64,000 nt of DNA from Pseudomonas taiwanensis (GTDB lineage Bacteria > Pseudomonadota > Gammaproteobacteria > Pseudomonadales > Pseudomonadaceae): positions 248,001-312,000 of the forward strand of contig NZ_QJRF01000076.1 in NCBI RefSeq assembly GCF_013393345.1, in the 5' to 3' direction. The position numbers and the translations under genes were made by a program. This document shows, in pieces, positions 1 to 64,000 of this stretch. The notes under the pieces are model-generated. The model was not told the origin of the DNA. It searched no databases and was given only the letters and a program-made list of their open reading frames with translations. Positions within the stretch are counted from its first letter, which is position 1; every line of letters starts with the position of its first letter.

Positions 1-864
1 TCGATCCGCGTCCTGCAAGCAGTCGGAATCGACTACGCGCTGAATTACGTCAGCCGCTTCGGCTTCAACAAGGATGACTTGCCGCGCAATCTGTCCCTGG
101 CCCTCGGTACCGCCAACCTCACACCACTGGAGATCGCTGGCGGCTGGAGCACCTTCGCCAACGGCGGTTACAAGGTTCAGCCCTACTTGATCGAGCGCAT
201 CGAGAGCCGCGACGGCAAGACGCTGTTCGTTGCCAATCCTCCGCGGGTTCCGGAGGGGGAAGTGCAACCCACCGACGTGGCACAAGCCAATGCAGCGCCA
301 GACACCCTGCTTGCCTCTGCCGATGCAGCAGCACCTCAGAGCCAGGCTCCGGCCGTCGCCGAGCGCATCGTCGACCCGCGCACCACCTTCATCCTGAACA
401 GCATGCTGCAGGATGTGATCAAGCGCGGCACCGGTCGCCGCGCACTGTCCATGGGTCGCAGTGATATCGCCGGCAAGACCGGGACCACCAACGAGTCCAA
501 GGACAGTTGGTTCTCCGGCTACAACGCTGACTACGTCACTACGGTCTGGGTCGGCTTCGACCAGCCGGAGAGCCTGGGTCGCCACGAGTATGGCGGCACC
601 GTGGCACTGCCGATCTGGATGAACTACATGAGCAGCGCACTGAAAGACAAGCCGGCTCACGTCCAGTCCGAGCCTGCTGGCCTGCTGACCCTGCGCATCG
701 ACCCGCTCAGCGGTCGCGCCGCCAGCCCCGGCACGCCGGATGCGTTCTTCGAACTGTTCAAGAGCGAGGACACACCACCGCCCATGAGCGAACTCGAACC
801 CGGCCTGGCCATTCCAGGCAGCCCGCTGCCAGCCGACGAAGCCGCCCCCATCGACCTGTTCTGA
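1..864 (+). CDS. ponA: Penicillin-binding protein 1A, C-terminal part (5' end outside window)
   Basis: This is the 3' part of a class A PBP, a bifunctional inner-membrane glycosyltransferase/transpeptidase that polymerises and cross-links peptidoglycan. The frame is open from base 1, so the start, membrane anchor and glycosyltransferase domain lie upstream of the window. The visible part is the end of the transpeptidase domain: the KTGTT motif (KTG at 475-483) followed by a conserved WFSGY segment, then a Pro/Asp/Glu-rich tail. A low-complexity Ala/Pro/Gln stretch precedes the KTG region, as in Pseudomonas PBP1A. It is followed by a perfect hairpin shared with the convergent malic enzyme gene. 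Family membership is clear; the symbol (ponA or mrcA) rests on gene order with the malic enzyme. Confidence 0.93.
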   Translation, partial: SIRVLQAVGIDYALNYVSRFGFNKDDLPRNLSLALGTANLTPLEIAGGWSTFANGGYKVQPYLIERIESRDGKTLFVANPPRVPEGEVQPTDVAQANAAPDTLLASADAAAPQSQAPAVAERIVDPRTTFILNSMLQDVIKRGTGRRALSMGRSDIAGKTGTTNESKDSWFSGYNADYVTTVWVGFDQPESLGRHEYGGTVALPIWMNYMSSALKDKPAHVQSEPAGLLTLRIDPLSGRAASPGTPDAFFELFKSEDTPPPMSELEPGLAIPGSPLPADEAAPIDLF

Positions 865-881
865 GAACAAGGCCAATAAAA

Positions 882-908
882 AAGCCCCGCATTTGCGGGG
901 CTTCTTTT
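882..908. terminator. Bidirectional rho-independent terminator between ponA and maeB
   Basis: A perfect 9-bp stem (AAGCCCCGC / GCGGGGCTT) with loop ATTT is followed by CTTTTT on the + strand and preceded by an A-run that becomes a T-run on the other strand. It lies between two convergent genes and can serve both. Confidence 0.9.
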
Positions 909-918
909 TGGTCCGGAC

Positions 919-2187
919 TTAGCCGTTGAACACTTCGTCCACCGAGTTCAGCGGATAGTGCTTCGGATAAGGCAGGGTCGCTACGCCGGATTCGATGGCG
1001 GCCTTGGCCACAGCATCGGAAACGACGGTGATCAGACGCTTGTCCATGGGTTTCGGAATGATGTACTCACGGCCGAATTCCAGGGAGTCCACGCCGTAGG
1101 CGTCGCAGACGTCCTTCGGTACCGGCAGCTTGGCCAGATCGCGCAGGGCCAGGGCGGCGGCAATCTTCATCTCTTCGTTGATGCGAGTGGCGCGTACGTC
1201 CAGGGCACCGCGGAAGATGAAGGGGAAGCCCAGCACGTTGTTGACCTGGTTCGGGTAGTCGGAGCGACCGGTAGCCATGATCACGTCGTTGCGGGTCTCG
1301 TGAGCCAGTTCCGGCTTGATTTCCGGGTCCGGGTTGGAGCACGCGAAGACGATCGGGTTGGCCGCCATGCGCTTCAGGTCTTCCGGGCTCAGCAGGTTGG
1401 CGCCGGAGAGGCCGACGAACACGTCAGCGCCATCCAGGGCTTCGGACAGGGTGCGCTTGTCGGTTTCGTGGGCGAAGACGGCCTTGTACTGGTTCAGGTC
1501 GTCGCGACCGGCATGGACTACGCCCTTGCGGTCGATCATGAAGATGTTCTCGACCTTCGCGCCCATGCTAACCAGCAGCTTCATGCAGGAGATGGCGGCC
1601 GCACCGGCGCCGAGGCAGACGATTTTGGCTTCGGCCAGGCTCTTGCCGGCGATTTCCAGGGCGTTGAGCATGCCAGCGGCAGTCACGATGGCGGTGCCAT
1701 GCTGGTCATCGTGGAAGACCGGGATGTCGCACTGCTCGATCAGGGTGCGTTCGATCTCGAAGCACTCGGGTGCCTTGATGTCTTCGAGGTTGATGCCACC
1801 GAAAGTGATGGAGATGCGCTTGACGGTGTCGATGAAGGCCTGAGGGCTTTCAGCGTCAACTTCAATGTCGAATACGTCGATGCCAGCGAAACGCTTGAAC
1901 AGGACGCCCTTGCCTTCCATTACCGGCTTGGAGGCCAGCGGGCCGAGGTTGCCCAGGCCGAGGATTGCAGTGCCATCGGAAATGACCGCTACCAGATTGC
2001 CCTTGCCGGTGTACTTGAAGGCCAGCTCGGGATCACGCGCGATCTCGCGTACCGGCTCGGCGACGCCCGGGCTGTAGGCCAGCGACAGGTCGCGGGCGGT
2101 GGCGGTCGGCTTGGTCAGCTCGACGCTGAGTTTCCCGGGGCGGGGCTGGGCATGGTATTCGAGAGCGGCCGTTTTCAGATCAGACAT
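919..2187 (-). CDS. maeB: NADP-type malic enzyme, short form
   Basis: Malic enzyme oxidatively decarboxylates malate to pyruvate and supplies NADPH in the cytoplasm. The 422-aa product has the N-terminal malic domain ([11 protein letters not shown] segment near residue 35-45) and a Rossmann NAD(P) domain (VCLGAGAAA near the middle). It is the short form: the C-terminal phosphotransacetylase-like domain of the ~760-aa E. coli MaeB is absent, as is usual for the Pseudomonas enzyme. The start ATG has a weak GGAAA ribosome site upstream. It is convergent with ponA and separated from the divergently placed upstream gene by about 100 bp. Cofactor preference (NADP or NAD) is inferred from the family only. 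Confidence 0.9.
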
Positions 2188-2286
2188 TTTGGCATTTCCG
2201 CTTTTGCTTGTGACAGACGTGACGGGCGAGCATACGCAAGATGCTGGGGGCTAACAAGACCGTTCAGTCACTCCACGTCAACCCCT

Positions 2287-3741
2287 CTAACGTACGACTT
2301 TTAGCCAGTCTCCGGGCTTTGGCTCGCCTATTGGATACAAATTATTAAGCAATCGGATACGATTTTCCAGATCCGCTTGAGGTCCTGGTAATTTGCTTTC
2401 CCGGGCCAGGCTGGCCACGGTCTGGCCGGCTTTCACCTGGATCAGATGGAGGCGTAGCGGCTGACCCAGGGCCAACTCCTCCTTCTTCATCGGACGGAAG
2501 CTACGAATCACCGAGAGGAACTTGTCATCTTGGCTTTCCAGGGACGCCTTGTTGCGGATCGCTCCCACGAAAAGATAAGCCTTGTCGTCCTTGTAGATCA
2601 CCGCCACACGTCGCGCAGGACTCCCCGCCAGCACAGCCGTGGCGCCCTGGAGGCCGGCCTGCTGCAGCGACTCCTCCATGGACAGGCGCTGACTACCAGC
2701 CTTCTGCCGCAGGTAGTCGGCGGGCGCCAAGCTGGGCTTGCTGCCATCCATGGTCATGGCGATGAAGGCCTGCTGGTCTGCGCTGTGGGTGATCACCGCA
2801 TCCGGACGATTGACCAGGCCCCAGCCATCAGGGAAGTGGAAGGTGAAGTCCAGTCCGGCGTGATAGAAGTCCTGCCCACGACGCACACCGGTTTCCGCCG
2901 AATCACCGAACGGCAGCCCCTCGAGATGCTTCAGGAAGACCTCCCGGTTCACCACCTGATTACTGCCAGCCAGCGACTTTGCCGGCCCTACGACCTGTTT
3001 CAGCCGGGTGTCGTTGTCCGGGTGGGTATCGAACAGCCCGTGATAGCCCGACGGCGGCGCCTCCTGCCCCTTGCGCTGCGCCTGGCTACGGGCAAATTCC
3101 TCCTGGTTCTTCAGAACTTTCACCACTTCGATCATGGCTTGCGGGTCATAGCCGCTGCGCGCCAAGTACTGGGCACCGAGGCCATCAGCCTCCAGCTCCA
3201 TGTCGCGACCATAGCCGCGCACGAAGGCAGTCCCCAGCACATTGGTCAGGTCACCGGCGGCGCCGACGCCAGTGCCGATGGCAACCGCCTGACCCAGGAT
3301 GTTCCAGGCGGTGGACTGGCTCTGCTGCTGCACGCTATGCCGGGCAGTAACGTGCCCCACCTCGTGCCCTAGCACAGCGGCGAGCTCCGCCTCCGAGTTC
3401 AGGTACGCCAGCAGGCCGCGATGGATATAGATGTAGCCACCCGGCAGGGCGAAGGCGTTGATATCCGGCGAATCGACCAATGTGAAGTGGTACGGGATGC
3501 CGCTGCGATGGCTGTGAGTGGCGACGCGCTGCCCGACCTCCTGCACATAAGCCTGCAGTTTCTGGTCGGCATAGGGCGGGTTCTGCTTGACGATTTCCTG
3601 GTTGTAGCGGCGACCGAGGTCCAGCTCCTGCTGCTCGCTCATCATCACGAAATTGGTCTTGCCGGTGGCAGGATTGACTGCACAGCCAGCCAGCAGGGAA
3701 GAAGCGAGAAGCAGCGCCATGACGAGCGCAGGGAATCTCAT
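2287..3741 (-). CDS. M48 family metalloprotease lipoprotein with LysM-like tail
   Basis: Predicted periplasmic zinc protease of the BepA/YfgC-like M48 group. The 484-aa product starts with a signal peptide ending in a lipobox (LLAGC, lipidated Cys20). The zinc site is HEVGH at residues 126-130 and the third ligand is in ELEAD near residue 182. The last ~55 residues (VKAGQTVASLARES... to PKPGDWLKVV) resemble a LysM-type binding module. The start codon overlaps the stop of the upstream nuclease gene by 4 nt, so the two are probably co-transcribed and translationally coupled. BepA-like proteases act in outer-membrane protein quality control; that role here is inference from the family. Confidence 0.87.
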   Translation of the reverse strand: MRFPALVMALLLASSLLAGCAVNPATGKTNFVMMSEQQELDLGRRYNQEIVKQNPPYADQKLQAYVQEVGQRVATHSHRSGIPYHFTLVDSPDINAFALPGGYIYIHRGLLAYLNSEAELAAVLGHEVGHVTARHSVQQQSQSTAWNILGQAVAIGTGVGAAGDLTNVLGTAFVRGYGRDMELEADGLGAQYLARSGYDPQAMIEVVKVLKNQEEFARSQAQRKGQEAPPSGYHGLFDTHPDNDTRLKQVVGPAKSLAGSNQVVNREVFLKHLEGLPFGDSAETGVRRGQDFYHAGLDFTFHFPDGWGLVNRPDAVITHSADQQAFIAMTMDGSKPSLAPADYLRQKAGSQRLSMEESLQQAGLQGATAVLAGSPARRVAVIYKDDKAYLFVGAIRNKASLESQDDKFLSVIRSFRPMKKEELALGQPLRLHLIQVKAGQTVASLARESKLPGPQADLENRIRLLNNLYPIGEPKPGDWLKVVR

Positions 3742-4538
3742 CGAATCACCTCGAGCATTCCATTGTGGGTAAGGGGGAGCATCCAGCGGGCACCCTTCGT
3801 ATTTACGCCGCCGCCGCGTGCACGGTCAATGACCCAACCTCTCGCCTCCACTCGCCTACCCACCAGCCGTTGCAGCGCGGCGGCATTGAACTGGTGCAGG
3901 TGCTTGAGGTTGATCCGCAGTACCAGAGGCCCCTCCAGTTCAAGCCAGATTCCACCCCGATTGCGCTCCACCCGGGCGACTCGCCCCTGCACCAGCGCGA
4001 ATCCGCTGCGGCGCAGTTGCCAGGACGTCTGCTGAGGCGACTGGCGCCAAAGCCCCCGCCCAGCGCGACGAGCCGATCGCTCAGCCAGCGCATGACAGTC
4101 ATTAAGGGCCGAATTGGGAGCGATGACGATACGAAACGCCAGTCCGTCAGTGAGCAGGAACTCTTCGAGATTGCGCCCGCGATCGTCATAGAGATGGGCC
4201 AGCGTTCGACCGTAGCGGTCCTTCGACTCGCGTCCCAGCCGAAGCGCAACGCGTCCGCCATTGGCTTGCACCAGCCCGGCGAGCCGTTGACGGGCGGCTC
4301 CGGAGTAAGGCTCAGCCGACCGCCCCTTGCGAGCCAACTCAGGCGCATTCAGACCGATCAGACGAACGCTTCGTCCATCAACCAGACGCAGCGTGTCCCC
4401 ATCGACGACTTGTCGGACTTGATAGGTAGGAAGCTTCCCGGGAACCGGGCAGGCGGCATGAAGGGAGAAACTCAGGAGCCAGAAAAAGAAAAAGGCGCCT
4501 GTCAGAGGCGCCTTTTTCGTCAGCGGGGACTTGGCCAT
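3738..4538 (-). CDS. Secreted thermonuclease-family (SNase) nuclease
   Basis: The 266-aa product has a signal-peptide-like N-terminus (phenylalanine-rich hydrophobic stretch ending LHAAC), then an SNase-fold domain with VVDGDTLRL, RLIGLNAPE and DRYGRTLAHLY, which carry the calcium-binding Asp and the catalytic Arg/Glu/Arg of staphylococcal nuclease. The last ~90 residues form a second beta-rich domain of unknown role. The chosen ATG at 4538 begins MAKSPLTKK; an in-frame start at 4670 would read through rpmE and is rejected. The first 19 codons contain the rpmE terminator hairpin and U-run, which encode KKAPLTGAF and the following phenylalanines. Expression may therefore depend on terminator read-through. 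The 3' end overlaps the M48 gene by 4 nt. Confidence 0.82.
   Translation of the reverse strand: MAKSPLTKKAPLTGAFFFFWLLSFSLHAACPVPGKLPTYQVRQVVDGDTLRLVDGRSVRLIGLNAPELARKGRSAEPYSGAARQRLAGLVQANGGRVALRLGRESKDRYGRTLAHLYDDRGRNLEEFLLTDGLAFRIVIAPNSALNDCHALAERSARRAGRGLWRQSPQQTSWQLRRSGFALVQGRVARVERNRGGIWLELEGPLVLRINLKHLHQFNAAALQRLVGRRVEARGWVIDRARGGGVNTKGARWMLPLTHNGMLEVIR
4481..4515 (-). terminator. rpmE terminator lying inside the nuclease start region
   Basis: A perfect 10-bp stem (AAAGGCGCCT / AGGCGCCTTT, loop GTCAG) ends on the minus strand in TTTTTCTTTTT, a textbook rho-independent terminator about 50 nt after the rpmE stop. It falls within codons 8-19 of the downstream nuclease gene. On the + strand the hairpin is also followed by CTTTTTCG. 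Confidence 0.85.
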
Positions 4539-4564
4539 CAGGCCTTCCCGGGCTGTATCGGCTC

Positions 4565-4777
4565 TTACTTGGCGCCGAATACGCCGAAACGCTGCTTGAA
4601 GCGATCGATACGGCCGCCGGTGTCCAGGACCTTCTGCTTGCCGGTGTAGAACGGGTGGCACTCGGAGCATACGTCGAGGCTGATGTTCTTGCCGAGGGTG
4701 GAGCGGGTCTTGATGACGTTGCCGCAGCTGCAGGTAGCTTCGATCGCGACGTACTCGGGATGGATTTCCGGTTTCAT
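4565..4777 (-). CDS. rpmE: 50S ribosomal protein L31, zinc-binding type
   Basis: A 70-aa L31 of the large ribosomal subunit. It starts MKPEIHPEY and keeps the four zinc-ribbon cysteines (C16, C18, C37, C40), so it is the C+ paralogue that is normally used under zinc sufficiency. The start is fixed by homology and by a GAGGAT ribosome site directly upstream. Longer in-frame extensions run into the priA promoter region and are not credible. It is divergent from priA and followed by a strong hairpin terminator. Confidence 0.96.
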
Positions 4778-4943
4778 TGCTTGATCCTCAGGTCTGGCGT
4801 GCCGCCACCCGACCCTATGTCGAGTACCGCACGGAAACAGGCGGCGGATGATACCAGAGTGAGTGTGCGTTGCAACCTGCCGGCCGCGCCGGCTGTCGCG
4901 CTGCACCGTGCTAAGATCGCGCCTTTTCCGACAGGACCGCCGC

Positions 4944-7166
4944 TTGCCTGACGCCCCCATCTTGCGCCTCGCGCTGCCCTCCCCGCTGCGCCGCCTGTTC
5001 GACTACCGTGCGCCCGCCGGCGTACCCCGCGCTGCCTTGCAACCGGGCGTGCGCCTGCGGGTGCCATTCGGTCGCCGCGAGATTATTGGCGTGCTGGTGG
5101 AACTGGCCGAGAAAAGCGAGGTGCCGGCCGACAAGCTCAAGCCTGCACTGGAATTGCTGGACAGTCGCCCCCCGCTCCCACCGGCGCTGTTCAAGCTGTG
5201 CCTGTGGACCGCCCAGTATTACCAGCACAGCCTCGGCGACACCCTGAGCTGGGCACTGCCGGTGCTGCTGCGCCAGGGCGAACCCGCGGAAGCCCGCCAG
5301 GAGCGCTTCTGGCACGCGATGCCTGGCGCCAGCCTCGATGATCCACGCCTCGCCCGCGCCCCGCGCCAGCGCCAGGCCCTGGCCACGCTCGCGCAGCATC
5401 CCCACGGTGTTGCCCACCAGTTGCTCGCGCAATTGCAGCTGAACAAGGACAGCCTCGAAATCCTCCTGGAAAAGGGCCTCGCCCGGGTGGAAGTGCGCCG
5501 CCACGCGCCCAGCGAACGCCATGGCCCGCTGCTGGCGCAACCGGAGCTGCCGCTCAACCCCGAGCAACGCGCTGCCTTCGACGCCGTGCATGCCTCATTC
5601 GGCAGCTTCAACGCCCTGCTCCTGGCTGGCGTCACCGGCAGCGGCAAGACCGAGGTCTACCTGCAACTGATCCGCCAGACCCTCGAAGCAGGCAAACAGG
5701 CGCTGGTGCTGATCCCCGAGATCAACCTGGGCCCGCAGACCCTCGAACGCTTCTCCCGCCGCTTCAATGCGCGCATCGCCCTGCTGCACTCGGCGGTGAA
5801 CGACCGCGAACGGCTCGACGCCTGGCTGGCCGCCCGCGACGGCGAGGCCGATATCGTCATCGGCACGCGCTCGGCGCTGTTCACGCCACTGAAGAACCCG
5901 GGACTGATCATCATCGATGAGGAGCACGACGCCTCCTATAAACAGCAGGAAGGCCTGCGCTACCACGCTCGTGACCTCGCACTGGTGCGTGCCCGCCAGG
6001 AGAACATTCCGATCCTGCTGGGCTCGGCCACGCCCTCCCTGGAAAGCCTGCAGAACGCGCACGCCGGGCGCTATGGCCTATTACGCCTCACCCAGCGCGC
6101 GGGCGGTGCCAAGCAGCCGCGCTTCCTGCGGCTGGACGTGAAGAGCCTGCCGCTGGACTCCGGCATCTCGATGCCCCTGCAGCAGGCCATCGCCCAGACC
6201 CTGGCCGCCGGCCAGCAAGTGCTGGTGTTCCTCAACCGTCGCGGATTCGCCCCCACCCTGCTGTGCCATGACTGCGGCTGGATCAGCCAGTGCCCGCGCT
6301 GCGACGCGCGCATGACCCTGCACCAGCGCTACAACGAGCTGCGCTGCCACCATTGCGGCCACACCCAGCGCCAGCCGGCCTGCTGCCCCGACTGTGGCCG
6401 GGTCGACCTGCGCCCGGTTGGTGCCGGCACCGAGCGCGCCGAGGAACGCCTGGCGATCCTCTTTCCGAAGACGCAGGTGCTGCGTATCGACCGCGACAGC
6501 ACATCGCGCAAGGACGCCATGGACAAGCTGTTCGCCACCATCCAGCGCGGCGAGCCCTGCATCCTGGTCGGCACCCAGATGCTCGCCAAGGGTCACCACT
6601 TCCCCCGTGTGACCCTGGTGGCCATCCTCGATGCAGACGGCGGCCTGTTCTCCGCAGACTTCCGCGCCAGCGAACGCATGGCCCAGCTCATCGTCCAGGT
6701 CGCAGGCCGGGCCGGACGCGCCGAAGAGCCGGGCAAAGTAATCATCCAGACCCACCTGGCCGAGCATCCGCTGCTGGTGCAGCTCACCGAGCAAGGCTAT
6801 TTCGCCTTCGCCGAACAAGCCCTGTCCGAACGCCGCGCCGCCGGACTGCCGCCCTTCGCTCACCTGGCCCTGCTCCGCGCGGAAGCGCACAAGCCGGGGC
6901 AGGCGGAAGAATTCCTCGACAGCGCTTGCGGGGAAGCCGAACAACAACTGGCCGAGATGGGACTCAACAACGTCGAACTCCTTGGCCCCGTGCCCGCGCC
7001 CATGGAGCGCCGCGCGGGCCGCTATCGGGCGCAACTGCTGCTCCAGGCCAACGCCCGGGCGCCGCTGCACCGACTGCTGACGCCCTGGAGCCAGGCCCTG
7101 GAGCAACTCCCCGGCGGCCGTGCAGTGCGCTGGTCGCTGGATGTGGACCCCATCGATCTGTTCTAG
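4944..7166 (+). CDS. priA: Primosomal replication-restart helicase PriA (TTG start)
   Basis: PriA is a 3'-5' DNA helicase that recognises stalled or recombination forks and loads DnaB. The product from the TTG at 4944 is 740 aa and begins [18 protein letters not shown], matching the family N-terminus; an AGGA ribosome site lies 7 nt upstream, while the in-frame GTG at 4863 adds an unlikely 27-residue basic leader. Visible motifs: Walker [10 protein letters not shown], Walker B IDEEHD, and a cysteine-rich zinc cluster (CHDCG, CPRC, CHHC, CPDC) inserted between helicase motifs, then [10 protein letters not shown]. It is divergent from rpmE. A possible -10 (TAAGAT, 4912-4917) precedes it, without a convincing -35. 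Confidence 0.95.
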
Positions 7167-7224
7167 AACGACCACCCGGCCGATATTGCTCACTGGTCCT
7201 TGCAGGCCGCCGCTTAAAACTTGA

Positions 7225-9042
<1,818 letters not shown>

Positions 9043-9048
9043 CGGACT

Positions 9049-9765
9049 ATGGCGAAGAAAAAACCTGCACCCAAGCGCGGGGCCAGCCGCTACCAGGCGC
9101 CGGCCAAGAAACCGGTGCCCGGCTGGGTCTGGTTGGCCATCGGACTGGTCATCGGTGGCTTCGTGGTCTTCCTCAACCAGCTCGAACCCGGCCGCGACGA
9201 AGTGCGCCGGGCCAAGCCCGAGCAGGCCACGAACGGTGCCGCCAGCGGCAAGGCCAGCAGTGATGCCGGCAAGGTCCAGGCCAAGCCGGCGACGCCGCCA
9301 GCCCAGGAACCGGCAAAGCCGAAGTATGACTTCTACACCCTGCTGCCGGAGTCGGAAGTGATAGTGCCGCCGGAAGCGGTGCAGAAGGAGACGCCGGCCA
9401 CCCCGCCTGCGCAGAAACCGGTCACCCCGGAAGAAGCCGCCAAGATCGACGCAGCGCGCGCCCAGGCCGCCCTCAACGGCGAAACCCCGCCGCCCGCGCC
9501 GGTGGTGGCCAAAGCGCCGGTCACCAACCAGTTCTTCCTCCAGGCCGGTTCGTTCCGCAAGCGCGACGACGCGGACCGGGTGCGGGCGCAGATCATCCTC
9601 CTCGGGCAGAACGTCCAGGTGGAGTCCGGCACCGTGCGCGAGGAAACCTGGTACCGCGTACTGGTCGGCCCCTACGCCAACCGCGAGCAACTCGCCTCGG
9701 CGCAGAAGCAGCTGGCCGGCAGCGGTTTCAGCAACCTGCTGTTACAGCAGCGCCAGAGCCGTTGA
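9049..9765 (+). CDS. Membrane-anchored SPOR domain protein
   Basis: A 238-aa protein with a short basic cytoplasmic N-terminus, one membrane helix (about residues 27-46), a Pro/Ala/Lys-rich periplasmic linker, and a C-terminal SPOR domain (QFFLQAGSF ... TWYRVLVGPY ... LLLQQ). SPOR domains bind denuded glycan strands at the division site, and this architecture resembles FtsN-like or DedD-like proteins, although FtsN identity cannot be claimed. It follows argS by 6 nt. In Pseudomonas this gene is regularly found between argS and hslV. Confidence 0.88.
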   Translation: MAKKKPAPKRGASRYQAPAKKPVPGWVWLAIGLVIGGFVVFLNQLEPGRDEVRRAKPEQATNGAASGKASSDAGKVQAKPATPPAQEPAKPKYDFYTLLPESEVIVPPEAVQKETPATPPAQKPVTPEEAAKIDAARAQAALNGETPPPAPVVAKAPVTNQFFLQAGSFRKRDDADRVRAQIILLGQNVQVESGTVREETWYRVLVGPYANREQLASAQKQLAGSGFSNLLLQQRQSR

Positions 9766-9785
9766 GCTGTTGATTACCGCGCCCG

Positions 9786-9815
9786 GTTGAAAAGCCGGGC
9801 AAGGCCCCCCATCTG
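9786..9815 (+). promoter_or_regulatory. Sigma-32 (RpoH) heat-shock promoter of hslVU
   Basis: GTTGAA (9786-9791) and CCCCATCT (9808-9815) are separated by 16 nt. The downstream box matches the sigma-32 -10 consensus CCCCATNT exactly, and the upstream box differs from CTTGAA at one base. It lies 46 nt before the hslV start, which fits known RpoH control of hslVU in E. coli. A GAAA-loop hairpin (stem GCCCGGTT/AGCCGGGC, 9781-9800) overlaps the -35. Confidence 0.78.
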
Positions 9816-9861
9816 AGTTTCCATTCGGGCATTTCCGCCCCGCTGCGTGGAGACTCTCCCC

Positions 9862-10392
9862 TTGACCACCATCGTTTCAGTCCGCCGCAACGGCAAAGTC
9901 GTCATGGGCGGCGACGGCCAGGTTTCCCTCGGCAACACCGTCATGAAGAGCAACGCCCGCAAGGTCCGCCGTCTCTACCACGGTCAGGTCCTGGCCGGGT
10001 TCGCCGGTGCCACCGCCGATGCCTTCACCCTGTTCGAGCGCTTCGAAGGCCAGCTGGAAAAACACCAGGGCCACCTCGTCCGTGCCGCCGTCGAACTGGC
10101 CAAGGACTGGCGTACCGATCGCTCCCTGAGCCGCCTGGAAGCGATGCTCGCCGTGGCCAACAAGGATGCCTCGCTGATCATCACCGGCAATGGTGACGTG
10201 GTCGAACCCGAGCACGGCCTGATCGCCATGGGCTCCGGCGGCGGGTTTGCCCAGGCCGCCGCCATGGCGCTGCTGCAACACACCGAGCTGTCCGCCCGCG
10301 AAGTGGCCGAGACCGCCCTGAACATCGCCGGCTCCATCTGCGTGTTCACTAACCAGACCCTGACCATCGAGGAGCTGGACAGCGCCGAGTAA
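9862..10392 (+). CDS. hslV: ATP-dependent protease peptidase subunit HslV (TTG start)
   Basis: HslV is the proteasome-like threonine peptidase that forms dodecamers capped by HslU. The TTG start at 9862 places [10 protein letters not shown] directly after the initiator, so removal of Met exposes the catalytic Thr1; this decides the start. The GTG at 9847 would add five residues and bury the nucleophile, and it overlaps the likely ribosome site (GGAG at 9849-9852). The product is 176 aa with GDGQVSLG and the [10 protein letters not shown] segments of the family. It is the first gene of a heat-shock operon with hslU, 29 nt downstream. Confidence 0.95.
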
Positions 10393-10421
10393 GGCCGCCG
10401 TCCCGCATTGGAGCAACATTC

Positions 10422-11759
10422 ATGTCCATGACGCCCCGCGAAATCGTCCACGAACTCAACCGCCACATCGTGGGCCAGGATGACGCCAAGCGCGCCGTCG
10501 CCATTGCCCTGCGCAACCGCTGGCGCCGCATGCAGCTGCCGGCCGAGCTGCGCGCCGAGGTAACGCCGAAGAACATCCTGATGATCGGGCCGACCGGTGT
10601 CGGCAAGACCGAGATCGCCCGTCGCCTGGCCAAGCTGGCCAACGCGCCGTTCATCAAGGTAGAAGCCACCAAGTTCACCGAAGTGGGCTACGTCGGCCGC
10701 GACGTCGAGTCGATCATTCGCGACCTGGCCGATGCCGCCGTGAAGATGATGCGCGAGCAGGAAATGCACCGCGTGCGCTATCGCGCCGAAGATGCCGCCG
10801 AAGATCGCATTCTCGACGCCCTTCTGCCTCCGGCACGTACCGGCTTCGGCGACGAACAGCCGCGTGAGGATTCCAACACCCGCCAGCTGTTCCGCAAGCG
10901 TCTGCGCGAAGGCCAGCTGGACGACAAGGAAATCGATATCGAAGTGGCTGAGTCTCCGGCCGGCGTGGAAATCATGGCCCCGCCCGGCATGGAGGAAATG
11001 ACCAACCAGCTGCAGAACCTCTTCTCCAACCTTGGCAAGGGCAAGCGCAAGACCCGCAAGCTGAAGGTCAAGGAAGCGATGAAGCTGGTGCGCGACGAAG
11101 AAGCCGCGCGTCTGGTCAACGAGGAAGACCTGAAAGCCGCTGCGCTGGAAGCCGTGGAACAGAACGGCATCGTCTTCATCGATGAGATCGACAAGGTGGC
11201 CAAGCGTGGCAACGTGGGTGGCGCCGATGTCTCCCGCGAGGGCGTCCAGCGCGACCTGCTGCCGCTGATCGAAGGCTGCACCGTGAACACCAAGCTGGGC
11301 ATGGTGAAGACGGACCACATCCTGTTCATCGCCTCCGGTGCCTTCCACCTGTCCAAGCCCAGCGACCTGGTGCCGGAACTGCAAGGCCGACTGCCGATCC
11401 GCGTCGAACTCAAGGCGCTGTCGCCGGAAGACTTCGAGCGCATCCTCACCGAGCCCCATGCATCGCTGACCGAGCAATACAGTGCGCTGCTGAAGACAGA
11501 AGGCCTGAACATCGAGTTCGCCCCGGACGGCATCAAGCGTCTCGCCGAGATTGCCTGGCAGGTCAACGAAAAGACCGAGAACATCGGCGCCCGTCGCCTG
11601 CACACGCTGATCGAGCGCCTGCTCGAAGAGGTTTCCTTCAGTGCCGGCGATCTCGCCGCGCAACACGACGAGACGCCGATCCACATCGATGCCGCGTACG
11701 TGAACGGCCACCTCGGCGAGCTGGCCCAGGACGAAGACCTGTCGCGCTACATCCTCTGA
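10422..11759 (+). CDS. hslU: HslU, AAA+ unfoldase of the HslVU protease
   Basis: A 445-aa Clp/HSP100 ATPase that recognises, unfolds and feeds substrates to HslV. It has Walker [10 protein letters not shown], an inserted I-domain (roughly residues 110-230, charged), Walker B VFIDEIDK, a sensor region ending in [10 protein letters not shown], and the C-terminal DLSRYIL that docks into HslV. The GGAG ribosome site supports the ATG at 10422 (MSMTPREIV); the second ATG 6 nt later is an alternative. A strong hairpin follows the stop. Confidence 0.97.
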
Positions 11760-11771
11760 CAGGTGCACACT

Positions 11772-11803
11772 GAAGATAGCCGGCACGCCGGCTATCTTCG
11801 TTT
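11772..11803 (+). terminator. Hairpin terminator after hslU
   Basis: A 12- to 13-bp perfect stem (GAAGATAGCCGG / CCGGCTATCTTC) with a tiny loop is followed by GTTT. The T-tract is short, so termination may be partial, with read-through into the next gene. Confidence 0.7.
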
Positions 11804-11816
11804 GGAGACCCCCGAC

Positions 11817-12191
11817 ATGCGCATCCCCAGCGGCATCGAACTGCACAAGGCCTCCAGGACCTTGACGCTGAAGTACGGTCCGGACGAAAGCTACACGCTG
11901 AGCGCCGAGTTCCTGCGCGTGCATTCCCCCTCGGCGGAAGTACAGGGCCACGGCAAACCCATCTTGCAGTACGGCAAGCTGAACGTCGGCCTGACCAAGC
12001 TCGAGCCGGCCGGCAACTACGCCCTGAAATTGACCTTCGATGACGGCCACAACAGCGGCCTGTTCACCTGGGATTACCTCTACGAACTCGCCACCCGCGA
12101 GCAAGCGCTGTGGAACGACTATCTGCAGGAGCTGGCGGCCGCAGGCCGCTCCCGCGATCCGGACGAATCCGTCGTCAAGCTCATGCTCTGA
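11817..12191 (+). CDS. DUF971 (gamma-butyrobetaine hydroxylase N-terminal-like) protein
   Basis: A 124-aa small protein consisting of a single DUF971/GBBH-like N-terminal domain, with the characteristic LRVHSPSAEVQGHG and LTFDDGHNSGLFTWDYLYEL segments. The ATG at 11817 has a GGAG ribosome site; an in-frame GTG upstream lies within the hslU terminator and is rejected. Its position just after hslU is conserved in pseudomonads. Function is unknown; in other proteins the domain accompanies 2-oxoglutarate oxygenases or Fe-S assembly factors. Confidence 0.85.
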   Translation: MRIPSGIELHKASRTLTLKYGPDESYTLSAEFLRVHSPSAEVQGHGKPILQYGKLNVGLTKLEPAGNYALKLTFDDGHNSGLFTWDYLYELATREQALWNDYLQELAAAGRSRDPDESVVKLML

Positions 12192-12217
12192 AGCGGTGCG
12201 CGACGCGCCCCATTCCT

Positions 12218-12248
12218 GCCCTGACCGCCCAAGGTTAGGGCGCTTTTT
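12218..12248 (+). terminator. Rho-independent terminator after the DUF971 gene
   Basis: A 9-bp stem GCCCTGACC / GGTTAGGGC (one G-T wobble, loop GCCCAA) is followed by GCTTTTT. Confidence 0.82.
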
Positions 12249-12330
12249 CTAAATGCTCGCGACATACTCCCGCTGCAGCGAACTCTCTGCGGTCCGCTTG
12301 CGCAAACTGACAAACTCGGGTAACCAAGTT

Positions 12331-12348
12331 CTGGCAAGTTCCATGCAT
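12331..12348 (+). promoter_or_regulatory. Sigma-54-like -24/-12 promoter upstream of phaC1
   Basis: CTGGCAAGTTCCATGCAT has the invariant GG (12333-12334) and GC (12345-12346) separated by exactly 10 nt and matches TGGCA at the -24 side; the -12 side reads ATGCAT rather than TTGCA. It lies about 120 bp before the phaC1 ATG in an otherwise gene-free 276-bp gap. RpoN dependence of PHA synthesis is known in P. aeruginosa, which makes the site plausible. Confidence 0.5.
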
Positions 12349-12467
12349 TTGGCATCGCCAGATACAGAGAAATTCGCGAAGTTCGCTTCGCCTTCCCGGT
12401 AACCCGAGCGTATCAGCGCGCTGTTCCGCCAGAGCGCTGTTCGACTCAGGACAATGGAGCGTCGTAG

Positions 12468-14147
12468 ATGAGCAACAAGAACAATGAAGACCTGCAGTGC
12501 CAAGCCTCGGATAACACCCTGAACCTCAATCCGGTGATAGGGATCCGCGGCAAGGACTTGCTGTCTTCAGCTCGGATGGTGCTGTTGCAGGCCATCAAGC
12601 AGCCTTTCCACAGTGCAAAACACGTCGCCCATTTCGGTCTGGAATTGAAGAACGTTCTGCTTGGCCAATCCGGTCTGCATCCGGAAGCCGATGACCGCCG
12701 CTTCAATGATCCGGCCTGGAGCCAGAACCCGCTCTACAGACGCTACCTGCAGACCTACCTCGCCTGGCGCAAGGAACTGCATAGCTGGATCTCTGAAAGC
12801 AACCTGTCGAGCCAGGACGCCAGCCGCGGACACTTCGTCATCAACCTGATGACCGAAGCCATGGCACCGACCAACAGCATGGCCAACCCGGCTGCGGTCA
12901 AGCGTTTCTTCGAGACCGGCGGGAAGAGCCTGCTGGATGGCCTCTCCCATCTGGCCAAGGACATGGTGAACAACGGCGGCATGCCCAGCCAGGTGAACAT
13001 GGATGCCTTCGAGGTCGGCCAGAACCTCGCCACCACCGAAGGCGCTGTGGTCTTCCGCAACGACGTGCTGGAGCTGATCCAGTACAAGCCCATCACTGAA
13101 AGCGTGCATGAACGTCCGCTGCTGGTGGTACCGCCGCAGATCAACAAGTTCTACGTCTTCGACCTGTCGCCGGAGAAAAGCCTGGCGCGCTTCAGCCTGC
13201 GCAACGGCCTGCAGACCTTTATCGTCAGCTGGCGCAACCCGACCAAGGCGCAGCGCGAATGGGGCCTGTCCACCTACATCGAGGCCCTCAAGGAAACCAT
13301 CGATGTCATCCTGAAGATCACCGGAGCCAAGGATCTCAACATCCTCGGCGCCTGCTCCGGCGGCATCACCACTGTCGCCCTGCTCGGCCACTACCAGGCC
13401 ACCGGCGAGAACAAGGTCCACGCCTTCACCCAGATGGTCAGCGTGCTCGACTTCAACCTCGACACCCAGGTCGCCCTGTTCGCCGATGAGCAGACGCTGG
13501 AGGCCGCCAAGCGCCGCTCGTACCAGGCTGGCGTGCTGGAAGGCAAGGACATGGCCAAGGTCTTCGCCTGGATGCGTCCCAACGACCTGATCTGGAACTA
13601 CTGGGTCAACAACTACCTGCTGGGCAACGAACCGCCGGCCTTCGACATCCTCTACTGGAACAACGACACCACGCGCCTGCCCGCCGCACTGCACGGTGAG
13701 CTCGTGGAGATGTTCAAGACCAACCCGCTGACCCGTACCAATGCCCTTGAAGTCTGCGGCACTCCAATCGACCTCAAGCAGGTCACCTGCGACTTCTATT
13801 GCGTAGCCGGTACCACCGACCACATCACCCCCTGGGAAGCCTGCTACCGCTCGGCACGGCTGCTGGGTGGCAAGTGTGAGTTCGTGCTGTCCAACAGCGG
13901 CCACATCCAGAGCATCCTCAACCCGCCTGGCAACCCCAAGGCGCGTTTCTCCACCAGCAGCGACATGCCGGCAGACCCGAAAGTCTGGCTGGAGAACGCC
14001 ACCAAGCACGCCGACTCCTGGTGGCTGCATTGGCAGCAGTGGATCGGCGAGCGCTCCGGCAAAACCAAGAAAGCCAACTTCACCCTGGGCAACAAGGCCT
14101 TCCCGGCCGGTGAAGCTGCGCCTGGCACCTATGTGCACGAGCGATGA
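12468..14147 (+). CDS. phaC1: Class II poly(3-hydroxyalkanoate) synthase 1
   Basis: Polymerises medium-chain (R)-3-hydroxyacyl-CoAs into PHA at the granule surface. The 559-aa product has the lipase-like box GACSGG with catalytic Cys296, and Asp451 and His479 complete the triad at exactly the positions of the P. aeruginosa enzyme. The conserved REWGLSTYIEAL and PAFDILYWNND segments are present. The ATG has a GGAG ribosome site 9 nt upstream. It heads the pha cluster phaC1-phaZ-phaC2-phaD and shares its synthase fold with PhaC2 downstream. Confidence 0.97.
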   Translation: MSNKNNEDLQCQASDNTLNLNPVIGIRGKDLLSSARMVLLQAIKQPFHSAKHVAHFGLELKNVLLGQSGLHPEADDRRFNDPAWSQNPLYRRYLQTYLAWRKELHSWISESNLSSQDASRGHFVINLMTEAMAPTNSMANPAAVKRFFETGGKSLLDGLSHLAKDMVNNGGMPSQVNMDAFEVGQNLATTEGAVVFRNDVLELIQYKPITESVHERPLLVVPPQINKFYVFDLSPEKSLARFSLRNGLQTFIVSWRNPTKAQREWGLSTYIEALKETIDVILKITGAKDLNILGACSGGITTVALLGHYQATGENKVHAFTQMVSVLDFNLDTQVALFADEQTLEAAKRRSYQAGVLEGKDMAKVFAWMRPNDLIWNYWVNNYLLGNEPPAFDILYWNNDTTRLPAALHGELVEMFKTNPLTRTNALEVCGTPIDLKQVTCDFYCVAGTTDHITPWEACYRSARLLGGKCEFVLSNSGHIQSILNPPGNPKARFSTSSDMPADPKVWLENATKHADSWWLHWQQWIGERSGKTKKANFTLGNKAFPAGEAAPGTYVHER

Positions 14148-14246
14148 CAGACTGCGCCTTGCGCACCACTGCCCATGGCACCAGGAAGTGCCCTACGCGC
14201 CGCCGGCATCTGCCGGTGGCGCTGGTCAGGCACCGCCTGGCAGATT

Positions 14247-14274
14247 CGGGGGGCGCTCGCGAACGCTTCCCCCG
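14247..14274 (+). other. GC-rich hairpin between phaC1 and phaZ
   Basis: CGGGGG pairs with CCCCCG across a ~16-nt loop that can pair further (GC/GC). No T-run follows, so it may be an attenuator or mRNA stabiliser rather than a terminator. It is in the 153-bp phaC1-phaZ gap. Confidence 0.4.
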
Positions 14275-14300
14275 GCGTTCTAATCAATAGGGCCTTGCGC

Positions 14301-15158
14301 ATGCCGCTACCTTTCGTATTCCGCACCATCGAGTTGGACGGCCAGACCATCCGAACCGCCGTTCGCCCCGGGCAGTCGCACATGACCCCGCTGCTGATCT
14401 TCAATGGCATCGGCGCCAACCTCGAACTCGTGTTTCCCTTCGTCCAGGCCCTGGACCCGGACCTGGAAGTGATCGCCTTCGACGTACCCGGGGTCGGTGG
14501 CTCATCCACCCCGCGTACGCCCTACCGTTTCTCCGGCCTGGCCAAGCTCGCCGCGCGCATGCTGGACTACCTGGATTACGGCCAGGTCAGCGCCATTGGT
14601 GTGTCCTGGGGCGGTGCACTGGCACAGCAGTTCGCCCACGACTACCCGGAACGCTGCAAGAAACTGATTCTCGCCGCCACCTCGGCCGGCGCCGTGATGG
14701 TGCCTGGCAAACCCAAGGTGCTCTGGCGCATGGCGAGCCCGCGACGCTACATACAGCCGTCCTACGGCGTGCACATCGCACCCGACATCTACGGGGGCGC
14801 CTTCCGCCGCGACCCGGGCCTGGCCATGGCTCACGCCAGCAAGGTGCGCTCGTCCGGCAAGATGGGCTACTACTGGCAACTGTTCGCTGGCTTCGGCTGG
14901 ACCAGCATCCACTGGCTGCACCGCATCCGCCAACCCACGCTGGTGCTGGCAGGCGACGATGATCCGATCATTCCCCTGGTGAACATGCGCCTGCTGGCCT
15001 GGCGGATTCCGAATGCGGAACTCCACGTCATCGACGACGGTCATCTGTTCCTCGTGACCCGTGCCGAAACGGTGGCGCCGATCATCATGAAGTTCCTCGC
15101 CGAGGAGCGTCATCGTGCCGTGATCCATCCACAGGCATTGCCGCTGCGTAATAGCTGA
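14301..15158 (+). CDS. phaZ: Intracellular mcl-PHA depolymerase
   Basis: Hydrolyses stored medium-chain PHA to 3-hydroxy acids at the granule. The 285-aa alpha/beta hydrolase carries the nucleophile motif GVSWGG with Ser102, and Asp221 (AGDDDPIIP) and His248 (DDGHLF) complete the triad at the residue numbers known for the P. putida enzyme. The chosen ATG at 14301 gives MPLPFVFRTIEL, the family N-terminus. A longer in-frame start lies in the hairpin-rich phaC1-phaZ gap and is rejected. Lying between the two synthases, it allows PHA turnover to be balanced with synthesis. Confidence 0.96.
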   Translation: MPLPFVFRTIELDGQTIRTAVRPGQSHMTPLLIFNGIGANLELVFPFVQALDPDLEVIAFDVPGVGGSSTPRTPYRFSGLAKLAARMLDYLDYGQVSAIGVSWGGALAQQFAHDYPERCKKLILAATSAGAVMVPGKPKVLWRMASPRRYIQPSYGVHIAPDIYGGAFRRDPGLAMAHASKVRSSGKMGYYWQLFAGFGWTSIHWLHRIRQPTLVLAGDDDPIIPLVNMRLLAWRIPNAELHVIDDGHLFLVTRAETVAPIIMKFLAEERHRAVIHPQALPLRNS

Positions 15159-15329
15159 GAACCTGCCGCTCCCTTGTGGGGCGGCCGCATGACGCCCGAA
15201 CCAGACCGGTGCGTGCTGTCATCAACTTGAATTTTGCTGGAGATAGTCTGGAATGCCCTTCGGGCTCCTGGTGGTACAAGCCTTGCTGTAGTCCTCCTGA
15301 ACCACGGACCGAATACGGAGCGTTGCCCC

Positions 15330-17012
15330 ATGCGAGAAAAACAAGTCCCGGGCACCTTGCCGGCACCAGCCGCTTTCATGAACGCGCAAAACGCCATCGT
15401 CGGCCTGCGCGGCAAGGATCTGCTTTCCACCGTACGCAACCTGGCGCTACAAGGGCTGCGGCATCCGGTGCACAGCGCACGGCACATGCTCGCGTTCGGC
15501 GGCCAGGTCGGTCGTGTGCTGCTTGGCGATACCCTGCATCAGCCCAATCCGCAGGACAGCCGCTTCGCCGATCCTTCCTGGCAGCACAACCCCTTCTACC
15601 GTCGCGGCCTGCAGGTGTACCTCGCCTGGCAGAAGCAACTCAGCACCTGGATCGACGAGAGCGACCTCAGCGACGACGACCGCGCTCGCGCGCGCTTCGT
15701 CATGGCCCAACTCAGCGACGCACTGTCGCCCACCAACAGCCTGCTCAACCCGCTGGCCGTGAAGGAGTTGTTCAACACCGGCGGCCTCAGCCTGATCAAG
15801 GGACTCGGCCATCTGGTGGACGACCTGCTGCACAACGACGGCATGCCCAGCCAGGTCAGCAAGCATGCCTTCGAGATCGGCCGCAACCTCGCCAACACGC
15901 CGGGTGCTGTGGTCTACCGCAATGAGCTGCTGGAGCTGATCCAGTACAAACCGATGAGCGAGAAGCAGTACCTGCGCCCCTTGCTGGTGGTGCCGCCGCA
16001 GATCAACAAGTACTACATCTTCGACCTCGCCCCGGATAAGAGCTTCGTCCAGTACGCCCTGAAAAATGGCCTGCAGGTGTTCATGGTGAGCTGGCGCAAC
16101 CCGGATGCGCGGCACCGTGAATGGGGCCTGTCGACCTATGTGCAGGCCCTCGAAGAAGCCTTCGAAGCCTGCCGCGCCATCACCGGCAGCAAGGAAGTGA
16201 ACCTCGCGGGGGCTTGCGCTGGCGGACTCACCATTGCCGCATTGCAGGGACACCTGCAGGCGCGCCGGCAGCTGCGCAAGGTCACCAGCGCCACCTACCT
16301 GGTCAGCCTGCTGGATAGCCAGGTGGACAGCCCCGCCGCGCTTTTCGCCGATGAGCAGACCCTGGAAGCCGCCAAGCGCCGCTCCTACCAGGCCGGTGTT
16401 CTGGACGGCAAGGACATGGCGAAGATCTTCGCCTGGATGCGTCCCAACGACCTGGTGTGGAACTACTTCGTCAACAACTACCTGCTGGGCCGCGAACCTC
16501 CTGCGTTCGACATCCTCTACTGGAACAACGACAACACTCGGCTACCTGCAGCGCTGCACGGCGACATGCTCGACTTCTTCAAACACAACCCGCTCACCCG
16601 CAGCGGTGGACTGGAGATCTGCGGCACCGCCATCGACCTGCAGAAGGTCACGGTGGACAGCTTCAGCGTGGCGGGCATCAACGACCACATCACCCCGTGG
16701 GACGCCGTCTACCGATCCGCGATGCTGCTGGGCGGCGACAGCCGCTTCGTGCTGTCCAACAGCGGCCATATCCAGAGCATTCTCAATCCGCCGGGAAACC
16801 CCAAGGCCAATTTCTACGAGAACGGCAAGCTCAGCTCCGACCCACGCGCCTGGTACTACGACGCCAAGCACGTACAAGGCAGCTGGTGGAGCCAGTGGCT
16901 GGGCTGGATTCAGGAGCGCTCCGGCGAGCAACGGGAAACCATCATGGCGCTGGGCAACCAGGACTATCCGCCGATGGAAGCCGCGCCTGGAACCTACGTT
17001 CACGTGCGCTGA
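15330..17012 (+). CDS. phaC2: Class II poly(3-hydroxyalkanoate) synthase 2
   Basis: The second mcl-PHA synthase, 560 aa, colinear with PhaC1 over the whole length. The nucleophile box is GACAGG with Cys296, and Asp452 and His480 are the other triad members. The ATG at 15330 (MREKQ) follows a GGAG site and gives the standard length. The 171-bp gap to phaZ holds no obvious strong promoter, so it may be expressed from upstream. It is followed by a 9-bp hairpin and then phaD. Confidence 0.96.
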   Translation: MREKQVPGTLPAPAAFMNAQNAIVGLRGKDLLSTVRNLALQGLRHPVHSARHMLAFGGQVGRVLLGDTLHQPNPQDSRFADPSWQHNPFYRRGLQVYLAWQKQLSTWIDESDLSDDDRARARFVMAQLSDALSPTNSLLNPLAVKELFNTGGLSLIKGLGHLVDDLLHNDGMPSQVSKHAFEIGRNLANTPGAVVYRNELLELIQYKPMSEKQYLRPLLVVPPQINKYYIFDLAPDKSFVQYALKNGLQVFMVSWRNPDARHREWGLSTYVQALEEAFEACRAITGSKEVNLAGACAGGLTIAALQGHLQARRQLRKVTSATYLVSLLDSQVDSPAALFADEQTLEAAKRRSYQAGVLDGKDMAKIFAWMRPNDLVWNYFVNNYLLGREPPAFDILYWNNDNTRLPAALHGDMLDFFKHNPLTRSGGLEICGTAIDLQKVTVDSFSVAGINDHITPWDAVYRSAMLLGGDSRFVLSNSGHIQSILNPPGNPKANFYENGKLSSDPRAWYYDAKHVQGSWWSQWLGWIQERSGEQRETIMALGNQDYPPMEAAPGTYVHVR

Positions 17013-17023
17013 AAAACATGCGT

Positions 17024-17051
17024 GACCGGCCGCGCGAGACGCCGGCCGGTC
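17024..17051 (+). other. Hairpin with pyrimidine-rich tail between phaC2 and phaD
   Basis: A perfect 9-bp stem GACCGGCCG / CGGCCGGTC with a 10-nt loop is followed by CTTCACTTTCTCTTT. It is a possible partial terminator that lowers phaD expression relative to phaC2. Confidence 0.5.
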
Positions 17052-17088
17052 CTTCACTTTCTCTTTGAATGCCTGACAAGAAACCTGG

Positions 17089-17703
17089 ATGAAGACCCGC
17101 GACCGCATCCTCGAATGCGCCCTCGAGCTGTTCAACCTCAACGGCGAACCCAACGTCACCACCCTGGAAATCGCCACTGAACTGGGCATCAGCCCCGGCA
17201 ATCTCTATTACCACTTCCACGGCAAGGAGCCGCTGGTGATGGCGCTGTTCGAGCGCTTCCAGGAAGAGCTGGCGCCGCTGCTCGACCCACCGGCCGATGC
17301 GCAACTCGACGCCGAGGATTACTGGCTGTTCCTGCACTTGATCGTGGAACGCCTGTCGCAGTACCGCTTCCTGTTCCAGGACCTGTCCAACCTGGCCGGT
17401 CGCCTGCCCAAGCTGGCCCGTGGCATGCGCAACTGGCTGAACCACCTCAAGCGCACCCTGGCGGCCCTGCTGGCGCGATTGAAGTCCGAAGACCAGTTGG
17501 TCAGCGATACCGAAGCCCTTGGCCAACTGGTGGAGCAGATCACCCTGACCCTGCTGTTCTCACTCGACTACCAGCGGGTACTGGGCAGCGGAGGCGAGAT
17601 ACGCCTGGTGGTCTATCAGGTGATGATGCTGGTCGCTCCGCACTTGCGGCCCGGCTCCCGCCACGCGGCGGAGAACCTCGCCCGGCGCTACCGGGAGACC
17701 TGA
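17089..17703 (+). CDS. phaD: TetR-family regulator PhaD
   Basis: A 204-aa TetR-type protein with an N-terminal helix-turn-helix (TTLEIATELGISPGNLYYHF, residues ~22-41) and an effector-binding C-terminal domain. PhaD activates pha transcription in P. putida, probably sensing an acyl-CoA derived from fatty-acid beta-oxidation. It is the last gene of the phaC1-Z-C2-D unit and converges on phaF across a perfect terminator. The sequence supports the TetR class; the activator role is from the known family. Confidence 0.93.
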   Translation: MKTRDRILECALELFNLNGEPNVTTLEIATELGISPGNLYYHFHGKEPLVMALFERFQEELAPLLDPPADAQLDAEDYWLFLHLIVERLSQYRFLFQDLSNLAGRLPKLARGMRNWLNHLKRTLAALLARLKSEDQLVSDTEALGQLVEQITLTLLFSLDYQRVLGSGGEIRLVVYQVMMLVAPHLRPGSRHAAENLARRYRET

Positions 17704-17704
17704 A

Positions 17705-17737
17705 ACGAAAACGCCCGGCAATGCCGGGCGTTTTCGT
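17705..17737. terminator. Perfect bidirectional terminator between phaD and phaF
   Basis: A perfect 15-bp stem (ACGAAAACGCCCGGC and its complement) with an AAT loop contains an A4 and a T4 run in the arms, so it can act in both directions between these convergent genes. Confidence 0.92.
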
Positions 17738-17751
17738 CATACCGATACAGC

Positions 17752-18660
17752 TCAGGACTGGCTGGCCGGCGGAGTTGCCGGTACTGCCGGAGCCGGTGCT
17801 GCTGCCGGTGCTGCGCTGGGAGCCGGAGTAGCAGCTGCTGCGGTCGGTGCTGCGGGAGCAGCAGCCGGTGCGGCAGGCTTGGCGGCCTTGGGCGCGGCGG
17901 GTTTCTTCACGGCCGGCTTCTTCGCGGCGGCGGGCTTGGCCGCTGCCGGTTTCGCAGCAGGTTTCGCTGCGGGCTTGGCGGCTGCGGCTGGCTTAGCGGC
18001 TGCAGGCTTGGCTGCCGGTTTCGCCGCAGGCTTCGCAGCAGCTTTTGCAGCGGGCTTGGCTGCCGGTTTAGCAGCAGGCTTGGCAGCGGCTGCCTTGGGC
18101 GCCGGTTTGGCAGCAGCGACTTTCGCAGCCGGTTTTGCAGCAGCTTTGGCGGCTGGCTTGGCGGCTGGCTTCGCAGCAGCTTTGGCAGCCGGCTTGGCGG
18201 CAGTCTTGGCAGCAGCGGGCTTGACCGATTTCGCCGACACGCCAGTGAGTTTCTCGAGCTGCCTGGTCAGGGTATCGACCTTGCCTTGCAGGTCTTTCAC
18301 TTCACTGCGGCTGGGCACGCCGAGACGGGAAATGGCGCTGTTCAGACGCTTGTCGAAAGCCTCTTCCAGCTCGCCCCATTTGCCAATCGCCTTGCCCCGG
18401 ACCTCTTCGACCTTGGACTTGGCCGTGCCCACGCGGGCGCCGACCTTCGACTTGACCGCGTCTACCTGCTTGTCCACTTCGGTCTTGGCCTGCTTTTCAG
18501 CCTTCTCACCATCCTTGACCAGCGTATCGAACAGCTTGGAGCCGTCGTTGCTGACCTTCGAGTAGGCCCCCAAGCCAGCCAGCCAGATCTGGCGCGAGTA
18601 TTTCTCGATCTCGCCGATCCAGGAGTTGGTGTCTTTATCGGTTTTCTTCTTGCCAGCCAT
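17752..18660 (-). CDS. phaF: Phasin PhaF with histone-H1-like KPAAK tail
   Basis: A 302-aa granule-associated protein. Residues ~1-140 form the phasin domain (SWIGEIEKYSRQIWLAGLGAYSK) followed by a leucine-zipper-like coiled-coil (VDTLTRQLEKL). Residues ~150-250 are an almost pure Ala/Lys/Pro tail of KPAAK-type repeats resembling histone H1 and the alginate regulator AlgP, and the last ~30 are Ala/Pro. PhaF of P. putida binds both PHA granules and nucleoid DNA, helping to distribute granules at division. The gene is 10 nt after phaI and co-transcribed with it. The tail length is prone to change by slippage, so its exact repeat number should not be over-read. Confidence 0.95.
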   Translation of the reverse strand: MAGKKKTDKDTNSWIGEIEKYSRQIWLAGLGAYSKVSNDGSKLFDTLVKDGEKAEKQAKTEVDKQVDAVKSKVGARVGTAKSKVEEVRGKAIGKWGELEEAFDKRLNSAISRLGVPSRSEVKDLQGKVDTLTRQLEKLTGVSAKSVKPAAAKTAAKPAAKAAAKPAAKPAAKAAAKPAAKVAAAKPAPKAAAAKPAAKPAAKPAAKAAAKPAAKPAAKPAAAKPAAAAKPAAKPAAKPAAAKPAAAKKPAVKKPAAPKAAKPAAPAAAPAAPTAAAATPAPSAAPAAAPAPAVPATPPASQS

Positions 18661-18670
18661 CCTGCTCTCC

Positions 18671-19102
18671 TTATTTGGTTCGCGCGACGTGCTCGAGCAA
18701 CGCGCTCAGCTCATCAAGCTTAGCAGAGAGTGCCTCAACGTCCTGCCGGGAGGGAATACCAATGCGGTTGAGCGCGCTGGCTACTCGGTTGTCGAACGCC
18801 TTCTCGATCTTGTCGAGTTGGACTTCGACTTTTTCCTTCACGCCGGTGACGCTGTTCTTCACGCTGTCGAACTGGCTGTTGGCGGCTTCGACCTGCTCAT
18901 CGACGAGCTTCTTGCCTTGCTTCTCGACGCCTTCGCCGGCCTTCACCAGCTCCTTGAAATAGTCGACGCCTTCGGCGCCGGCTTTGGCGTAGGCGCCCAG
19001 GCCAGCCAGCCAGATCTTGCGGGCGTAGAGCTTCACGTCGCTGACGACAGTGGACTTGCTTTCGGCTTTCTCGAGTTTCTTCTTGACGGCTACTTTGGCC
19101 AT
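18671..19102 (-). CDS. phaI: Phasin PhaI
   Basis: A 143-aa phasin that coats PHA granules. It shares the N-terminal YARKIWLAGLGAYAKAG signature and the coiled-coil end (VEALSAKLDELSALLE) with PhaF but lacks the basic tail. The ATG at 19102 (MAKVAVKKK) is preceded by GAGGTG at the right distance; the ATG four codons upstream would sit on that site. It is the first gene of the phaI-phaF operon. The 165-bp gap upstream carries a repeat unit and presumably its promoter, which I could not define. Confidence 0.94.
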   Translation of the reverse strand: MAKVAVKKKLEKAESKSTVVSDVKLYARKIWLAGLGAYAKAGAEGVDYFKELVKAGEGVEKQGKKLVDEQVEAANSQFDSVKNSVTGVKEKVEVQLDKIEKAFDNRVASALNRIGIPSRQDVEALSAKLDELSALLEHVARTK

Positions 19103-19216
19103 GGTGCACCTCACGCGGAATGGTAGATGACTCGCCCTTTTTCAGGACTTGAGCGCAAGGTAGCGAGGAAAATTAGAAACCGCATACTAGCCGCGAATTG
19201 GGGCCGTTTCGGTGAG

Positions 19217-19251
19217 AGCGGATTCATTCGCGAAGGGCCGCCAGGCGGCCC
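19217..19251. repeat. 35-bp palindromic repeat, family B copy 1
   Basis: The unit has two stems: GCG-GATTCATT-CGC, then AGGGCCGCC / GGCGGCCCT. A second copy (about 30 of 35 bases alike) is at 26347-26381. It lies just after the stop of the PHA-granule gene at 19268. Confidence 0.7.
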
Positions 19252-19267
19252 TGGGAAGAGATGGGGC

Positions 19268-19543
19268 TCAGACCAGGTATTCGTCCAGCGCCTTCTCGAT
19301 CTCGCGCTTGATGCTGCCGCTCATGGCCGACAGCAACAGGCCCAGCTTGACCTCCACGCGCACCTTCGAATCGCTTACCTCGATCTGTCCGTCGGCGCCG
19401 CTGCGCTTGAATTCCAGGGTGTCTCCGCGCCATTGGTAACGCACGTCGTATTCACGCGCCAGGCGCTCGGCCAGTTTCTCGGCTTTCCCACGGACGGCTT
19501 CGCGACCGAGGGCATGGGAACGTTCGACTTGGATGCGGGACAT
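19268..19543 (-). CDS. Small PHA-system (PHA_gran_rgn-type) protein
   Basis: A 91-aa charged protein conserved next to phaI in pseudomonads and assigned to the polyhydroxyalkanoic acid system family. It has an MSRIQVERSHALGREAVRGK N-terminus and a beta-rich second half ending EIEKALDEYLV. The ATG at 19543 has an AGGAA site; upstream in-frame extension crosses the ubiE promoter region and is rejected. It is divergent from ubiE and upstream of, but separated by 165 bp from, phaI. Biochemical function is unknown. Confidence 0.82.
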   Translation of the reverse strand: MSRIQVERSHALGREAVRGKAEKLAERLAREYDVRYQWRGDTLEFKRSGADGQIEVSDSKVRVEVKLGLLLSAMSGSIKREIEKALDEYLV

Positions 19544-19685
19544 GGGGGGTTCCTGAACTGCGACCTTTGGTCGCGTGAATATACCAGTGCCCGCGGCCCC
19601 TGACCGCGTCCGCCGCCGTCGGGCGCCAAGACAAAGCCGGACGCGGGCATTAGAATGGCCGCCATTCAATTCCGGTGGCAGCGAC

Positions 19686-20456
19686 ATGAACGATCAGCGC
19701 AAAGGCAACGACGCCGAACCCACGACCCACTTTGGTTATCAGCAGGTTCCCGAAAGCCAGAAGGCCGACAAGGTCGCCGAGGTCTTCCACTCGGTCGCGG
19801 CCAAGTACGACCTGATGAACGACCTGATGTCCGGGGGCGTCCACCGCCTGTGGAAGCGCTTCACCATCGAGCTGTCCGGCGTTCGCCCGGGCAACCGCGT
19901 GCTGGATATCGCCGGCGGTACCGGCGACCTCACCCGCCAGTTCTCCCGCCTGGTCGGCATGACCGGTGAAGTGGTACTGGCCGACATCAACGCCTCGATG
20001 CTCAAGGTGGGCCGCGACAAGCTGCTGGACAGCGGCGTCGCCGGCAACGTCAGCTTCGTCCAGGCCGACGCCGAGAAGCTGCCCTTCCCCGATAACCACT
20101 TCGACGTGGTCACCATCGCCTTCGGCCTGCGCAACGTCACCCACAAGGACGAAGCCATCCGTTCGATGCTGCGCGTGCTCAAGCCCGGTGGCCGCCTGCT
20201 GGTATTGGAGTTCTCCAAACCCACCAGCGGCCTGCTGTCCAAGGCCTATGACGCCTACTCCTTCAGCCTGCTGCCGCTGATGGGCAAGTTGATCACAAAC
20301 GACTCCGAAAGCTATCGCTACCTGGCCGAATCCATCCGCATGCACCCGGACCAGGAAACCCTGAAGGCGATGATGGTCGAAGCCGGCTTCGAGCGCGTCA
20401 CCTACCACAACATGACCGGCGGCATCGTCGCCCTGCACCGCGGCATCAAGCCCTGA
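19686..20456 (+). CDS. ubiE: UbiE/COQ5 C-methyltransferase
   Basis: SAM-dependent methyltransferase that methylates 2-polyprenyl-6-methoxy-1,4-benzoquinol (ubiquinone pathway) and demethylmenaquinol. The 256-aa product has motif [13 protein letters not shown] and the family signatures [17 protein letters not shown] and [17 protein letters not shown]. The ATG at 19686 (MNDQRKGND) matches the family start. It overlaps ubiJ by one base (TGATG) and begins a long co-directional run of ubi, his and tat genes. A possible -10 TAGAAT is at 19651. Confidence 0.96.
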
Positions 20457-21073
20457 TGCTGACCCAGGCGCTGCTGGCCGGTATCGAGCTCGGCCTGAAC
20501 CGGGTGCTGACACTGGACAGCACGGCGCTGCCGCGCATGGCATCCCTTGAAGGCAGCGTCATCGAAGTCGACTGCCAGAGTCCGGCCCTGACCCTTTTCC
20601 TGCTCCCCGGCGGCGACGGCCTGAAGCTGTCCGCCCACTGGTCCGCTCCCGCCGATTGCCGCCTGCGCGCGCCGGCCAGCAGCCTGCTGAAGCTGGCCAC
20701 CACGCGGGAAAAGACCGCCGTCCTGCATAGCCCGGAAGTCACCCTCGAAGGCGACAGCGGCGTGCTCCTGGAGCTGGCCGCGATCCTCCAGGACCTCGAG
20801 CTGGATTGGGAATACGAGCTGTCGCGCTGGCTCGGCCCGGTCGGCACCCAGTTGCTTGCCGGCCACCTGAAGCTGCGCGCCAACTGGGCAGGCCAGGGCC
20901 TGGAAAGCCTGCGCCAGAACCTCGCCGACTACCTGGCCGAAGAATCGCGCACCCTCGTGGGCCGCCGCGAAGCCGACGCACGCTTCGCTGAACTGGATCG
21001 CCTCAAGTTCGCCCTCGATCGCCTCGACGCCCGCGTCGAACGCCTGAACCAGAGAACCAAACCCATCGCATGA
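20456..21073 (+). CDS. ubiJ: Ubiquinone biosynthesis accessory factor UbiJ (SCP2 domain)
   Basis: A 205-aa protein with an SCP2 lipid-binding N-terminal domain and a C-terminal helical/coiled-coil end ([16 protein letters not shown]). With UbiK it organises the soluble Ubi complex. The start overlaps the ubiE stop by 1 nt and the end overlaps ubiB by 4 nt, indicating translational coupling. Identification rests mainly on its location between ubiE and ubiB and its length. Confidence 0.9.
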
Positions 21074-22665
21074 AGCTGCTCGCCGCCCGCCGCCTGTTGC
21101 GCATCCAGCAGGTCGTCATCCGCTACCGCCTCGATGACCTGCTGCTCGAACTGCCGCTGCCCTGGTGGCTGCGCACGCTGAGCCACGTCCTGCCCTGGCG
21201 CTGGCTGCCGCGCAAGGAACTCAGCCTGACCCGCGGCGAGCGCCTGCGCCTTGCCCTGGAAGACCTCGGTCCGATCTTCATCAAGTTCGGCCAGCTGCTT
21301 TCGACCCGCCGCGACCTGATGCCGCCAGACATCGCTGATGAGCTGGCGCGCCTGCAGGACCAGGTGCCACCCTTCGCCCCGGAGAAAGCCGTCGCGCGCA
21401 TCGAGGAACAACTCGGAGCCAGCGTCAGCGAAGTATTCGCCCGCTTCGACGTGGAGCCGCTGGCTTCGGCATCGGTGGCGCAGGTCCACGCCGCGCAACT
21501 GAAGAGCGGTGAAGAAGTGGTGGTGAAGGTGATCCGCCCGAACCTGCGACCAATCATTCGCCAGGACCTCGCCTGGCTGTTCATCCTCGCCCGGCTTGCC
21601 GAGCGCGTCTCCGCCGATGCCCGCCGCCTGCGCCCGGTGGAAGTGGTGGACGACTACGAAAAGACCATCTACGACGAACTCGATCTGCTCCGCGAGGCGG
21701 CCAACGCAAGCCAGCTGCGCCGCAACTTCGATGGCTCGCCGTTGCTCTACGTGCCCCAGGTGTACTGGGACTGGTGCCGTCCCAAGGTGCTGGTGATGGA
21801 ACGCATCTACGGCATCCCGGTGACCGACCTCACCACCCTCGCCGACCAGCGCACGGACATGAAACTGCTGGCCGAACGCGGTGTGGAAATCTTCTTCACC
21901 CAGGTGTTCCGCGACAGCTTCTTCCACGCCGACATGCACCCCGGCAACATCTTCGTCGCCACCCGCCAGCCCTGGAACCCGCAGTACATTGCCATCGACT
22001 GCGGCATCATCGGCAGCCTCACCCCCGAGGACCAGGACTACCTCGCCCGCAACCTGATCGCCTTCTTCAAGCGCGACTACCGGCGCGTGGCCCAGCTGCA
22101 CATCGACTCCGGCTGGGTGCCGGCGGAAACCAAGGTCAACGACTTCGAAGCGGCCATCCGCACCGTCTGCGAACCCATCTTCGAGAAGCCTCTGAAGGAC
22201 ATCTCCTTCGGCCAGTTGCTGCTGCGCCTGTTCCAGACTGCGCGCCGCTTCAACATGGAAGTCCAGCCGCAGCTGGTGCTGCTGCAGAAGACCCTGCTCA
22301 ACATCGAGGGCCTGGGCCGCCAGCTCTACCCGGACCTGGACCTCTGGACCACCGCCCAACCGTTCCTCGAGCGCTGGATGCGCGAACGCGTCAGCCCAAG
22401 GAGCCTGTTGAGCAACCTTCAATCCCAGGTGGAGCAGGTGCCCCACCTGGCAGGCATGACCCGCGACCTTCTGGAGCGCATGAGCCAGCCGCACGCCGCC
22501 GACCCGCCGCCGCCCTGGCAGCAGCGCAACGACGGCCTGGCCCTGCGCCTGCTCGGCGTCGGCCTGCTGCTGGGCGCCGCCAGCCTGGGTCTGGAACAGC
22601 ACCTGCAGGCCTGGCCGAGCTGGCTGATGCTGGCCGGCGGTCTATATCTGGTGCTGCGCCGATAG
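21070..22665 (+). CDS. ubiB: UbiB, atypical protein-kinase-like ubiquinone factor
   Basis: A 531-aa ABC1/ADCK/UbiB family protein. It has the family KxGQ motif ([19 protein letters not shown]), an Ala-rich nucleotide loop (ASVAQVHAA), the catalytic HADMHPGN and the DCG variant of the DFG motif (AIDCGIIG), and two membrane helices at the C-terminus. The family has ATPase rather than protein kinase activity and supports ubiquinone synthesis, probably by extracting membrane precursors. It overlaps ubiJ by ATGA. A hairpin (GCCGGCC/GGCCGGC, 22707-22725) without T-run separates it from hisI. Confidence 0.95.
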
Positions 22666-22743
22666 CCAGCCCCGAATGGCACTGGCACACTAGTTCGAAT
22701 CCGAGCGCCGGCCCCTGAGGCCGGCACAGTTGTGGAAGACGCA

Positions 22744-23145
22744 ATGAAAGACTGGCTGGAAGAGATTCACTGGAACGCCGATGGCCTGGTCCCGGCGATC
22801 GCCCAGGACTACAAGACGGGCCGCGTGCTGATGATGGCCTGGATGAACCGCGAAGCCCTCACCCTCACTGCCGCCGAGAACCGTGCCATTTACTGGTCAC
22901 GCTCCCGTGGCAAGTTGTGGCGCAAGGGCGAGGAGTCCGGTCATGTACAACGTCTCCACGAATTGCGCCTGGATTGCGACGCCGATGTCGTCATCCTGAT
23001 GGTCGAACAGCTGGGTGGCATCGCCTGCCATACTGGACGCGAAAGCTGCTTCTACCGTGTCTTCGAGAATGGCGGCTGGAAGACCGTCGACCCCGTACTC
23101 AAGGATCCGCATGCCATCTATGCCGCAGGACACAACCATGAGTGA
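22744..23145 (+). CDS. hisI: Phosphoribosyl-AMP cyclohydrolase
   Basis: Third step of histidine synthesis: opens the adenine ring of phosphoribosyl-AMP. The 133-aa product has the zinc/Mg-binding region LDCDADVVI and the [11 protein letters not shown] signature. The ATG at 22744 (MKDWLEEI) is preceded by GGAAG; the in-frame GTG 12 nt upstream would overlap that site. Here hisI and hisE are separate genes overlapping by 8 nt, unlike the fused HisIE of enterobacteria. Confidence 0.96.
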
Positions 23146-23473
23146 TACCCTCGCCCGCCTGGCCGAGGTGCTGGAGGAGCGCAAGAACGCCGCAGCCGAC
23201 AGCTCCTACGTCGCCAGCCTGTACCACAAGGGCCTGAACAAGATTCTGGAAAAGGTCGGCGAAGAAGCGGTGGAAACCATACTCGCCGCCAAGGACGCCG
23301 CCGTCAGCGGCGACTCCAGCGACCTGATCTACGAAACCGCCGACCTCTGGTTCCACAGCCTGGTCATGCTCGCCGCCCTCGGCCAGCACCCCCAGGCCGT
23401 ACTGGACGAACTGGACCGTCGCTTTGGCCTGTCCGGGCACGCCGAAAAGGCCGCTCGCCAGCCCTCCGCCTGA
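23138..23473 (+). CDS. hisE: Phosphoribosyl-ATP pyrophosphatase
   Basis: Second step of histidine synthesis, an all-alpha MazG-like NTP pyrophosphohydrolase. The 111-aa product begins [11 protein letters not shown] and has the [15 protein letters not shown] and [17 protein letters not shown] metal-binding helices. It starts within hisI (ATGAGTGA, 8-nt overlap). Placement next to the tat genes is the usual Pseudomonas arrangement. Confidence 0.96.
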
Positions 23474-23498
23474 CAAAGACAATCAAGAGGAACACACC

Positions 23499-23759
23499 AT
23501 GGGCATCTTCGACTGGAAACACTGGCTGGTCATTCTCATCGTCGTCGTACTGGTCTTCGGCACCAAGCGCCTGAAGAACCTCGGTTCCGACGTCGGCGAA
23601 GCCATCAAGGGCTTCCGCAAGGCCATGAACACCGAGGAAGGCGACAAGGCCCCCGAGCAGACCACCACCGCCCAGCAACCCGGCGCCACGCTGAACCAGC
23701 CGCACACCATCGACGGCCAGGCGCAGCAGGTGCAGGACCCGGTGACCCGCAAGGACTGA
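23499..23759 (+). CDS. tatA: Sec-independent translocase subunit TatA
   Basis: An 86-aa pore-forming component of the twin-arginine export system. It has a short N-terminal membrane helix ([13 protein letters not shown]), the FG hinge, and an amphipathic helix ([20 protein letters not shown]), then a hydrophilic tail. The ATG has a strong AAGAGGAA site, and hisE ends 25 nt earlier. First of tatA-tatB-tatC. Confidence 0.96.
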
Positions 23760-23765
23760 TGACCC

Positions 23766-24269
23766 ATGTTCGGTATCAGCTTCGGTGAACTGCTGCTGAT
23801 CGGCCTGATCGCCCTCCTGGTGCTAGGGCCCGAGCGGCTGCCCGGCGCGGCGCGCACGGCGGGCCTCTGGATCGGCCGCCTCAAGCGCAGCTTCAACGCG
23901 ATCAAGACCGAGGTCGAGCGCGAAATCGGCGCCGACGAGATCCGTCGCCAGCTGCATAACGAACACATCATGGCGCTGGAAAAGCAGATCAAGGAAAGCA
24001 TCGTGCCTCCCACGGTCGAATCCCTGCTTTCCGAGGCAGAGCCTGAAAGCGATACCGCACCGGAAAGTCCGGCGCCCGTCGCCCCGGCTACGCAACCCGC
24101 ACAGGCTACGTCGGCACCGTCCACCGCCAAGGCGCCGGCAGCTCCAGGCGTGGCGGCTCCCAACCCGGCAGCCCCGACTGCGCCTGACCAGGCCCCCAGT
24201 GCCGCGTCGACGTCTCAGCCATCGCCCCAGGCCCCCATTGAACCGCAGCAGCCGTCCCGCACCCCATGA
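23766..24269 (+). CDS. tatB: Sec-independent translocase subunit TatB
   Basis: A 167-aa TatB: N-terminal helix [20 protein letters not shown] followed by the [11 protein letters not shown] hinge, an amphipathic helix, and a long Ala/Pro/Ser-rich tail. With TatC it forms the receptor for twin-arginine signal peptides. It is 6 nt after tatA and overlaps tatC by 4 nt. Confidence 0.95.
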
Positions 24270-25060
24270 GCGACCAGAAGCCGGAACAAGACCAGGAAAT
24301 GCCCCTGGTCTCGCACCTCACTGAACTGCGTACGCGCCTCCTGCGCTGCGTGGCGGCGATCTTCCTGATATTTGCGGGCCTGTTCTACTTCGCCCAGAAG
24401 ATCTACACCCTGGTATCGGCGCCCCTGCGCCAATACCTGCCGGAAGGCGCGACCATGATCGCCACCGATGTTGCCTCGCCCTTCCTCACGCCCTTCAAGC
24501 TGACCATGGTGGTGGCGCTGTTCCTCGCCATGCCGGTGATCCTGCACCAGGTCTGGGGCTTCATCGCGCCCGGCCTGTACAAGCACGAAAAGCGCATCGC
24601 CCTGCCCCTGCTGGTCTCGAGCATCGTGCTGTTCTATGGCGGCATGGCCTTCGCGTACTTCCTGGTGTTCCCGCTGATCTTCCACTTCTTCGCCAGCGTG
24701 ACGCCCGAAGGCGTGTCGATGATGACCGACATCAGCAGCTATCTCGACTTCGTGATGACGCTGTTCTTCGCCTTCGGCGTGGCCTTCGAGATTCCCGTGG
24801 CCGTCATCCTGCTGATCTGGATCGGCGTGGTGGATGTCAGCTACCTCAAGCGCATCCGCCCCTACGTGATCATCGGCTGCTTCGTGGTGGGGATGGTCCT
24901 GACGCCGCCGGACATCTTCTCCCAGACCTTGCTGGCCGTGCCCATGTGGCTGCTGTTCGAGGTCGGCGTGTTCTTCGGTGGCATGATCCGCAAACGCGGT
25001 GATCATCCGGAAGACGACGCCGAAGAGCCCGGCGACCAGCCGCCCGCTACCCGCCCGTGA
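24266..25060 (+). CDS. tatC: Sec-independent translocase subunit TatC
   Basis: A 264-aa, six-helix membrane protein, the main receptor of the Tat system. It starts with the conserved cytoplasmic [13 protein letters not shown] segment and shows the family loops FAPFK-like FLTPFKLTM and EKRIALPLL. The charged, acidic C-terminus ([13 protein letters not shown]) is cytoplasmic. The start overlaps tatB (ATGA) and the end overlaps rsmE (GTGA). Confidence 0.96.
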
Positions 25061-25764
25061 ACCTGCTGCTTCTCGAAGACGCCGACTTCATCGCGGCGGA
25101 CCGGGCACGCCTGGAAGGCCGACGCCTCAAGCACCTGCATGAAGTCCACCGCGCCGAGGCCGGCGACAGCCTGCGGGTGGGTCGCCTGGGCGGCCAGATG
25201 GGCCAGGGTCGCTTGCTGAACCTTGAAGCCAGTTGTGCGGAGCTGGAAGTCAGCTTCGACCAGCCGCCGCCAGCCAAGCTGCCCATCACGCTGCTGCTGG
25301 CCCTGCCCCGTCCGAAGATGCTCCGCCGCGTGTTCCAGACCGTCGCCGCCATGGGCGTTCCGCGCCTGGTCCTGCTGAACAGTTACCGGGTGGAAAAGAG
25401 CTTCTGGCAGACCCCTTTCCTCGATCCGGCGGCCATCCGTGAACAGCTGATCCTGGGCCTGGAGCAGGCGCGGGACACCGTGCTGCCCGAAGTCGTCATC
25501 GAGAAGCGTTTCAAGCCCTTCGTGGAAGATCGCCTGCCGCAGCTCACCGCCGGCACCCTGGGCCTGGTAGGTCACCCCGGTGACCACCCGCCCTGCCCCC
25601 GCGCCGTGAACGAGCCCATCACCCTGGCGATTGGCCCCGAAGGTGGCTGGATTCCCTACGAGGTCGAAAAATTGCACGAGGCCGGCCTGCAGCCCGTGCA
25701 ACTCGGAGAGCGCATCCTGCGCGTGGAGACAGCAGTAACGGCGTTGCTCGCCCGGCTGTTCTGA
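25057..25764 (+). CDS. rsmE: 16S rRNA (uracil1498-N3)-methyltransferase RsmE (GTG start)
   Basis: A 235-aa SPOUT-class methyltransferase modifying U1498 of 16S rRNA. An N-terminal PUA-like domain precedes the knotted SAM domain with [15 protein letters not shown] and [11 protein letters not shown]. The GTG start overlaps the tatC TGA (GTGA), giving the normal length. It closes the ubi-his-tat run. Confidence 0.92.
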
Positions 25765-25817
25765 GGCGCGGCGCTGGCGTAGGCTGGCAACATCCTCTCC
25801 GCTATCGAGATTGAGCC

Positions 25818-26240
25818 ATGCGCCCGCTGACCATCGACCTCGACCAACTCGCCTTCGCCCTCAACACCTTTGGACTCGACCACTACCTCGACCTGCTCAG
25901 CGGCAAGGTGTTGCTGATTCCCGAAGAAGACGCCGATCCCGAACTGGAAGCCCTGCTGCGCGAGGAGCCGGAGCGGTTCCTACTGGTGGAACCCCTCGGT
26001 CAGGCCGACGAACTGCGGCTGATGCAGGAGTTTCTCCATGAAGTGGTCCATCCCCACGCCTATTCCGCCCTGGAACAGGCCCTGGCAAGCCGCAAGCCGG
26101 CGCGCACGTTCCGCCACGTGCTGATGGAATACCCGGTGCTGCTGGAAGCCTGGCACCAGTTCGAAGCCGCACGACTGCGCGAGCTTGCTCAGGACTGGCT
26201 GGCGGAGAATGAGCTGCAACCGGCGACGCCGTTGCACTGA
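25818..26240 (+). CDS. UPF0158 family protein
   Basis: A 140-aa acidic protein beginning MRPLTIDLDQLAFAL, with the FGLDHYLDLLSGKVLLI, RFLLVEPL and FRHVLMEYP segments of the UPF0158 family. Function is unknown. Its last 13 codons (from base 26202) are repeated 243 bp downstream as part of a tandem duplication of the spacer; the copy at 26445-26483 has one synonymous change and no upstream gene. Confidence 0.82.
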   Translation: MRPLTIDLDQLAFALNTFGLDHYLDLLSGKVLLIPEEDADPELEALLREEPERFLLVEPLGQADELRLMQEFLHEVVHPHAYSALEQALASRKPARTFRHVLMEYPVLLEAWHQFEAARLRELAQDWLAENELQPATPLH

Positions 26241-26252
26241 GCCCTTCCCATT

Positions 26253-26276
26253 GTGGGAGCGAATTTATTCGCGAAA
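26253..26276. repeat. REP-like palindrome
   Basis: GTGGGAGCGAATTTATTCGC is the common Pseudomonas REP half with an internal GCGAATTTATTCGC near-palindrome. It is related to the units at 26347 and 19217. Confidence 0.6.
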
Positions 26277-26285
26277 GGTTGCAAC

Positions 26286-26340
26286 GTAGGAGCTGGCTTG
26301 CCAGCGAATGGCCCCTTTTCGCTAGCAAGCTAGCTCCTAC
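26286..26340. repeat. 55-bp REP doublet (REPIN), copy 1
   Basis: Two REP halves in inverted orientation: the left half starts GTAGGAGCTGGCTTGCCAGC and the right half ends CTAGCTCCTAC. Each half folds on its own (GCTGGC TT GCCAGC; GCTAGC AA GCTAGC) and the whole is an inverted repeat. It is identical over 55 bp to 47129-47183 and matches 61385-61439 inverted with one mismatch. Confidence 0.9.
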
Positions 26341-26346
26341 AGGCAT

Positions 26347-26381
26347 AGCGAATTCATTCGCCAAGGGCCGCGCAGCGGCCC
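26347..26381. repeat. 35-bp palindromic repeat, family B copy 2
   Basis: AGCGAATTCATTCGCC followed by AAGGGCCGC and GCGGCCC. It resembles 19217-19251 and lies within the duplicated spacer. Confidence 0.7.
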
Positions 26382-26444
26382 AAAGACTCCCGATCAGAAC
26401 ACCTGCCGCAGGAAGCTCTGCGCGCGCGGGCCCAGGGGCTTGTC

Positions 26445-26670
26445 GCGGAGAATGAGCTGCAACCGGCGACGCCGCTGCACTGAGCCCTAATTGGGTTCGG
26501 GATGGTCGTAGGTTGTGGCTGAGGTCACGAAGCCCAACATTGTGGACGCCGAGCTTGGCTTTGTTGGGCTTCGCTCCGCTCAGCCACAACCTACAAAAGG
26601 CCGGTTCCGCTGGCCTGATCAGAGCACCTGCCGCAGGAAACTCTGCGCGCGCGGGTCCTGGGGCTTGTCG
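26445..26670. repeat. Tandem duplication, copy 2 (UPF0158 3'-end copy, spacer, ABC-ATPase 3' end)
   Basis: Begins with a 45-bp copy of the UPF0158 gene end (one base different) and runs into the real 3' end of the ABC ATPase gene. The middle is unlike copy 1: it carries an 87-bp palindrome in place of the REP elements, so the two copies have since gained different insertions. Confidence 0.85.
26508..26594. repeat. 87-bp two-tier palindrome
   Basis: Outer arms of 16 bp (GTAGGTTGTGGCTGAG and its exact complement) enclose inner arms of 11 bp (GAAGCCCAACA / TGTTGGGCTTC) around a 22-bp core. It may also serve as a terminator-like structure between the convergent UPF0158 and ABC genes, but there is no T-run. 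Confidence 0.85.
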
Positions 26671-27353
26671 AAGAACTGCGCCGGAGGCGCGTCTTCCAAC
26701 AGCTTGCCGTGATCGAAGAACAGCACCCGGTCGGCCACTTCGCGGGCAAAGCCCATTTCGTGGGTCACGCAGACCATGGTCATGCCTTCCTGGGCGAGCT
26801 GCTTCATCACGTCCAGCACTTCGCCGACCATTTCCGGGTCGAGCGCCGAGGTGGGTTCGTCGAACAGCATCACCTTGGGCTCCATGCACAGGGCCCGGGC
26901 AATGGCGACGCGCTGCTGCTGGCCGCCGGACAGGCGCGAGGGGTACTCATTGGCCTTCTGCGCGATGCCGACCTTGGCCAGCAGCGCCTGGGCCTTGGCT
27001 TCGCGTTCGGCCTTGCCGCGCTTGCGCACGACCTTCTGGGCCAGGCAGAGGTTTTCCAGCACGGTCATGTGCGGGAACAGGTTGAAGTGCTGGAACACCA
27101 TGCCCACTTCGCGGCGGTAGGCGTTCACGTCGGTCTTCGGGTTGGCGAGGTCGACGCCGTCGATGCTCACCGAACCGGAATCCAGCTCCTCCAGGCCGTT
27201 GAGGCAGCGCAGGAAGGTGGACTTGCCGGAGCCCGACGGGCCGATCACCACCACTACTTCGCCACGCTTCACCTGCGTGGTGACGTTATCCACAGCCCGC
27301 ACCTCTTGGCCGCGAGCATCGAAGACTTTCACCAGGTTTCGGACTTCAATCAC
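26619..27353 (-). CDS. Polar amino-acid ABC transporter, ATP-binding protein
   Basis: A 244-aa GlnQ/HisP-type ATPase: Walker [11 protein letters not shown]-loop [15 protein letters not shown], signature LSGGQQQR, Walker [16 protein letters not shown]-loop VTHEMGFA. The [10 protein letters not shown] signature is typical of polar amino-acid importers. It is the last gene of a binding protein-permease-ATPase operon and overlaps the permease gene by 8 nt. The 3' end was duplicated at 26392-26445. Substrate cannot be deduced. Confidence 0.92.
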
Positions 27354-28308
27354 TTTTCCCGAGCCTCCGCTCCAGACGGCTGGCGATTTGCGACAGCGGC
27401 AGGTTGATGACGAGGTACAGCGCAGCGACGCAGAACCAGATTTCGAAGGTGGAGAAGGAGGTCGTGATTGCCTCGCGGCCGCTCTTGGTCAGTTCGGTGA
27501 TGGCGATGACCGACACCAGCGACGTGTCCTTGACCAGGCTGATGAACTGCCCGGCCAGCGGCGGCAGCACGCGCTTGAACGCCTGCGGCAGGATTACGTG
27601 ACGCATCGACTGGCCCGCGGTCAGGCCCAGGGAACGTGCCGCCTCGTTCTGGCCACGGGCGATGGACTGCACGCCGGCGCGGACGATTTCGCCCACGTAG
27701 GCGCCGGTGAACAGTGCCAGCGCCGCCACCCCGGCGAACTCGCGGGAGAGGTTCAACACCGTGCCGATGAAGAAGTAGAAGATGAAGATCTGCACCAGCA
27801 GCGGCGTACCGCGCACCAGCTCGACGTAAACGGTGGACAGGTCGCGCAGGGTGGGATTGCTGGATAGGCGGCAAAGGCCGGTGAACAGGCCGATCACCAA
27901 GCCGAAAGCGCCGGATACCACGGAAATCCACAAGGTGGTCCAGAGGCCCCAGAGCAGCGGTCCGGCGGCCCAATGACGGGTCACACCGATCTGGTCGCCT
28001 TCGGAAACTTCATCGCCCTGGCTCACCTGCAGGCTATCGCGAGCGACTTCCAGCACCTGTTCCTCACCGCCCTCGGCGGTCAAGGTCACGCGGGCATTGT
28101 CGCCGGCGTCGGCAATGGCGCTGACCGTGCCGTAATCGGCAGCGCGCTGACTTTCCTCCGCCTGGTAGGCGAAGTACTGGGGCACGCGATTCCAGCGCCA
28201 TTCGTAGGAAATCAGTGAGGTGGAGTACCAGAGTCCCCAGCCCACCACGACCAGGATCAGACCGGTCAGGATGTGCCAGGGCCAGTTACGGCGATGTTTT
28301 CTAGTCAC
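27346..28308 (-). CDS. Polar amino-acid ABC transporter, permease
   Basis: A 320-aa HisM-type permease, longer than the usual ~220-240 aa. After a first helix (residues ~10-30) comes a ~75-residue hydrophilic, presumably periplasmic, insert (about 35-110) before the core BPD_transp_1 domain. The EAA-type loop is [25 protein letters not shown]. The HAAM-type first helix of the core is [22 protein letters not shown]. It lies between the ATPase and binding protein genes, with a GC-rich hairpin just upstream of its start. Confidence 0.9.
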
Positions 28309-28340
28309 GGGAAATCTCGCTCATGGCGGGTAACAAAAGG

Positions 28341-28367
28341 CAGGCCCGGCCTTGTGGGCCGGGCCTG
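28341..28367 (-). other. Intra-operon hairpin after the binding-protein gene
   Basis: A perfect 11-bp stem CAGGCCCGGCC / GGCCGGGCCTG with a 5-nt loop and no T-run lies in the 93-bp gap between the binding-protein and permease genes. Such hairpins commonly protect the 3' end of the upstream mRNA so that the binding protein is made in excess. Confidence 0.65.
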
Positions 28368-28401
28368 TCGCAACCAGCGCGGCCCGGAGGCCAGCGCAGG
28401 T

Positions 28402-29193
28402 TTATTCCATCTCTTTCAGCCAGTCGTTCTTCTTGAACCACTTGGTGTGGATGCGATCGTAGGTGCCGTCGTGGCGGATCTGGTTCAGCCAGTTGTTGAC
28501 CCAGTTGATACTGTCGTAATCACCCTTCTTCAGGCCGTAGGCCAGGGGCTCGAAGGTGAAGGGCTCTTCCAGGAACACCAGCTTGCCCGCACCGGCCTTG
28601 TTCACCGCAACCACGTTGTACGGGGCGTCGTAGATGAAGGCGTCGGCCTTGCCGTTGACCACGTCCATCACCGCTTCCTGCTCGTTGTCGAAGCCGTGGT
28701 ACTGGGCCTTGGAGATCAGCTTCTTGGCAACCATCTCGCCGGTGGTGCCGATCTTGGAGGTGATGCGGTACTTGGCATCGTTCAGGTCCTTGTAGGACTT
28801 GATCTCGCCTTGCAGCTCCTTGCGGATCAGCAGGGTCTGGCCGACCACGATGAAGGGCTCGGAGAAGTTGATGCGCAGGTTGCGCTCCTGGGTCAGGGTC
28901 ATGCCGGAACCGATCATGTCGAACTTGTCGGTCAGCAGGGCCGGGATGATGCCGTCGTAGCTGGTGGACACCAGCTCAAGCTTCACGCCCATGGCCTTGG
29001 CCATGGCTTTGAGCAGGTCGACTTCGAAGCCGATGATCTCACCGCGCTTGTTGGTCATTTCGAAGGGCATGTAGGTCGGGTCCATGCCGACACGCAGGGT
29101 GCCGCGCTTGACTGCATCATCGACCATGCCAGCGTGGGCCAGGCCAGTCAGTGCGCTGGCGGCGAACAGCAGTGACGCGAGAAACTTTTTCAT
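28402..29193 (-). CDS. Polar amino-acid ABC transporter, periplasmic binding protein
   Basis: A 263-aa family 3 solute-binding protein with a signal peptide (MKKFLASLLFAASALTGLAHA). Recognisable segments are LRVGMDPTYMPFEM, GFEVDLLKAMAKAMGVKLELV and DGIIPALLTDKFDMI. It heads the operon and has a GGAG ribosome site. The 202-bp upstream gap holds two imperfect 19-bp direct repeats (29202-29220 and 29284-29302). The ligand is probably a polar amino acid; no finer call is possible. Confidence 0.91.
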   Translation of the reverse strand: MKKFLASLLFAASALTGLAHAGMVDDAVKRGTLRVGMDPTYMPFEMTNKRGEIIGFEVDLLKAMAKAMGVKLELVSTSYDGIIPALLTDKFDMIGSGMTLTQERNLRINFSEPFIVVGQTLLIRKELQGEIKSYKDLNDAKYRITSKIGTTGEMVAKKLISKAQYHGFDNEQEAVMDVVNGKADAFIYDAPYNVVAVNKAGAGKLVFLEEPFTFEPLAYGLKKGDYDSINWVNNWLNQIRHDGTYDRIHTKWFKKNDWLKEME

Positions 29194-29395
29194 TCTTTCT
29201 CCTAATGGGGCGGCTCATTGAAAAACGTCAACAACGCAGTCGAGACGATGCCTCGGCCACACAGGTAGCGTTTCAAGAGCCTGCCAATGGGGCAGCTCGT
29301 TGTTGTTGTGCAGCCCACGAACGACGGGGCATGGCGCGCATCCTAAACCGCATCTTCGTGGATGGCGAGTCGCAGGAAGCAGATATCGGGCCAGC

Positions 29396-29833
29396 TCAGC
29401 TTTCGAGCAGGAAAGTGACCGGTCCGTCGTTGACCAGGTGCACCTGCATGTTGGCGCCGAAGCGGCCAGTGGCGACCTGTGGATGTTTGAGGCGGGCCTG
29501 CTCCACCAGATAATCGAACAGCTCCTCACCACGCGCCGGGGATGCTGCGGTGGAAAAGCTGGGGCGCAGGCCGCTCTTGGTATCGGCGGCCAGGGTGAAC
29601 TGGGATACCAGCAACAGGCCGCCACCGACCGCGCCGAGGGACAGGTTCATCTTGCCCTCGGCATCGGCGAATACGCGGTAGTTGACCAGTTTGTGCAGCA
29701 GTTTGTCGGCGCTGGCCTCGGTGTCCTGGGGCTCGACGCCGACCAGCACCAGCAAGCCCTGGTCGATGGCCCCGACCACTTCACCTTCCACCTCGACGCG
29801 GGCGGCACTGACCCGTTGCAGCAGTGCCTTCAT
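29396..29833 (-). CDS. dtd: D-aminoacyl-tRNA deacylase
   Basis: A 145-aa enzyme that hydrolyses D-aminoacyl-tRNAs (and Gly-tRNA-Ala), preventing D-amino-acid misincorporation. The two active-site signatures are present: [17 protein letters not shown] and [11 protein letters not shown] (cross-subunit Gly-cisPro motif). Its ATG overlaps the pip stop codon by one base (TGATG), so both are expressed together. Confidence 0.95.
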
Positions 29834-30807
29834 CAGGCGTCTTCCTCGGGCGGCATCTCCAGCAGGCGCCGCGCCATCTGGTTGGCGGCGCGTACCAGGG
29901 CGTCGGTGATGCCGGCCTCTGATGCAGCGTGGCCCGCATCCCGAACGATCTGCAGCTCGCTGTTCGGCCAGGCCTTGTGCAGCGCCCAGGCGTTATCCAG
30001 GGGGCAGATGACGTCATAGCGGCCGTGCACGATCACGCCCGGCAGATGCGCGATGCGCGGCATGTCGCGGAGCAGCTGATTGGGTTCGAGGAAGGCGTTG
30101 TTGACGAAGTAGTGGCATTCGATACGGGCGATGGAAAGGGCACGCATCGGCTCGCTGAAGCGCTCCACCACCGGTGCGCTCGGACGCAGTGTAGCGGTGC
30201 GGCCCTCCCAGGTGGACCAGGCCTTGGCGGCGTGCATCTGGGCAATCTGGTCAGGGCCGGTCAGGCGTTTGTAGAAGGCCTGCATCAGGTCGCCATGTTC
30301 CTCGGCCGGAATCGGCGCCAGGTAATCTTCCCAGTAGTCGGGGAACATGCGGCTGCAGCCTTCCTGGTAGAACCACTCGAAGTCCTGCGGACGGCACAGG
30401 AAGATGCCGCGCAGAATCAGGCCGAGGACGCGATCCGGATGCGCCTGGGCATAGGCCAGGGACAGGGTGGACCCCCAGGAGCCGCCGAACAGGACCCACT
30501 TGTCGATCCCGAGGTGCTGGCGAATGCGCTCGAGGTCCGCCACCAGGTCCCAGGTGGTGTTCTTTTCCAGGCTCGCATGGGGCGTCGAGCGGCCGCAGCC
30601 ACGCTGGTCGAAGGTGACGATGCGGTACAGATTCGGATCGAAGAAGCGCCGGCTCAGGGCATCGCAGCCGGCTCCCGGCCCACCGTGGATGAACACCACC
30701 GGCAGCCCTTCCGGCGTGCCGCTCTCGTCCACGTAGAGCACGTGCGGCGCATCCACCGCCAGGTCGTGCCGGGCGTAGGGTTTTATCTCCGGATACAAAG
30801 TCTGCAT
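29833..30807 (-). CDS. pip: Prolyl aminopeptidase (proline iminopeptidase)
   Basis: A 324-aa S33 alpha/beta hydrolase releasing N-terminal proline. It has the oxyanion motif [20 protein letters not shown], and the nucleophile elbow [14 protein letters not shown], typical of the monomeric bacterial enzyme. Located directly upstream of dtd with a 1-nt overlap, a conserved arrangement in Pseudomonas. The divergent lipoprotein gene starts 93 bp away. Confidence 0.93.
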
Positions 30808-30900
30808 TCTTGGCTCCCGAATCTGTGCGAAAGGTCGACTCCTGGGCGAGTCCGGCCTTTTAATCTGCCGGGCATCATAACGAGGAAAAAGGAGTTCAGC

Positions 30901-31332
30901 ATGCTACTCAGGAAGTTCGCTCTGCCGACATTATGCGTTCTGGCAATCCTAGCCGGTTGTGGCCGGAACGACCCGGCAGCGGAGCTGGATGCGGCGGTGC
31001 AACAACTGCAGGACAACCTCGAAGCGAAGAAAACCGCTGCGGTGCTGGAGCAGTTGCACCCGCAGTTCATTGCCCAGCAACAGAACGACCGCGACTGGGC
31101 CAAGCGCACCATGACCCTGCTGTTCATGCGCCACAAGAATGTCAGCGTGCTCGCCCTCAGCAAGGCGAACAGCCTCGACCCGACCTACCGCGAGAAGGGC
31201 TACACGGACGCTCAGGTGGCCCTCACGGGTGCCGAGGGGCTGATTCCCGACAGCGCACGCCATTACGGAGTGAAGCTGGAATGGTGGCTGGACGACGGTG
31301 AGTGGAAGCTCGCCCGGATGGATTGGCAATGA
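30901..31332 (+). CDS. Small lipoprotein of unknown function
   Basis: A 143-aa predicted lipoprotein: signal peptide MLLRKFALPTLCVLAILAGC with lipidated Cys20, then a mixed alpha/beta domain (LDAAVQQLQDNLEAKKT... WWLDDGEWKLARMDW) resembling an NTF2-like fold. An AAGGAG site precedes the ATG. A much longer in-frame reading upstream lies antisense to pip and is not coding. The stop overlaps the Nudix gene by 4 nt, so they form an operon. Confidence 0.8.
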   Translation: MLLRKFALPTLCVLAILAGCGRNDPAAELDAAVQQLQDNLEAKKTAAVLEQLHPQFIAQQQNDRDWAKRTMTLLFMRHKNVSVLALSKANSLDPTYREKGYTDAQVALTGAEGLIPDSARHYGVKLEWWLDDGEWKLARMDWQ

Positions 31333-31802
31333 GCGCTCCCCTCACCCATCGCATCCGCGCTGCCGGGCTGCTGGTACACGAGGGCCGCATCCTGCTGGTC
31401 AAGCACGTGGTCGGCGACGATACCTACTGGATTCCGCCGGGCGGAGGCTTCGAATCGGTCAGCGACGAATGCACGCGCGATACGGTGCGCCGTGAGTTCA
31501 GGGAAGAAACCAGCCTCGACGTCGACGTCGGCCCGCTGGTCTATGTTCGCGAATTCGCCGAACCGGCCATGGGGCGCTTCCATATGGAACTGTTCTACCG
31601 GATCGACGCCTGGCGCGGCGAACTCAGCCTGGCCAACCTGAACGGCCTGGGTGGCGACGAGTTCGAGATCCGGGAAGTGGGCTGGATCAGTCGTGAGGCG
31701 CTTGCCGCCCTGCCTTTCTACCCGGCCGAGTTGCTGGATGATGTGTGGGAGCGGGTGGCGGCCGACGAGGTGGTGATCCGTCACCTGGGGTTGCAGCGCT
31801 AG
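31329..31802 (+). CDS. Nudix hydrolase
   Basis: A 157-aa Nudix-fold protein hydrolysing a nucleoside-diphosphate-linked substrate. The Nudix box is recognisable: a PPGGGFES start, ECTRDTVRREFREETSL end, with the REFREE metal-binding core. The spacing between the glycines and the first Glu is one residue longer than the classical pattern and the usual EExG glycine is Ser. The start overlaps the lipoprotein stop (ATGA). Substrate unknown. Confidence 0.86.
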   Translation: MSAPLTHRIRAAGLLVHEGRILLVKHVVGDDTYWIPPGGGFESVSDECTRDTVRREFREETSLDVDVGPLVYVREFAEPAMGRFHMELFYRIDAWRGELSLANLNGLGGDEFEIREVGWISREALAALPFYPAELLDDVWERVAADEVVIRHLGLQR

Positions 31803-31904
31803 AGCCCCTGGCTATCGTCGCAATCAGCTCTTGATCTGGAGTGCCGGGTTCACGGGGCTAGCCTTGGGGTTTTGGGGGCTTCCACTTTCGCGAGGACAGT
31901 CGCC

Positions 31905-33317
31905 ATGCGCCCGGACCTGTTGGAGACCGACTATCTGGTGATCGGCGCCGGCGCTGCGGCGATGGCCTTCGTCGACACCTTGCTCAGCGAATCCGACGCC
32001 ACCGTGCTGATGGTGGACCGCCACGCCCAGCCCGGCGGCCACTGGAACGACGCCTACCCCTTCGTCCGGCTTCACCAGCCCTCGGCCTGCTACGGCGTGA
32101 ATTCCCGTGAGTTGGGCAGTGGCAAGAAAGACAGCTCCGCGCTGGGGGAGAACCTCTACGAACTGGCCTCCGGCACGGAAATCCTCAGCTACTACGAGCA
32201 GGTGATGAACCAGCGGTTCCTGGCATCGGGGCGGGTGCGCTACTTCCCCATGTACGACTACGTCGGGGATCGTGCAGCGGACCATCGTTTCGTTTCCCTG
32301 CTTGGCGGCACTGAGTATCGCGTACAGGTACGGCGGAAACTGGTCGACGCCACCCATGCCCAGACCCAGGTGCCTGCCACTCATCCGCCGAAATACCGGG
32401 TGGCCGCCGGGGTAACCTGCGTGCCACCCAACGAGCTGCCACAGATTCGCCAGCCATATCCCGCCTACGTGGTGGTCGGCTCCGGCAAGACCGGCATCGA
32501 TACCTGCCTGTGGCTGCTGCAGAACGGCGCGGCGCCGGGGGCCATCCACTGGATCATGCCCAGCGATCCCTGGCTGGTGGATCGCGCCACCCTGCAACCC
32601 GGCCTCGAATACTTCGAGCAGTGTGTGCGTGGCGTCACCGCGCAGTACGCGGCCCTTGGCGCCGCCACCTCGCTCGCAGACCTGTTCGACCGCCTTGAGC
32701 ACTCGGGCCAGCTGCTGCGTATCGATCCTTCGGTCACGCCACGGGCCTATCGCGGCGCCACCGTCACCCAGAGCGAGCTGAGCGCCCTGCGCAGCATCGA
32801 ACACAAGGTGCGGATGGGCCATGTCGAGGCGATCGAGCCAGGCAAGGTCCTGCTGGAAGGCGGCAGCGTCGAGGTTCCCGCCGGGACCCTGTTCATCGAC
32901 TGCAGTGCCCGCGCCCTGGCCGGATGGAAAGTGGCGCAGGTGTTCGACGGGAACAGGATCAACCTGACCTTCGTCAGCAACAACCAGCCGGTGTTTTCAG
33001 CCGCCCTGATCGCCTATGTCGAATGCCACCTGGCAGACGACGCGGCGAAGAACGCCTGCTGCCAGCCGGTCCCAGTGCCACGGGTTGCGGAGGATTGGCT
33101 GAGGGTCTGGGCCGTCTACCTGGGCAACTTCCAGCGCTGGCGAGAAAACCAGGCCCTGACCCAATGGCTGTTCAGCTCCCGCCTGTTCCTGATGACCACC
33201 GTGGTACGTGACGTCCGGCCGGACGACAGCGAGCGCCATGCCCTGCTCCATGAACTGACCCTCGCCCGGCAGCAGGCAGCGGTGAACCTGCCCAGGCTGA
33301 TGGCGCTGCTCGCCTGA
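31905..33317 (+). CDS. FAD/NAD(P)-dependent oxidoreductase
   Basis: A 470-aa flavoprotein with two dinucleotide-binding sites: FAD site YLVIGAGAAAMAF near residue 10 and a second VVVGSGKTGIDT near residue 190. The GGHWNDAYPFVRLHQPSACYGV segment is typical of monooxygenase-like NAD(P)/FAD proteins, but I see no classical FMO/BVMO fingerprint. A GAGG site sits 9 nt before the ATG at 31905. The epoxide hydrolase gene follows after 15 nt, so the two are likely co-expressed and could form an oxygenase-hydrolase pair; this is inference. Confidence 0.78.
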   Translation: MRPDLLETDYLVIGAGAAAMAFVDTLLSESDATVLMVDRHAQPGGHWNDAYPFVRLHQPSACYGVNSRELGSGKKDSSALGENLYELASGTEILSYYEQVMNQRFLASGRVRYFPMYDYVGDRAADHRFVSLLGGTEYRVQVRRKLVDATHAQTQVPATHPPKYRVAAGVTCVPPNELPQIRQPYPAYVVVGSGKTGIDTCLWLLQNGAAPGAIHWIMPSDPWLVDRATLQPGLEYFEQCVRGVTAQYAALGAATSLADLFDRLEHSGQLLRIDPSVTPRAYRGATVTQSELSALRSIEHKVRMGHVEAIEPGKVLLEGGSVEVPAGTLFIDCSARALAGWKVAQVFDGNRINLTFVSNNQPVFSAALIAYVECHLADDAAKNACCQPVPVPRVAEDWLRVWAVYLGNFQRWRENQALTQWLFSSRLFLMTTVVRDVRPDDSERHALLHELTLARQQAAVNLPRLMALLA

Positions 33318-33332
33318 GCAGAAGGCGTGAAT

Positions 33333-34292
33333 ATGGGCACCCCGACGCTGGAAACTCTCACCGTCAACGGCATCCGCATGCGCGTCGCGATGCAGGGCGA
33401 AGGGCCAATGGTGCTGCTGTGCCACGGTTTCCCGGAGCTGTGGTACGCCTGGCGGCACCAGCTCGATGCCCTCGCGGCGGCCGGCTTCAGGGTGGTCGCC
33501 CCGGACATGCGCGGCTACGGCGGAACCGACGCCCCGCAAGCCGTAGAGGCCTACTCCAGGCTGCACCTCGTCGGAGACATGGTGGACCTCGTGCGGGTGC
33601 TGGGGGAGCGCCAGGCGGTTATCGTCGGGCACGACTGGGGGGCCATGGTGGCCTGGGCCGCCGCCCTGCTGCGGCCGGACCTGTTTCGCGCGGTGATCGG
33701 CATGAGCGTGCCCTTCGCGCCACCCGACCCGACGGACATTCTCAAGGTGCTGGAGGACCGGGGCATTCATGATTACTACATGCAGTACTTCCAGGCCCCC
33801 GGCGTGGCGGAAGCCGAGCTGGAGCGGGATGTCAGCGCGACATTCCGCCGAATGCTCTTCTGCGGTTCCGGTGATTGGCAGGGCCTGCCGGCATTCGGCC
33901 GCCTGCAGCCCGGCCAGGGCTTCCTGGGCCACATGAAAGAGCCCGACGTGCTGCCGGCCTGGCTCACTGAAGACGACCTCGACTACTACGTGCAGGCGTT
34001 CCGGCGCAGCGGTTTTCGCGGCGGGCTGAACTGGTACCGGACCATGCGTCTCTCCAGCGAACTCATGGCACCGTGGCGCGGCGGCATCATCCGACAGCCG
34101 TCGCTGTTCATGGCAGGAACCCGGGACTCGGTGCTCGGTTTTCCGGTGATTCCCCAGTTGATCGCCGCGTTTCCGAAAACGCTGCCCGGACTGCGGGGGT
34201 GCCACCTGCTCAATGGGGCCGGGCACTGGGTTCAACAGGAGCGGGCGGAGGAAGTCAGCAGCCTGATGCTGGATTTCCTCCGCGCCCTTTGA
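33333..34292 (+). CDS. Epoxide-hydrolase-like alpha/beta hydrolase
   Basis: A 319-aa alpha/beta hydrolase. The oxyanion motif HGFPELWYAWRHQ, nucleophile elbow GHDWGAMVAW with Asp as nucleophile (as in soluble epoxide hydrolases and haloalkane dehalogenases), a cap domain with tyrosines, and the terminal GAGHWVQQE histidine are all present. HGFPE and GHDWG favour epoxide hydrolase. The ATG at 33333 is spaced better from the AAGG site than the in-frame GTG at 33327. It lies just downstream of the FAD oxidoreductase. Confidence 0.83.
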   Translation: MGTPTLETLTVNGIRMRVAMQGEGPMVLLCHGFPELWYAWRHQLDALAAAGFRVVAPDMRGYGGTDAPQAVEAYSRLHLVGDMVDLVRVLGERQAVIVGHDWGAMVAWAAALLRPDLFRAVIGMSVPFAPPDPTDILKVLEDRGIHDYYMQYFQAPGVAEAELERDVSATFRRMLFCGSGDWQGLPAFGRLQPGQGFLGHMKEPDVLPAWLTEDDLDYYVQAFRRSGFRGGLNWYRTMRLSSELMAPWRGGIIRQPSLFMAGTRDSVLGFPVIPQLIAAFPKTLPGLRGCHLLNGAGHWVQQERAEEVSSLMLDFLRAL

Positions 34293-34318
34293 GGCAACGA
34301 CGGCACTCGCCGTTGCCT
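34292..34318. terminator. Putative bidirectional terminator between epoxide hydrolase and hutG
   Basis: AGGCAACG pairs with CGTTGCCT, with additional CGGC/GCCG pairing inside, in the 36-bp gap between convergent genes. There is no T-run, so efficiency is uncertain. Confidence 0.5.
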
Positions 34319-34328
34319 GTCAGGGAGG

Positions 34329-35132
34329 TCAGCGGCCGTAGCGCTGCTGCCCCCACGCCAGCATCGCCTGCAACAGCTTCTCCAGCACCGCCTGAGTCGG
34401 CACCGCGAGGTCCTCGCGGTAGTCGAAGGGCACCTGCTCATCCATGTAGGTGCACTGCGCGAGCTCCAGCTGCACGGCATGGATGTGCTGGTCGGGCTGG
34501 CCGTAGTGACGGGTGATGTGACCACCCTTGAAGCGGCCATTGAGCACGTGGCTGTAGTCCTGCGCATCTGCGCAAACCGCCACCAGGGCATCGGCCAGAC
34601 CCGAATCGCAACTGGCGCCGGCGTTGGTGCCGAGGTTGAAGTCCGGTAGGCGGCCATCGAACAGGCGGGGGACAAAGGAGCGGATGGAGTGGGCGTCGAA
34701 CAGCATGGCGTAGCCGAATTCGTCCTTCATCCGCGCCAGCTCATCGCTGATGGTCTGATGATAGGGCGTCCAGATGTCCGCCAGGTAGCGCGCCCGCTCC
34801 GCCGCCGAGGGCTCCTCGCCTTCGTGGTAGAGGGGGTCGCCATCGAACAGGGTCGACGGGTACAGGCCGGTGGTGGCGGTGGCATAGAGCGGCTTGTCGT
34901 CGGCCGGGCGATTGAGGTCGATGACGTAGCGCGAGTACTGCGCCGCCAGGGTGCTCGCCCCAAGTTCGCCGGCAAAATCGTAAAGGCGCGGGATGTGCCA
35001 GTCGGTGTCGGTGAGGTCCCAGCCGGCCTCCACCATCCCGGCTTCCACCGCCGGCGTCAGCAGGGTGCCGGGATGCGGCATGCTGATCAGCAACGGCACG
35101 TTGCCGCGGCTGAATGAGAGAACGTTATCCAC
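34329..35132 (-). CDS. hutG: N-formylglutamate deformylase
   Basis: Last step of the five-step histidine pathway: N-formylglutamate to glutamate plus formate. The 267-aa product has the N-formylglutamate amidohydrolase segments [14 protein letters not shown], the [17 protein letters not shown] substrate motif, LFDAHSIRS and [13 protein letters not shown]. It is the promoter-distal gene of the hut operon read leftwards and overlaps hutI by 8 nt. With HutF present, it defines the formylglutamate (Pseudomonas-type) route. Confidence 0.95.
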
Positions 35133-36333
35133 AGTCGATCTCCTGTCCGTGTCGAATCACCCGCTTGGGCAGGTCGCCGCCCAGCCAATAGGCGAGTTCC
35201 GCCGGGCGCTGGATGTCCCAGGCGATGAAGTCGGCCACCTTGCCGTTCTCCAGGCTGCCATGGCTGTCGGCCAGGCCCAGGGCCTTCGCGGCGTGCAATG
35301 TGGCGCCGGCCAGCGCTTCCTCCGGGGTCAGGCGGAAGGAGGTGCAGGCCATGTTCAGCATCATCCGCAGTGACAGCGCCGGGGACGTACCGGGGTTGAG
35401 ATCGGTCGACACCGCCATCGCCACGCCGTGCTTGCGCAGGGCATCGATGGGCGGCAGCTGGGTTTCCCGCAGCAGGAAGAAGGCGCCCGGTAGCAGCACG
35501 GCAACGGTGCCGGCCTCGGCCATGGCGATGGCGTCGTCCTCGGTCATGTATTCCAGGTGGTCCGCCGACAGCGCCTGATAGCGTGCGGCGAGGGCGGAAC
35601 CATGCAGGGAGGACAACTGCTCGGCATGCAGTTTCACCGGCAAACCGAGCGTCTTCGCGACCTTGAAGATGCGTTCCACCTGGGCCGGAGAGAAGGCCAG
35701 GTGTTCGCAGAAGGCGTCCACCGCATCCACCAGCCCCTCATCGGCGAGCGCCGGCAGCATCTCGTTGCAGATATGGTCGATGTAATCATCGGCGCGGCCG
35801 GCGTACTCCGGCGGCAGGGCGTGGGCGGCCAGGCAGGTGGCGCGCACGGTGATCGGCAAGGTCTCGCCCAGGCGCCGCGCGACCCGCAGCATCTTGCGTT
35901 CGCTGGCCAGGTCCAGGCCGTAGCCGGACTTCACTTCCAGGGTGGTCACGCCATCGCGCAGCAACTGGCGGGCGCGGCGGGTGGCGCTCTCCAGCAGCTC
36001 GTCCTCGCTGGCCTCGCGGGTGGCGCGCACGGTGCTGGCAATACCGCCGCCCTGGGCGGCGATCTCGGCGTAGCTGACGCCTTCCAGACGCTGTTCGAAC
36101 TCGCGGCTGCGGTCACCGCCGAACACCAGGTGCGTATGGCAGTCGACCAGTCCCGGGGTCAGCCAGGCGCCACCGAGATCGACTTCGACATCGTAGGGAA
36201 TGGCGGGCAGTTCAGCGCGCGGGCCGATCCACTCGATGCGCCCGGCGTAGGTCAGCAGCACCGCGTCTTCGATGATCGAGTACTTGCCGCCTCGCATGGT
36301 GGCGGCGTGGCAGTTGTGCCAGAGGTGTTTCAT
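35125..36333 (-). CDS. hutI: Imidazolonepropionase
   Basis: Third step: hydrolyses 4-imidazolone-5-propionate to N-formimino-L-glutamate. The 402-aa amidohydrolase has the metal motif [10 protein letters not shown], the family substrate region [15 protein letters not shown], and [10 protein letters not shown] near the end. The ATG at 36333 ([10 protein letters not shown]) overlaps the stop of the upstream ammonia-lyase paralogue by ATGA. Longer in-frame reading upstream is inside that gene and is rejected. Confidence 0.96.
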
Positions 36334-37862
36334 TGCAGGCCTCCGGTGCGAACGGAAATCCCTTCCAGCGCGGCACCGTCGCGCAGCAGGTCGGTGGCAC
36401 GGGCGATATCCGGTGCCAGCCAACGGTCCTGGTCATAAGCCGGCACCTGTTCGCGCAGGGTTTCCCACGCGGCCGATGTGCCGACACCGAAGCCCCTGGG
36501 CTTGTGGAACTCGAAAGCCTGGGCGGCAAACAGATATTCGATGGCAAGGATACGGCGGCAGTTCTCCACCGCCTTGCCCAGCTTGAGGGCGGCACTGGTG
36601 CCGAGGCTCAGGTGGTCTTCCTGCAAGCCGGAAGTGACGAAGTTATCCACAACGGCCGGCTGCGCCAGCTGGCGGTTCTCTCCGACCAGGGCGGCGGCGA
36701 CGTACTGGGCGATCATCATTCCCGAGTTGACCCCGGGCTGGCTCACCAGGAAGGCTGGCAGGCCGCTGACCAGCGGGTTGACCAGGCGATCCAGACGGCG
36801 CTCGGCGATGCCGCCAAGCTCGGCCACGGCGATGGCCAGCAGGTCGGCTGCCATGGCCACCGATTCACCGTGGGGGTTGGCCTGGGAAACGATCTTGTAG
36901 CTGTCCGGGGTCCCCAGAAGCAGCGGGTTGTCGTTGGCCGATGCCAGTTCGGTATCCACCTGCTTCGCGGCGTGGGCCAGCTGATCACGGCAGGCGCCAT
37001 GCACCTGCGGGATGGAGCGGATGCTCAATGCGTCCTGGGTACGGATGCCCTGGCTGGCGGCAATCACCTCACTACCGGCCAACAGAGCCAGCAGGTTGGC
37101 GCCCACCGCCTGCACGCCGGGGTACGGCTTGAGTGCGATGATGTCCGGGTCGAAAGCGGCGATCTGCCCGCGCAGGGCTTCAAAACTCATGGCGCCGATC
37201 ACATCGGCCCAGCGCATCAGCCGCTCGGCGTCGTCCAGGGCGAGGCAGGTCAGGCCGGTCATACACGGCAGACCGTTGACCAGGCAGAGCCCGTCCTTGG
37301 CGCCCAGTTTCACGGGTTCGAGGCCCTCGGCGGCCAGCGCTTCGGCAGCGGATACCACGCGACCGCGATAGCTCACTTCGCCGACGCCGAGCAGGGCGAT
37401 GCCGACGTGGGCCATGTGGGTGAGATAGCCCACCGACCCTTGGGACGGCACCTGCGGGGTGATGCCACGCGCCAGCAGCGCCAGCAGCGCTTCCACCACC
37501 TGCCGCTGCAGGCCGGAGCGGCCGTGGCTGTAGTTGGCGATGGCGCAGCAGATGATGGCGCGGGTCTGCTCGTCGGCCAGCGCGGGGCCAACACCGCAGG
37601 CGTGGCTGAGCAGGGTGTTGCGGGACATCGTGGCGAACTGCTCGGCGGTCAGCACGACCTCGCTGAGTGCGCCGAGACCGGTGCTGATCCCGTAGGCGCG
37701 CTCGCCCCGCTCGACGATGCGTTCGACGATGCCGCGGGCATTGTCGATGCGCGCCCAGGCCGACGGCGTCAACTCCAGGCGCGCGCCGTGGCGAGCCACG
37801 GCCACCACCTGGCGCCAGTTCAACGGCGAATCACCCAGCAGGACTTTCTCGGGTAACGACAT
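36330..37862 (-). CDS. HAL/PAL-family ammonia-lyase paralogue lacking the MIO triad
   Basis: A 510-aa protein homologous along its whole length to HutH (40802-42331) but with a changed active site. Where HutH reads [15 protein letters not shown] this protein reads [11 protein letters not shown] (residues 142-152): the Ala-Ser-Gly that cyclises to the MIO electrophile is exactly missing. Tyr280 of HutH (QDPYSLR) is Leu279 (QDALSIR) and Phe329 (GNFHAEP) is Pro330 (ANPHGES). Tyr57, His87, Asn196, Arg282 and Glu415 keep their HutH equivalents (Y53, H83, N195, R283, E414). The frame is intact, codon use is normal, and it sits between hutV (11-nt gap) and hutI (4-nt overlap). It corresponds in position to the first of two hutH genes (hutH1) in other pseudomonads. 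Ordinary lyase chemistry looks impossible. Confidence 0.9.
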
Positions 37863-37873
37863 TCAGCTGTTCC

Positions 37874-38704
37874 TTACAGATTGGCCACGCGGCGCTGGAC
37901 GAAGCGATCGACGTAATCGTCGGCCGGCTGGTGGAGGATCTCTTTCGGCGTGCCGACCTGGATCAGTTGGCCGTCCTTGAGAATGGCGATGCGGTTGCCG
38001 ATGCGCACGGCCTCGTCCAGGTCATGGGTGATGAAGACGATGGTTTTCTGCAGGGTCTTCTGCAGCTCCAGCAGTTGTTCCTGCATGTCGGCACGAATCA
38101 GCGGATCGAGGGCGCTGAAGGCTTCGTCCATGAGGATGATGTCGGTGTCCGAGGCCAGTGCACGGGCCAGGCCGACGCGCTGGCGCATGCCGCCGGAAAG
38201 CTGGTGCGGGAAGGACTTCTCGTAGCCCTTCAGGCCCACGGTGGTGATCCAGTGCTGGGCGCGCTCCAGGCAGTATTCCTTGGTCTCGCCGCGCACTTTG
38301 AGGCCGTAGGCGACGTTGTCGATCACCGACTTGTGCGGCAGCAGGCCGAAGCTCTGGAACACCATGCTGATCTTCTTGCGACGGAATTCGCGCAGCTCTT
38401 CCATGTCGTAGCGCAGGATGTCTTCGCCATCGACCAGGATCTGCCCGCTGGTGGGGTCGATCAGGCGATTGAAATGGCGCACCAGGGTGGATTTGCCGGA
38501 ACCGGACAGGCCCATGATCACGAAGATCTCGCCCGCGCCGATGGACAGCGACAGGTCGTTGACCCCGACCACGCAGCCGGTGTTGGACAGCACGTCCGCC
38601 TTGCTCTTGCCCTGCTGGATCAGCGCCAGGGCTTCGTCGGCGCGCTGGCCGAAGATCTTGAATACGTTCTTGACGACGATCTTGCTCATGTTCTCGCCAC
38701 TCAT
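37874..38704 (-). CDS. hutV: Histidine/quaternary-amine-type ABC importer ATPase HutV
   Basis: A 276-aa ProV-like ATPase: N-terminal FKIFGQRADEALALIQQG extension typical of the betaine/choline group, Walker A GLSGSGKST, signature LSGGMRQR, Walker B ILMDEAFSALDP, H-loop ITHDLDEA. It lacks the C-terminal CBS domains of ProV. The ATG at 38704 overlaps the hutW stop (ATGA); MSKIVVKN at 38689 with GGCGAG upstream is an alternative start. Place in the hut operon argues for histidine uptake. Confidence 0.9.
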   Translation of the reverse strand: MSGENMSKIVVKNVFKIFGQRADEALALIQQGKSKADVLSNTGCVVGVNDLSLSIGAGEIFVIMGLSGSGKSTLVRHFNRLIDPTSGQILVDGEDILRYDMEELREFRRKKISMVFQSFGLLPHKSVIDNVAYGLKVRGETKEYCLERAQHWITTVGLKGYEKSFPHQLSGGMRQRVGLARALASDTDIILMDEAFSALDPLIRADMQEQLLELQKTLQKTIVFITHDLDEAVRIGNRIAILKDGQLIQVGTPKEILHQPADDYVDRFVQRRVANL

Positions 38705-39552
38705 TTGCTGGCTGCGTGCCGCGAACGGCCGTAAGCCTGGGTGATGCGGTCGAAGACCACGGCCAGGATGACGATGGCCAGGCCCGCTTCGAGGCCCTTG
38801 CCGACGTTGAGGGTCTGGATGCCCACCAGGACGTCCTCGCCGAGACCACGGGCGCCGATCATGGAAGCGATCACCACCATCGACAGGGCCATCATGGTGG
38901 TCTGGTTGATGCCAGCCATGATGCTCGGCATCGCCAGCGGCAACTGCACGCCGAACAGCTGCTGCCAGCGGTTGGCGCCGAAGGCGTTGATGGCTTCCAT
39001 CACCTCGCCGTCAACCTGGCGGATGCCGAGGTCGGTGAGGCGGATCAGCGGCGGCGCGGCGTAGATCACGGTGGCGAAGATGGCCGGCACCTTGCCCAGG
39101 CCGAAGAGCATCAGCACCGGGATCAGGTACACGAAGCTGGGCATGGTCTGCATGATGTCCAGCAGTGGCATCAGCACCGCACGCAAACGGTCGCTGCGGG
39201 CCGCAAGGATGCCCAGCGGAATGCCGATCAGCACCGAGATGAAAGTGGCCACCAGCATCAGTGCCACGGTCTGCATCAGTTTGTCCCAGAGCCCCACGGC
39301 GCCCACGAGGAACAGCAGGCCGGTGATCACCACCGTCGGCAGGATGCGCCGTGTGGCGTGCCAGGAAATCCCGGCGATCACAATCAACACCAGCCACCAG
39401 GGCGTGGCGCGGAGGATGCCTTCCAGATAGACGATGGCCCAGAGCAGGGTGTCGGAGATGTGGCGGAATACATCGCCGTAGTTGGTCACCAGGCTGTCTA
39501 CCCAGCCATTGACCCAGTCAGCGATGGAGAAGGTGAAGCGTTCGGGGAACAT
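38701..39552 (-). CDS. hutW: Histidine-type ABC importer permease HutW
   Basis: A 283-aa ProW-like permease with about six membrane helices; the core runs from LMQTVALMLVATFISVLIGIP to the C-terminus, with the EAA-type loop EVMEAINAFGANRWQQLFGVQLPLAMPSIM. The N-terminal ~30 residues are amphipathic. It lies between hutX and hutV; a hairpin (39577-39601) separates it from hutX. Confidence 0.91.
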   Translation of the reverse strand: MFPERFTFSIADWVNGWVDSLVTNYGDVFRHISDTLLWAIVYLEGILRATPWWLVLIVIAGISWHATRRILPTVVITGLLFLVGAVGLWDKLMQTVALMLVATFISVLIGIPLGILAARSDRLRAVLMPLLDIMQTMPSFVYLIPVLMLFGLGKVPAIFATVIYAAPPLIRLTDLGIRQVDGEVMEAINAFGANRWQQLFGVQLPLAMPSIMAGINQTTMMALSMVVIASMIGARGLGEDVLVGIQTLNVGKGLEAGLAIVILAVVFDRITQAYGRSRHAASK

Positions 39553-39576
39553 AGCTCGCTCCGGTCAGGTGGTGAA

Positions 39577-39601
39577 CCCGCTCCTCCGTCCGAGAAGCGG
39601 G
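39577..39601 (-). other. Intra-operon hairpin between hutX and hutW
   Basis: CCCGCTCCTC pairs with GAGAAGCGGG (one mismatch) around loop CGTCC, without a T-run. It follows the binding-protein gene as at 28341, consistent with raising HutX over HutW/HutV. Confidence 0.55.
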
Positions 39602-39624
39602 CCGTGATAGGGGACTGCCCAGCC

Positions 39625-40593
39625 TCAGAGGGCGGCTTCGATCTTCTTCGCCGCATCCTCGCTGACCCAGGCGTGCCACACCTCCGGGTGCTCCTTGAGG
39701 AAAACCTTGGCCAGGTCGGCCGAGTCCATCTTCTCCTTGGCCATCTTCGCCAGGTTCTGGTTCAGCAGGTCGATCGGCAGGTTGACCTTCTTCAGCACGT
39801 CCACCAGTTCCGGGGCCTCGTCATGGAAGGTCTTGGACAGGCCGACCTGGATGGTCACGCTCTTGTCCACGCCGGGCTTCTCCTCCAGCTTGACCAGGTC
39901 TGCCTGGCCCATCAGCGGCGTCGGCGACCAGTAATAGAAAAGAATAGGCTCGCCACGGCGATAGCTCGACAACACGGCCGCATCCAGGGCCGGGCCGGTG
40001 CCGGGGCGGAAGTTGGTGAACTTCCCTTCCAGGCCGTAGCTCTTCAGCATTTCGCTGTTGTCCAGCTCGCAGGTCCAGCCGGCTGGGCAGTTGTAGAAGC
40101 GGCCCTTGCCCGGCTCTTCCGGGTCGCGGAAGACTTCGGCGTACTGGCCCAGGTCGGCAATGGACTTGAGCTGCGGCGCCTTGGCCTCGATGCCGCGCTT
40201 GGCATCGCCCTCGATCACATAACGCGGCACGTACCAGCCTTCGGTAGCGCCGACGATCGGTGCACCCACGCCCACCACCTTGCCGGCGGACGCGGCCTTG
40301 TTCCAGGCGTCGCTACGGCCGATCCATTCCTCGGCGAAGATCTGGATGTCGTTGTTGCCCAGGGCCTGCTCCATGGTGATGGAGTTACCCGGCAGGCTGT
40401 CGGTCTCGCAGCCGTAACCGTTCTTCAGCACCAGTTGCAGCACGTCGGTGAGCAACATGCCGCTTTCCCAGTTGAGCCCGGCGAACTTCACCGGTTTGCC
40501 GGATTCACACCAGCCCGCCGCCTGGGCGGAAGCCGCCCCGGCCAGCAGACCCGCTGCACACATGAGGCCCAACACTCGCTTCTTGAATTGCAT
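39625..40593 (-). CDS. hutX: Histidine-type ABC importer substrate-binding protein HutX
   Basis: A 322-aa OpuAC/ProX-type periplasmic protein with signal peptide MQFKKRVLGLMCAAGLLAGA(ASAQA). Characteristic segments are FAGLNWESGMLLTDVLQ, LPGNSITMEQAL, ILFYYWSPTPLMG. A close paralogue is encoded at 46016-47017. It sits after hutH in the operon; the 208-bp gap upstream contains two small hairpins (40648-40664 and 40670-40684) and no clear promoter. Confidence 0.91.
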   Translation of the reverse strand: MQFKKRVLGLMCAAGLLAGAASAQAAGWCESGKPVKFAGLNWESGMLLTDVLQLVLKNGYGCETDSLPGNSITMEQALGNNDIQIFAEEWIGRSDAWNKAASAGKVVGVGAPIVGATEGWYVPRYVIEGDAKRGIEAKAPQLKSIADLGQYAEVFRDPEEPGKGRFYNCPAGWTCELDNSEMLKSYGLEGKFTNFRPGTGPALDAAVLSSYRRGEPILFYYWSPTPLMGQADLVKLEEKPGVDKSVTIQVGLSKTFHDEAPELVDVLKKVNLPIDLLNQNLAKMAKEKMDSADLAKVFLKEHPEVWHAWVSEDAAKKIEAAL

Positions 40594-40647
40594 GTTCCGA
40601 CGCTCCTGAAACTTGGTAAGGGTTAAGGCAGTTCGTTCATCGACAGA

Positions 40648-40684
40648 AGCCGGTTGTGCCGGCTCCCGGTGCCAGTGACTGGCA
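40648..40684. other. Two adjacent hairpins in the hutH-hutX gap
   Basis: AGCCGG-TTGTG-CCGGCT and TGCCAG-TGA-CTGGCA lie side by side in the 208-bp gap where hutT is found in related species. On the + strand the second is followed by ATTGTTGTTTTG. Their role is not known; nothing else recognisable is in the gap. Confidence 0.5.
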
Positions 40685-40801
40685 ATTGTTGTTTTGACGA
40701 CCGGTGACGACTCGTGATCGTCCCGGGTACCTCAAGCAGTTGCGGTCTTCCCGACCGGGGCAGGACGCACGCGCCCCACCCTCCCGCTCCCTACTTCAGG
40801 T

Positions 40802-42331
40802 TCACAGGCTCGGCAGCAGCTTTGCCGGGACCAGCGCGTTCAGGCAGCCGCTGGCCAGCAGGTCACTTGCCGTTTCGATGTCCGGGGCGAAGAAGCGGTC
40901 CTCCTGGTAGTAGGAGACCTTGGCGCGCAGCAGGCCGCGGGCCTCTTCGAGCTTCGGCGAGCTCTTCAGGCCGGTGCGGAAATCCAGGCCCTGGCAGGCG
41001 CCCAGCCATTCGATGGCGAGGATGCCGCGCACGTTTTCGGCCATGGCCCAGAGACGCTTGCCGGCGTTCGGCGCCATGGACACGTGGTCTTCCTGGTTGG
41101 CCGAAGTCGGCAGGCTGTCGACGCTGGCCGGGTGGGCCAGGGCCTTGTTGTCGCTGGCCAGGGCGGCGGCGGTGACCTGGGCGATCATGAAGCCGGAGTT
41201 GACCCCGCCGTTTTCCACCAGGAAGGGCGGCAGCTGGGACATGTGCATGTCCATCATCAGCGAGATACGACGCTCGGACAGCGAGCCGATCTCCGCAATG
41301 GCCAGCGCCAGGTTGTCAGCGGCCATGGCCACCGGCTCGGCGTGGAAGTTGCCGCCGGAGATCACATCGCCCTCTTCGGCGAACACCAGCGGGTTGTCCG
41401 AGACCGCGTTGGATTCGATCTCCAGCACCTCGGCAGCCTGGCGCAACTGGGTCAGGCAGGCACCCATGACTTGCGGCTGGCAGCGCAGGGAGTACGGGTC
41501 CTGCACCTTGTCGCACTTCTCATGGGAGCGGGCAATTTCGCTGCTGGCGGTGAGCAGTTCACGGTAGGCGGCCGCCACGTCGATCTGGCCGCGCTGGCCA
41601 CGGGCGGCATGGATGCGCGCATCGAAGGGGGCACGGGAACCGAGCATGGCTTCTACGCTGAGACCGCCGCAGACAGTGGCGCCGGCGAACAGATCCTCGG
41701 CCTCGAACAGGCCGCGCAGGGCATAGGCAGTGGAGACCTGGGTGCCGTTGAGCAGGGCCAGGCCCTCCTTGGCGGCCAGGGTCAGCGGCTCAAGCCCGGC
41801 AATGGCCAGGGCCTCGGTGGCCGGCAGCCACTGGCCCTTGTGACGCGCCTTGCTTTCGCCGAGCAGCAGCAGGGACATATGCGCCAAGGGAGCGAGGTCA
41901 CCGGAAGCACCTACCGAGCCCTTCAGCGGGATATGCGGGTAGACCTCGGCATTGATCAGGTCGATCAGCGCATCGATCACCTTGCGACGGATGCCGGAGA
42001 AGCCACGCGCCAGGCTGTTCACCTTGAGCAGCATGATCAAGCGCACCATGGCGTCGTCCAGCGCTTCGCCAACACCGGCGGCGTGGGACAGCACCAGCGA
42101 ACGCTGCAGCTTTTCCAGGTCGGCCGGAGCGATGCGGGTCGAGGCCAGCAGGCCGAAGCCGGTGTTGATGCCGTAGGCGGTACGGCCTTCGGAAACGATG
42201 CTCTCGACGCAGGCGACGCTGGCGTCGATGGCCTTGCCGGCGCTGGCGTCCAGGGTCAGCCGCAGGGGCTGCTGGTACACCTTGCGCAGGTCGGCCAGGG
42301 TCAGTTGGCCGGGTTTCAGATTCATATTCAT
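40802..42331 (-). CDS. hutH: Histidine ammonia-lyase
   Basis: First step of histidine degradation: non-oxidative deamination to urocanate. The 509-aa product has all active-site residues at the P. putida numbering: Tyr53, His83, the MIO triad Ala142-Ser143-Gly144 ([12 protein letters not shown]), Asn195, Tyr280, Arg283, Phe329 and Glu414. The ATG at 42331 (MNMNLKPG) has AAGGAG 8 nt upstream; a second ATG two codons on is less well spaced. This is the enzyme expected to do the catalysis, in contrast to the MIO-less paralogue in the same operon. Confidence 0.97.
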
Positions 42332-42441
42332 CGAGGTTCTCCTTGGCCGCTTTTCGGCCTTGTCCGCCGCCGCCTTCCGCTGGCGACGTGCTTTAAAAAG
42401 TGGAGGCGGCGATCAGGCCGCATCCCGTTTCAATACCCGAT

Positions 42442-43887
42442 TCAGGCGCCGTTGGCGGCCTTGCTCAGGTTCATGGAATCCGCCGGCAGCACCATGTGCT
42501 CCGGCACCGACCGGGCGCTGCGGCGAGCGACCACGTAGTAGAGGACGCTGGGTACGACCAGGCCGATGATCCAGGAGATATCCACCCCGCCCAGGTGCGC
42601 AACCATCGGTCCGGTGTAGAGCTTGGTGGAGATGAAGGGCATCTGCACCAGCACGCCGATGGTGTAGACGATGATGCCCGGCATGTTCCAGCGGCCGTAG
42701 CGGCCATTGGGGTCGGACAGCGCCGGTACGTCGTAGCGCTCCTTGGTGATGAAGTAGTAGTCCACCAGGTTCACCGCGCTCCACGGCGTGAAGAAGGCCA
42801 GCAGGAACAGGATGAAGGACTTGAACGCACCCAGGAACGAATGCTGGCCGAGCAGCGCAACCAGGGTGGAGGCGCCCACGATGCCAATCACGAAGCACAG
42901 GCGCTGGGCGCGCGACACTTCGATGTGCCCACGGAAGCCACTGATGATGGTGGCGATGCACATGAAGCTGCCGTAGGAGTTCAGGGTGGAGATGGTCACT
43001 TTGCCGAAGGCGATGCTGAAGTACAGCAGCGCGGCGACGGCGCCGGTGCTGCCCAGACCGACGATGTAGGCCACCTCGCGGCCGGCAAACTGACCATTGG
43101 CCATGGCGGCGGCGAACACCCCGAGCACCATGGCGACCTGAGCGCCGATCACCGAGCCGAGGCCGGCGGCGAGGAAGGTCTTCACGGACGAGGTACCACT
43201 GGGCAGGTAGCGCGAGTAGTCGGCCACGTAGGGGCCGTAGGCGATCTGCCAGGAAGCGGCGAGAGACACCGCGAGCAGGAAGCTGGACCAGCTGAAGTGG
43301 CGGTTCTGCAGCAGCTCGCTGATGTCGCTAAGCACCATGACGCGACTGAACAGGTAGATGAACGCGATGATGCCGAGCACGCTGGCGATGCGGCCGATGT
43401 AGTGGATCACGCGGTAGCCGAACGCGGTGGCCAGGACGATCACGGCGGCGAAGATAAGGATGCCGGCGCTGTCACTGACACTCAGCAGTTGGCCGATGGC
43501 CTGACCGGAAAGCACGGTGCCGGTAGCGGTGAAGCCGAGGTACATCAGGCACACCAGGACGATCGGGATGGCCGCACCATACACACCGAACTGCACCCGG
43601 CTGGAAATCATCTGCGGCAGGCCGAGCTTGGGCCCCTGGGCTGCGTGCAGCGCCATCACCGCGCCGCCGAAGAGTTGGCCGATGAACAGGCCGATCAGCG
43701 ACCAGAACACGTCGCCGCCCAGCACCACGGCAAGGGCGCCGGTGACGATGGCGGTGATCTGCAGGTTGGCGCCCAGCCATAAAGTGAACTGGCTGTAGAG
43801 GCGACCGTGGCGCTCGGCCTCGGGAATGTAATCAATCGAGCGGCGTTCGATCAGGGGCTTGGCCGAAGGCTCGTGGGACTGGGTCAT
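42442..43887 (-). CDS. NCS1-family (cytosine/purine/allantoin-type) permease
   Basis: A 481-aa membrane protein with about 12 helices and the NCS1 signatures PEAERHGRLYSQFTLWLGANLQ at the N-terminus and ASWQIAYGPYVADYSRYLP in the middle. NCS1 proteins import cytosine, allantoin, hydantoins and similar rings. Its position between hutU and hutH suggests uptake of histidine, urocanate or another imidazole, but the sequence does not decide this. Confidence 0.88.
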   Translation of the reverse strand: MTQSHEPSAKPLIERRSIDYIPEAERHGRLYSQFTLWLGANLQITAIVTGALAVVLGGDVFWSLIGLFIGQLFGGAVMALHAAQGPKLGLPQMISSRVQFGVYGAAIPIVLVCLMYLGFTATGTVLSGQAIGQLLSVSDSAGILIFAAVIVLATAFGYRVIHYIGRIASVLGIIAFIYLFSRVMVLSDISELLQNRHFSWSSFLLAVSLAASWQIAYGPYVADYSRYLPSGTSSVKTFLAAGLGSVIGAQVAMVLGVFAAAMANGQFAGREVAYIVGLGSTGAVAALLYFSIAFGKVTISTLNSYGSFMCIATIISGFRGHIEVSRAQRLCFVIGIVGASTLVALLGQHSFLGAFKSFILFLLAFFTPWSAVNLVDYYFITKERYDVPALSDPNGRYGRWNMPGIIVYTIGVLVQMPFISTKLYTGPMVAHLGGVDISWIIGLVVPSVLYYVVARRSARSVPEHMVLPADSMNLSKAANGA

Positions 43888-43999
43888 CTAACTGTTCTCC
43901 GATACGGCTGTAGTGACGATCTCTTGTTGTTGTCCGTGTGCAGATTCGAGAACTGTCTTGCCTGCGTGGCGCTCTGCGGCGCCTCCATTGCGGGCATAG

Positions 44000-44048
44000 G
44001 GCCCATGCGCAAGGCTCCGATCCTGGAGCTGATATCTGCGCATGGGCC
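44000..44048. other. Two-tier hairpin between hutU and the NCS1 permease gene
   Basis: A perfect 12-bp outer stem (GGCCCATGCGCA / TGCGCATGGGCC) encloses an inner GCTCC/GGAGC stem-loop. It starts 6 nt after the hutU stop and has no T-run, so it may stabilise the hutU mRNA or partly terminate it within the operon. Confidence 0.75.
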
Positions 44049-44054
44049 TCGACC

Positions 44055-45725
44055 TCAGCGTTTGCCGGTGATCATCGGCAGGTTCAGGCCCTGTTCCTTG
44101 GCGCAGTCGATGGCGATCTGGTAACCGGCATCGGCATGGCGCATGACGCCGGTGCCTGGGTCGTTGGTCAGCACGCGGGCGATGCGCGCGGCGGCTTCAT
44201 CAGTGCCGTCGCAGACGATCACCATGCCCGAGTGCTGGGAGAAGCCCATGCCCACGCCGCCGCCATGGTGCAGGGACACCCAGGTGGCGCCGCTGGCGGT
44301 GTTCAGCAGGGCATTGAGCAGCGGCCAGTCGGAAACGGCGTCGGAACCGTCCTGCATGGCTTCGGTTTCGCGGTTCGGGCTGGAGACCGAGCCGGAGTCC
44401 AGATGGTCGCGGCCGATGACGATCGGGGCGGACAGTTCGCCGCTGCGGACCATTTCGTTGAAGGCCAGGCCGAGCTTGGCGCGCAGGCCCAGGCCAACCC
44501 AGCAGATACGTGCCGGCAGGCCCTGGAAGCTGATGCGCTCGCGGGCCATGTCCAGCCAGCGGTGCAGGTGGGCGTCGTCCGGGATCAGTTCCTTGACCTT
44601 GGCGTCGGTCTTGTAGATGTCCTGCGGATCACCGGACAGGGCAGCCCAGCGGAACGGACCGATGCCACGGCAGAACAGCGGACGGATGTAGGCCGGGACG
44701 AAGCCGGGGAAGTCGAAGGCGTTGGCCACGCCCTCTTCCTTGGCCATCTGGCGGATGTTGTTGCCGTAGTCGAAGGTCGGAACGCCGGCCTTCTGGAAAT
44801 CCAGCATGGCCTTCACGTGCACAGCCATGGACTGCTTGGCAGCCTTGACCACGGCAGCCGGCTCGGTCTGCGCGCGGTCGCGGTACTGTTCCCAGGTCCA
44901 GCCGATCGGCAGGTAGCCATTGAGCGGGTCGTGGGCGCTGGTCTGGTCGGTGACCATGTCCGGACGCACGCCACGGCGCACCAGTTCCGGCAGGATTTCA
45001 GCGGCGTTGCCCAGCAGGGCGATGGAGATGGCCTTGCCTTCGCCGGTGTACTTGGCGATGCGCGCCAGGGCGTCGTCCAGGTCGGTGGCCTGCTCGTCGA
45101 CGTAGCGGCTGCGCAGGCGGAAGTCGATGCTGGTCTGCTGGCATTCGATATTCAGCGAGCAGGCGCCGGCCAGGGTCGCGGCCAGGGGCTGGGCGCCGCC
45201 CATGCCGCCGAGGCCGGCGGTCAGGACCCACTTGCCGGTCAGGTTGCCGTTGTAGTGCTGGCGGCCTGCCTCGACGAAGGTTTCATAGGTGCCCTGGACG
45301 ATGCCCTGGCTACCGATGTAGATCCAGCTGCCGGCGGTCATCTGGCCGTACATGGCCAGACCCTTGGCATCCAGTTCGTTGAAGTGTTCCCAGGTCGCCC
45401 AATGGGGTACCAGGTTGGAGTTGGCGATCAGCACGCGCGGGGCGTTGGCGTGGGTCTTGAAGACGCCGACCGGCTTGCCGGATTGCACCAGCAGGGTCTC
45501 GTCTTCGTTCAGCTCTTTCAGGGTCTCGACGATCTTGTCGTAGCACTCCCAGTTGCGCGCGGCACGGCCGATGCCGCCATACACCACCAGTTCCTTCGGG
45601 TTCTCCGCCACCTCGGGGTCGAGGTTGTTCATCAGCATGCGCAGCGGCGCTTCGGTCAGCCAGCTCTTGGCGTTCAGCTTGTTGCCACGCGGGGCGCGGA
45701 TTTCGGTGTCACGGAATTTGGTCAT
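44055..45725 (-). CDS. hutU: Urocanate hydratase
   Basis: Second step: converts urocanate to imidazolone propionate using tightly bound NAD as electrophile. The 556-aa product shows [16 protein letters not shown], the NAD-binding [16 protein letters not shown], the catalytic-region [17 protein letters not shown] and [15 protein letters not shown]. The start at 45725 ([14 protein letters not shown]) follows an AGGAG site; in-frame extension upstream is through the operator region and is rejected. Two HutC-type palindromes lie 86-200 bp upstream. It is the first gene of the leftward catabolic operon. Confidence 0.97.
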
Positions 45726-45810
45726 GCCTGGCTCCTCGTAGGGTGGTTGCGGTGGCAACGTTACTGCCTGACTGCGCGGGAAAAGCAGTGCACATCTGCA
45801 CACATATAAA

Positions 45811-45824
45811 CTTGTACATACAAG
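45811..45824. promoter_or_regulatory. HutC operator upstream of hutU, site 1
   Basis: CTTGTACATACAAG is a 6-bp-armed palindrome (CTTGTA..TACAAG; CTTGTATGTACAAG on the other strand), matching the hut operator sequence described in Pseudomonas. It is 86 bp before the hutU start. Confidence 0.75.
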
Positions 45825-45907
45825 CATATGCAAGCGAGAGGCCAAATCCATCCAGGCGAGTGGCAAAGGGAGGGGAAAACCTTGCGGCACAAGGGTTGTA
45901 GCGCAGC

Positions 45908-45921
45908 AAGATGTATAGACA
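45908..45921. promoter_or_regulatory. HutC operator-like site 2 upstream of hutU
   Basis: GATGTATAGACAAG (CTTGTCTATACATC on the other strand) is a degenerate copy of site 1, 97 bp away centre to centre. It could bind HutC cooperatively or act on the upstream side. Confidence 0.5.
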
Positions 45922-46015
45922 AGTGAAGAAGCAGGCAGCGAAAAAACTGTTACCGCGATGGGGAAACGCCCGATTTCGAAGCAGGCGCGCCCCGAACTGG
46001 GGCCTTAGGTAACAA

Positions 46016-47017
46016 CTACTTCAAGGAGGCATCGATACGCTGCGCGACGTCCGCCGGCACCCAGCGTGACCAGACATCGCGATGCTGGCGATAGAAGTCG
46101 ACGGCCACGGGCGCAGCCTCGGCATGCTCCTCCGCCATGCGCGCCAGAATGCCGTTGAAGAGGGGCAGAGGGATTTCCAGCTTGGCGAAGGCGTCCACCA
46201 GGGGCTGTGCCTTTTCATGCAACTCGCGGGATACACCGATGGAGATCTTCGCCGGCAGCGAGCGGGTGCCAATGGGCTTGGGATTGTTCGGGTCGATCAG
46301 GGTTTCCCAGGCCTTCTGGTCGAAAGGCGGCTCCTCTAGCTGCACCAGTTGATAGCGACCCATGAGCGGCGTCGGCGACCAGTAGTAGAAGAGAATCGGC
46401 TGGCGCTGGCGGATCGCCGAGGTAATGGCCGCATCCAGCGCCGGTCCGGTTCCGGTGCGGAAGTTCACATAGCTGTCTTCCAGGCCGTAGGCCTTCAGCT
46501 TCTGGGTGTTGACCCCTTCGCAGGTCCAGCCTGTGGGGCAGTTGTAGAAGCGCCCCTTGCCGGGCGACTCCGGGTCCTTGAACAGGGCCTTGAAGCGCGG
46601 CAGGTCGCTCACCGAACGCAGGTCGGCAGCGGGGGCGCCCTCCCCTTTCACCAGGTAATCCGGCACCCACCAACCTTCGGTGGCGCCCTTGACCGGCTCG
46701 CCCACGGCGAACACTTCGCCCGCCGCCTCGGCCTTGCGCCACAACTCGCTGCGTCCGGCCCACTGCTCGGCGATCACCTGGATATCGTTCTGCCGCAGGG
46801 CGTTCTCCATGGTCAGCGTGTTACCCGGCAGCACGTCGGTCTTGCAGCCGTAACCCTTCTCCAGCAGGTAGCGCAGCACTTCGGTGGTGAACATGCCGCT
46901 TTCCCAGTTCAACCCGGCCAGCACCACGGGTTTGGGATAAGGACACTCGGCGGCGTTGGCTGAGGCGGGCAGCACCAGCGACAGGGCGATGGCAGCGAGG
47001 ACGCTGTGGCGTGGCAT
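46016..47017 (-). CDS. HutX-like ABC substrate-binding protein (orphan paralogue)
   Basis: A 333-aa OpuAC/ProX-type binding protein with signal peptide (MPRHSVLAAIALSLVLPASANA). It aligns with HutX throughout (LAGLNWESGMFTTEVL, LPGNTLTMENAL, ILFYYWSPTPLMG) but has about 11 more residues in total, including a PFDQKAWETLIDPNNPKPIG insert. No permease or ATPase gene is beside it, so it may feed HutWV with a second ligand such as urocanate. The ATG at 47017 has a GGAG site. It lies between hutU and hutD, with a REP doublet behind its start region. Confidence 0.88.
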   Translation of the reverse strand: MPRHSVLAAIALSLVLPASANAAECPYPKPVVLAGLNWESGMFTTEVLRYLLEKGYGCKTDVLPGNTLTMENALRQNDIQVIAEQWAGRSELWRKAEAAGEVFAVGEPVKGATEGWWVPDYLVKGEGAPAADLRSVSDLPRFKALFKDPESPGKGRFYNCPTGWTCEGVNTQKLKAYGLEDSYVNFRTGTGPALDAAITSAIRQRQPILFYYWSPTPLMGRYQLVQLEEPPFDQKAWETLIDPNNPKPIGTRSLPAKISIGVSRELHEKAQPLVDAFAKLEIPLPLFNGILARMAEEHAEAAPVAVDFYRQHRDVWSRWVPADVAQRIDASLK

Positions 47018-47128
47018 GGGGCAGCTCCGAGAGGCGTGGCGGGCGACAGGATTAGGTGTAGACCCTGTGGCGCAGTCGTGCTCGGACCCGTAGAGGCGAA
47101 TTAAGTGTCGCAAGGAGCTGAATTGCCC

Positions 47129-47183
47129 GTAGGAGCTGGCTTGCCAGCGAATGGCCCCTTTTCGCTAGCAAGCTAGCTCCTAC
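47129..47183. repeat. 55-bp REP doublet (REPIN), copy 2
   Basis: Identical over all 55 bases to 26286-26340. It lies in the gap between hutD and the binding-protein gene upstream of its start. Confidence 0.9.
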
Positions 47184-47203
47184 AAAATGATCGGCCGCCT
47201 GCC

Positions 47204-47788
47204 TCAGCGAGGCGTCAGCTCGATCAGGCAGCAGGCGCCCGTGCCATCCAGCTTCAGCTCGGCCAGCGCGCCAGATGCTTCGATATGCAGGCAGTCATGG
47301 CGGCCCAGCACCTCGGATGCCTGGCCATCGATCACCAGGCTCGTTCCTGCTTCGGCGGCGAACAGCAGCACGGTGCTGGCCGAAGAAAACAGCTTGAATT
47401 CGCCATCGACCCGCAGCCATTGCAGGCGCGCGGCATAGCGTTTCGGCGAATAGATAAGGTTGAAATCGCGGATAGGTCCATCGATCAGCTCGCACTGCAC
47501 CGTGCTACCGCCATCGAACGCGAAGGCGTCCAGGGTGGTGAGGTCGCGGGAACGCTGGTCATCCACCTCCAGACGCATACCGGCGCCTTCAAGCACCGTG
47601 ATCACCCGCTGGTAGCCGGTGAAGGCGGAGAAACCGCCCGACTCGCCGACGTCGGCAATGGACAACCGCCAGCCGAAGCCGTCGAGACCGTCGCCGGCGT
47701 CGCGGGCGATTTCCAGGGTGGAACCGGCGCCGTTCTTCCACGGCATACGGGGGTAATCGGCGGCACGCAGCAGGCGGGATTGGGTCAT
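47204..47788 (-). CDS. hutD: HutD family protein
   Basis: A 194-aa cupin-fold HutD protein with MPWKNGAGSTLEIARDAGD at the N-terminus and FGWRLSIADVGESGGFS. HutD is proposed from P. fluorescens work to act as a governor that limits hut expression or handles a pathway intermediate; it is not a pathway enzyme. The start at 47788 overlaps the hutC stop by 4 nt, so hutC-hutD are co-transcribed. Confidence 0.92.
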   Translation of the reverse strand: MTQSRLLRAADYPRMPWKNGAGSTLEIARDAGDGLDGFGWRLSIADVGESGGFSAFTGYQRVITVLEGAGMRLEVDDQRSRDLTTLDAFAFDGGSTVQCELIDGPIRDFNLIYSPKRYAARLQWLRVDGEFKLFSSASTVLLFAAEAGTSLVIDGQASEVLGRHDCLHIEASGALAELKLDGTGACCLIELTPR

Positions 47789-48537
47789 GAACCGAAACGT
47801 CCTTCGAGGCGGTAGCGGGAACCGGGATAGAGCAGGCGCGCGCTGGTCACGGTATTGCGTCCAGACCAGGTACGCCGGCGAATCAGCAGGCAAGGCTCGC
47901 CGCGCTCGATCAGCAGCAGCTTGCATTCATCAGCATCGGCCAGGATGGCTTCCACCACGTGCTCGCCTTCGGTCAGCGGCGCGACCTGGGACAGGTAGGC
48001 GTAAGGCGTCTGGCGAGTGAAATCCTGCTTCAGGTAATCGGGGGCGACGGCGGGATTCACGAAGCGGTCTTCGATCTGTACCGGCACATCGTTCTCGAAG
48101 TGCACGATGCGCGAGTGGAATACGCGTTGTCCTTCGCGCAGGTCGAGCGCCAGCGCCCGCTCTGGGCCTGCCACTTCGTCGACCAGGCTGACCACCACGC
48201 AGTGATGGCGATGACCACGGGCGGCGATCTCTTCGGCGATGTTGTGCACTTCGAACAGGGCCGACTGGCCCTTGGGTTCGGCGACGAAGGTGCCGACGCC
48301 CTGCATCCGCACCAGGAAGCCTTCGGCGGTCAGCTCGCGCAGGGCGCGGTTGATGGTCATGCGGCTGAACCCCAGCTCATTGACCAGTTCGCTCTCGGAA
48401 GGCACCCGATAATGCGGCGGCCATGCACCGCTCTGGATCTGCTGGCTGATCATCTGTTTGACGCGGGCATAGAGCGGCGCGGGGGTTTCCCCCATCTGGG
48501 CGGCCAGCGAGGAAGGCGCTGTAGGCGAACTGGACAC
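47785..48537 (-). CDS. hutC: Histidine-utilisation repressor HutC (GntR/HutC family)
   Basis: A 250-aa GntR-type repressor with an N-terminal winged helix (LYARVKQMISQQI ... PSESELVNELGFSRMTINRALREL) and a C-terminal UTRA ligand domain. HutC binds hut operators and is released by urocanate. The ATG at 48537 is followed by a Ser/Pro/Ala-rich leader of 20 residues. Operator palindromes in this window are in front of hutU and hutF; the hutC-hutF gap suggests autoregulation and shared control. Confidence 0.95.
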   Translation of the reverse strand: MSSSPTAPSSLAAQMGETPAPLYARVKQMISQQIQSGAWPPHYRVPSESELVNELGFSRMTINRALRELTAEGFLVRMQGVGTFVAEPKGQSALFEVHNIAEEIAARGHRHHCVVVSLVDEVAGPERALALDLREGQRVFHSRIVHFENDVPVQIEDRFVNPAVAPDYLKQDFTRQTPYAYLSQVAPLTEGEHVVEAILADADECKLLLIERGEPCLLIRRRTWSGRNTVTSARLLYPGSRYRLEGRFGS

Positions 48538-48670
48538 GAGATTCTCCTTGTCGGCGAAGAGGCAGGACTGGCGGTGCCCGGAACGTGGCGCCCGTCACCG
48601 GCATGTACCGGATTCGACAACTCCAGACAAGTGCGCGACTGACGGTGAGTTTACGTTACACGCAAACGTC

Positions 48671-48686
48671 TGTATATGTATATACA
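48671..48686. promoter_or_regulatory. HutC operator-like site in the hutC-hutF gap
   Basis: TGTATATGTATATACA contains the perfect palindrome TGTATATACA (48677-48686). It is about 30 bp upstream of the hutF start, in the 179-bp divergent gap that also holds the hutC promoter. Confidence 0.65.
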
Positions 48687-48716
48687 AATAAAACCACCCA
48701 TCCAGGGGCCCTCACC

Positions 48717-50081
48717 ATGTCCGCATTCTTCGCCGAACGTGCCTTGCTGCCGCAGGGCTGGGCGCGCAACGTCCGCTTCGAAGTCTCCTCCGACGGCCTG
48801 ATCCTGCAGGTCCTGGCCGATGCCGACGCGGCCGGAGCCGAACGTCTGCAAGGCCCGGTTCTGGCGGGTATGCCGAACCTGCACTCCCATGCATTCCAGC
48901 GCGCCATGGCCGGACTGGCAGAGGTGGCGGGCAATCCCAATGACAGCTTCTGGACCTGGCGCGACCTGATGTACCGATTGGTGGGCCGGCTGTCGCCGGA
49001 GCAAGTCGGGATCATCGCCCGGCAGCTCTATATCGAGATGCTCAAGGCGGGCTACACCAGCGTCGCCGAGTTCCACTACGTGCACCACGATGTCGATGGC
49101 CGCCGTTATGCCGACCCCGCCGAGCTGTCCCTGCAGGTCAGCCAGGCCGCCCGCGATGCCGGTATCGGCCTCACCCTCCTGCCGGTGCTTTACAGCCACG
49201 CCGGCTTCGGCGGCCAGACACCGAATGACGGACAGCGTCGCTTCATCAACAGCACCGACAGCTACCTGGCCCTGCAGGAACGCCTGCAGGCGGAAATCGC
49301 CCGCCAGCCAAACCAGCGCCTGGGCCTGTGCTTCCACTCGCTGCGCGCGGTAACACCTGAACAGATCAACGCGGTGCTGGCTGCGGAACAGGGCCCGCGC
49401 CCCATCCATATCCATATCGCCGAACAGCAGAAGGAAGTGGCCGACTGCCTGGCCTGGAGCGGCCGCCGTCCCTTGCAGTGGCTCTACGAGAATGCCCCGG
49501 TGGATGAGCGCTGGTGCCTGGTCCACGCCACCCATGCAGAGCCGGACGAAGTGGCATCCATGGCGTCCAGCGGCGCAGTGGCCGGCCTCTGCCTGACCAC
49601 CGAGGCCAATCTGGGTGACGGCATCTTCCCGGCGGTGGACTTCCTCGCCCAAGGCGGCCGCCTCGGTATCGGCTCCGACAGCCATGTGTCGGTCAGCGTG
49701 GTGGAGGAACTGCGCTGGCTGGAGTACGGCCAGCGCCTGCGCGACCAGCGTCGCAACCGCCTCTATCGCGCCGATCAGCCCCAGGTCGGCCGCACCCTGT
49801 TCGATGCGTCCCTGGCCGGCGGCGCCCAGGCCCTCGGTCAGCCAGTAGGTGCCCTGGAAGTCGGCAAGCGCGCCGACTGGCTGGTTCTGGATGGCAACGA
49901 CCCCTACCTCGCCACGGCAGAGGGCGACGCCCTGCTCAACCGCTGGCTGTTCGCCGGCGGCGATCGTCAGGTGCGCGACGTGATGGTCGGCGGGAACTGG
50001 GTGGTGCGCGATGGCCGGCATGCGGCCGAAGTGGAGACGGCGAAGGCCTTTGCGGGGGTGTTACGAGAAGTCCTGCGCTGA
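48717..50081 (+). CDS. hutF: Formimidoylglutamate deiminase
   Basis: Fourth step: N-formimino-L-glutamate to N-formyl-L-glutamate plus ammonia. The 454-aa amidohydrolase has the metal-binding MPNLHSHAFQRAMAG, IHIHIAEQQKEV and RLGIGSDSHVSVS motifs. The start at 48717 (MSAFFAERALLPQGWA) lies just downstream of an operator-like palindrome; an AGGGG stretch at 48703 may be its ribosome site. It is divergent from hutC. The 3' end is followed by a repeat element. Confidence 0.96.
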   Translation: MSAFFAERALLPQGWARNVRFEVSSDGLILQVLADADAAGAERLQGPVLAGMPNLHSHAFQRAMAGLAEVAGNPNDSFWTWRDLMYRLVGRLSPEQVGIIARQLYIEMLKAGYTSVAEFHYVHHDVDGRRYADPAELSLQVSQAARDAGIGLTLLPVLYSHAGFGGQTPNDGQRRFINSTDSYLALQERLQAEIARQPNQRLGLCFHSLRAVTPEQINAVLAAEQGPRPIHIHIAEQQKEVADCLAWSGRRPLQWLYENAPVDERWCLVHATHAEPDEVASMASSGAVAGLCLTTEANLGDGIFPAVDFLAQGGRLGIGSDSHVSVSVVEELRWLEYGQRLRDQRRNRLYRADQPQVGRTLFDASLAGGAQALGQPVGALEVGKRADWLVLDGNDPYLATAEGDALLNRWLFAGGDRQVRDVMVGGNWVVRDGRHAAEVETAKAFAGVLREVLR

Positions 50082-50088
50082 CCCGTTA

Positions 50089-50246
50089 CCCTCACCCCCG
50101 GCCCCTCTCCCTGAAGAGGAGAGGGGTGACTCGCGCCTGACACCGCAATGCTCACCGGCTACTCCGCGTCCATCCAGGCATTGAACCTGCCGTCGGCACG
50201 AACAAACTCCCTTCTCCCTTTCAGGGAGAGGGGCTGGGGGTGAGGG
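50089..50246. repeat. 158-bp element with 27-bp terminal inverted repeats
   Basis: CCCTCACCCCCGGCCCCTCT (start of the left 27-bp arm, 50089-50115) recurs inverted with one mismatch at 50220-50246. Each arm starts another small hairpin (CCCCTCTCC/GGAGAGGGG on the left; CTCCC/GGGAG on the right). It occupies the gap between the convergent hutF and blc genes and reaches into the blc 3' end. No transposase or flanking duplication is visible. Confidence 0.8.
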
Positions 50247-50790
50247 CGCTGTCCGGCACACGCCAGATCAGCCGGTCCGTGTCATACCCCTGCTCTTCCG
50301 CCACTTCCAGCAATTGCTCGCGGGTCTTCTCAGAGACCACTGGCGTGCGCGACAGCAGCCAGAGGTACTTGCGATCCGGATTGCCCACCACCGCGGTGCG
50401 GTAGTCGTCGTCCAGGTACAACACCCAGTACTCGCCCTTGGCGACACCCGGCAGGAGCCGGGAGAACCAGTTGTCGAAACGCACCCAGAGCTTGTCGGTG
50501 CGCCCCTCCACCTGGGGCACGGCATTACCGTGTGCTTCTTTCCAGTTCCCATCGAGGGTACGGCAGCGGTTCAGCACGTCCAGTTCGCCGTCGCCTTGCA
50601 GGCTGTAGCGGGCTTCGGACTGGGCGCAATCGCGCTGGAAGAACATCGGCAATCGCGCCAACTCGTACCAGGTGCCCTGGTAGCGCGTGAGGTCCACGGC
50701 CGACACGGTGCGCGGCGGCACAGGCGCTTCGCCATGGCTGGCGCAACCGGCCAGCAACAGGGCCGCCAGCAGCGCGCCGGCGCGTTTCAC
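50221..50790 (-). CDS. blc: Outer-membrane lipocalin Blc
   Basis: A 189-aa lipocalin with signal peptide and lipobox (LLLAGC, Cys16), then the lipocalin GTWYELARLP motif and the closing SRTPVVSEKTREQLLEVAEEQGYD. Blc-type lipocalins bind lysophospholipids or fatty acids at the outer membrane. The last eight residues, ALTPSPSP, and the stop codon come from the 27-bp repeat element (50220-50246), so the ancestral C-terminus was probably replaced. The ATG overlaps the stop of the upstream lipoprotein gene by 4 nt. Confidence 0.9.
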   Translation of the reverse strand: MKRAGALLAALLLAGCASHGEAPVPPRTVSAVDLTRYQGTWYELARLPMFFQRDCAQSEARYSLQGDGELDVLNRCRTLDGNWKEAHGNAVPQVEGRTDKLWVRFDNWFSRLLPGVAKGEYWVLYLDDDYRTAVVGNPDRKYLWLLSRTPVVSEKTREQLLEVAEEQGYDTDRLIWRVPDSALTPSPSP

Positions 50791-51041
50791 TTGAGTCCTT
50801 TGCCGGAGAACATCAGCACCTTCTCCCCGGCGTACTGCACGCTGACGAAGGCCTTCTCGTCACCCCAGGTGCAGCTGGTGAAGCCCACAGCGCCGGAGCA
50901 CTCGGTCGGGCTGCCGAGCAACTGCTCCACCTCGGCCTTGGTCATGCCGGACTTGAGCTTGGAATAGTTCTCCTGGTTGAGCTTGTTGCAGGCGGTCAGC
51001 ACCAGGCAGCAGGACAAGAGGGCGAGGGTACGCAGCGACAT
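50787..51041 (-). CDS. Small BamE/DUF3862-like lipoprotein
   Basis: An 84-aa lipoprotein: signal peptide with lipobox LTAC (Cys18), then YSKLKSGMTKAEVEQLLGSP, the SmpA/BamE-like beta-lactamase-inhibitor fold signature. The start at 51041 follows a GGAG site; extended starts lie in the hairpin upstream. Overlaps blc by 4 nt and is likely co-transcribed with it. Function unknown. Confidence 0.83.
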   Translation of the reverse strand: MSLRTLALLSCCLVLTACNKLNQENYSKLKSGMTKAEVEQLLGSPTECSGAVGFTSCTWGDEKAFVSVQYAGEKVLMFSGKGLK

Positions 51042-51065
51042 GAAGCACTCCTTGGCGGATGGAAC

Positions 51066-51091
51066 GCGACCCGCCAGAGACGGCGGGTCGC
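51066..51091. terminator. Hairpin between the DUF924 and DUF3862-like genes
   Basis: A perfect 10-bp stem GCGACCCGCC / GGCGGGTCGC with loop AGAGAC lies in the 69-bp gap. The following T-run is weak on both strands, so it may be only a partial terminator. Confidence 0.55.
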
Positions 51092-51110
51092 AAGATTGTT
51101 CCATTCGATT

Positions 51111-51710
51111 CTAGAAGCGCGAACCGGGTTCCCGCAGGAATGAGCTTTCTTCGTCGCTGGAAACGCGACCGAGTACCGCGTTGCGATGGGGAAAGCGGCC
51201 GAAGCGGGCGATGACCACCCGATGGCGCTCGGAGAAATCGAGGAAGTTTTCGAACAGCGCCCGCTCGGCGGCATCGGCGCCATCCAGCAGCAGGCGGTAA
51301 CGGTACAGGGCGCGCTCCTGACTGGCGAGGTCCTCGGCGTGCTCCAGTACCAGGCAGATGAACACCTGGCGAATCGGGCTGAGAGACCGGTCCAGGCCGC
51401 GAGCCAGGCCGTCGGCGACCAGCGCCTGGGCGCGGGCGTCGCCGGAGAAGCCTCGCGGGTCGTTGCGGAACAGCATGCGGGGCAACTGATCCAGCAGCAG
51501 CACCAGCGCCAGCCAGCCGTCCGGCTGTGCGCTCCAGTCGGCAAGACCGCCTTCCAGTGCCTGTTCGACCAGGCCACCGAAGCGCTTGCGGGCTTCGGCG
51601 TCCTGATGGTCTTTCTTGCCGAACCACAGACCCTGGCGCGCCGCGGCGACCTGGTTGGCGGAGGCCTCAGGGCCAAACCACCAGTCCAGTAGCGGCTGCC
51701 AGGGCTGCAT
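51111..51710 (-). CDS. DUF924 family protein
   Basis: A 199-aa all-alpha protein of the DUF924 family: WFGPEASANQ..., LALVLLLDQLPRMLFRNDPRGFSGDARA and RFGRFPHRNAVLGR are the family signatures. Function unknown. It lies only 3 nt after fbp and is probably co-transcribed with it. Confidence 0.85.
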   Translation of the reverse strand: MQPWQPLLDWWFGPEASANQVAAARQGLWFGKKDHQDAEARKRFGGLVEQALEGGLADWSAQPDGWLALVLLLDQLPRMLFRNDPRGFSGDARAQALVADGLARGLDRSLSPIRQVFICLVLEHAEDLASQERALYRYRLLLDGADAAERALFENFLDFSERHRVVIARFGRFPHRNAVLGRVSSDEESSFLREPGSRF

Positions 51711-51713
51711 GGG

Positions 51714-52724
51714 TTACTCCTGGTGGTAACCGGTGACGCGGGCGACTTCTTCCTTGGAACCCAGGAAGACCGGCACGCGCTGGTGCAGGGAAGTCGGCTC
51801 GATGTCGAGGATGCGCCGACGGCCATCGGTGGAGGCGCCGCCGGCCTGCTCGATGATGAAGGACATCGGGTTGGCCTCGTACATCAGGCGCAGCTTGCCG
51901 GGCTTCTCCGGCTCACGGGCGTCCCAGGGGTACATGAAGATGCCGCCGCGGGTGAGGATACGATGCACGTCGGCCACCATGGAGGCGATCCAGCGCATGT
52001 TGTAGTTCTTGCCCAGCTCGCCTTCCTTGCCGGCCAGCATTTCGCTGACGTAACGCTTCACCGGGGCTTCCCAGTGGCGCTGGTTGGACATGTTGATGGC
52101 GAACTCGGCGGTGGTTTCCGGTACGCGGATGTTGTCGTGGGTGAGCACGAAGGAACCCAGCTCGCGATCCAGGGTGAAACCCTTCACGCCGTCGCCCAGG
52201 GTCAGCATCAGCATGGTCTGCGGACCATAGATGGCATAGCCGGCGGCAACCTGCTTGGTGCCCGGCTGCAGGAAGGCCTGCTCATTGAGGGCGTCGTTCT
52301 GCGAGAGGTGCTGCTCGGGGCAACGCAGCACGGAGAAGATGGTGCCCACCGACACGTTGACGTCGATGTTGGAGGAGCCGTCCAGCGGGTCGAATACCAG
52401 CAGGTAGGCACCCTTCGGGTACTTGCCGGGGATCTGGTAGGCGTTGTCCATTTCCTCGGAGGCCATGCCGGCCAGGTGACCGCCCCATTCGTTGGCTTCC
52501 AGCAGGATTTCGTTGGACATCACGTCCAGCTTCTTCTGCACTTCGCCCTGCACGTTCTCGGTGCCCATGCTGCCGAGCACGCCGCCCAGGGCGCCCTTGG
52601 ACACCGCATGGCTGATTTCCTTACAGGCGCGCGCGACGACCTCGATGAGGAAGCGCAGATCGGCAGGGGTGTTGTGGCTTCTGGTCTGCTCGATCAGGTA
52701 GCGACTCAGGGTAACGCGGGACAT
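51714..52724 (-). CDS. fbp: Fructose-1,6-bisphosphatase, class I
   Basis: A 336-aa gluconeogenic enzyme converting fructose 1,6-bisphosphate to fructose 6-phosphate. The metal-site signature [19 protein letters not shown] and the conserved [14 protein letters not shown] and [20 protein letters not shown] are present. It lacks the pseudomonad anomalies of class II enzymes. A strong start region ([17 protein letters not shown]) fixes the N-terminus. Confidence 0.96.
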
Positions 52725-52878
52725 GGAATGGCTCCGGAGGGTGGAAAAATGCGCGCAGTTTAGCGCGAGTCGAATGGCATTGCCTCTCAGCGGGATGGAA
52801 GGTGCTGAAACGGCAGTGAATGCGGGCCATGGAGGCCCCGAAAATATCTGACGCTGCTGTCGGCCACTGGTTCAGCCA

Positions 52879-54528
52879 TCAATCGACATCACTCGCGGCG
52901 AGCCGGCTCACCTGGTTGCGGCCATTGCGCTTGGCCTCGTAGAGCGCGGCATCCGCCACCTGCATCAGCTCCTCCAGGGCCTGACCCTGTATCGGCCAGA
53001 CCGCCAGGCCGGCGGACAGTGTCACCGACAGCGGTCCTTCGCGGGTAGGCAGCGGCTGGCCGGCAAGGGCCTGACAAAGCGCCGCCAACCGCGCATACGC
53101 CTCATCGCCGGTGGCGCCGGGCAGGAGCAGGAGGAACTCCTCGCCGCCAATGCGGAACACCGCATCGCTGCCGCGCAGGTTGCCGGTGAGATGGATGGCC
53201 ACCGCGCGCAACACATCGTCGCCGACCAGGTGGCCGTGGCGGTCGTTGAGTTGCTTGAAGTGGTCGAGGTCGATCAGCGCCAGGGCGATGGGGGTGCGCT
53301 CGCGCTGGCTGCGGGCCTGCTCGCGGGCGAACAGTTCGCTGAGGTGGCGGCGGTTGTAGAGGCCGGTCAACGGGTCCCGCAGCGCCTGCTCCTGCAATTG
53401 CTCGTGCAGACGGGTGATGGTTCGCAGGCGCTCTTCGCTGGTCGCCAGCGCCTCCGCCAGCTTGAGTTCACTGCAATGGCGCTCGGTGATGTCACGCAGG
53501 TAGAGCATCTGCCCGAGGATGGACGTGCCACTGCGGGTAACCCGTTCGATATCGCGGGAGCGGACCTCGAAATAGCGCGAGGAGCTGGCCGGGACCAGAA
53601 GCATCTCCTTTTCCCCCGCCACCAGCATCGCTTCCAGCTCCAGGCCGTACACCGGCCACCTGGAAAGCGTCATGCCCTGCCAGCCTCCGGGTTGCCCGGC
53701 CAGCGTCAACGCAGCGGGGTTGGCATCGATCACACGACGTTTCGGGTCGACCACCAGCACCGGGTCGGGCAGCTCCTCCAGCAGCAGGTGGCGCGCCACC
53801 GGTACCAGGTCGAAAAGGCGAACGCCGAGAATCAGGAAGGTGAACGCCACCAGGGTGAAAGCGAAGCTGAAGGGTGTCGGGTCGAAGCCGAACAGGGTCC
53901 AGCCGTAAACCACATAGCTCAGGTTGACGGCCCAGGGCACGCAGGTGACCACCACAAATGCCAGGTAGTGACGGCGGTGCACGCCTTGGCTGGCCAGCGC
54001 GGCGCGGGTCACCACCGCCAGGCAGAACACCATGAACAGGTAGACGTAAGCGGCCACGGCATCGAAAAGCGGGCCATGGTCGTAGCGGATCGCCGCGCCC
54101 AGCGTATCGTCCACCGGCAGGGTGCCGGGGCCGTAGAACAACTGGTGCCAGGGGTTGCTCAGCGCCATGGCCGAGGCCACCAGCGGGCCAATCCCCAGGA
54201 GCAGGAAGGCGCGCAGGCTCAGGGGCTCGCGGATGCTGTTAACGTACTGCCAGAGAAACACGGCCCAGAAAGTCGGCACGCCGATGATGCCCGGCCAGGC
54301 CATGCTGGCCCAGAACACCTTGCACTGCGGACCCTGCGCAGCCAACTCCAGGCCGGCAGCCGCGAGCCACCAACAGATGCCGGCATGCAGGACGAGGAAG
54401 CTCTCGCGGCCAGGGAAATGACGCTGACGGCGAACCCAGAGGGCGATGAGGACCACTCCGATACCGACGGCAATGGTCAGCGCCACCGGCCCGTTGAGGC
54501 TCCAGCCACCGGCCAGGCAGGCGTTCAT
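52879..54528 (-). CDS. Membrane diguanylate cyclase (7TM-PAS-GGDEF)
   Basis: A 549-aa signalling protein. Seven predicted helices (about 12-235) form a 7TMR-HisK-type N-terminal sensor, followed by a PAS-like region (about 245-370, LLEELPDPVLVVDPKRRVIDANPAAL), a short coiled coil and a GGDEF domain from 385. The catalytic motif is GGEEF (461-465), so c-di-GMP synthesis is expected, and an RGSD I-site (452-455) five residues before it suggests product inhibition. The start at 54528 (MNACLAGGW) has GGAG 8 nt upstream; an alternative start 126 nt earlier has no support. Confidence 0.9.
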   Translation of the reverse strand: MNACLAGGWSLNGPVALTIAVGIGVVLIALWVRRQRHFPGRESFLVLHAGICWWLAAAGLELAAQGPQCKVFWASMAWPGIIGVPTFWAVFLWQYVNSIREPLSLRAFLLLGIGPLVASAMALSNPWHQLFYGPGTLPVDDTLGAAIRYDHGPLFDAVAAYVYLFMVFCLAVVTRAALASQGVHRRHYLAFVVVTCVPWAVNLSYVVYGWTLFGFDPTPFSFAFTLVAFTFLILGVRLFDLVPVARHLLLEELPDPVLVVDPKRRVIDANPAALTLAGQPGGWQGMTLSRWPVYGLELEAMLVAGEKEMLLVPASSSRYFEVRSRDIERVTRSGTSILGQMLYLRDITERHCSELKLAEALATSEERLRTITRLHEQLQEQALRDPLTGLYNRRHLSELFAREQARSQRERTPIALALIDLDHFKQLNDRHGHLVGDDVLRAVAIHLTGNLRGSDAVFRIGGEEFLLLLPGATGDEAYARLAALCQALAGQPLPTREGPLSVTLSAGLAVWPIQGQALEELMQVADAALYEAKRNGRNQVSRLAASDVD

Positions 54529-54700
54529 CGCCGGACTCCGGAGAGCGCGGCGCGGGGAGACGAGGATTCCGGATAGAGCGGCTGGAGGCTGGGCACCTGA
54601 TCGTCCTGACCTGACGTGGAGCCGCCTGCTGCGGCCTTTGGAATGACCGGACAAAGATACATCAAAAAGCCACTATCCCTGTATGGTCATTCGCACATCA

Positions 54701-56086
54701 TCAGGACCGCGCCTCCGGACGCCTCAGCAGGCTGAACGCCATGGCTCCCAACAGACCGACGCCAAGCAGCAATACCGCCCAGAGCCCGACGCGCTTCCAC
54801 ACGATCTGACCAGCGGTCTGCCGCTCAACCGGATGGACGCCCGTCTGCTCGGGAATCGCCACCGCTTCGGCACGCCCCATCTTTTCCAGGCTGGAGCTGT
54901 CGAACCCCGGCACCAGCGTGGACAGGGGCAATTCAGCGCGGCTGACCTCGAGATTGCCCAGGGCGAGCGTGAACGGCGGATTGCCCCGAGCGAGAAAGAC
55001 CACCTGGGTGGCATGCATACCGGCCTCCAGGCGGGGCACCTGCTGGCCGAAGCCGCCGGCACGCTGGTCGACCGTCAGGCGCAGCTGCTTGATCGCCATC
55101 CAGCCCGCGAGGTCCAGCTCTTCCTGGGCGACTTCCTTGCCGTCCTGGGGTAACCGGTACAGCAGGCCGGACATTACCGGCTGCCATTGCGGGGCACCGT
55201 CGCGGCGAGCCTCCACCTGGACCGGCAGCAAGCTGCCGGGCCGCTCCACGGCAATCCGCAGACGCTCGATGGGCAATCCCAGCGGCAATTCCCAGACGTA
55301 CTGCCCATCCTTGCTACTGATCGGTTCCAGCGGCGCGGACCAGGCCATGGCCGCCGGGAGGCTTTCGCGACTGGCGCTGAACACCTTCACCGCAGTCAGG
55401 TCCGCTGCGCGCCGGGGGCTCTGCCAGAGCAGTCGGAGGTAACGTGCGGAGCGTCCGGGAAGGGTCACCTCGCGCTGGTCTATGCGTTGGTCGGCAAACG
55501 ACAGGCGCGCCACCTGCCCATCGCCCCACGGCTGCCAATGTTGCAGGTCATCGCTGGCCTCGATACTGAAATGCTGGAAGCCGTCCGCTGCGCTGCTCCA
55601 GTCCAGGCGGAGCTTCTCCAGTGGGGCCTGCACGCCGCTGACGTCCAGCAACCAGCCGCGTAGTTGCTCACCTTCGGCCGCTGGACTCTCCGGCACCACC
55701 TGAACGACGGTCCCGGTCGTGCTGCGTTCGATCCTCACGCCGGGCAAAGCACCGTTCCCATCCGCCGGGCCGCGCAGGGGGAACCAGCGCACTGCGTGCT
55801 CGTGACGGGCACGACGTTCGCTGGCGCTGCTGCGAGTCAGGGCGTAGGCCAGCGACTCGCCTTCGGCGTTGAACACGCGCAGGTCGCGCAGGTCGGCATG
55901 ACGCGCGGCGAAGTGCAGCGCCATCGGCAGCTCCATGCGATACCAAGGGCCCTGCCCGTCCAGGCGCAGTTCGACGCGGGTAGTGAAGTCCTCCAGCTGC
56001 TCGGCGGCGAGCAGCTGCTGGCAGAGCAATCCCAGGCTGGCCAGCAAGGCCAGTGCGGGGCGGCGCAGACAAGACGATCCGATCAT
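54701..56086 (-). CDS. DUF3999 family membrane-anchored protein
   Basis: A 461-aa periplasmic protein with a signal peptide (LALLASLGLLCQQLLA), a long beta-rich ectodomain of discoidin-like (SIEASDDLQHWQPWGDG) character, and one C-terminal membrane helix (about 430-452) with a short RRPEARS tail. The family is DUF3999; function unknown. Its start overlaps the DUF2339 gene stop by 4 nt, implying a complex. Confidence 0.83.
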   Translation of the reverse strand: MIGSSCLRRPALALLASLGLLCQQLLAAEQLEDFTTRVELRLDGQGPWYRMELPMALHFAARHADLRDLRVFNAEGESLAYALTRSSASERRARHEHAVRWFPLRGPADGNGALPGVRIERSTTGTVVQVVPESPAAEGEQLRGWLLDVSGVQAPLEKLRLDWSSAADGFQHFSIEASDDLQHWQPWGDGQVARLSFADQRIDQREVTLPGRSARYLRLLWQSPRRAADLTAVKVFSASRESLPAAMAWSAPLEPISSKDGQYVWELPLGLPIERLRIAVERPGSLLPVQVEARRDGAPQWQPVMSGLLYRLPQDGKEVAQEELDLAGWMAIKQLRLTVDQRAGGFGQQVPRLEAGMHATQVVFLARGNPPFTLALGNLEVSRAELPLSTLVPGFDSSSLEKMGRAEAVAIPEQTGVHPVERQTAGQIVWKRVGLWAVLLLGVGLLGAMAFSLLRRPEARS

Positions 56087-59000
56087 GCGTTGACCTGTTC
56101 CTGTTCAGATTCCGCGCGCCGTGGCGGCAGCGGCGCGAAGTAGCCGACGACCAGCAGCAGGACGCCGACGCCGATGAAAGACACGATGCGTTCCAGGCCA
56201 CCGCGATTGCCCAGTTCGACGAAGAACAGCTTGGCCACCACCAGCGCGATCAGCGCCGCGCCCACCAGCCAAAGCTCGCGCCGCGCCCGCAGGTGACCGC
56301 CAACCATCAGGCCCAGGGCGATGCTGGTCCAGACAATGGACAGGCCGGCCTGCACCAGCATGGAGTCCAGCTGCGCGTCCAGTTGATAGGGCACGCCACC
56401 CCAATGGTGCGCGCAGCGGAACACGGCCGCGGTCGCCAAGGCGAACAGTGATACGCCGGCGACGCCCTGGGGCAGCCAATCCGGTAATGCGCGCAGACCG
56501 AGCTGCGGCAGGCAATCACGCAGCCAGAGACAGACACCCAGCAGCGCGAACAGCAGTCCCAGTTCCAGCGGGTTGAGCAGCGGCAGGTAAGGCAGCGGTT
56601 CGGCGGCGCCATCGCTCCAGGCGTTGGCAATCCAGAACCAGGCGAGCATCAGCAGGGCCAGCGGCAACGATGCCCACAGGCGGTATTCACGCGGATAGGC
56701 CGCCACCGGCCAGGGCAGGCGCGGACGCAGCGCCACCAGCAACAGCCAGGCGCTCGGCAGCAGCGCCCAACCCAGCCAGCGCCAGGCGTTGTACTGCTCG
56801 GAAAGCAGCATCAGCAGGTAACGCAACTCCAGCGCCAGCACGCCGAGCAACAGCCAGCAGCCCAGCACATGGGCGGAACTGCGCGCTCCCGTGGGCAGCA
56901 GCCCATCCAGCCTGCGCAGGGCCAGCAGGTGCACGACGAACAACGCGCCCCATCCAGCCCAGCCAAAGTTTGCCGCCGGGTGATAGTGCGGTTCCCAGGC
57001 AACGGCCAGCGCCACCACCCCTGCCGGCACCAGCACCAGGCAGAGCAAGGCCAACGCTCGCCACTGTTCGCGCCCTGCCAGCCATACGGTGAACGCCACG
57101 CTGCCCGCCGCCAGCAACAGCGCCAGGGGAACTTGCAGTTCCGGCGTGGCGAAACGAGCGATCTCCGCCAACCAGGCCAGCGCCCACCAACCGGCACTCC
57201 AGGCCAGCAGCAATTGGGCCAGATGCGCGAGGCTCAGCCCGCCCACTGCCGCTTCTACTCGCGCGGCACGCTGTAGGCGCCAGGCACCGACGAAGGCCGC
57301 CAGAGCCAGCACGGTCGGCGTCCAGAAGCCGGCATGGGCCAACGGCCGAAGACCTTCGGCGCTCAGTTCGCCCAGCAGCAGCGGACTCACCGCGAGGAAG
57401 CTCATGCCCGCGAGCAACTGCAGGACCAGGCCAAACCAGAAACCTGCGCGCTGTTGCAGGCGCAGGCTGAGCCAGAGGATCAGCAGCCCACTGCCGGCCC
57501 AGACCGCAGCGGCGGTGCGCCAGGGCAGCACGAAGAGCACCGCGAGGTTGACGAAAGCCAGTCCCGCCAGCAGCACCAGCGACAACCCGCGCAGCAGTCG
57601 CGCATCGCTGCGTGCCAGGGGGTGGCGAGCAGCCAGGATCATCCCGGCGATCAGCGCCAGGCCGATCAAGGACGCCACCATCAGTCCGCGCCAACCGGGA
57701 ACGGAGCCGCTGCCCAGGCCTGAGCCATCGAGATCGAGCAGGAAAATCGCGCCACCCAGCAGTTGCACGGCGAATGCGCTGAAGAGGAAGGTGCGCGAGC
57801 CCAGCCGCAACCCGGCGAAGAGCGTCGCGAGGCCGGCCAGCGCCCAGGCAATGGCGGTTCCTTCCGCCGCGAAGGCGAGCGGCGCCAACAGGTACAGGAA
57901 TGAGAGGCCCGCACAGGCAAGTGCCGGAACGAAGCGCCGTTCCAGGTCGGTAGCGGCGTCGTCCGGTGCCCGGCGCAGTTGCCAGAACACGAACAGCAGC
58001 GCCGCTCCCAGCATCAGGGCACCCAGGGGCGAGCCGTCGAGCAGCGTATAGGTGCCGGCGCGTAATCCACCCAGGAAAGCAACTGCGGCACCGAACTGCA
58101 GCAACAGCGCGAAAGCCCGCGCCAACGGTCGGCTTTGGCGCAGGCCGAGCCAGTAGATACCGGCGCCTTCCACTGCCCAGGCGGCGGAAGTCCAGCGCGC
58201 ATCCAGCCCCAGCGGAATGGCCAGACTGCCGAACACCACACCGAGGGCGAGGCAGGTTTCCACTAGCAACAGGGCGCGGCCGGCGGTACGGCCAGCCAGG
58301 ACCCGTGCCAGCACGATGTAGAACAACCCCAGGGCCAGTGCGCTGAAGGCCGCGCCGAACTCGATATGGCGGACCAGCGCCACCTGCAGGCCGAAGCCGA
58401 TGATCGGCGGACCGAACAGCACGGTGCCGTCCACCGTGTCGCCCTGACGCGCCGACCAGCGCAGCAGTTGATCACGATCCTCTGGCGCGTCCGCCGCCTC
58501 TGCCAGCTTGCGCCGGGCGAACAGCAGGCCGATGCCGACGTACATCACGAAGAACAACACCAGGAAAGGCTCAGTGCTGGCGAAGAGCTCCGGCTGGTAG
58601 GAGCGCAGGCCCCAGGCAAAACCGATCCCGAAGGTGCCGACGAAGCCAATCAGGTTGAGCAGGCGCCAGGCCTTGAACCAGGCAATGGCGAAGATGCCGG
58701 CATTGAGCAGCGCGAAGTAGCTGAACAGCGCCACATGGTTGCCGCTGCCACTGGAGGTGAGGATGGGCGCGGCGAAACCGCCCAGCGCGGCGGCAGCAGC
58801 CAGGCCCAGGGCGTCCTGGGCCACGGCGAGGATGGCGGAAAACAGGGTTACCGCCACCAGCAGACCGAAGGCCAGCTTCGGGTCCAGCAAAGGGTGCAGG
58901 CGCATGGCGGCGAACACCGTCAGGTAGAGCACGGCGATCCCCGCCCCCTGGAGCATCAGCCCGTAACTGGGATTGCGCCCGCGCAGCCACCAGCCGAGGC

Positions 59001-59691
59001 CGAGCAGCGCGATGGCGGCCAGGGCCACGCCGGCGTAGCGGAGTTCCACAGGCACCACCATGCCTTCGGTGGCATAGCGCAGCAGGAAGGCCAGGCCGAG
59101 GAACAGCAGCACAACGCCGATGCGCAACACGGTATTGCCGCCGAACAGCCAGTTGCGAGCGGCCGCGAAGCCTCGTTCGAGCAGGGAGGGTTCGCGGGGT
59201 TTCGGGGGGATCGGCGGAGCCTTCGGAGAAGCACCAGAGCGGGCTTCCTGGCCCCAGGCATCGGCGGACGCCGCAGCAACGGGTGCAGGAGTGGGTGCTG
59301 GTGTAGCGGCGGCAACGGGCTCGGTCAGCACATCCGCCGGCAGCTCCCAGACCAGGTCGGAATCGTCTTCGGTCACAGCCCCGGGCGCCGCTTCGGCCAA
59401 AGGCGGCACGGGTTCGGAAACAGCCGGGGGCGACGGCACATCCTCGGCCGGTGGCACCCTGCCCTGCTCCACCTTGAGCAGGCGTTCATGGATGGCCTGG
59501 GTGCCCTTGTCGAACCGTGCGGCGAAACTGGCGAGCGACTTGCGCAGCTCGGCATTTTCCCGCGTCAGCCACTGGAGCCGGATGGCCTGCCCCAATCCCA
59601 GCCCCATCAGGCCGCCGAGCAGGGCTCCGGTGACGCTTTCATCAATCCCGGCCCCGAAGGCCAGGCCAACCAGCATGAAGATCCATTGCAT
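56083..59691 (-). CDS. DUF2339 giant polytopic membrane protein
   Basis: A 1202-aa protein: a first hydrophobic helix (MQWIFMLVGLAFGAGIDES), a short coiled-coil (ENAELRKSLASFAARFDKG), a Pro/Ala-rich linker, then about 25 or more closely spaced membrane helices to the C-terminus. It belongs to the DUF2339 family, whose biochemical role is unknown; the DUF3999 partner overlaps by ATGA. The chosen ATG at 59691 starts directly on the first helix; the one 39 nt upstream adds 13 basic residues. No strong ribosome site is seen for either. Confidence 0.85.
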   Translation of the reverse strand: MQWIFMLVGLAFGAGIDESVTGALLGGLMGLGLGQAIRLQWLTRENAELRKSLASFAARFDKGTQAIHERLLKVEQGRVPPAEDVPSPPAVSEPVPPLAEAAPGAVTEDDSDLVWELPADVLTEPVAAATPAPTPAPVAAASADAWGQEARSGASPKAPPIPPKPREPSLLERGFAAARNWLFGGNTVLRIGVVLLFLGLAFLLRYATEGMVVPVELRYAGVALAAIALLGLGWWLRGRNPSYGLMLQGAGIAVLYLTVFAAMRLHPLLDPKLAFGLLVAVTLFSAILAVAQDALGLAAAAALGGFAAPILTSSGSGNHVALFSYFALLNAGIFAIAWFKAWRLLNLIGFVGTFGIGFAWGLRSYQPELFASTEPFLVLFFVMYVGIGLLFARRKLAEAADAPEDRDQLLRWSARQGDTVDGTVLFGPPIIGFGLQVALVRHIEFGAAFSALALGLFYIVLARVLAGRTAGRALLLVETCLALGVVFGSLAIPLGLDARWTSAAWAVEGAGIYWLGLRQSRPLARAFALLLQFGAAVAFLGGLRAGTYTLLDGSPLGALMLGAALLFVFWQLRRAPDDAATDLERRFVPALACAGLSFLYLLAPLAFAAEGTAIAWALAGLATLFAGLRLGSRTFLFSAFAVQLLGGAIFLLDLDGSGLGSGSVPGWRGLMVASLIGLALIAGMILAARHPLARSDARLLRGLSLVLLAGLAFVNLAVLFVLPWRTAAAVWAGSGLLILWLSLRLQQRAGFWFGLVLQLLAGMSFLAVSPLLLGELSAEGLRPLAHAGFWTPTVLALAAFVGAWRLQRAARVEAAVGGLSLAHLAQLLLAWSAGWWALAWLAEIARFATPELQVPLALLLAAGSVAFTVWLAGREQWRALALLCLVLVPAGVVALAVAWEPHYHPAANFGWAGWGALFVVHLLALRRLDGLLPTGARSSAHVLGCWLLLGVLALELRYLLMLLSEQYNAWRWLGWALLPSAWLLLVALRPRLPWPVAAYPREYRLWASLPLALLMLAWFWIANAWSDGAAEPLPYLPLLNPLELGLLFALLGVCLWLRDCLPQLGLRALPDWLPQGVAGVSLFALATAAVFRCAHHWGGVPYQLDAQLDSMLVQAGLSIVWTSIALGLMVGGHLRARRELWLVGAALIALVVAKLFFVELGNRGGLERIVSFIGVGVLLLVVGYFAPLPPRRAESEQEQVNA

Positions 59692-59894
59692 GCAGCGTTT
59701 ACTCGGATGATTGAGCACTCTGGGCCGCATCCATCGCAGCCACGACCGCCCGGAAGCTACAGGAAACCGGCATCGACCCCATAGAGACGCCTGAGTCCTG
59801 GCTCACAGACACAGAAGATTCCTACAACCCAGTCACGTATCGATACAAATCCGGCGAGACAAAGGGAAATTTCGCGTTCCCCGACGGGAAACTG

Positions 59895-59922
59895 TTCACT
59901 TTTTCACCGACACCGCTATGAT
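59895..59922 (+). promoter_or_regulatory. Possible sigma-70 promoter of the cysteine-cluster gene
   Basis: TTCACT (59895-59900) and TATGAT (59917-59922) are 16 bp apart in the 264-bp divergent gap 59692-59955. The rest of the gap shows nothing recognisable. Confidence 0.4.
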
Positions 59923-59955
59923 GCCCGCCCTTCTACCCTAGCCTGCTCGCCGACC

Positions 59956-60351
59956 ATGAAAACCATGATGATCGTCGGTGCCGACCTTGACCGGACGGAC
60001 ACCTGGATCAAATACGAAAAGACCATGTGCCACGCATGCGTTTCCAGCTGCTGCACCATGCCGGTCGAAGCACGTCTGAGCGACCTGATTCGCCTGGAAC
60101 TGGTTGCAGAGTTCGAGCGTGGCGAGCCGCCGAAGAACATCGCGAAACGGCTGATGAAAGATGGCGTGGTAGAGCGCTTCAACCAGAAGTCCGGCATCTT
60201 CACGCTGACCCGCATGGGCAACAACGACTGCTACTTCCTCGACCGCAAGAGCCGTCTGTGCACCGTGTACGACAAGCGCCCGGATACCTGCCGCAACCAC
60301 CCGCGAATCGGCCCACGCCCGGGTTACTGCGCGTTCAAGCCGAAGGATTGA
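59956..60351 (+). CDS. YkgJ-family cysteine-cluster protein
   Basis: A 131-aa protein with metal-binding cysteines arranged C-x2-C-x3-CC near residues 25-33 (CHACVSSCC) and further Cys near the C-terminus (NNDCYFLDRKSRLC, DTCRNHPRIGPRPGYC). This is the YkgJ/CxxCxxCC group that binds zinc or iron. No ribosome site is obvious; the ATG at 59956 or the one at 59965 could be used. It stands alone between divergent and convergent neighbours. Confidence 0.8.
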   Translation: MKTMMIVGADLDRTDTWIKYEKTMCHACVSSCCTMPVEARLSDLIRLELVAEFERGEPPKNIAKRLMKDGVVERFNQKSGIFTLTRMGNNDCYFLDRKSRLCTVYDKRPDTCRNHPRIGPRPGYCAFKPKD

Positions 60352-60357
60352 GCTCCG

Positions 60358-61287
60358 TCAGCGGGTCATCTTCTTCACAAACACCACCACGAACAGCGCC
60401 ATGGTGAAGCTGCCGACGAAGGCCTCGAAGGCCGCCAACGGTCGCGACAGGCCGAGCGGCGCGATGTCGCCGTAGCCAAGGGTAGTGAAGGTCACCACGC
60501 TGAAGTACATGCAGGCGGCCAGTTCCTCCAGGTTGGTCAGCAGGTCCTGCTCCAGAGACAAGGCCAGCCGCACATCACCGTGGTGAATGCCGGTCAGGAA
60601 ATAGAGCAGCCCGCAGACCAGCACGAAGCCCAGGGAAAACAGCACCACGCGCAGGGGCTGTTCGCCGTAGCCGCAGAACAGGTCCACCAGCCAGGAAAAC
60701 AGCCGTTGGGTTGACCAGCGCGGCATCTGCAGACGGCGCGTGACCATCTCGCGGTAGAAGAAGCGCCCCGCCTCTTCGAACAACCCGGCCTTCTCCAGGT
60801 GAATACGCAGGTTGCGATAGACCTCTTCGGCCTGCTGCAAGAGGTCCAGCATCAGCGCGGGCTGTCGGTTCCTGCACGCGTCGCGGGCCTCGCGCTCCTG
60901 TAGCACGTGTTCGTCCCAGACGACGTTGTCCAGACGAGCGCCATCGAGCTTCACACCGAGCAGATTGGCGTCACGCATATCTGCGCAGTGCAGGTTGGCA
61001 TCACGCAGATCGGCCTTCATCAGCGAAGCGCCGCGCAGGTTGATGGCGAACAGATGAGCTCCGCGCAAGTTGGCGCGGTAGAAATCGCTTCCGGAAAGGT
61101 CGTAGCCGGTGTGGCTGCCACGGTGAACCAGATCGAGACCGGCCAGCTGGCACCTCTTCAGGCTGAACCCGCGCATCGGCACCCCATTGCGGGCACGCGC
61201 CTCCAGAGCCGGGCCGAGTTCGGGCGTTCCCGATTTGTCCTGTTTGGCATCCCGCCAGAAGTCGTCCTCAGGGGGGATGTCGAGCAT
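60358..61287 (-). CDS. Pentapeptide-repeat two-helix potassium channel
   Basis: A 309-aa fusion. Residues ~38-120 are pentapeptide repeats (DLSGSDFYRANLRGAHLFAI..., A(D/N)LRxAxL type) forming a right-handed beta helix, followed by a helical linker and a two-helix channel pore with selectivity filter TLGYGD at 269-274. The pore helices are about 215-235 and 283-303. The repeat domain would be cytoplasmic and may gate or assemble the channel. Convergent to the cysteine-cluster gene with a gap of 6 nt. Potassium selectivity is inferred from the filter. Confidence 0.85.
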   Translation of the reverse strand: MLDIPPEDDFWRDAKQDKSGTPELGPALEARARNGVPMRGFSLKRCQLAGLDLVHRGSHTGYDLSGSDFYRANLRGAHLFAINLRGASLMKADLRDANLHCADMRDANLLGVKLDGARLDNVVWDEHVLQEREARDACRNRQPALMLDLLQQAEEVYRNLRIHLEKAGLFEEAGRFFYREMVTRRLQMPRWSTQRLFSWLVDLFCGYGEQPLRVVLFSLGFVLVCGLLYFLTGIHHGDVRLALSLEQDLLTNLEELAACMYFSVVTFTTLGYGDIAPLGLSRPLAAFEAFVGSFTMALFVVVFVKKMTR

Positions 61288-61384
61288 GTTGGCAAACCCA
61301 GGGTACGGATTTTCAGCCTAGCCCAAAGCCCCGGAAATCGCGCCGGATCGGCGCAGGGGAGCGGGATGGCTCCCTCTGAGCCTT

Positions 61385-61439
61385 GTAGGAGCTAGCTTGC
61401 TAGCGAAACGGGGCCATTCGCTGGCAAGCCAGCTCCTAC
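61385..61439. repeat. 55-bp REP doublet (REPIN), copy 3 (inverted)
   Basis: The reverse complement of copies 1 and 2 with a single mismatch (GCGAAAC versus GCGAAAA). It lies 50 bp after the DUF808 stop, in the gap before the channel gene. Confidence 0.9.
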
Positions 61440-61489
61440 AGGCGATGCAGCCCCAGAAAAACGCATTACAGCTACCAGCTCGCAGGGGC

Positions 61490-62404
61490 TCAGCCCTTCA
61501 CCGCCGCCAGCACCTTCTTCACCACGCTCACCCCAGCCAGCACCAGCGCACCCGCAGCGATGCCGGCCAGACCGTCCACCAGTAGCTGCACCAGCCAGGC
61601 GAAGCCGCCAACGCTGGCCAGCACCGGTTCCAGCAGGTGATGGGCCGCTGGGATGCCGTGCAGGATGATGCTGCCGCCCACCAGGAACATCGCGGCGGTA
61701 CCCAGCACCGAAAGCCCCTTCATCATCCAGGGTGCAGCGGCAAGGATGGCGCGGCCGATGGCCTGGGCCGTCGAGCTGGCTTGGCGCACCAGGTAGAAGC
61801 CGAGGTCATCCAGCTTGACGATGCCGGCCACCAGGCCGTAGACGCCAACGGTCATGATCAGCGCGATACCCACCAACACCGTCACCTGCTTGCCGAAAGC
61901 GGCATCGGCCACCGTGCCCAGGGTAATGACGATGATCTCGGCGGAAAGGATGAAGTCGGTGCGGATGGCGCCCTTGATCTTGTCCTTCTCCATAGCCACC
62001 AGATCCACTTCCGGATTGGCCACAGCCTCGACGAGCGCCGCATCGTGCTGCGCGTCTTCCGCCTCACTGTGCAGCCACTTGTGCGCCAGCTTCTCGAAGC
62101 CCTCGAAGCAGAGAAAGGCGCCGCCCAGCATCAGCAGCGGGATCACCGCCCAAGGAATGAAGGCGCTGATCAGCAGGGCCGCGGGCACCAGGATGGCCTT
62201 GTTCACCAGGGAACCCTTGGCCACCGCCCAGACCACCGGCAACTCGCGCTCGGCGCGTACACCGCTGACCTGCTGGGCATTCAGCGCCAGGTCATCGCCG
62301 AGTACGCCAGCGGTTTTCTTCGCGGCAACTTTGGTCATTACCGAAACGTCATCGAGCAGCGTCGCGATGTCGTCGATCAGGGTCAGCAGGCTGGCTCCGG
62401 CCAT
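61490..62404 (-). CDS. DUF808 (YedI-type) membrane protein
   Basis: A 304-aa inner-membrane protein of the DUF808/YedI family. It starts [19 protein letters not shown], has [13 protein letters not shown] and [19 protein letters not shown] signatures and about seven membrane helices. Function unknown. The ATG at 62404 is chosen over the in-frame start 111 nt upstream, which would extend into the cptA-like gene's 3' region. Confidence 0.85.
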
Positions 62405-62480
62405 GGGATGTCCTTGCAGAGGGAGTGACGGGGCGCCGCAGTCCGGCGAAGGCGAACTACAGACAAAAACGCCCCGGCGG

Positions 62481-64000
62481 TCAACCCGGCGGAGCCTTTC
62501 TGCCGCCCGGTTCACGCTCCCCGCTGACCACTTCCATATCCGGCGCCTTGGCCTTGGGCTTGATCAGGCTGAAGTCGATCAGGGTTTTCGGCTGATAAGG
62601 GTTGCCGATCAGCAGCGGGCGCGCCTGGAAGGCGGTGTTGACCACACTGCGGCTGGGGTCGAAGTCATCGAAACCGATCCCGGCCAGGTCCGCCCAGGTG
62701 TGGATGAAACTGGAGCTGCTGTAGGGCCGCTTCAGGCTGGCGGATAGCTCCTGTGGATGAGCTTCGCGCCATTGTGGGGAGCGCCAGAGCATGAAGGGGA
62801 TGGTGTACATGGGCGCGGTTGGCGCCGCCTCGTTGCGCCCCAGGACTTCCGGCTGCTCAGGGTCGAACACCGCTTCGCCGTGGTCGGAGAGGTAGAGCAG
62901 GAAGCCGTTGGCGTTGCTCCCGGAGAATCGCTCGATCAGGCTGGAAACCACGTGATCGTTGAACAGTACGGCGTTGTCGTAGCTGTTGTAGGTGGGCAAC
63001 TGATCATTAGTGACCGAGTCCGGAACGCCCTGACGATCGGTAAAGCGGTCGTACTCCGGCGGATAGCGGTACTGGTAGCTCATGTGGGTACCCAGCAGGT
63101 GCACCACGATGAACTTGCGCGGCGCCGGGTCGGCCAACACCTTCTCGAACGGCGGCAACACATCGTCGTCGTACTGGCGCGCGTTCTGGTTGCGGTTGTT
63201 GTTCAGGTAGAACTGCTCGTCCGCCTGCTTGGAGAAGGTGGTGAGCATGGTGTTGCGCTTGGTCAGGGTCTGCTGGTTGGTGATCCAGTAGGTCTTGTAT
63301 CCGGCCTGCTTCATCATGTTCAGCAGCGAGGGCTTGGTCAGGTAGAGGTTCGGATTGCGCTCGTCCGCGAAGGTCAGCACCTGCTGCAGGGCTTCGATGG
63401 TGTAGGGGCGCGGCGTGATGACGTTGTCGAAAACGTCCAGCTGATCACGGATACGATCGAGCTTCGGGGTCGTCGCACGCGGATAGCCGTAGAGGCTCAT
63501 GCGCTGCCGGTTGGTGGATTCGCCGATCACCAGCACCAGGGTCGCCGGCAGCCCGGCATTGGCGTCCTTCAGATTGGCCAGGGGCGCGATGTTGGCGCTG
63601 CTCTCCAGCAAGTCATGCATGTCCGCCAGTTGCTGGCGGTACTGGCGATAGCCGACCAGCAACTGCCAGGGCACTGCCGGCTCCATGCGTTTCTCGAAAC
63701 TGTCGCGCGCCGCCTCGAAGGTATCGTTGCCAAGCCCCTGCTTGACCGCCGGATAACCGACCAGAGCAGCCAGCAGCGCCAGGCTGGCAAGCATCGCCTT
63801 GCTACGGGGCAGATGAACCGGCCGCAGCCGCGTCCACAGCAATACGCCGCCCAGCGCATAAGCAAGAAACGCCGGGACCATCCACCAGGCGAAGTACTGC
63901 GCCATGTACTCCGAGCCTTCGGCCACGTTCGATTCGAACATGATGAAGATGACGCTCTGGGAGAACTCCTGGCCGTAGACCAGGAAGTAACCAAAAGCCG
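62481..64000 (-). CDS. cptA: Phosphoethanolamine transferase, C-terminal part (start outside window)
   Basis: Part of a sulfatase-fold lipid A/LPS-core phosphoethanolamine transferase. The frame remains open to base 64000 ([21 protein letters not shown]...), so the true start and the first membrane helices are outside the window. Visible are the last membrane helices, the nucleophile context [21 protein letters not shown] (Thr), the metal ligand LSDHGEA and a His in [14 protein letters not shown]. The product modifies lipopolysaccharide and can change cationic-peptide resistance; CptA versus EptA-type cannot be settled by eye, although the N-terminal pattern fits CptA. Confidence 0.82.

Follow-up and report, generated by a model that had tools for sequence, protein, structure and literature searches.

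The amine of histidine is a poor leaving group that must be activated by the MIO electrophile of histidine ammonia-lyase (HutH; EC 4.3.1.3, PDB 1b8f), and secondary and tertiary amines also leave poorly without MIO. Within the same aromatic-lyase family the ergothionase of Treponema denticola (6s7j/6s7q) is reported to have no MIO and to release trimethylamine (PMC13405746). For Pseudomonas fluorescens SBW25, a review (PMC8871633) places a urocanate transporter gene, hutTu, beside hutU and describes HutXWV as taking part in histidine uptake. HutC responds to urocanate and has the operator consensus TGTA-N2-TACA (PMC12977541). Finally, the cage residues of the DMSP-binding protein DmpX (PDB 7yle) are known, and its cage binds a sulfonium, with hardly any binding of betaine, choline or carnitine (PMC10030565).

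The MIO-less lyase gene and its operon

The window analysed here, a stretch of 64,000 nucleotides from Pseudomonas taiwanensis, contains a hut operon on its minus strand. An intact ORF of 510 aa (36330..37862, ATG to TGA) codes for a MIO-less lyase of the hutH1 type, predicted to be a histidine-betaine (hercynine) trimethylamine-lyase. At one side are found, on the same strand, HutI, imidazolonepropionase (35125..36333), and HutG, N-formylglutamate deformylase (34329..35132), both scoring above their NCBIfam cut-offs. At the other side, also on the minus strand, there are HutV, a ProV-type ATPase (37874..38704; NCBIfam proV, 364.8 bits, over the cut-off), HutW, a ProW/ChoW-type permease (38701..39552; profile match below the curated cut-offs), HutX1, an OpuAC-type substrate-binding protein (39625..40593; Pfam OpuAC, E 2.9e-63), and a MIO-type HutH with the motif GSVGASGD (40802..42331; NCBIfam hutH, 737.8 bits). 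The same strand carries an NCS1-type permease (42442..43887; below the curated cut-offs) adjoining hutU, at the place that hutTu has in SBW25, and HutU, urocanate hydratase (44055..45725), named by its resemblance to a gene with that annotation in the Klebsiella plasmid L064. A sequence match to the HutC operator consensus, with no strand assigned, lies upstream of hutU (45813..45822). In the loci L114-L117 and L176-L179 the order is hutU, NCS1, HutX, HutW, HutV, MIO-less lyase, hutH. The SBW25 gene order matches this one, so hutH1 of that strain is very probably an orthologue of the lyase; in the window hutH precedes hutX instead.

The first-pass annotation considered the gene maintained and not decaying, and we came to the same conclusion. 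The spacing of 11 nt from hutV and the 4-nt overlap (ATGA) with hutI were as it had described, and codon usage is close to that of the neighbours (GC3 0.84 vs. 0.86-0.88 for hutH, hutI, hutV and hutX). The lyase was found with open frames in 15 of the 18 genomes of the genus, at 81-97% identity when the copy in the window is not counted, and all 15 have the same GSVG-Y-L-type motif, so the deletion is not an artefact of a single strain. The median dN/dS is 0.128 (104 usable pairs of 105), compared with 0.102 for 14 HutH genes (91 pairs).

The protein matches Pfam Lyase_aromatic (PF00221) over the complete profile (E 6.1e-162, positions 1-466 of 466), is 40% identical to the window's HutH and scores above the cut-off of the broader NCBIfam subfamily NF006871 (553.3 vs. 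524). However, it lacks the MIO tripeptide of HutH and its Tyr280 and Phe329, and falls slightly short of the cut-off of the hutH equivalog TIGR01225 (535.4 bits vs. 539.15). Where HutH has GSVG-ASGD-L the lyase reads GSVG-Y-L (GSVGYL, residues 142-147; 37422..37439, minus strand), three residues fewer and with Tyr146 at the place of the MIO Ala-Ser-Gly. This can be read equally well as the loss of Ala-Ser-Gly plus a change of Asp to Tyr or as the replacement of ASGD by Tyr. The loss of the tripeptide had been noticed before, with the addition that there was no other gap, which is correct locally around the motif but not along the full length, where small gaps appear (for example two residues before RTQD).

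Active-site residues and phylogeny

We surveyed the active-site residues in 204 distinct sequences (of 209), comprising 141 MIO-formers, 58 members of a deletion group defined by Tyr at the MIO site and five of an ergothionase group. A three-residue deletion with a residue other than Tyr was not found among these 204. In the residue and locus counts MIO-forming means [AS][SCT]GD, so that SSGD, SCGD and ACGD are included, and the motif was checked in the best 30 loci, plus L124, of a wider list. As the first-pass annotation had proposed, the equivalents of Tyr280 and Phe329 are in the lyase Leu279 (codon 37026..37028) and Pro330 (36873..36875), both on the minus strand. Position 280 is Tyr in 141/141 MIO-formers, none of which has Leu, and Leu in 56/58 of the deletion group and 5/5 of the ergothionase group. 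Phe at 329 is present in all 141 MIO-formers and in 4/5 of the ergothionase group but in only 2/58 of the deletion group. On the other hand, the residues said to be kept are indeed kept: Tyr57, His87, Asn196, Arg282 and Glu415 correspond to HutH Tyr53, His83, Asn195, Arg283 and Glu414, and Gln276 and Gln414 to HutH Gln277 and Gln413. Tyr57 (37692..37694, minus strand), presumably the general base as Tyr53 of HutH, is Tyr in 204/204 sequences. His87 (37602..37604) and Glu415 (36618..36620), both minus strand, which we take to form the imidazole pocket as in HutH, are retained in all 58 sequences with the deletion, as are the residues at the Tyr53, Gln277 and Arg283 positions. The lyase thus shares with HutH the imidazole- and carboxylate-binding residues.

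Ergothionase is a solved homologue of the lyase (E 3.6e-63). Both lack the MIO residues, have the Tyr base and Leu at 280, and are equal at the equivalents of His83, Gln277, Arg283 and Glu414. In contrast, the ergothionase motif is SSIG-EG-DITTLSH, one residue shorter than in HutH, while the lyase is three residues shorter and has Tyr. Furthermore, ergothionase has Ser at 195, Ile at 413 and Phe at 329, where the lyase has Asn196, Gln414 and Pro330. Asn195 is found in 56/58 and Gln413 in 58/58 of the deletion group, a retention that we take to favour an unsubstituted imidazole as part of the substrate.

In the tree, the 13 rows of the lyase clade are all of the deletion type (support 100/100). 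This clade joins the pair L064/L068 and the ergothionase group at 97/75, although lyase and ergothionase lie in different 100/100 clades. The label of HutH paralogue proved to be loose: the fold family is the same, but the lyase belongs to a separate, well-supported clade away from the pseudomonad HutH. A recent HutH duplication was rejected since the tree places the lyase outside the HutH clade. MIO-free lyases appear in gamma-, beta- and alphaproteobacteria, Paenibacillus, Priestia and Klebsiella plasmids, and are often annotated as histidine ammonia-lyase. The loss of MIO takes at least two sequence forms, ASGD to Y and ASG to EG, AA, QA or CA. The MIO-less proteins may not be a uniform group, since the L020 type retains both Tyr280 and Phe329 and L066/L139 are placed outside the main clade; a single MIO-less clade was not rejected (p-AU 0.271) in the AU test, performed with a 51-row subset of the 87-row tree that omitted, among others, the long branch ALT_L074.

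Transporters, gene neighbourhoods and HutC sites

A transporter was found within 5 kb in 42/45 deletion-type loci. Betaine-family transporters (OpuAC or BCCT) were within this distance in 22/45 deletion-type vs. 1/81 MIO-only loci, a comparison in which the references came largely from deletion-type loci, the 5 kb upstream was present in 58/81 of the MIO-only loci and the loci are not independent of each other. Histidine-type ABC transporters (SBP_bac_3, HisJ) were present in 21/45 deletion-type loci; one locus has both kinds and three (L066, L127, L129) have neither. Adjacency of a betaine transporter is therefore not a general rule for MIO-less enzymes. The kind of betaine transporter beside the lyase varies by lineage, being of the ProXWV type in the window, L109-L111, L113-L117, L130, L131, L174 and L176-L180, of the OpuC type in L064, L068 and L139, and BCCT in L112 and L123 (Pfam E 9.1e-117 and 1.7e-119).

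HutX1 is a member of the betaine-type (OpuAC) family, with both the OpuAC domain and an aromatic cage of four Trp (W42/W90/W173/W222), and is present (at least 86% identity) in the same 15/18 genus genomes as the lyase. Aligned to RnDmpX (7yle), with residue pairs counted by hand, HutX retains the four cage Trp, Tyr200 and Glu113 of this protein, which it also shares with ProX-type betaine-binding proteins. The cage does not name the ligand, since the same cage in DmpX binds a sulfonium and hardly betaine. Nor does it single out the HutX linked to the lyase, because a second HutX has the Trp cage too (15/16 rows, the sixteenth being a 22% relative) and one genome (G009) retains HutVW without the lyase. 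That SBW25 HutXWV is reported to participate in the uptake of histidine (PMC8871633) counts against a betaine as its ligand. We take the HutXWV of Sinorhizobium to be betaine-transporting.

The lyase adjoins hutH in many pseudomonads. However, in 22/45 deletion-type loci the fetched stretch contains no MIO lyase, and six of these 22 (L064, L066, L123, L128, L139, L166) contain hutU; neither the Klebsiella plasmid L064 nor Paenibacillus L139, both with hutU and hutI, shows a HutH there. In L119 the cut end of a HutH lies at the edge of the fetched stretch. Exact HutC operators were found near the first transporter ORF in 7/23 transporter-lyase clusters, some of them close relatives, against a simulated chance of at most 0.0125 per cluster. 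The operator was absent from the tested stretch in the other 16 (seven alpha- or betaproteobacterial, Paenibacillus and eight others, three of which, L120, L124 and L135, are from the window's own family). In L120 a HutC site does occur at 13682, beyond the stretch that was tested. In addition, L063, L071 and L121 have a solA-type gene (N-methyl-L-tryptophan oxidase family) directly after the lyase.

Predicted reaction and alternative functions

From the sequence we infer the substrate, product, mechanism and residue roles of the lyase, which is probably a MIO-independent trimethylamine-lyase converting histidine betaine (hercynine) to urocanate. Ergothionase, a solved MIO-less relative, is reported to release trimethylamine and has Leu280 too, and betaine-family transporters accompany about half of the deletion-type loci, which points to a betaine substrate. 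In favour are also the clade that joins the lyase to the ergothionase group, the presence of HutX1 in the same genus genomes as the lyase and the retained onium cage of HutX. Urocanate as product is suggested by the six loci with hutU and lyase lacking a MIO lyase and by the HutC operators. The neighbouring HutXWV would import the betaine, and the lyase would release trimethylamine and urocanate, the latter being degraded by HutU, HutI, HutF and HutG. MIO may be dispensable because the quaternary trimethylammonium is already a good leaving group. The beta proton would be abstracted by Tyr57, with the imidazole bound by His87 and Glu415 and the carboxylate by Arg282; the absence of MIO, Tyr280 and Phe329 would give room for N(CH3)3, and Tyr146 is a candidate cation-pi partner. 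In PMC12772324, however, "hutG (PA5093)" is listed with the genes that, when deleted, impair growth on histidine and on urocanate. If the tag is right and PA5093 is the orthologue of the lyase, this defect conflicts with a betaine-only role.

The lyase could be an ergothionase proper, removing trimethylamine from ergothioneine (or its sulfonate) to give thiourocanate or a relative, as ergothionase is the one MIO-less relative encountered here that has been characterised, Leu280 is common to both and the two groups join at 97/75. We consider this unlikely: the deletion differs, as do the residues at 195 and 413, two enzymes of the operon, HutI and HutG, score as ordinary hut enzymes by their NCBIfam cut-offs, and 7/23 clusters have sites for HutC, a urocanate sensor. 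Identity with ergothionase was dropped on the motif and site-residue differences. Slightly less probable still is another N-alkylated histidine as substrate (mono- or dimethylhistidine, a histidine opine), or one that differs between subclades. The SolA-type oxidase gene, cited also in the case for hercynine, would fit here, as would the histidine-type transporters in 21/45 loci and the different residues in one alignment stretch, SEAHAVAP or SQAHAVGA in rhizobial and Burkholderia rows and SQANPHGE or SQANPHGQ in pseudomonads. Against it, by established chemistry secondary and tertiary amines do not leave readily unless MIO is present, and three kinds of betaine transporter recur.

The first-pass annotation had offered a pseudoenzyme, either regulating HutH or acting as a scaffold in mixed tetramers, or a chemistry not described for the family. 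A catalytically dead partner would explain the loss of MIO and Tyr280 and the adjacent hutH in many pseudomonads, but it is improbable, given the separate clade, the binding residues kept in 58/58, the transporter that usually accompanies the gene and the 22/45 loci, six with hutU, lacking a MIO lyase in the fetched stretch (HutH may lie elsewhere); the scaffold was dropped for the clade and these loci. The second option came near the mark but is not wholly new, ergothionase being reported to release trimethylamine without MIO (PMC13405746). That the gene is a decaying or mis-sequenced hutH copy, as the lost cofactor-forming residues could suggest, was ruled out by the open frames in 15/18 genomes, the dN/dS of 0.13 and the identical deletion in 58 distinct sequences.

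Returning to hercynine, chances are about even that the MIO-free lyase family as a whole is a second entry to the hut pathway, giving urocanate and trimethylamine and recruiting any transporter. A literature search, with most subscription journals outside its coverage, retrieved no paper on hercynine cleavage to urocanate. If true, this would be a hercynine catabolic route and a bacterial source of trimethylamine absent from the literature searched. The same fold with and without the electrophile is a natural experiment in which the loss of MIO goes with a change of residue 280 from Tyr to Leu, and the lyase/HutH pair opens the relation between leaving-group ability and cofactor need to direct test.

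Maintenance of the MIO-less lyase in the hut operon

The MIO-less lyase (36330-37862, minus strand, 510 aa) is found in the operon hutU - NCS1 permease - hutH - hutX - hutW - hutV - MIO-less lyase - hutI - hutG. The spacing described in the first-pass annotation was recovered, with hutV 11 nt away and an ATGA overlap shared with hutI. The protein covers the whole Pfam Lyase_aromatic profile (E 6.1e-162) and narrowly misses the NCBIfam histidine ammonia-lyase cut-off (535.4 vs 539.15 bits). The alignment bore out the reported loss of the MIO motif, the stretch having 12 residues vs 15 in HutH.

The gene was found in 15 of 18 genomes of the genus, and all 15 carriers share the deletion in an identical motif. 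The purifying selection expected from the first-pass annotation was also detected, with a median dN/dS of 0.128 (range 0.04-0.32; 104 usable of 105 pairs), the comparison value for HutH being 0.102 (14 genes, 91 pairs). The MIO-less lyase is maintained in the genus. Among the 18 genomes searched it was absent from G001, G004 and G009, and HutX1, an OpuAC-type binding protein (39625-40593, minus strand), was found at 86% identity or more in the same 15 genomes and not in these three. In G001 and G004 hutU, hutH, hutI and hutG are present, and none of the genes labelled in those stretches belongs to HutXWV; G009 retains HutV, HutW and a second HutX without the lyase. Iron limitation is reported to raise the expression of hutU and of two adjacent hutH copies in Pseudomonas sp. 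J380 (PMC8069873), and one of these hutH copies may be the MIO-less gene.

Breadth of the family and relation to ergothionase

A profile search covered 398 genomes of the phylum, and the motif was checked in the 30 best loci plus locus L124; among these, deletion-type lyases (GSVG-Y-L) matched at E <1e-200, ahead of the best-placed MIO enzyme at 5.6e-168. Named relatives include those on plasmids of Erwinia, Burkholderia, Rhizobium, Sinorhizobium, Klebsiella and Priestia and in genomes of Pseudomonas, Polaromonas, Prodigiosinella, Pantoea and Paenibacillus. In a further search 11 of the 80 loci kept were of the deletion type.

A residue census included 204 distinct sequences (141 MIO-forming, 58 deletion type and 5 of the ergothionase group). 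All 141 MIO-formers have Tyr at position 280 (HutH numbering), replaced by Leu in 56/58 of the deletion type and in 5/5 of the ergothionase group. Phe329 is found in all 141 MIO-formers, 2/58 and 4/5, respectively. The residues noted as kept in the window gene are retained family-wide, Tyr53, His83, Arg283 and Glu414 in 58/58 deletion-type sequences and Asn195 in 56/58; Gln277 and Gln413 are each present in 58/58. The two rows without Leu at 280 belong to a third MIO-less type, GSVGYLGPEGH (L020:1456-3015 and L124:8958-10502), that retains Tyr280 and Phe329, adjoins a His-type ABC transporter and may act on a different substrate from the main family.

MIO-less trimethylamine-lyases are already known from ergothionase, which a 2026 paper describes as free of MIO and as converting ergothioneine to trimethylamine and thiourocanic acid (PMC13405746). 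The Treponema denticola enzyme (6s7j) reads SSIG-EG-DITTLSH at the MIO-motif site. In a 51-row tree built with the diagnostic columns removed, the clade of the window lyase (13 rows, support 100/100) joined the Klebsiella and Rhizobium pair L064/L068 and the ergothionase group at 97/75, the pairs L066/L139 and L020/L124 were placed elsewhere and a single MIO-less clade was not rejected (p-AU 0.271), so that the window lyase appears to be near ergothionase, though not of the same kind. At 195 and 413 the residues of ergothionase are Ser and Ile, whereas HutH and the family of the window lyase keep Asn195 and Gln413, a difference read as pointing to an ordinary imidazole rather than a thione. 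A second altered group, one residue short (GSIGAAD, GSLGAAD, GSIGCAD, GSVGQAD; L075:5980-7482, L123:5013-6551, L074:5980-7587, L076:6004-7578), groups with ergothionase. OpuAC-type transporter genes lie beside three of the four (not L076). L123 has a lyase of each kind, and HutC operators at positions 6639 and 6741 lie a short way upstream of the second-group one. Ergothionase was described as restricted to few genera by BLAST, a survey that left outside divergent or poorly annotated homologues (PMC13405746). In the literature searched there was no report of hutH1, the very probable SBW25 orthologue, without MIO, of its placement in a broad clade, or of hercynine entry into the hut pathway.

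Transporters and hut genes next to the lyases

A transporter of the kinds sought lies within 5 kb in 42/45 deletion-type loci (21 OpuAC or BCCT, 20 HisJ-type, 1 both, 3 neither). MIO-only loci have 1 OpuAC/BCCT and 2 HisJ (n=81), or one of each among the 58 with 5 kb upstream. The OpuAC/BCCT enrichment has a Fisher p of 3.6e-11, with loci that are related and references that favour the deletion-type set. The kind of transporter varies with the lineage. Pseudomonads and two genomes of another class (L130, L131) pair the lyase with a ProXWV-type system; Klebsiella, Rhizobium BT04 and Paenibacillus have an OpuC-type one, and L112 and L123 (same order) a BCCT. His-type partners occur in enterobacteria, in Burkholderia, Polaromonas and rhizobia, and in one Pseudomonas. 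Aligned with the DMSP-binding protein RnDmpX, HutX1 has every one of the four tryptophans that form the cage there (PMC10030565). Against a betaine reading, this cage serves a sulfonium compound and not betaine in DmpX (PMC10030565), it is present too in the second HutX-like gene (46313-46978, upstream of hutU), about half of the deletion-type loci have a His-type transporter, and a review mentions that SBW25 HutXWV participates in histidine uptake (PMC8871633). After the lyase, L063 (10489-11616), L071 and L121 have a SolA-type N-methyl-L-tryptophan oxidase gene, hinting at N-methylated amino acids.

Six loci (L064, L066, L123, L128, L139, L166) have hutU and the MIO-less lyase with no MIO lyase in the fetched stretch. 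The clearest are the Klebsiella plasmid L064, with an OpuC-type ABC transporter, lyase, hutU, hutI, a hutC-like repressor and a gene taken for hutF by its resemblance to the pseudomonad hutC neighbour, and Paenibacillus L139, with an OpuC-type ABC transporter, lyase, hutU and hutI. Of 72,556 plasmid records, 203 match the Klebsiella form (L064:7989-9518, whose fetched stretch has no hutH): 191 are from Klebsiella, 10 from Raoultella and 2 from Escherichia, and 163 of the 203 carry 80% or more of the gene. Among 5,426 E. coli genomes there are 2 matches. In Rhizobium sp. BT04 (L068:6962-11424) the genes after the lyase encode a CoA-transferase, a 3-hydroxyacyl-CoA dehydrogenase and an enoyl-CoA hydratase instead of HutU, and thus the acrylate product may take another route.

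PA5093, labelled hutG in one study, is presumably a HutH-like gene and the orthologue of the MIO-less lyase. Deletion of "hutG (PA5093)" is reported to cause a growth defect on histidine and urocanate (PMC12772324), which counts against a betaine-only role if the tag is right and PA5093 is that orthologue. Urocanate is the signal to which HutC responds (PMC12977541). An exact HutC operator was located near the first transporter ORF in 7/23 clusters (Erwinia, Klebsiella, Pseudomonas, Prodigiosinella, Pantoea and two more genomes of the same class) and was missing from the other 16, including every named alpha- and betaproteobacterial one, a point against the hercynine reading. The neighbour genes point to a betaine that would be converted to urocanate.

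Proposed mechanism

MIO turns the bound amine into a better leaving group, and trimethylammonium leaves without its help. Hercynine would lose trimethylamine by elimination with the conserved Tyr as putative base, the imidazole and carboxylate contacts of the histidine type would be retained and the space of MIO would be freed. With substrate, product and residue roles predicted from the observed sequence changes and gene neighbourhoods, the data agree with trimethylamine elimination from hercynine by the window lyase.
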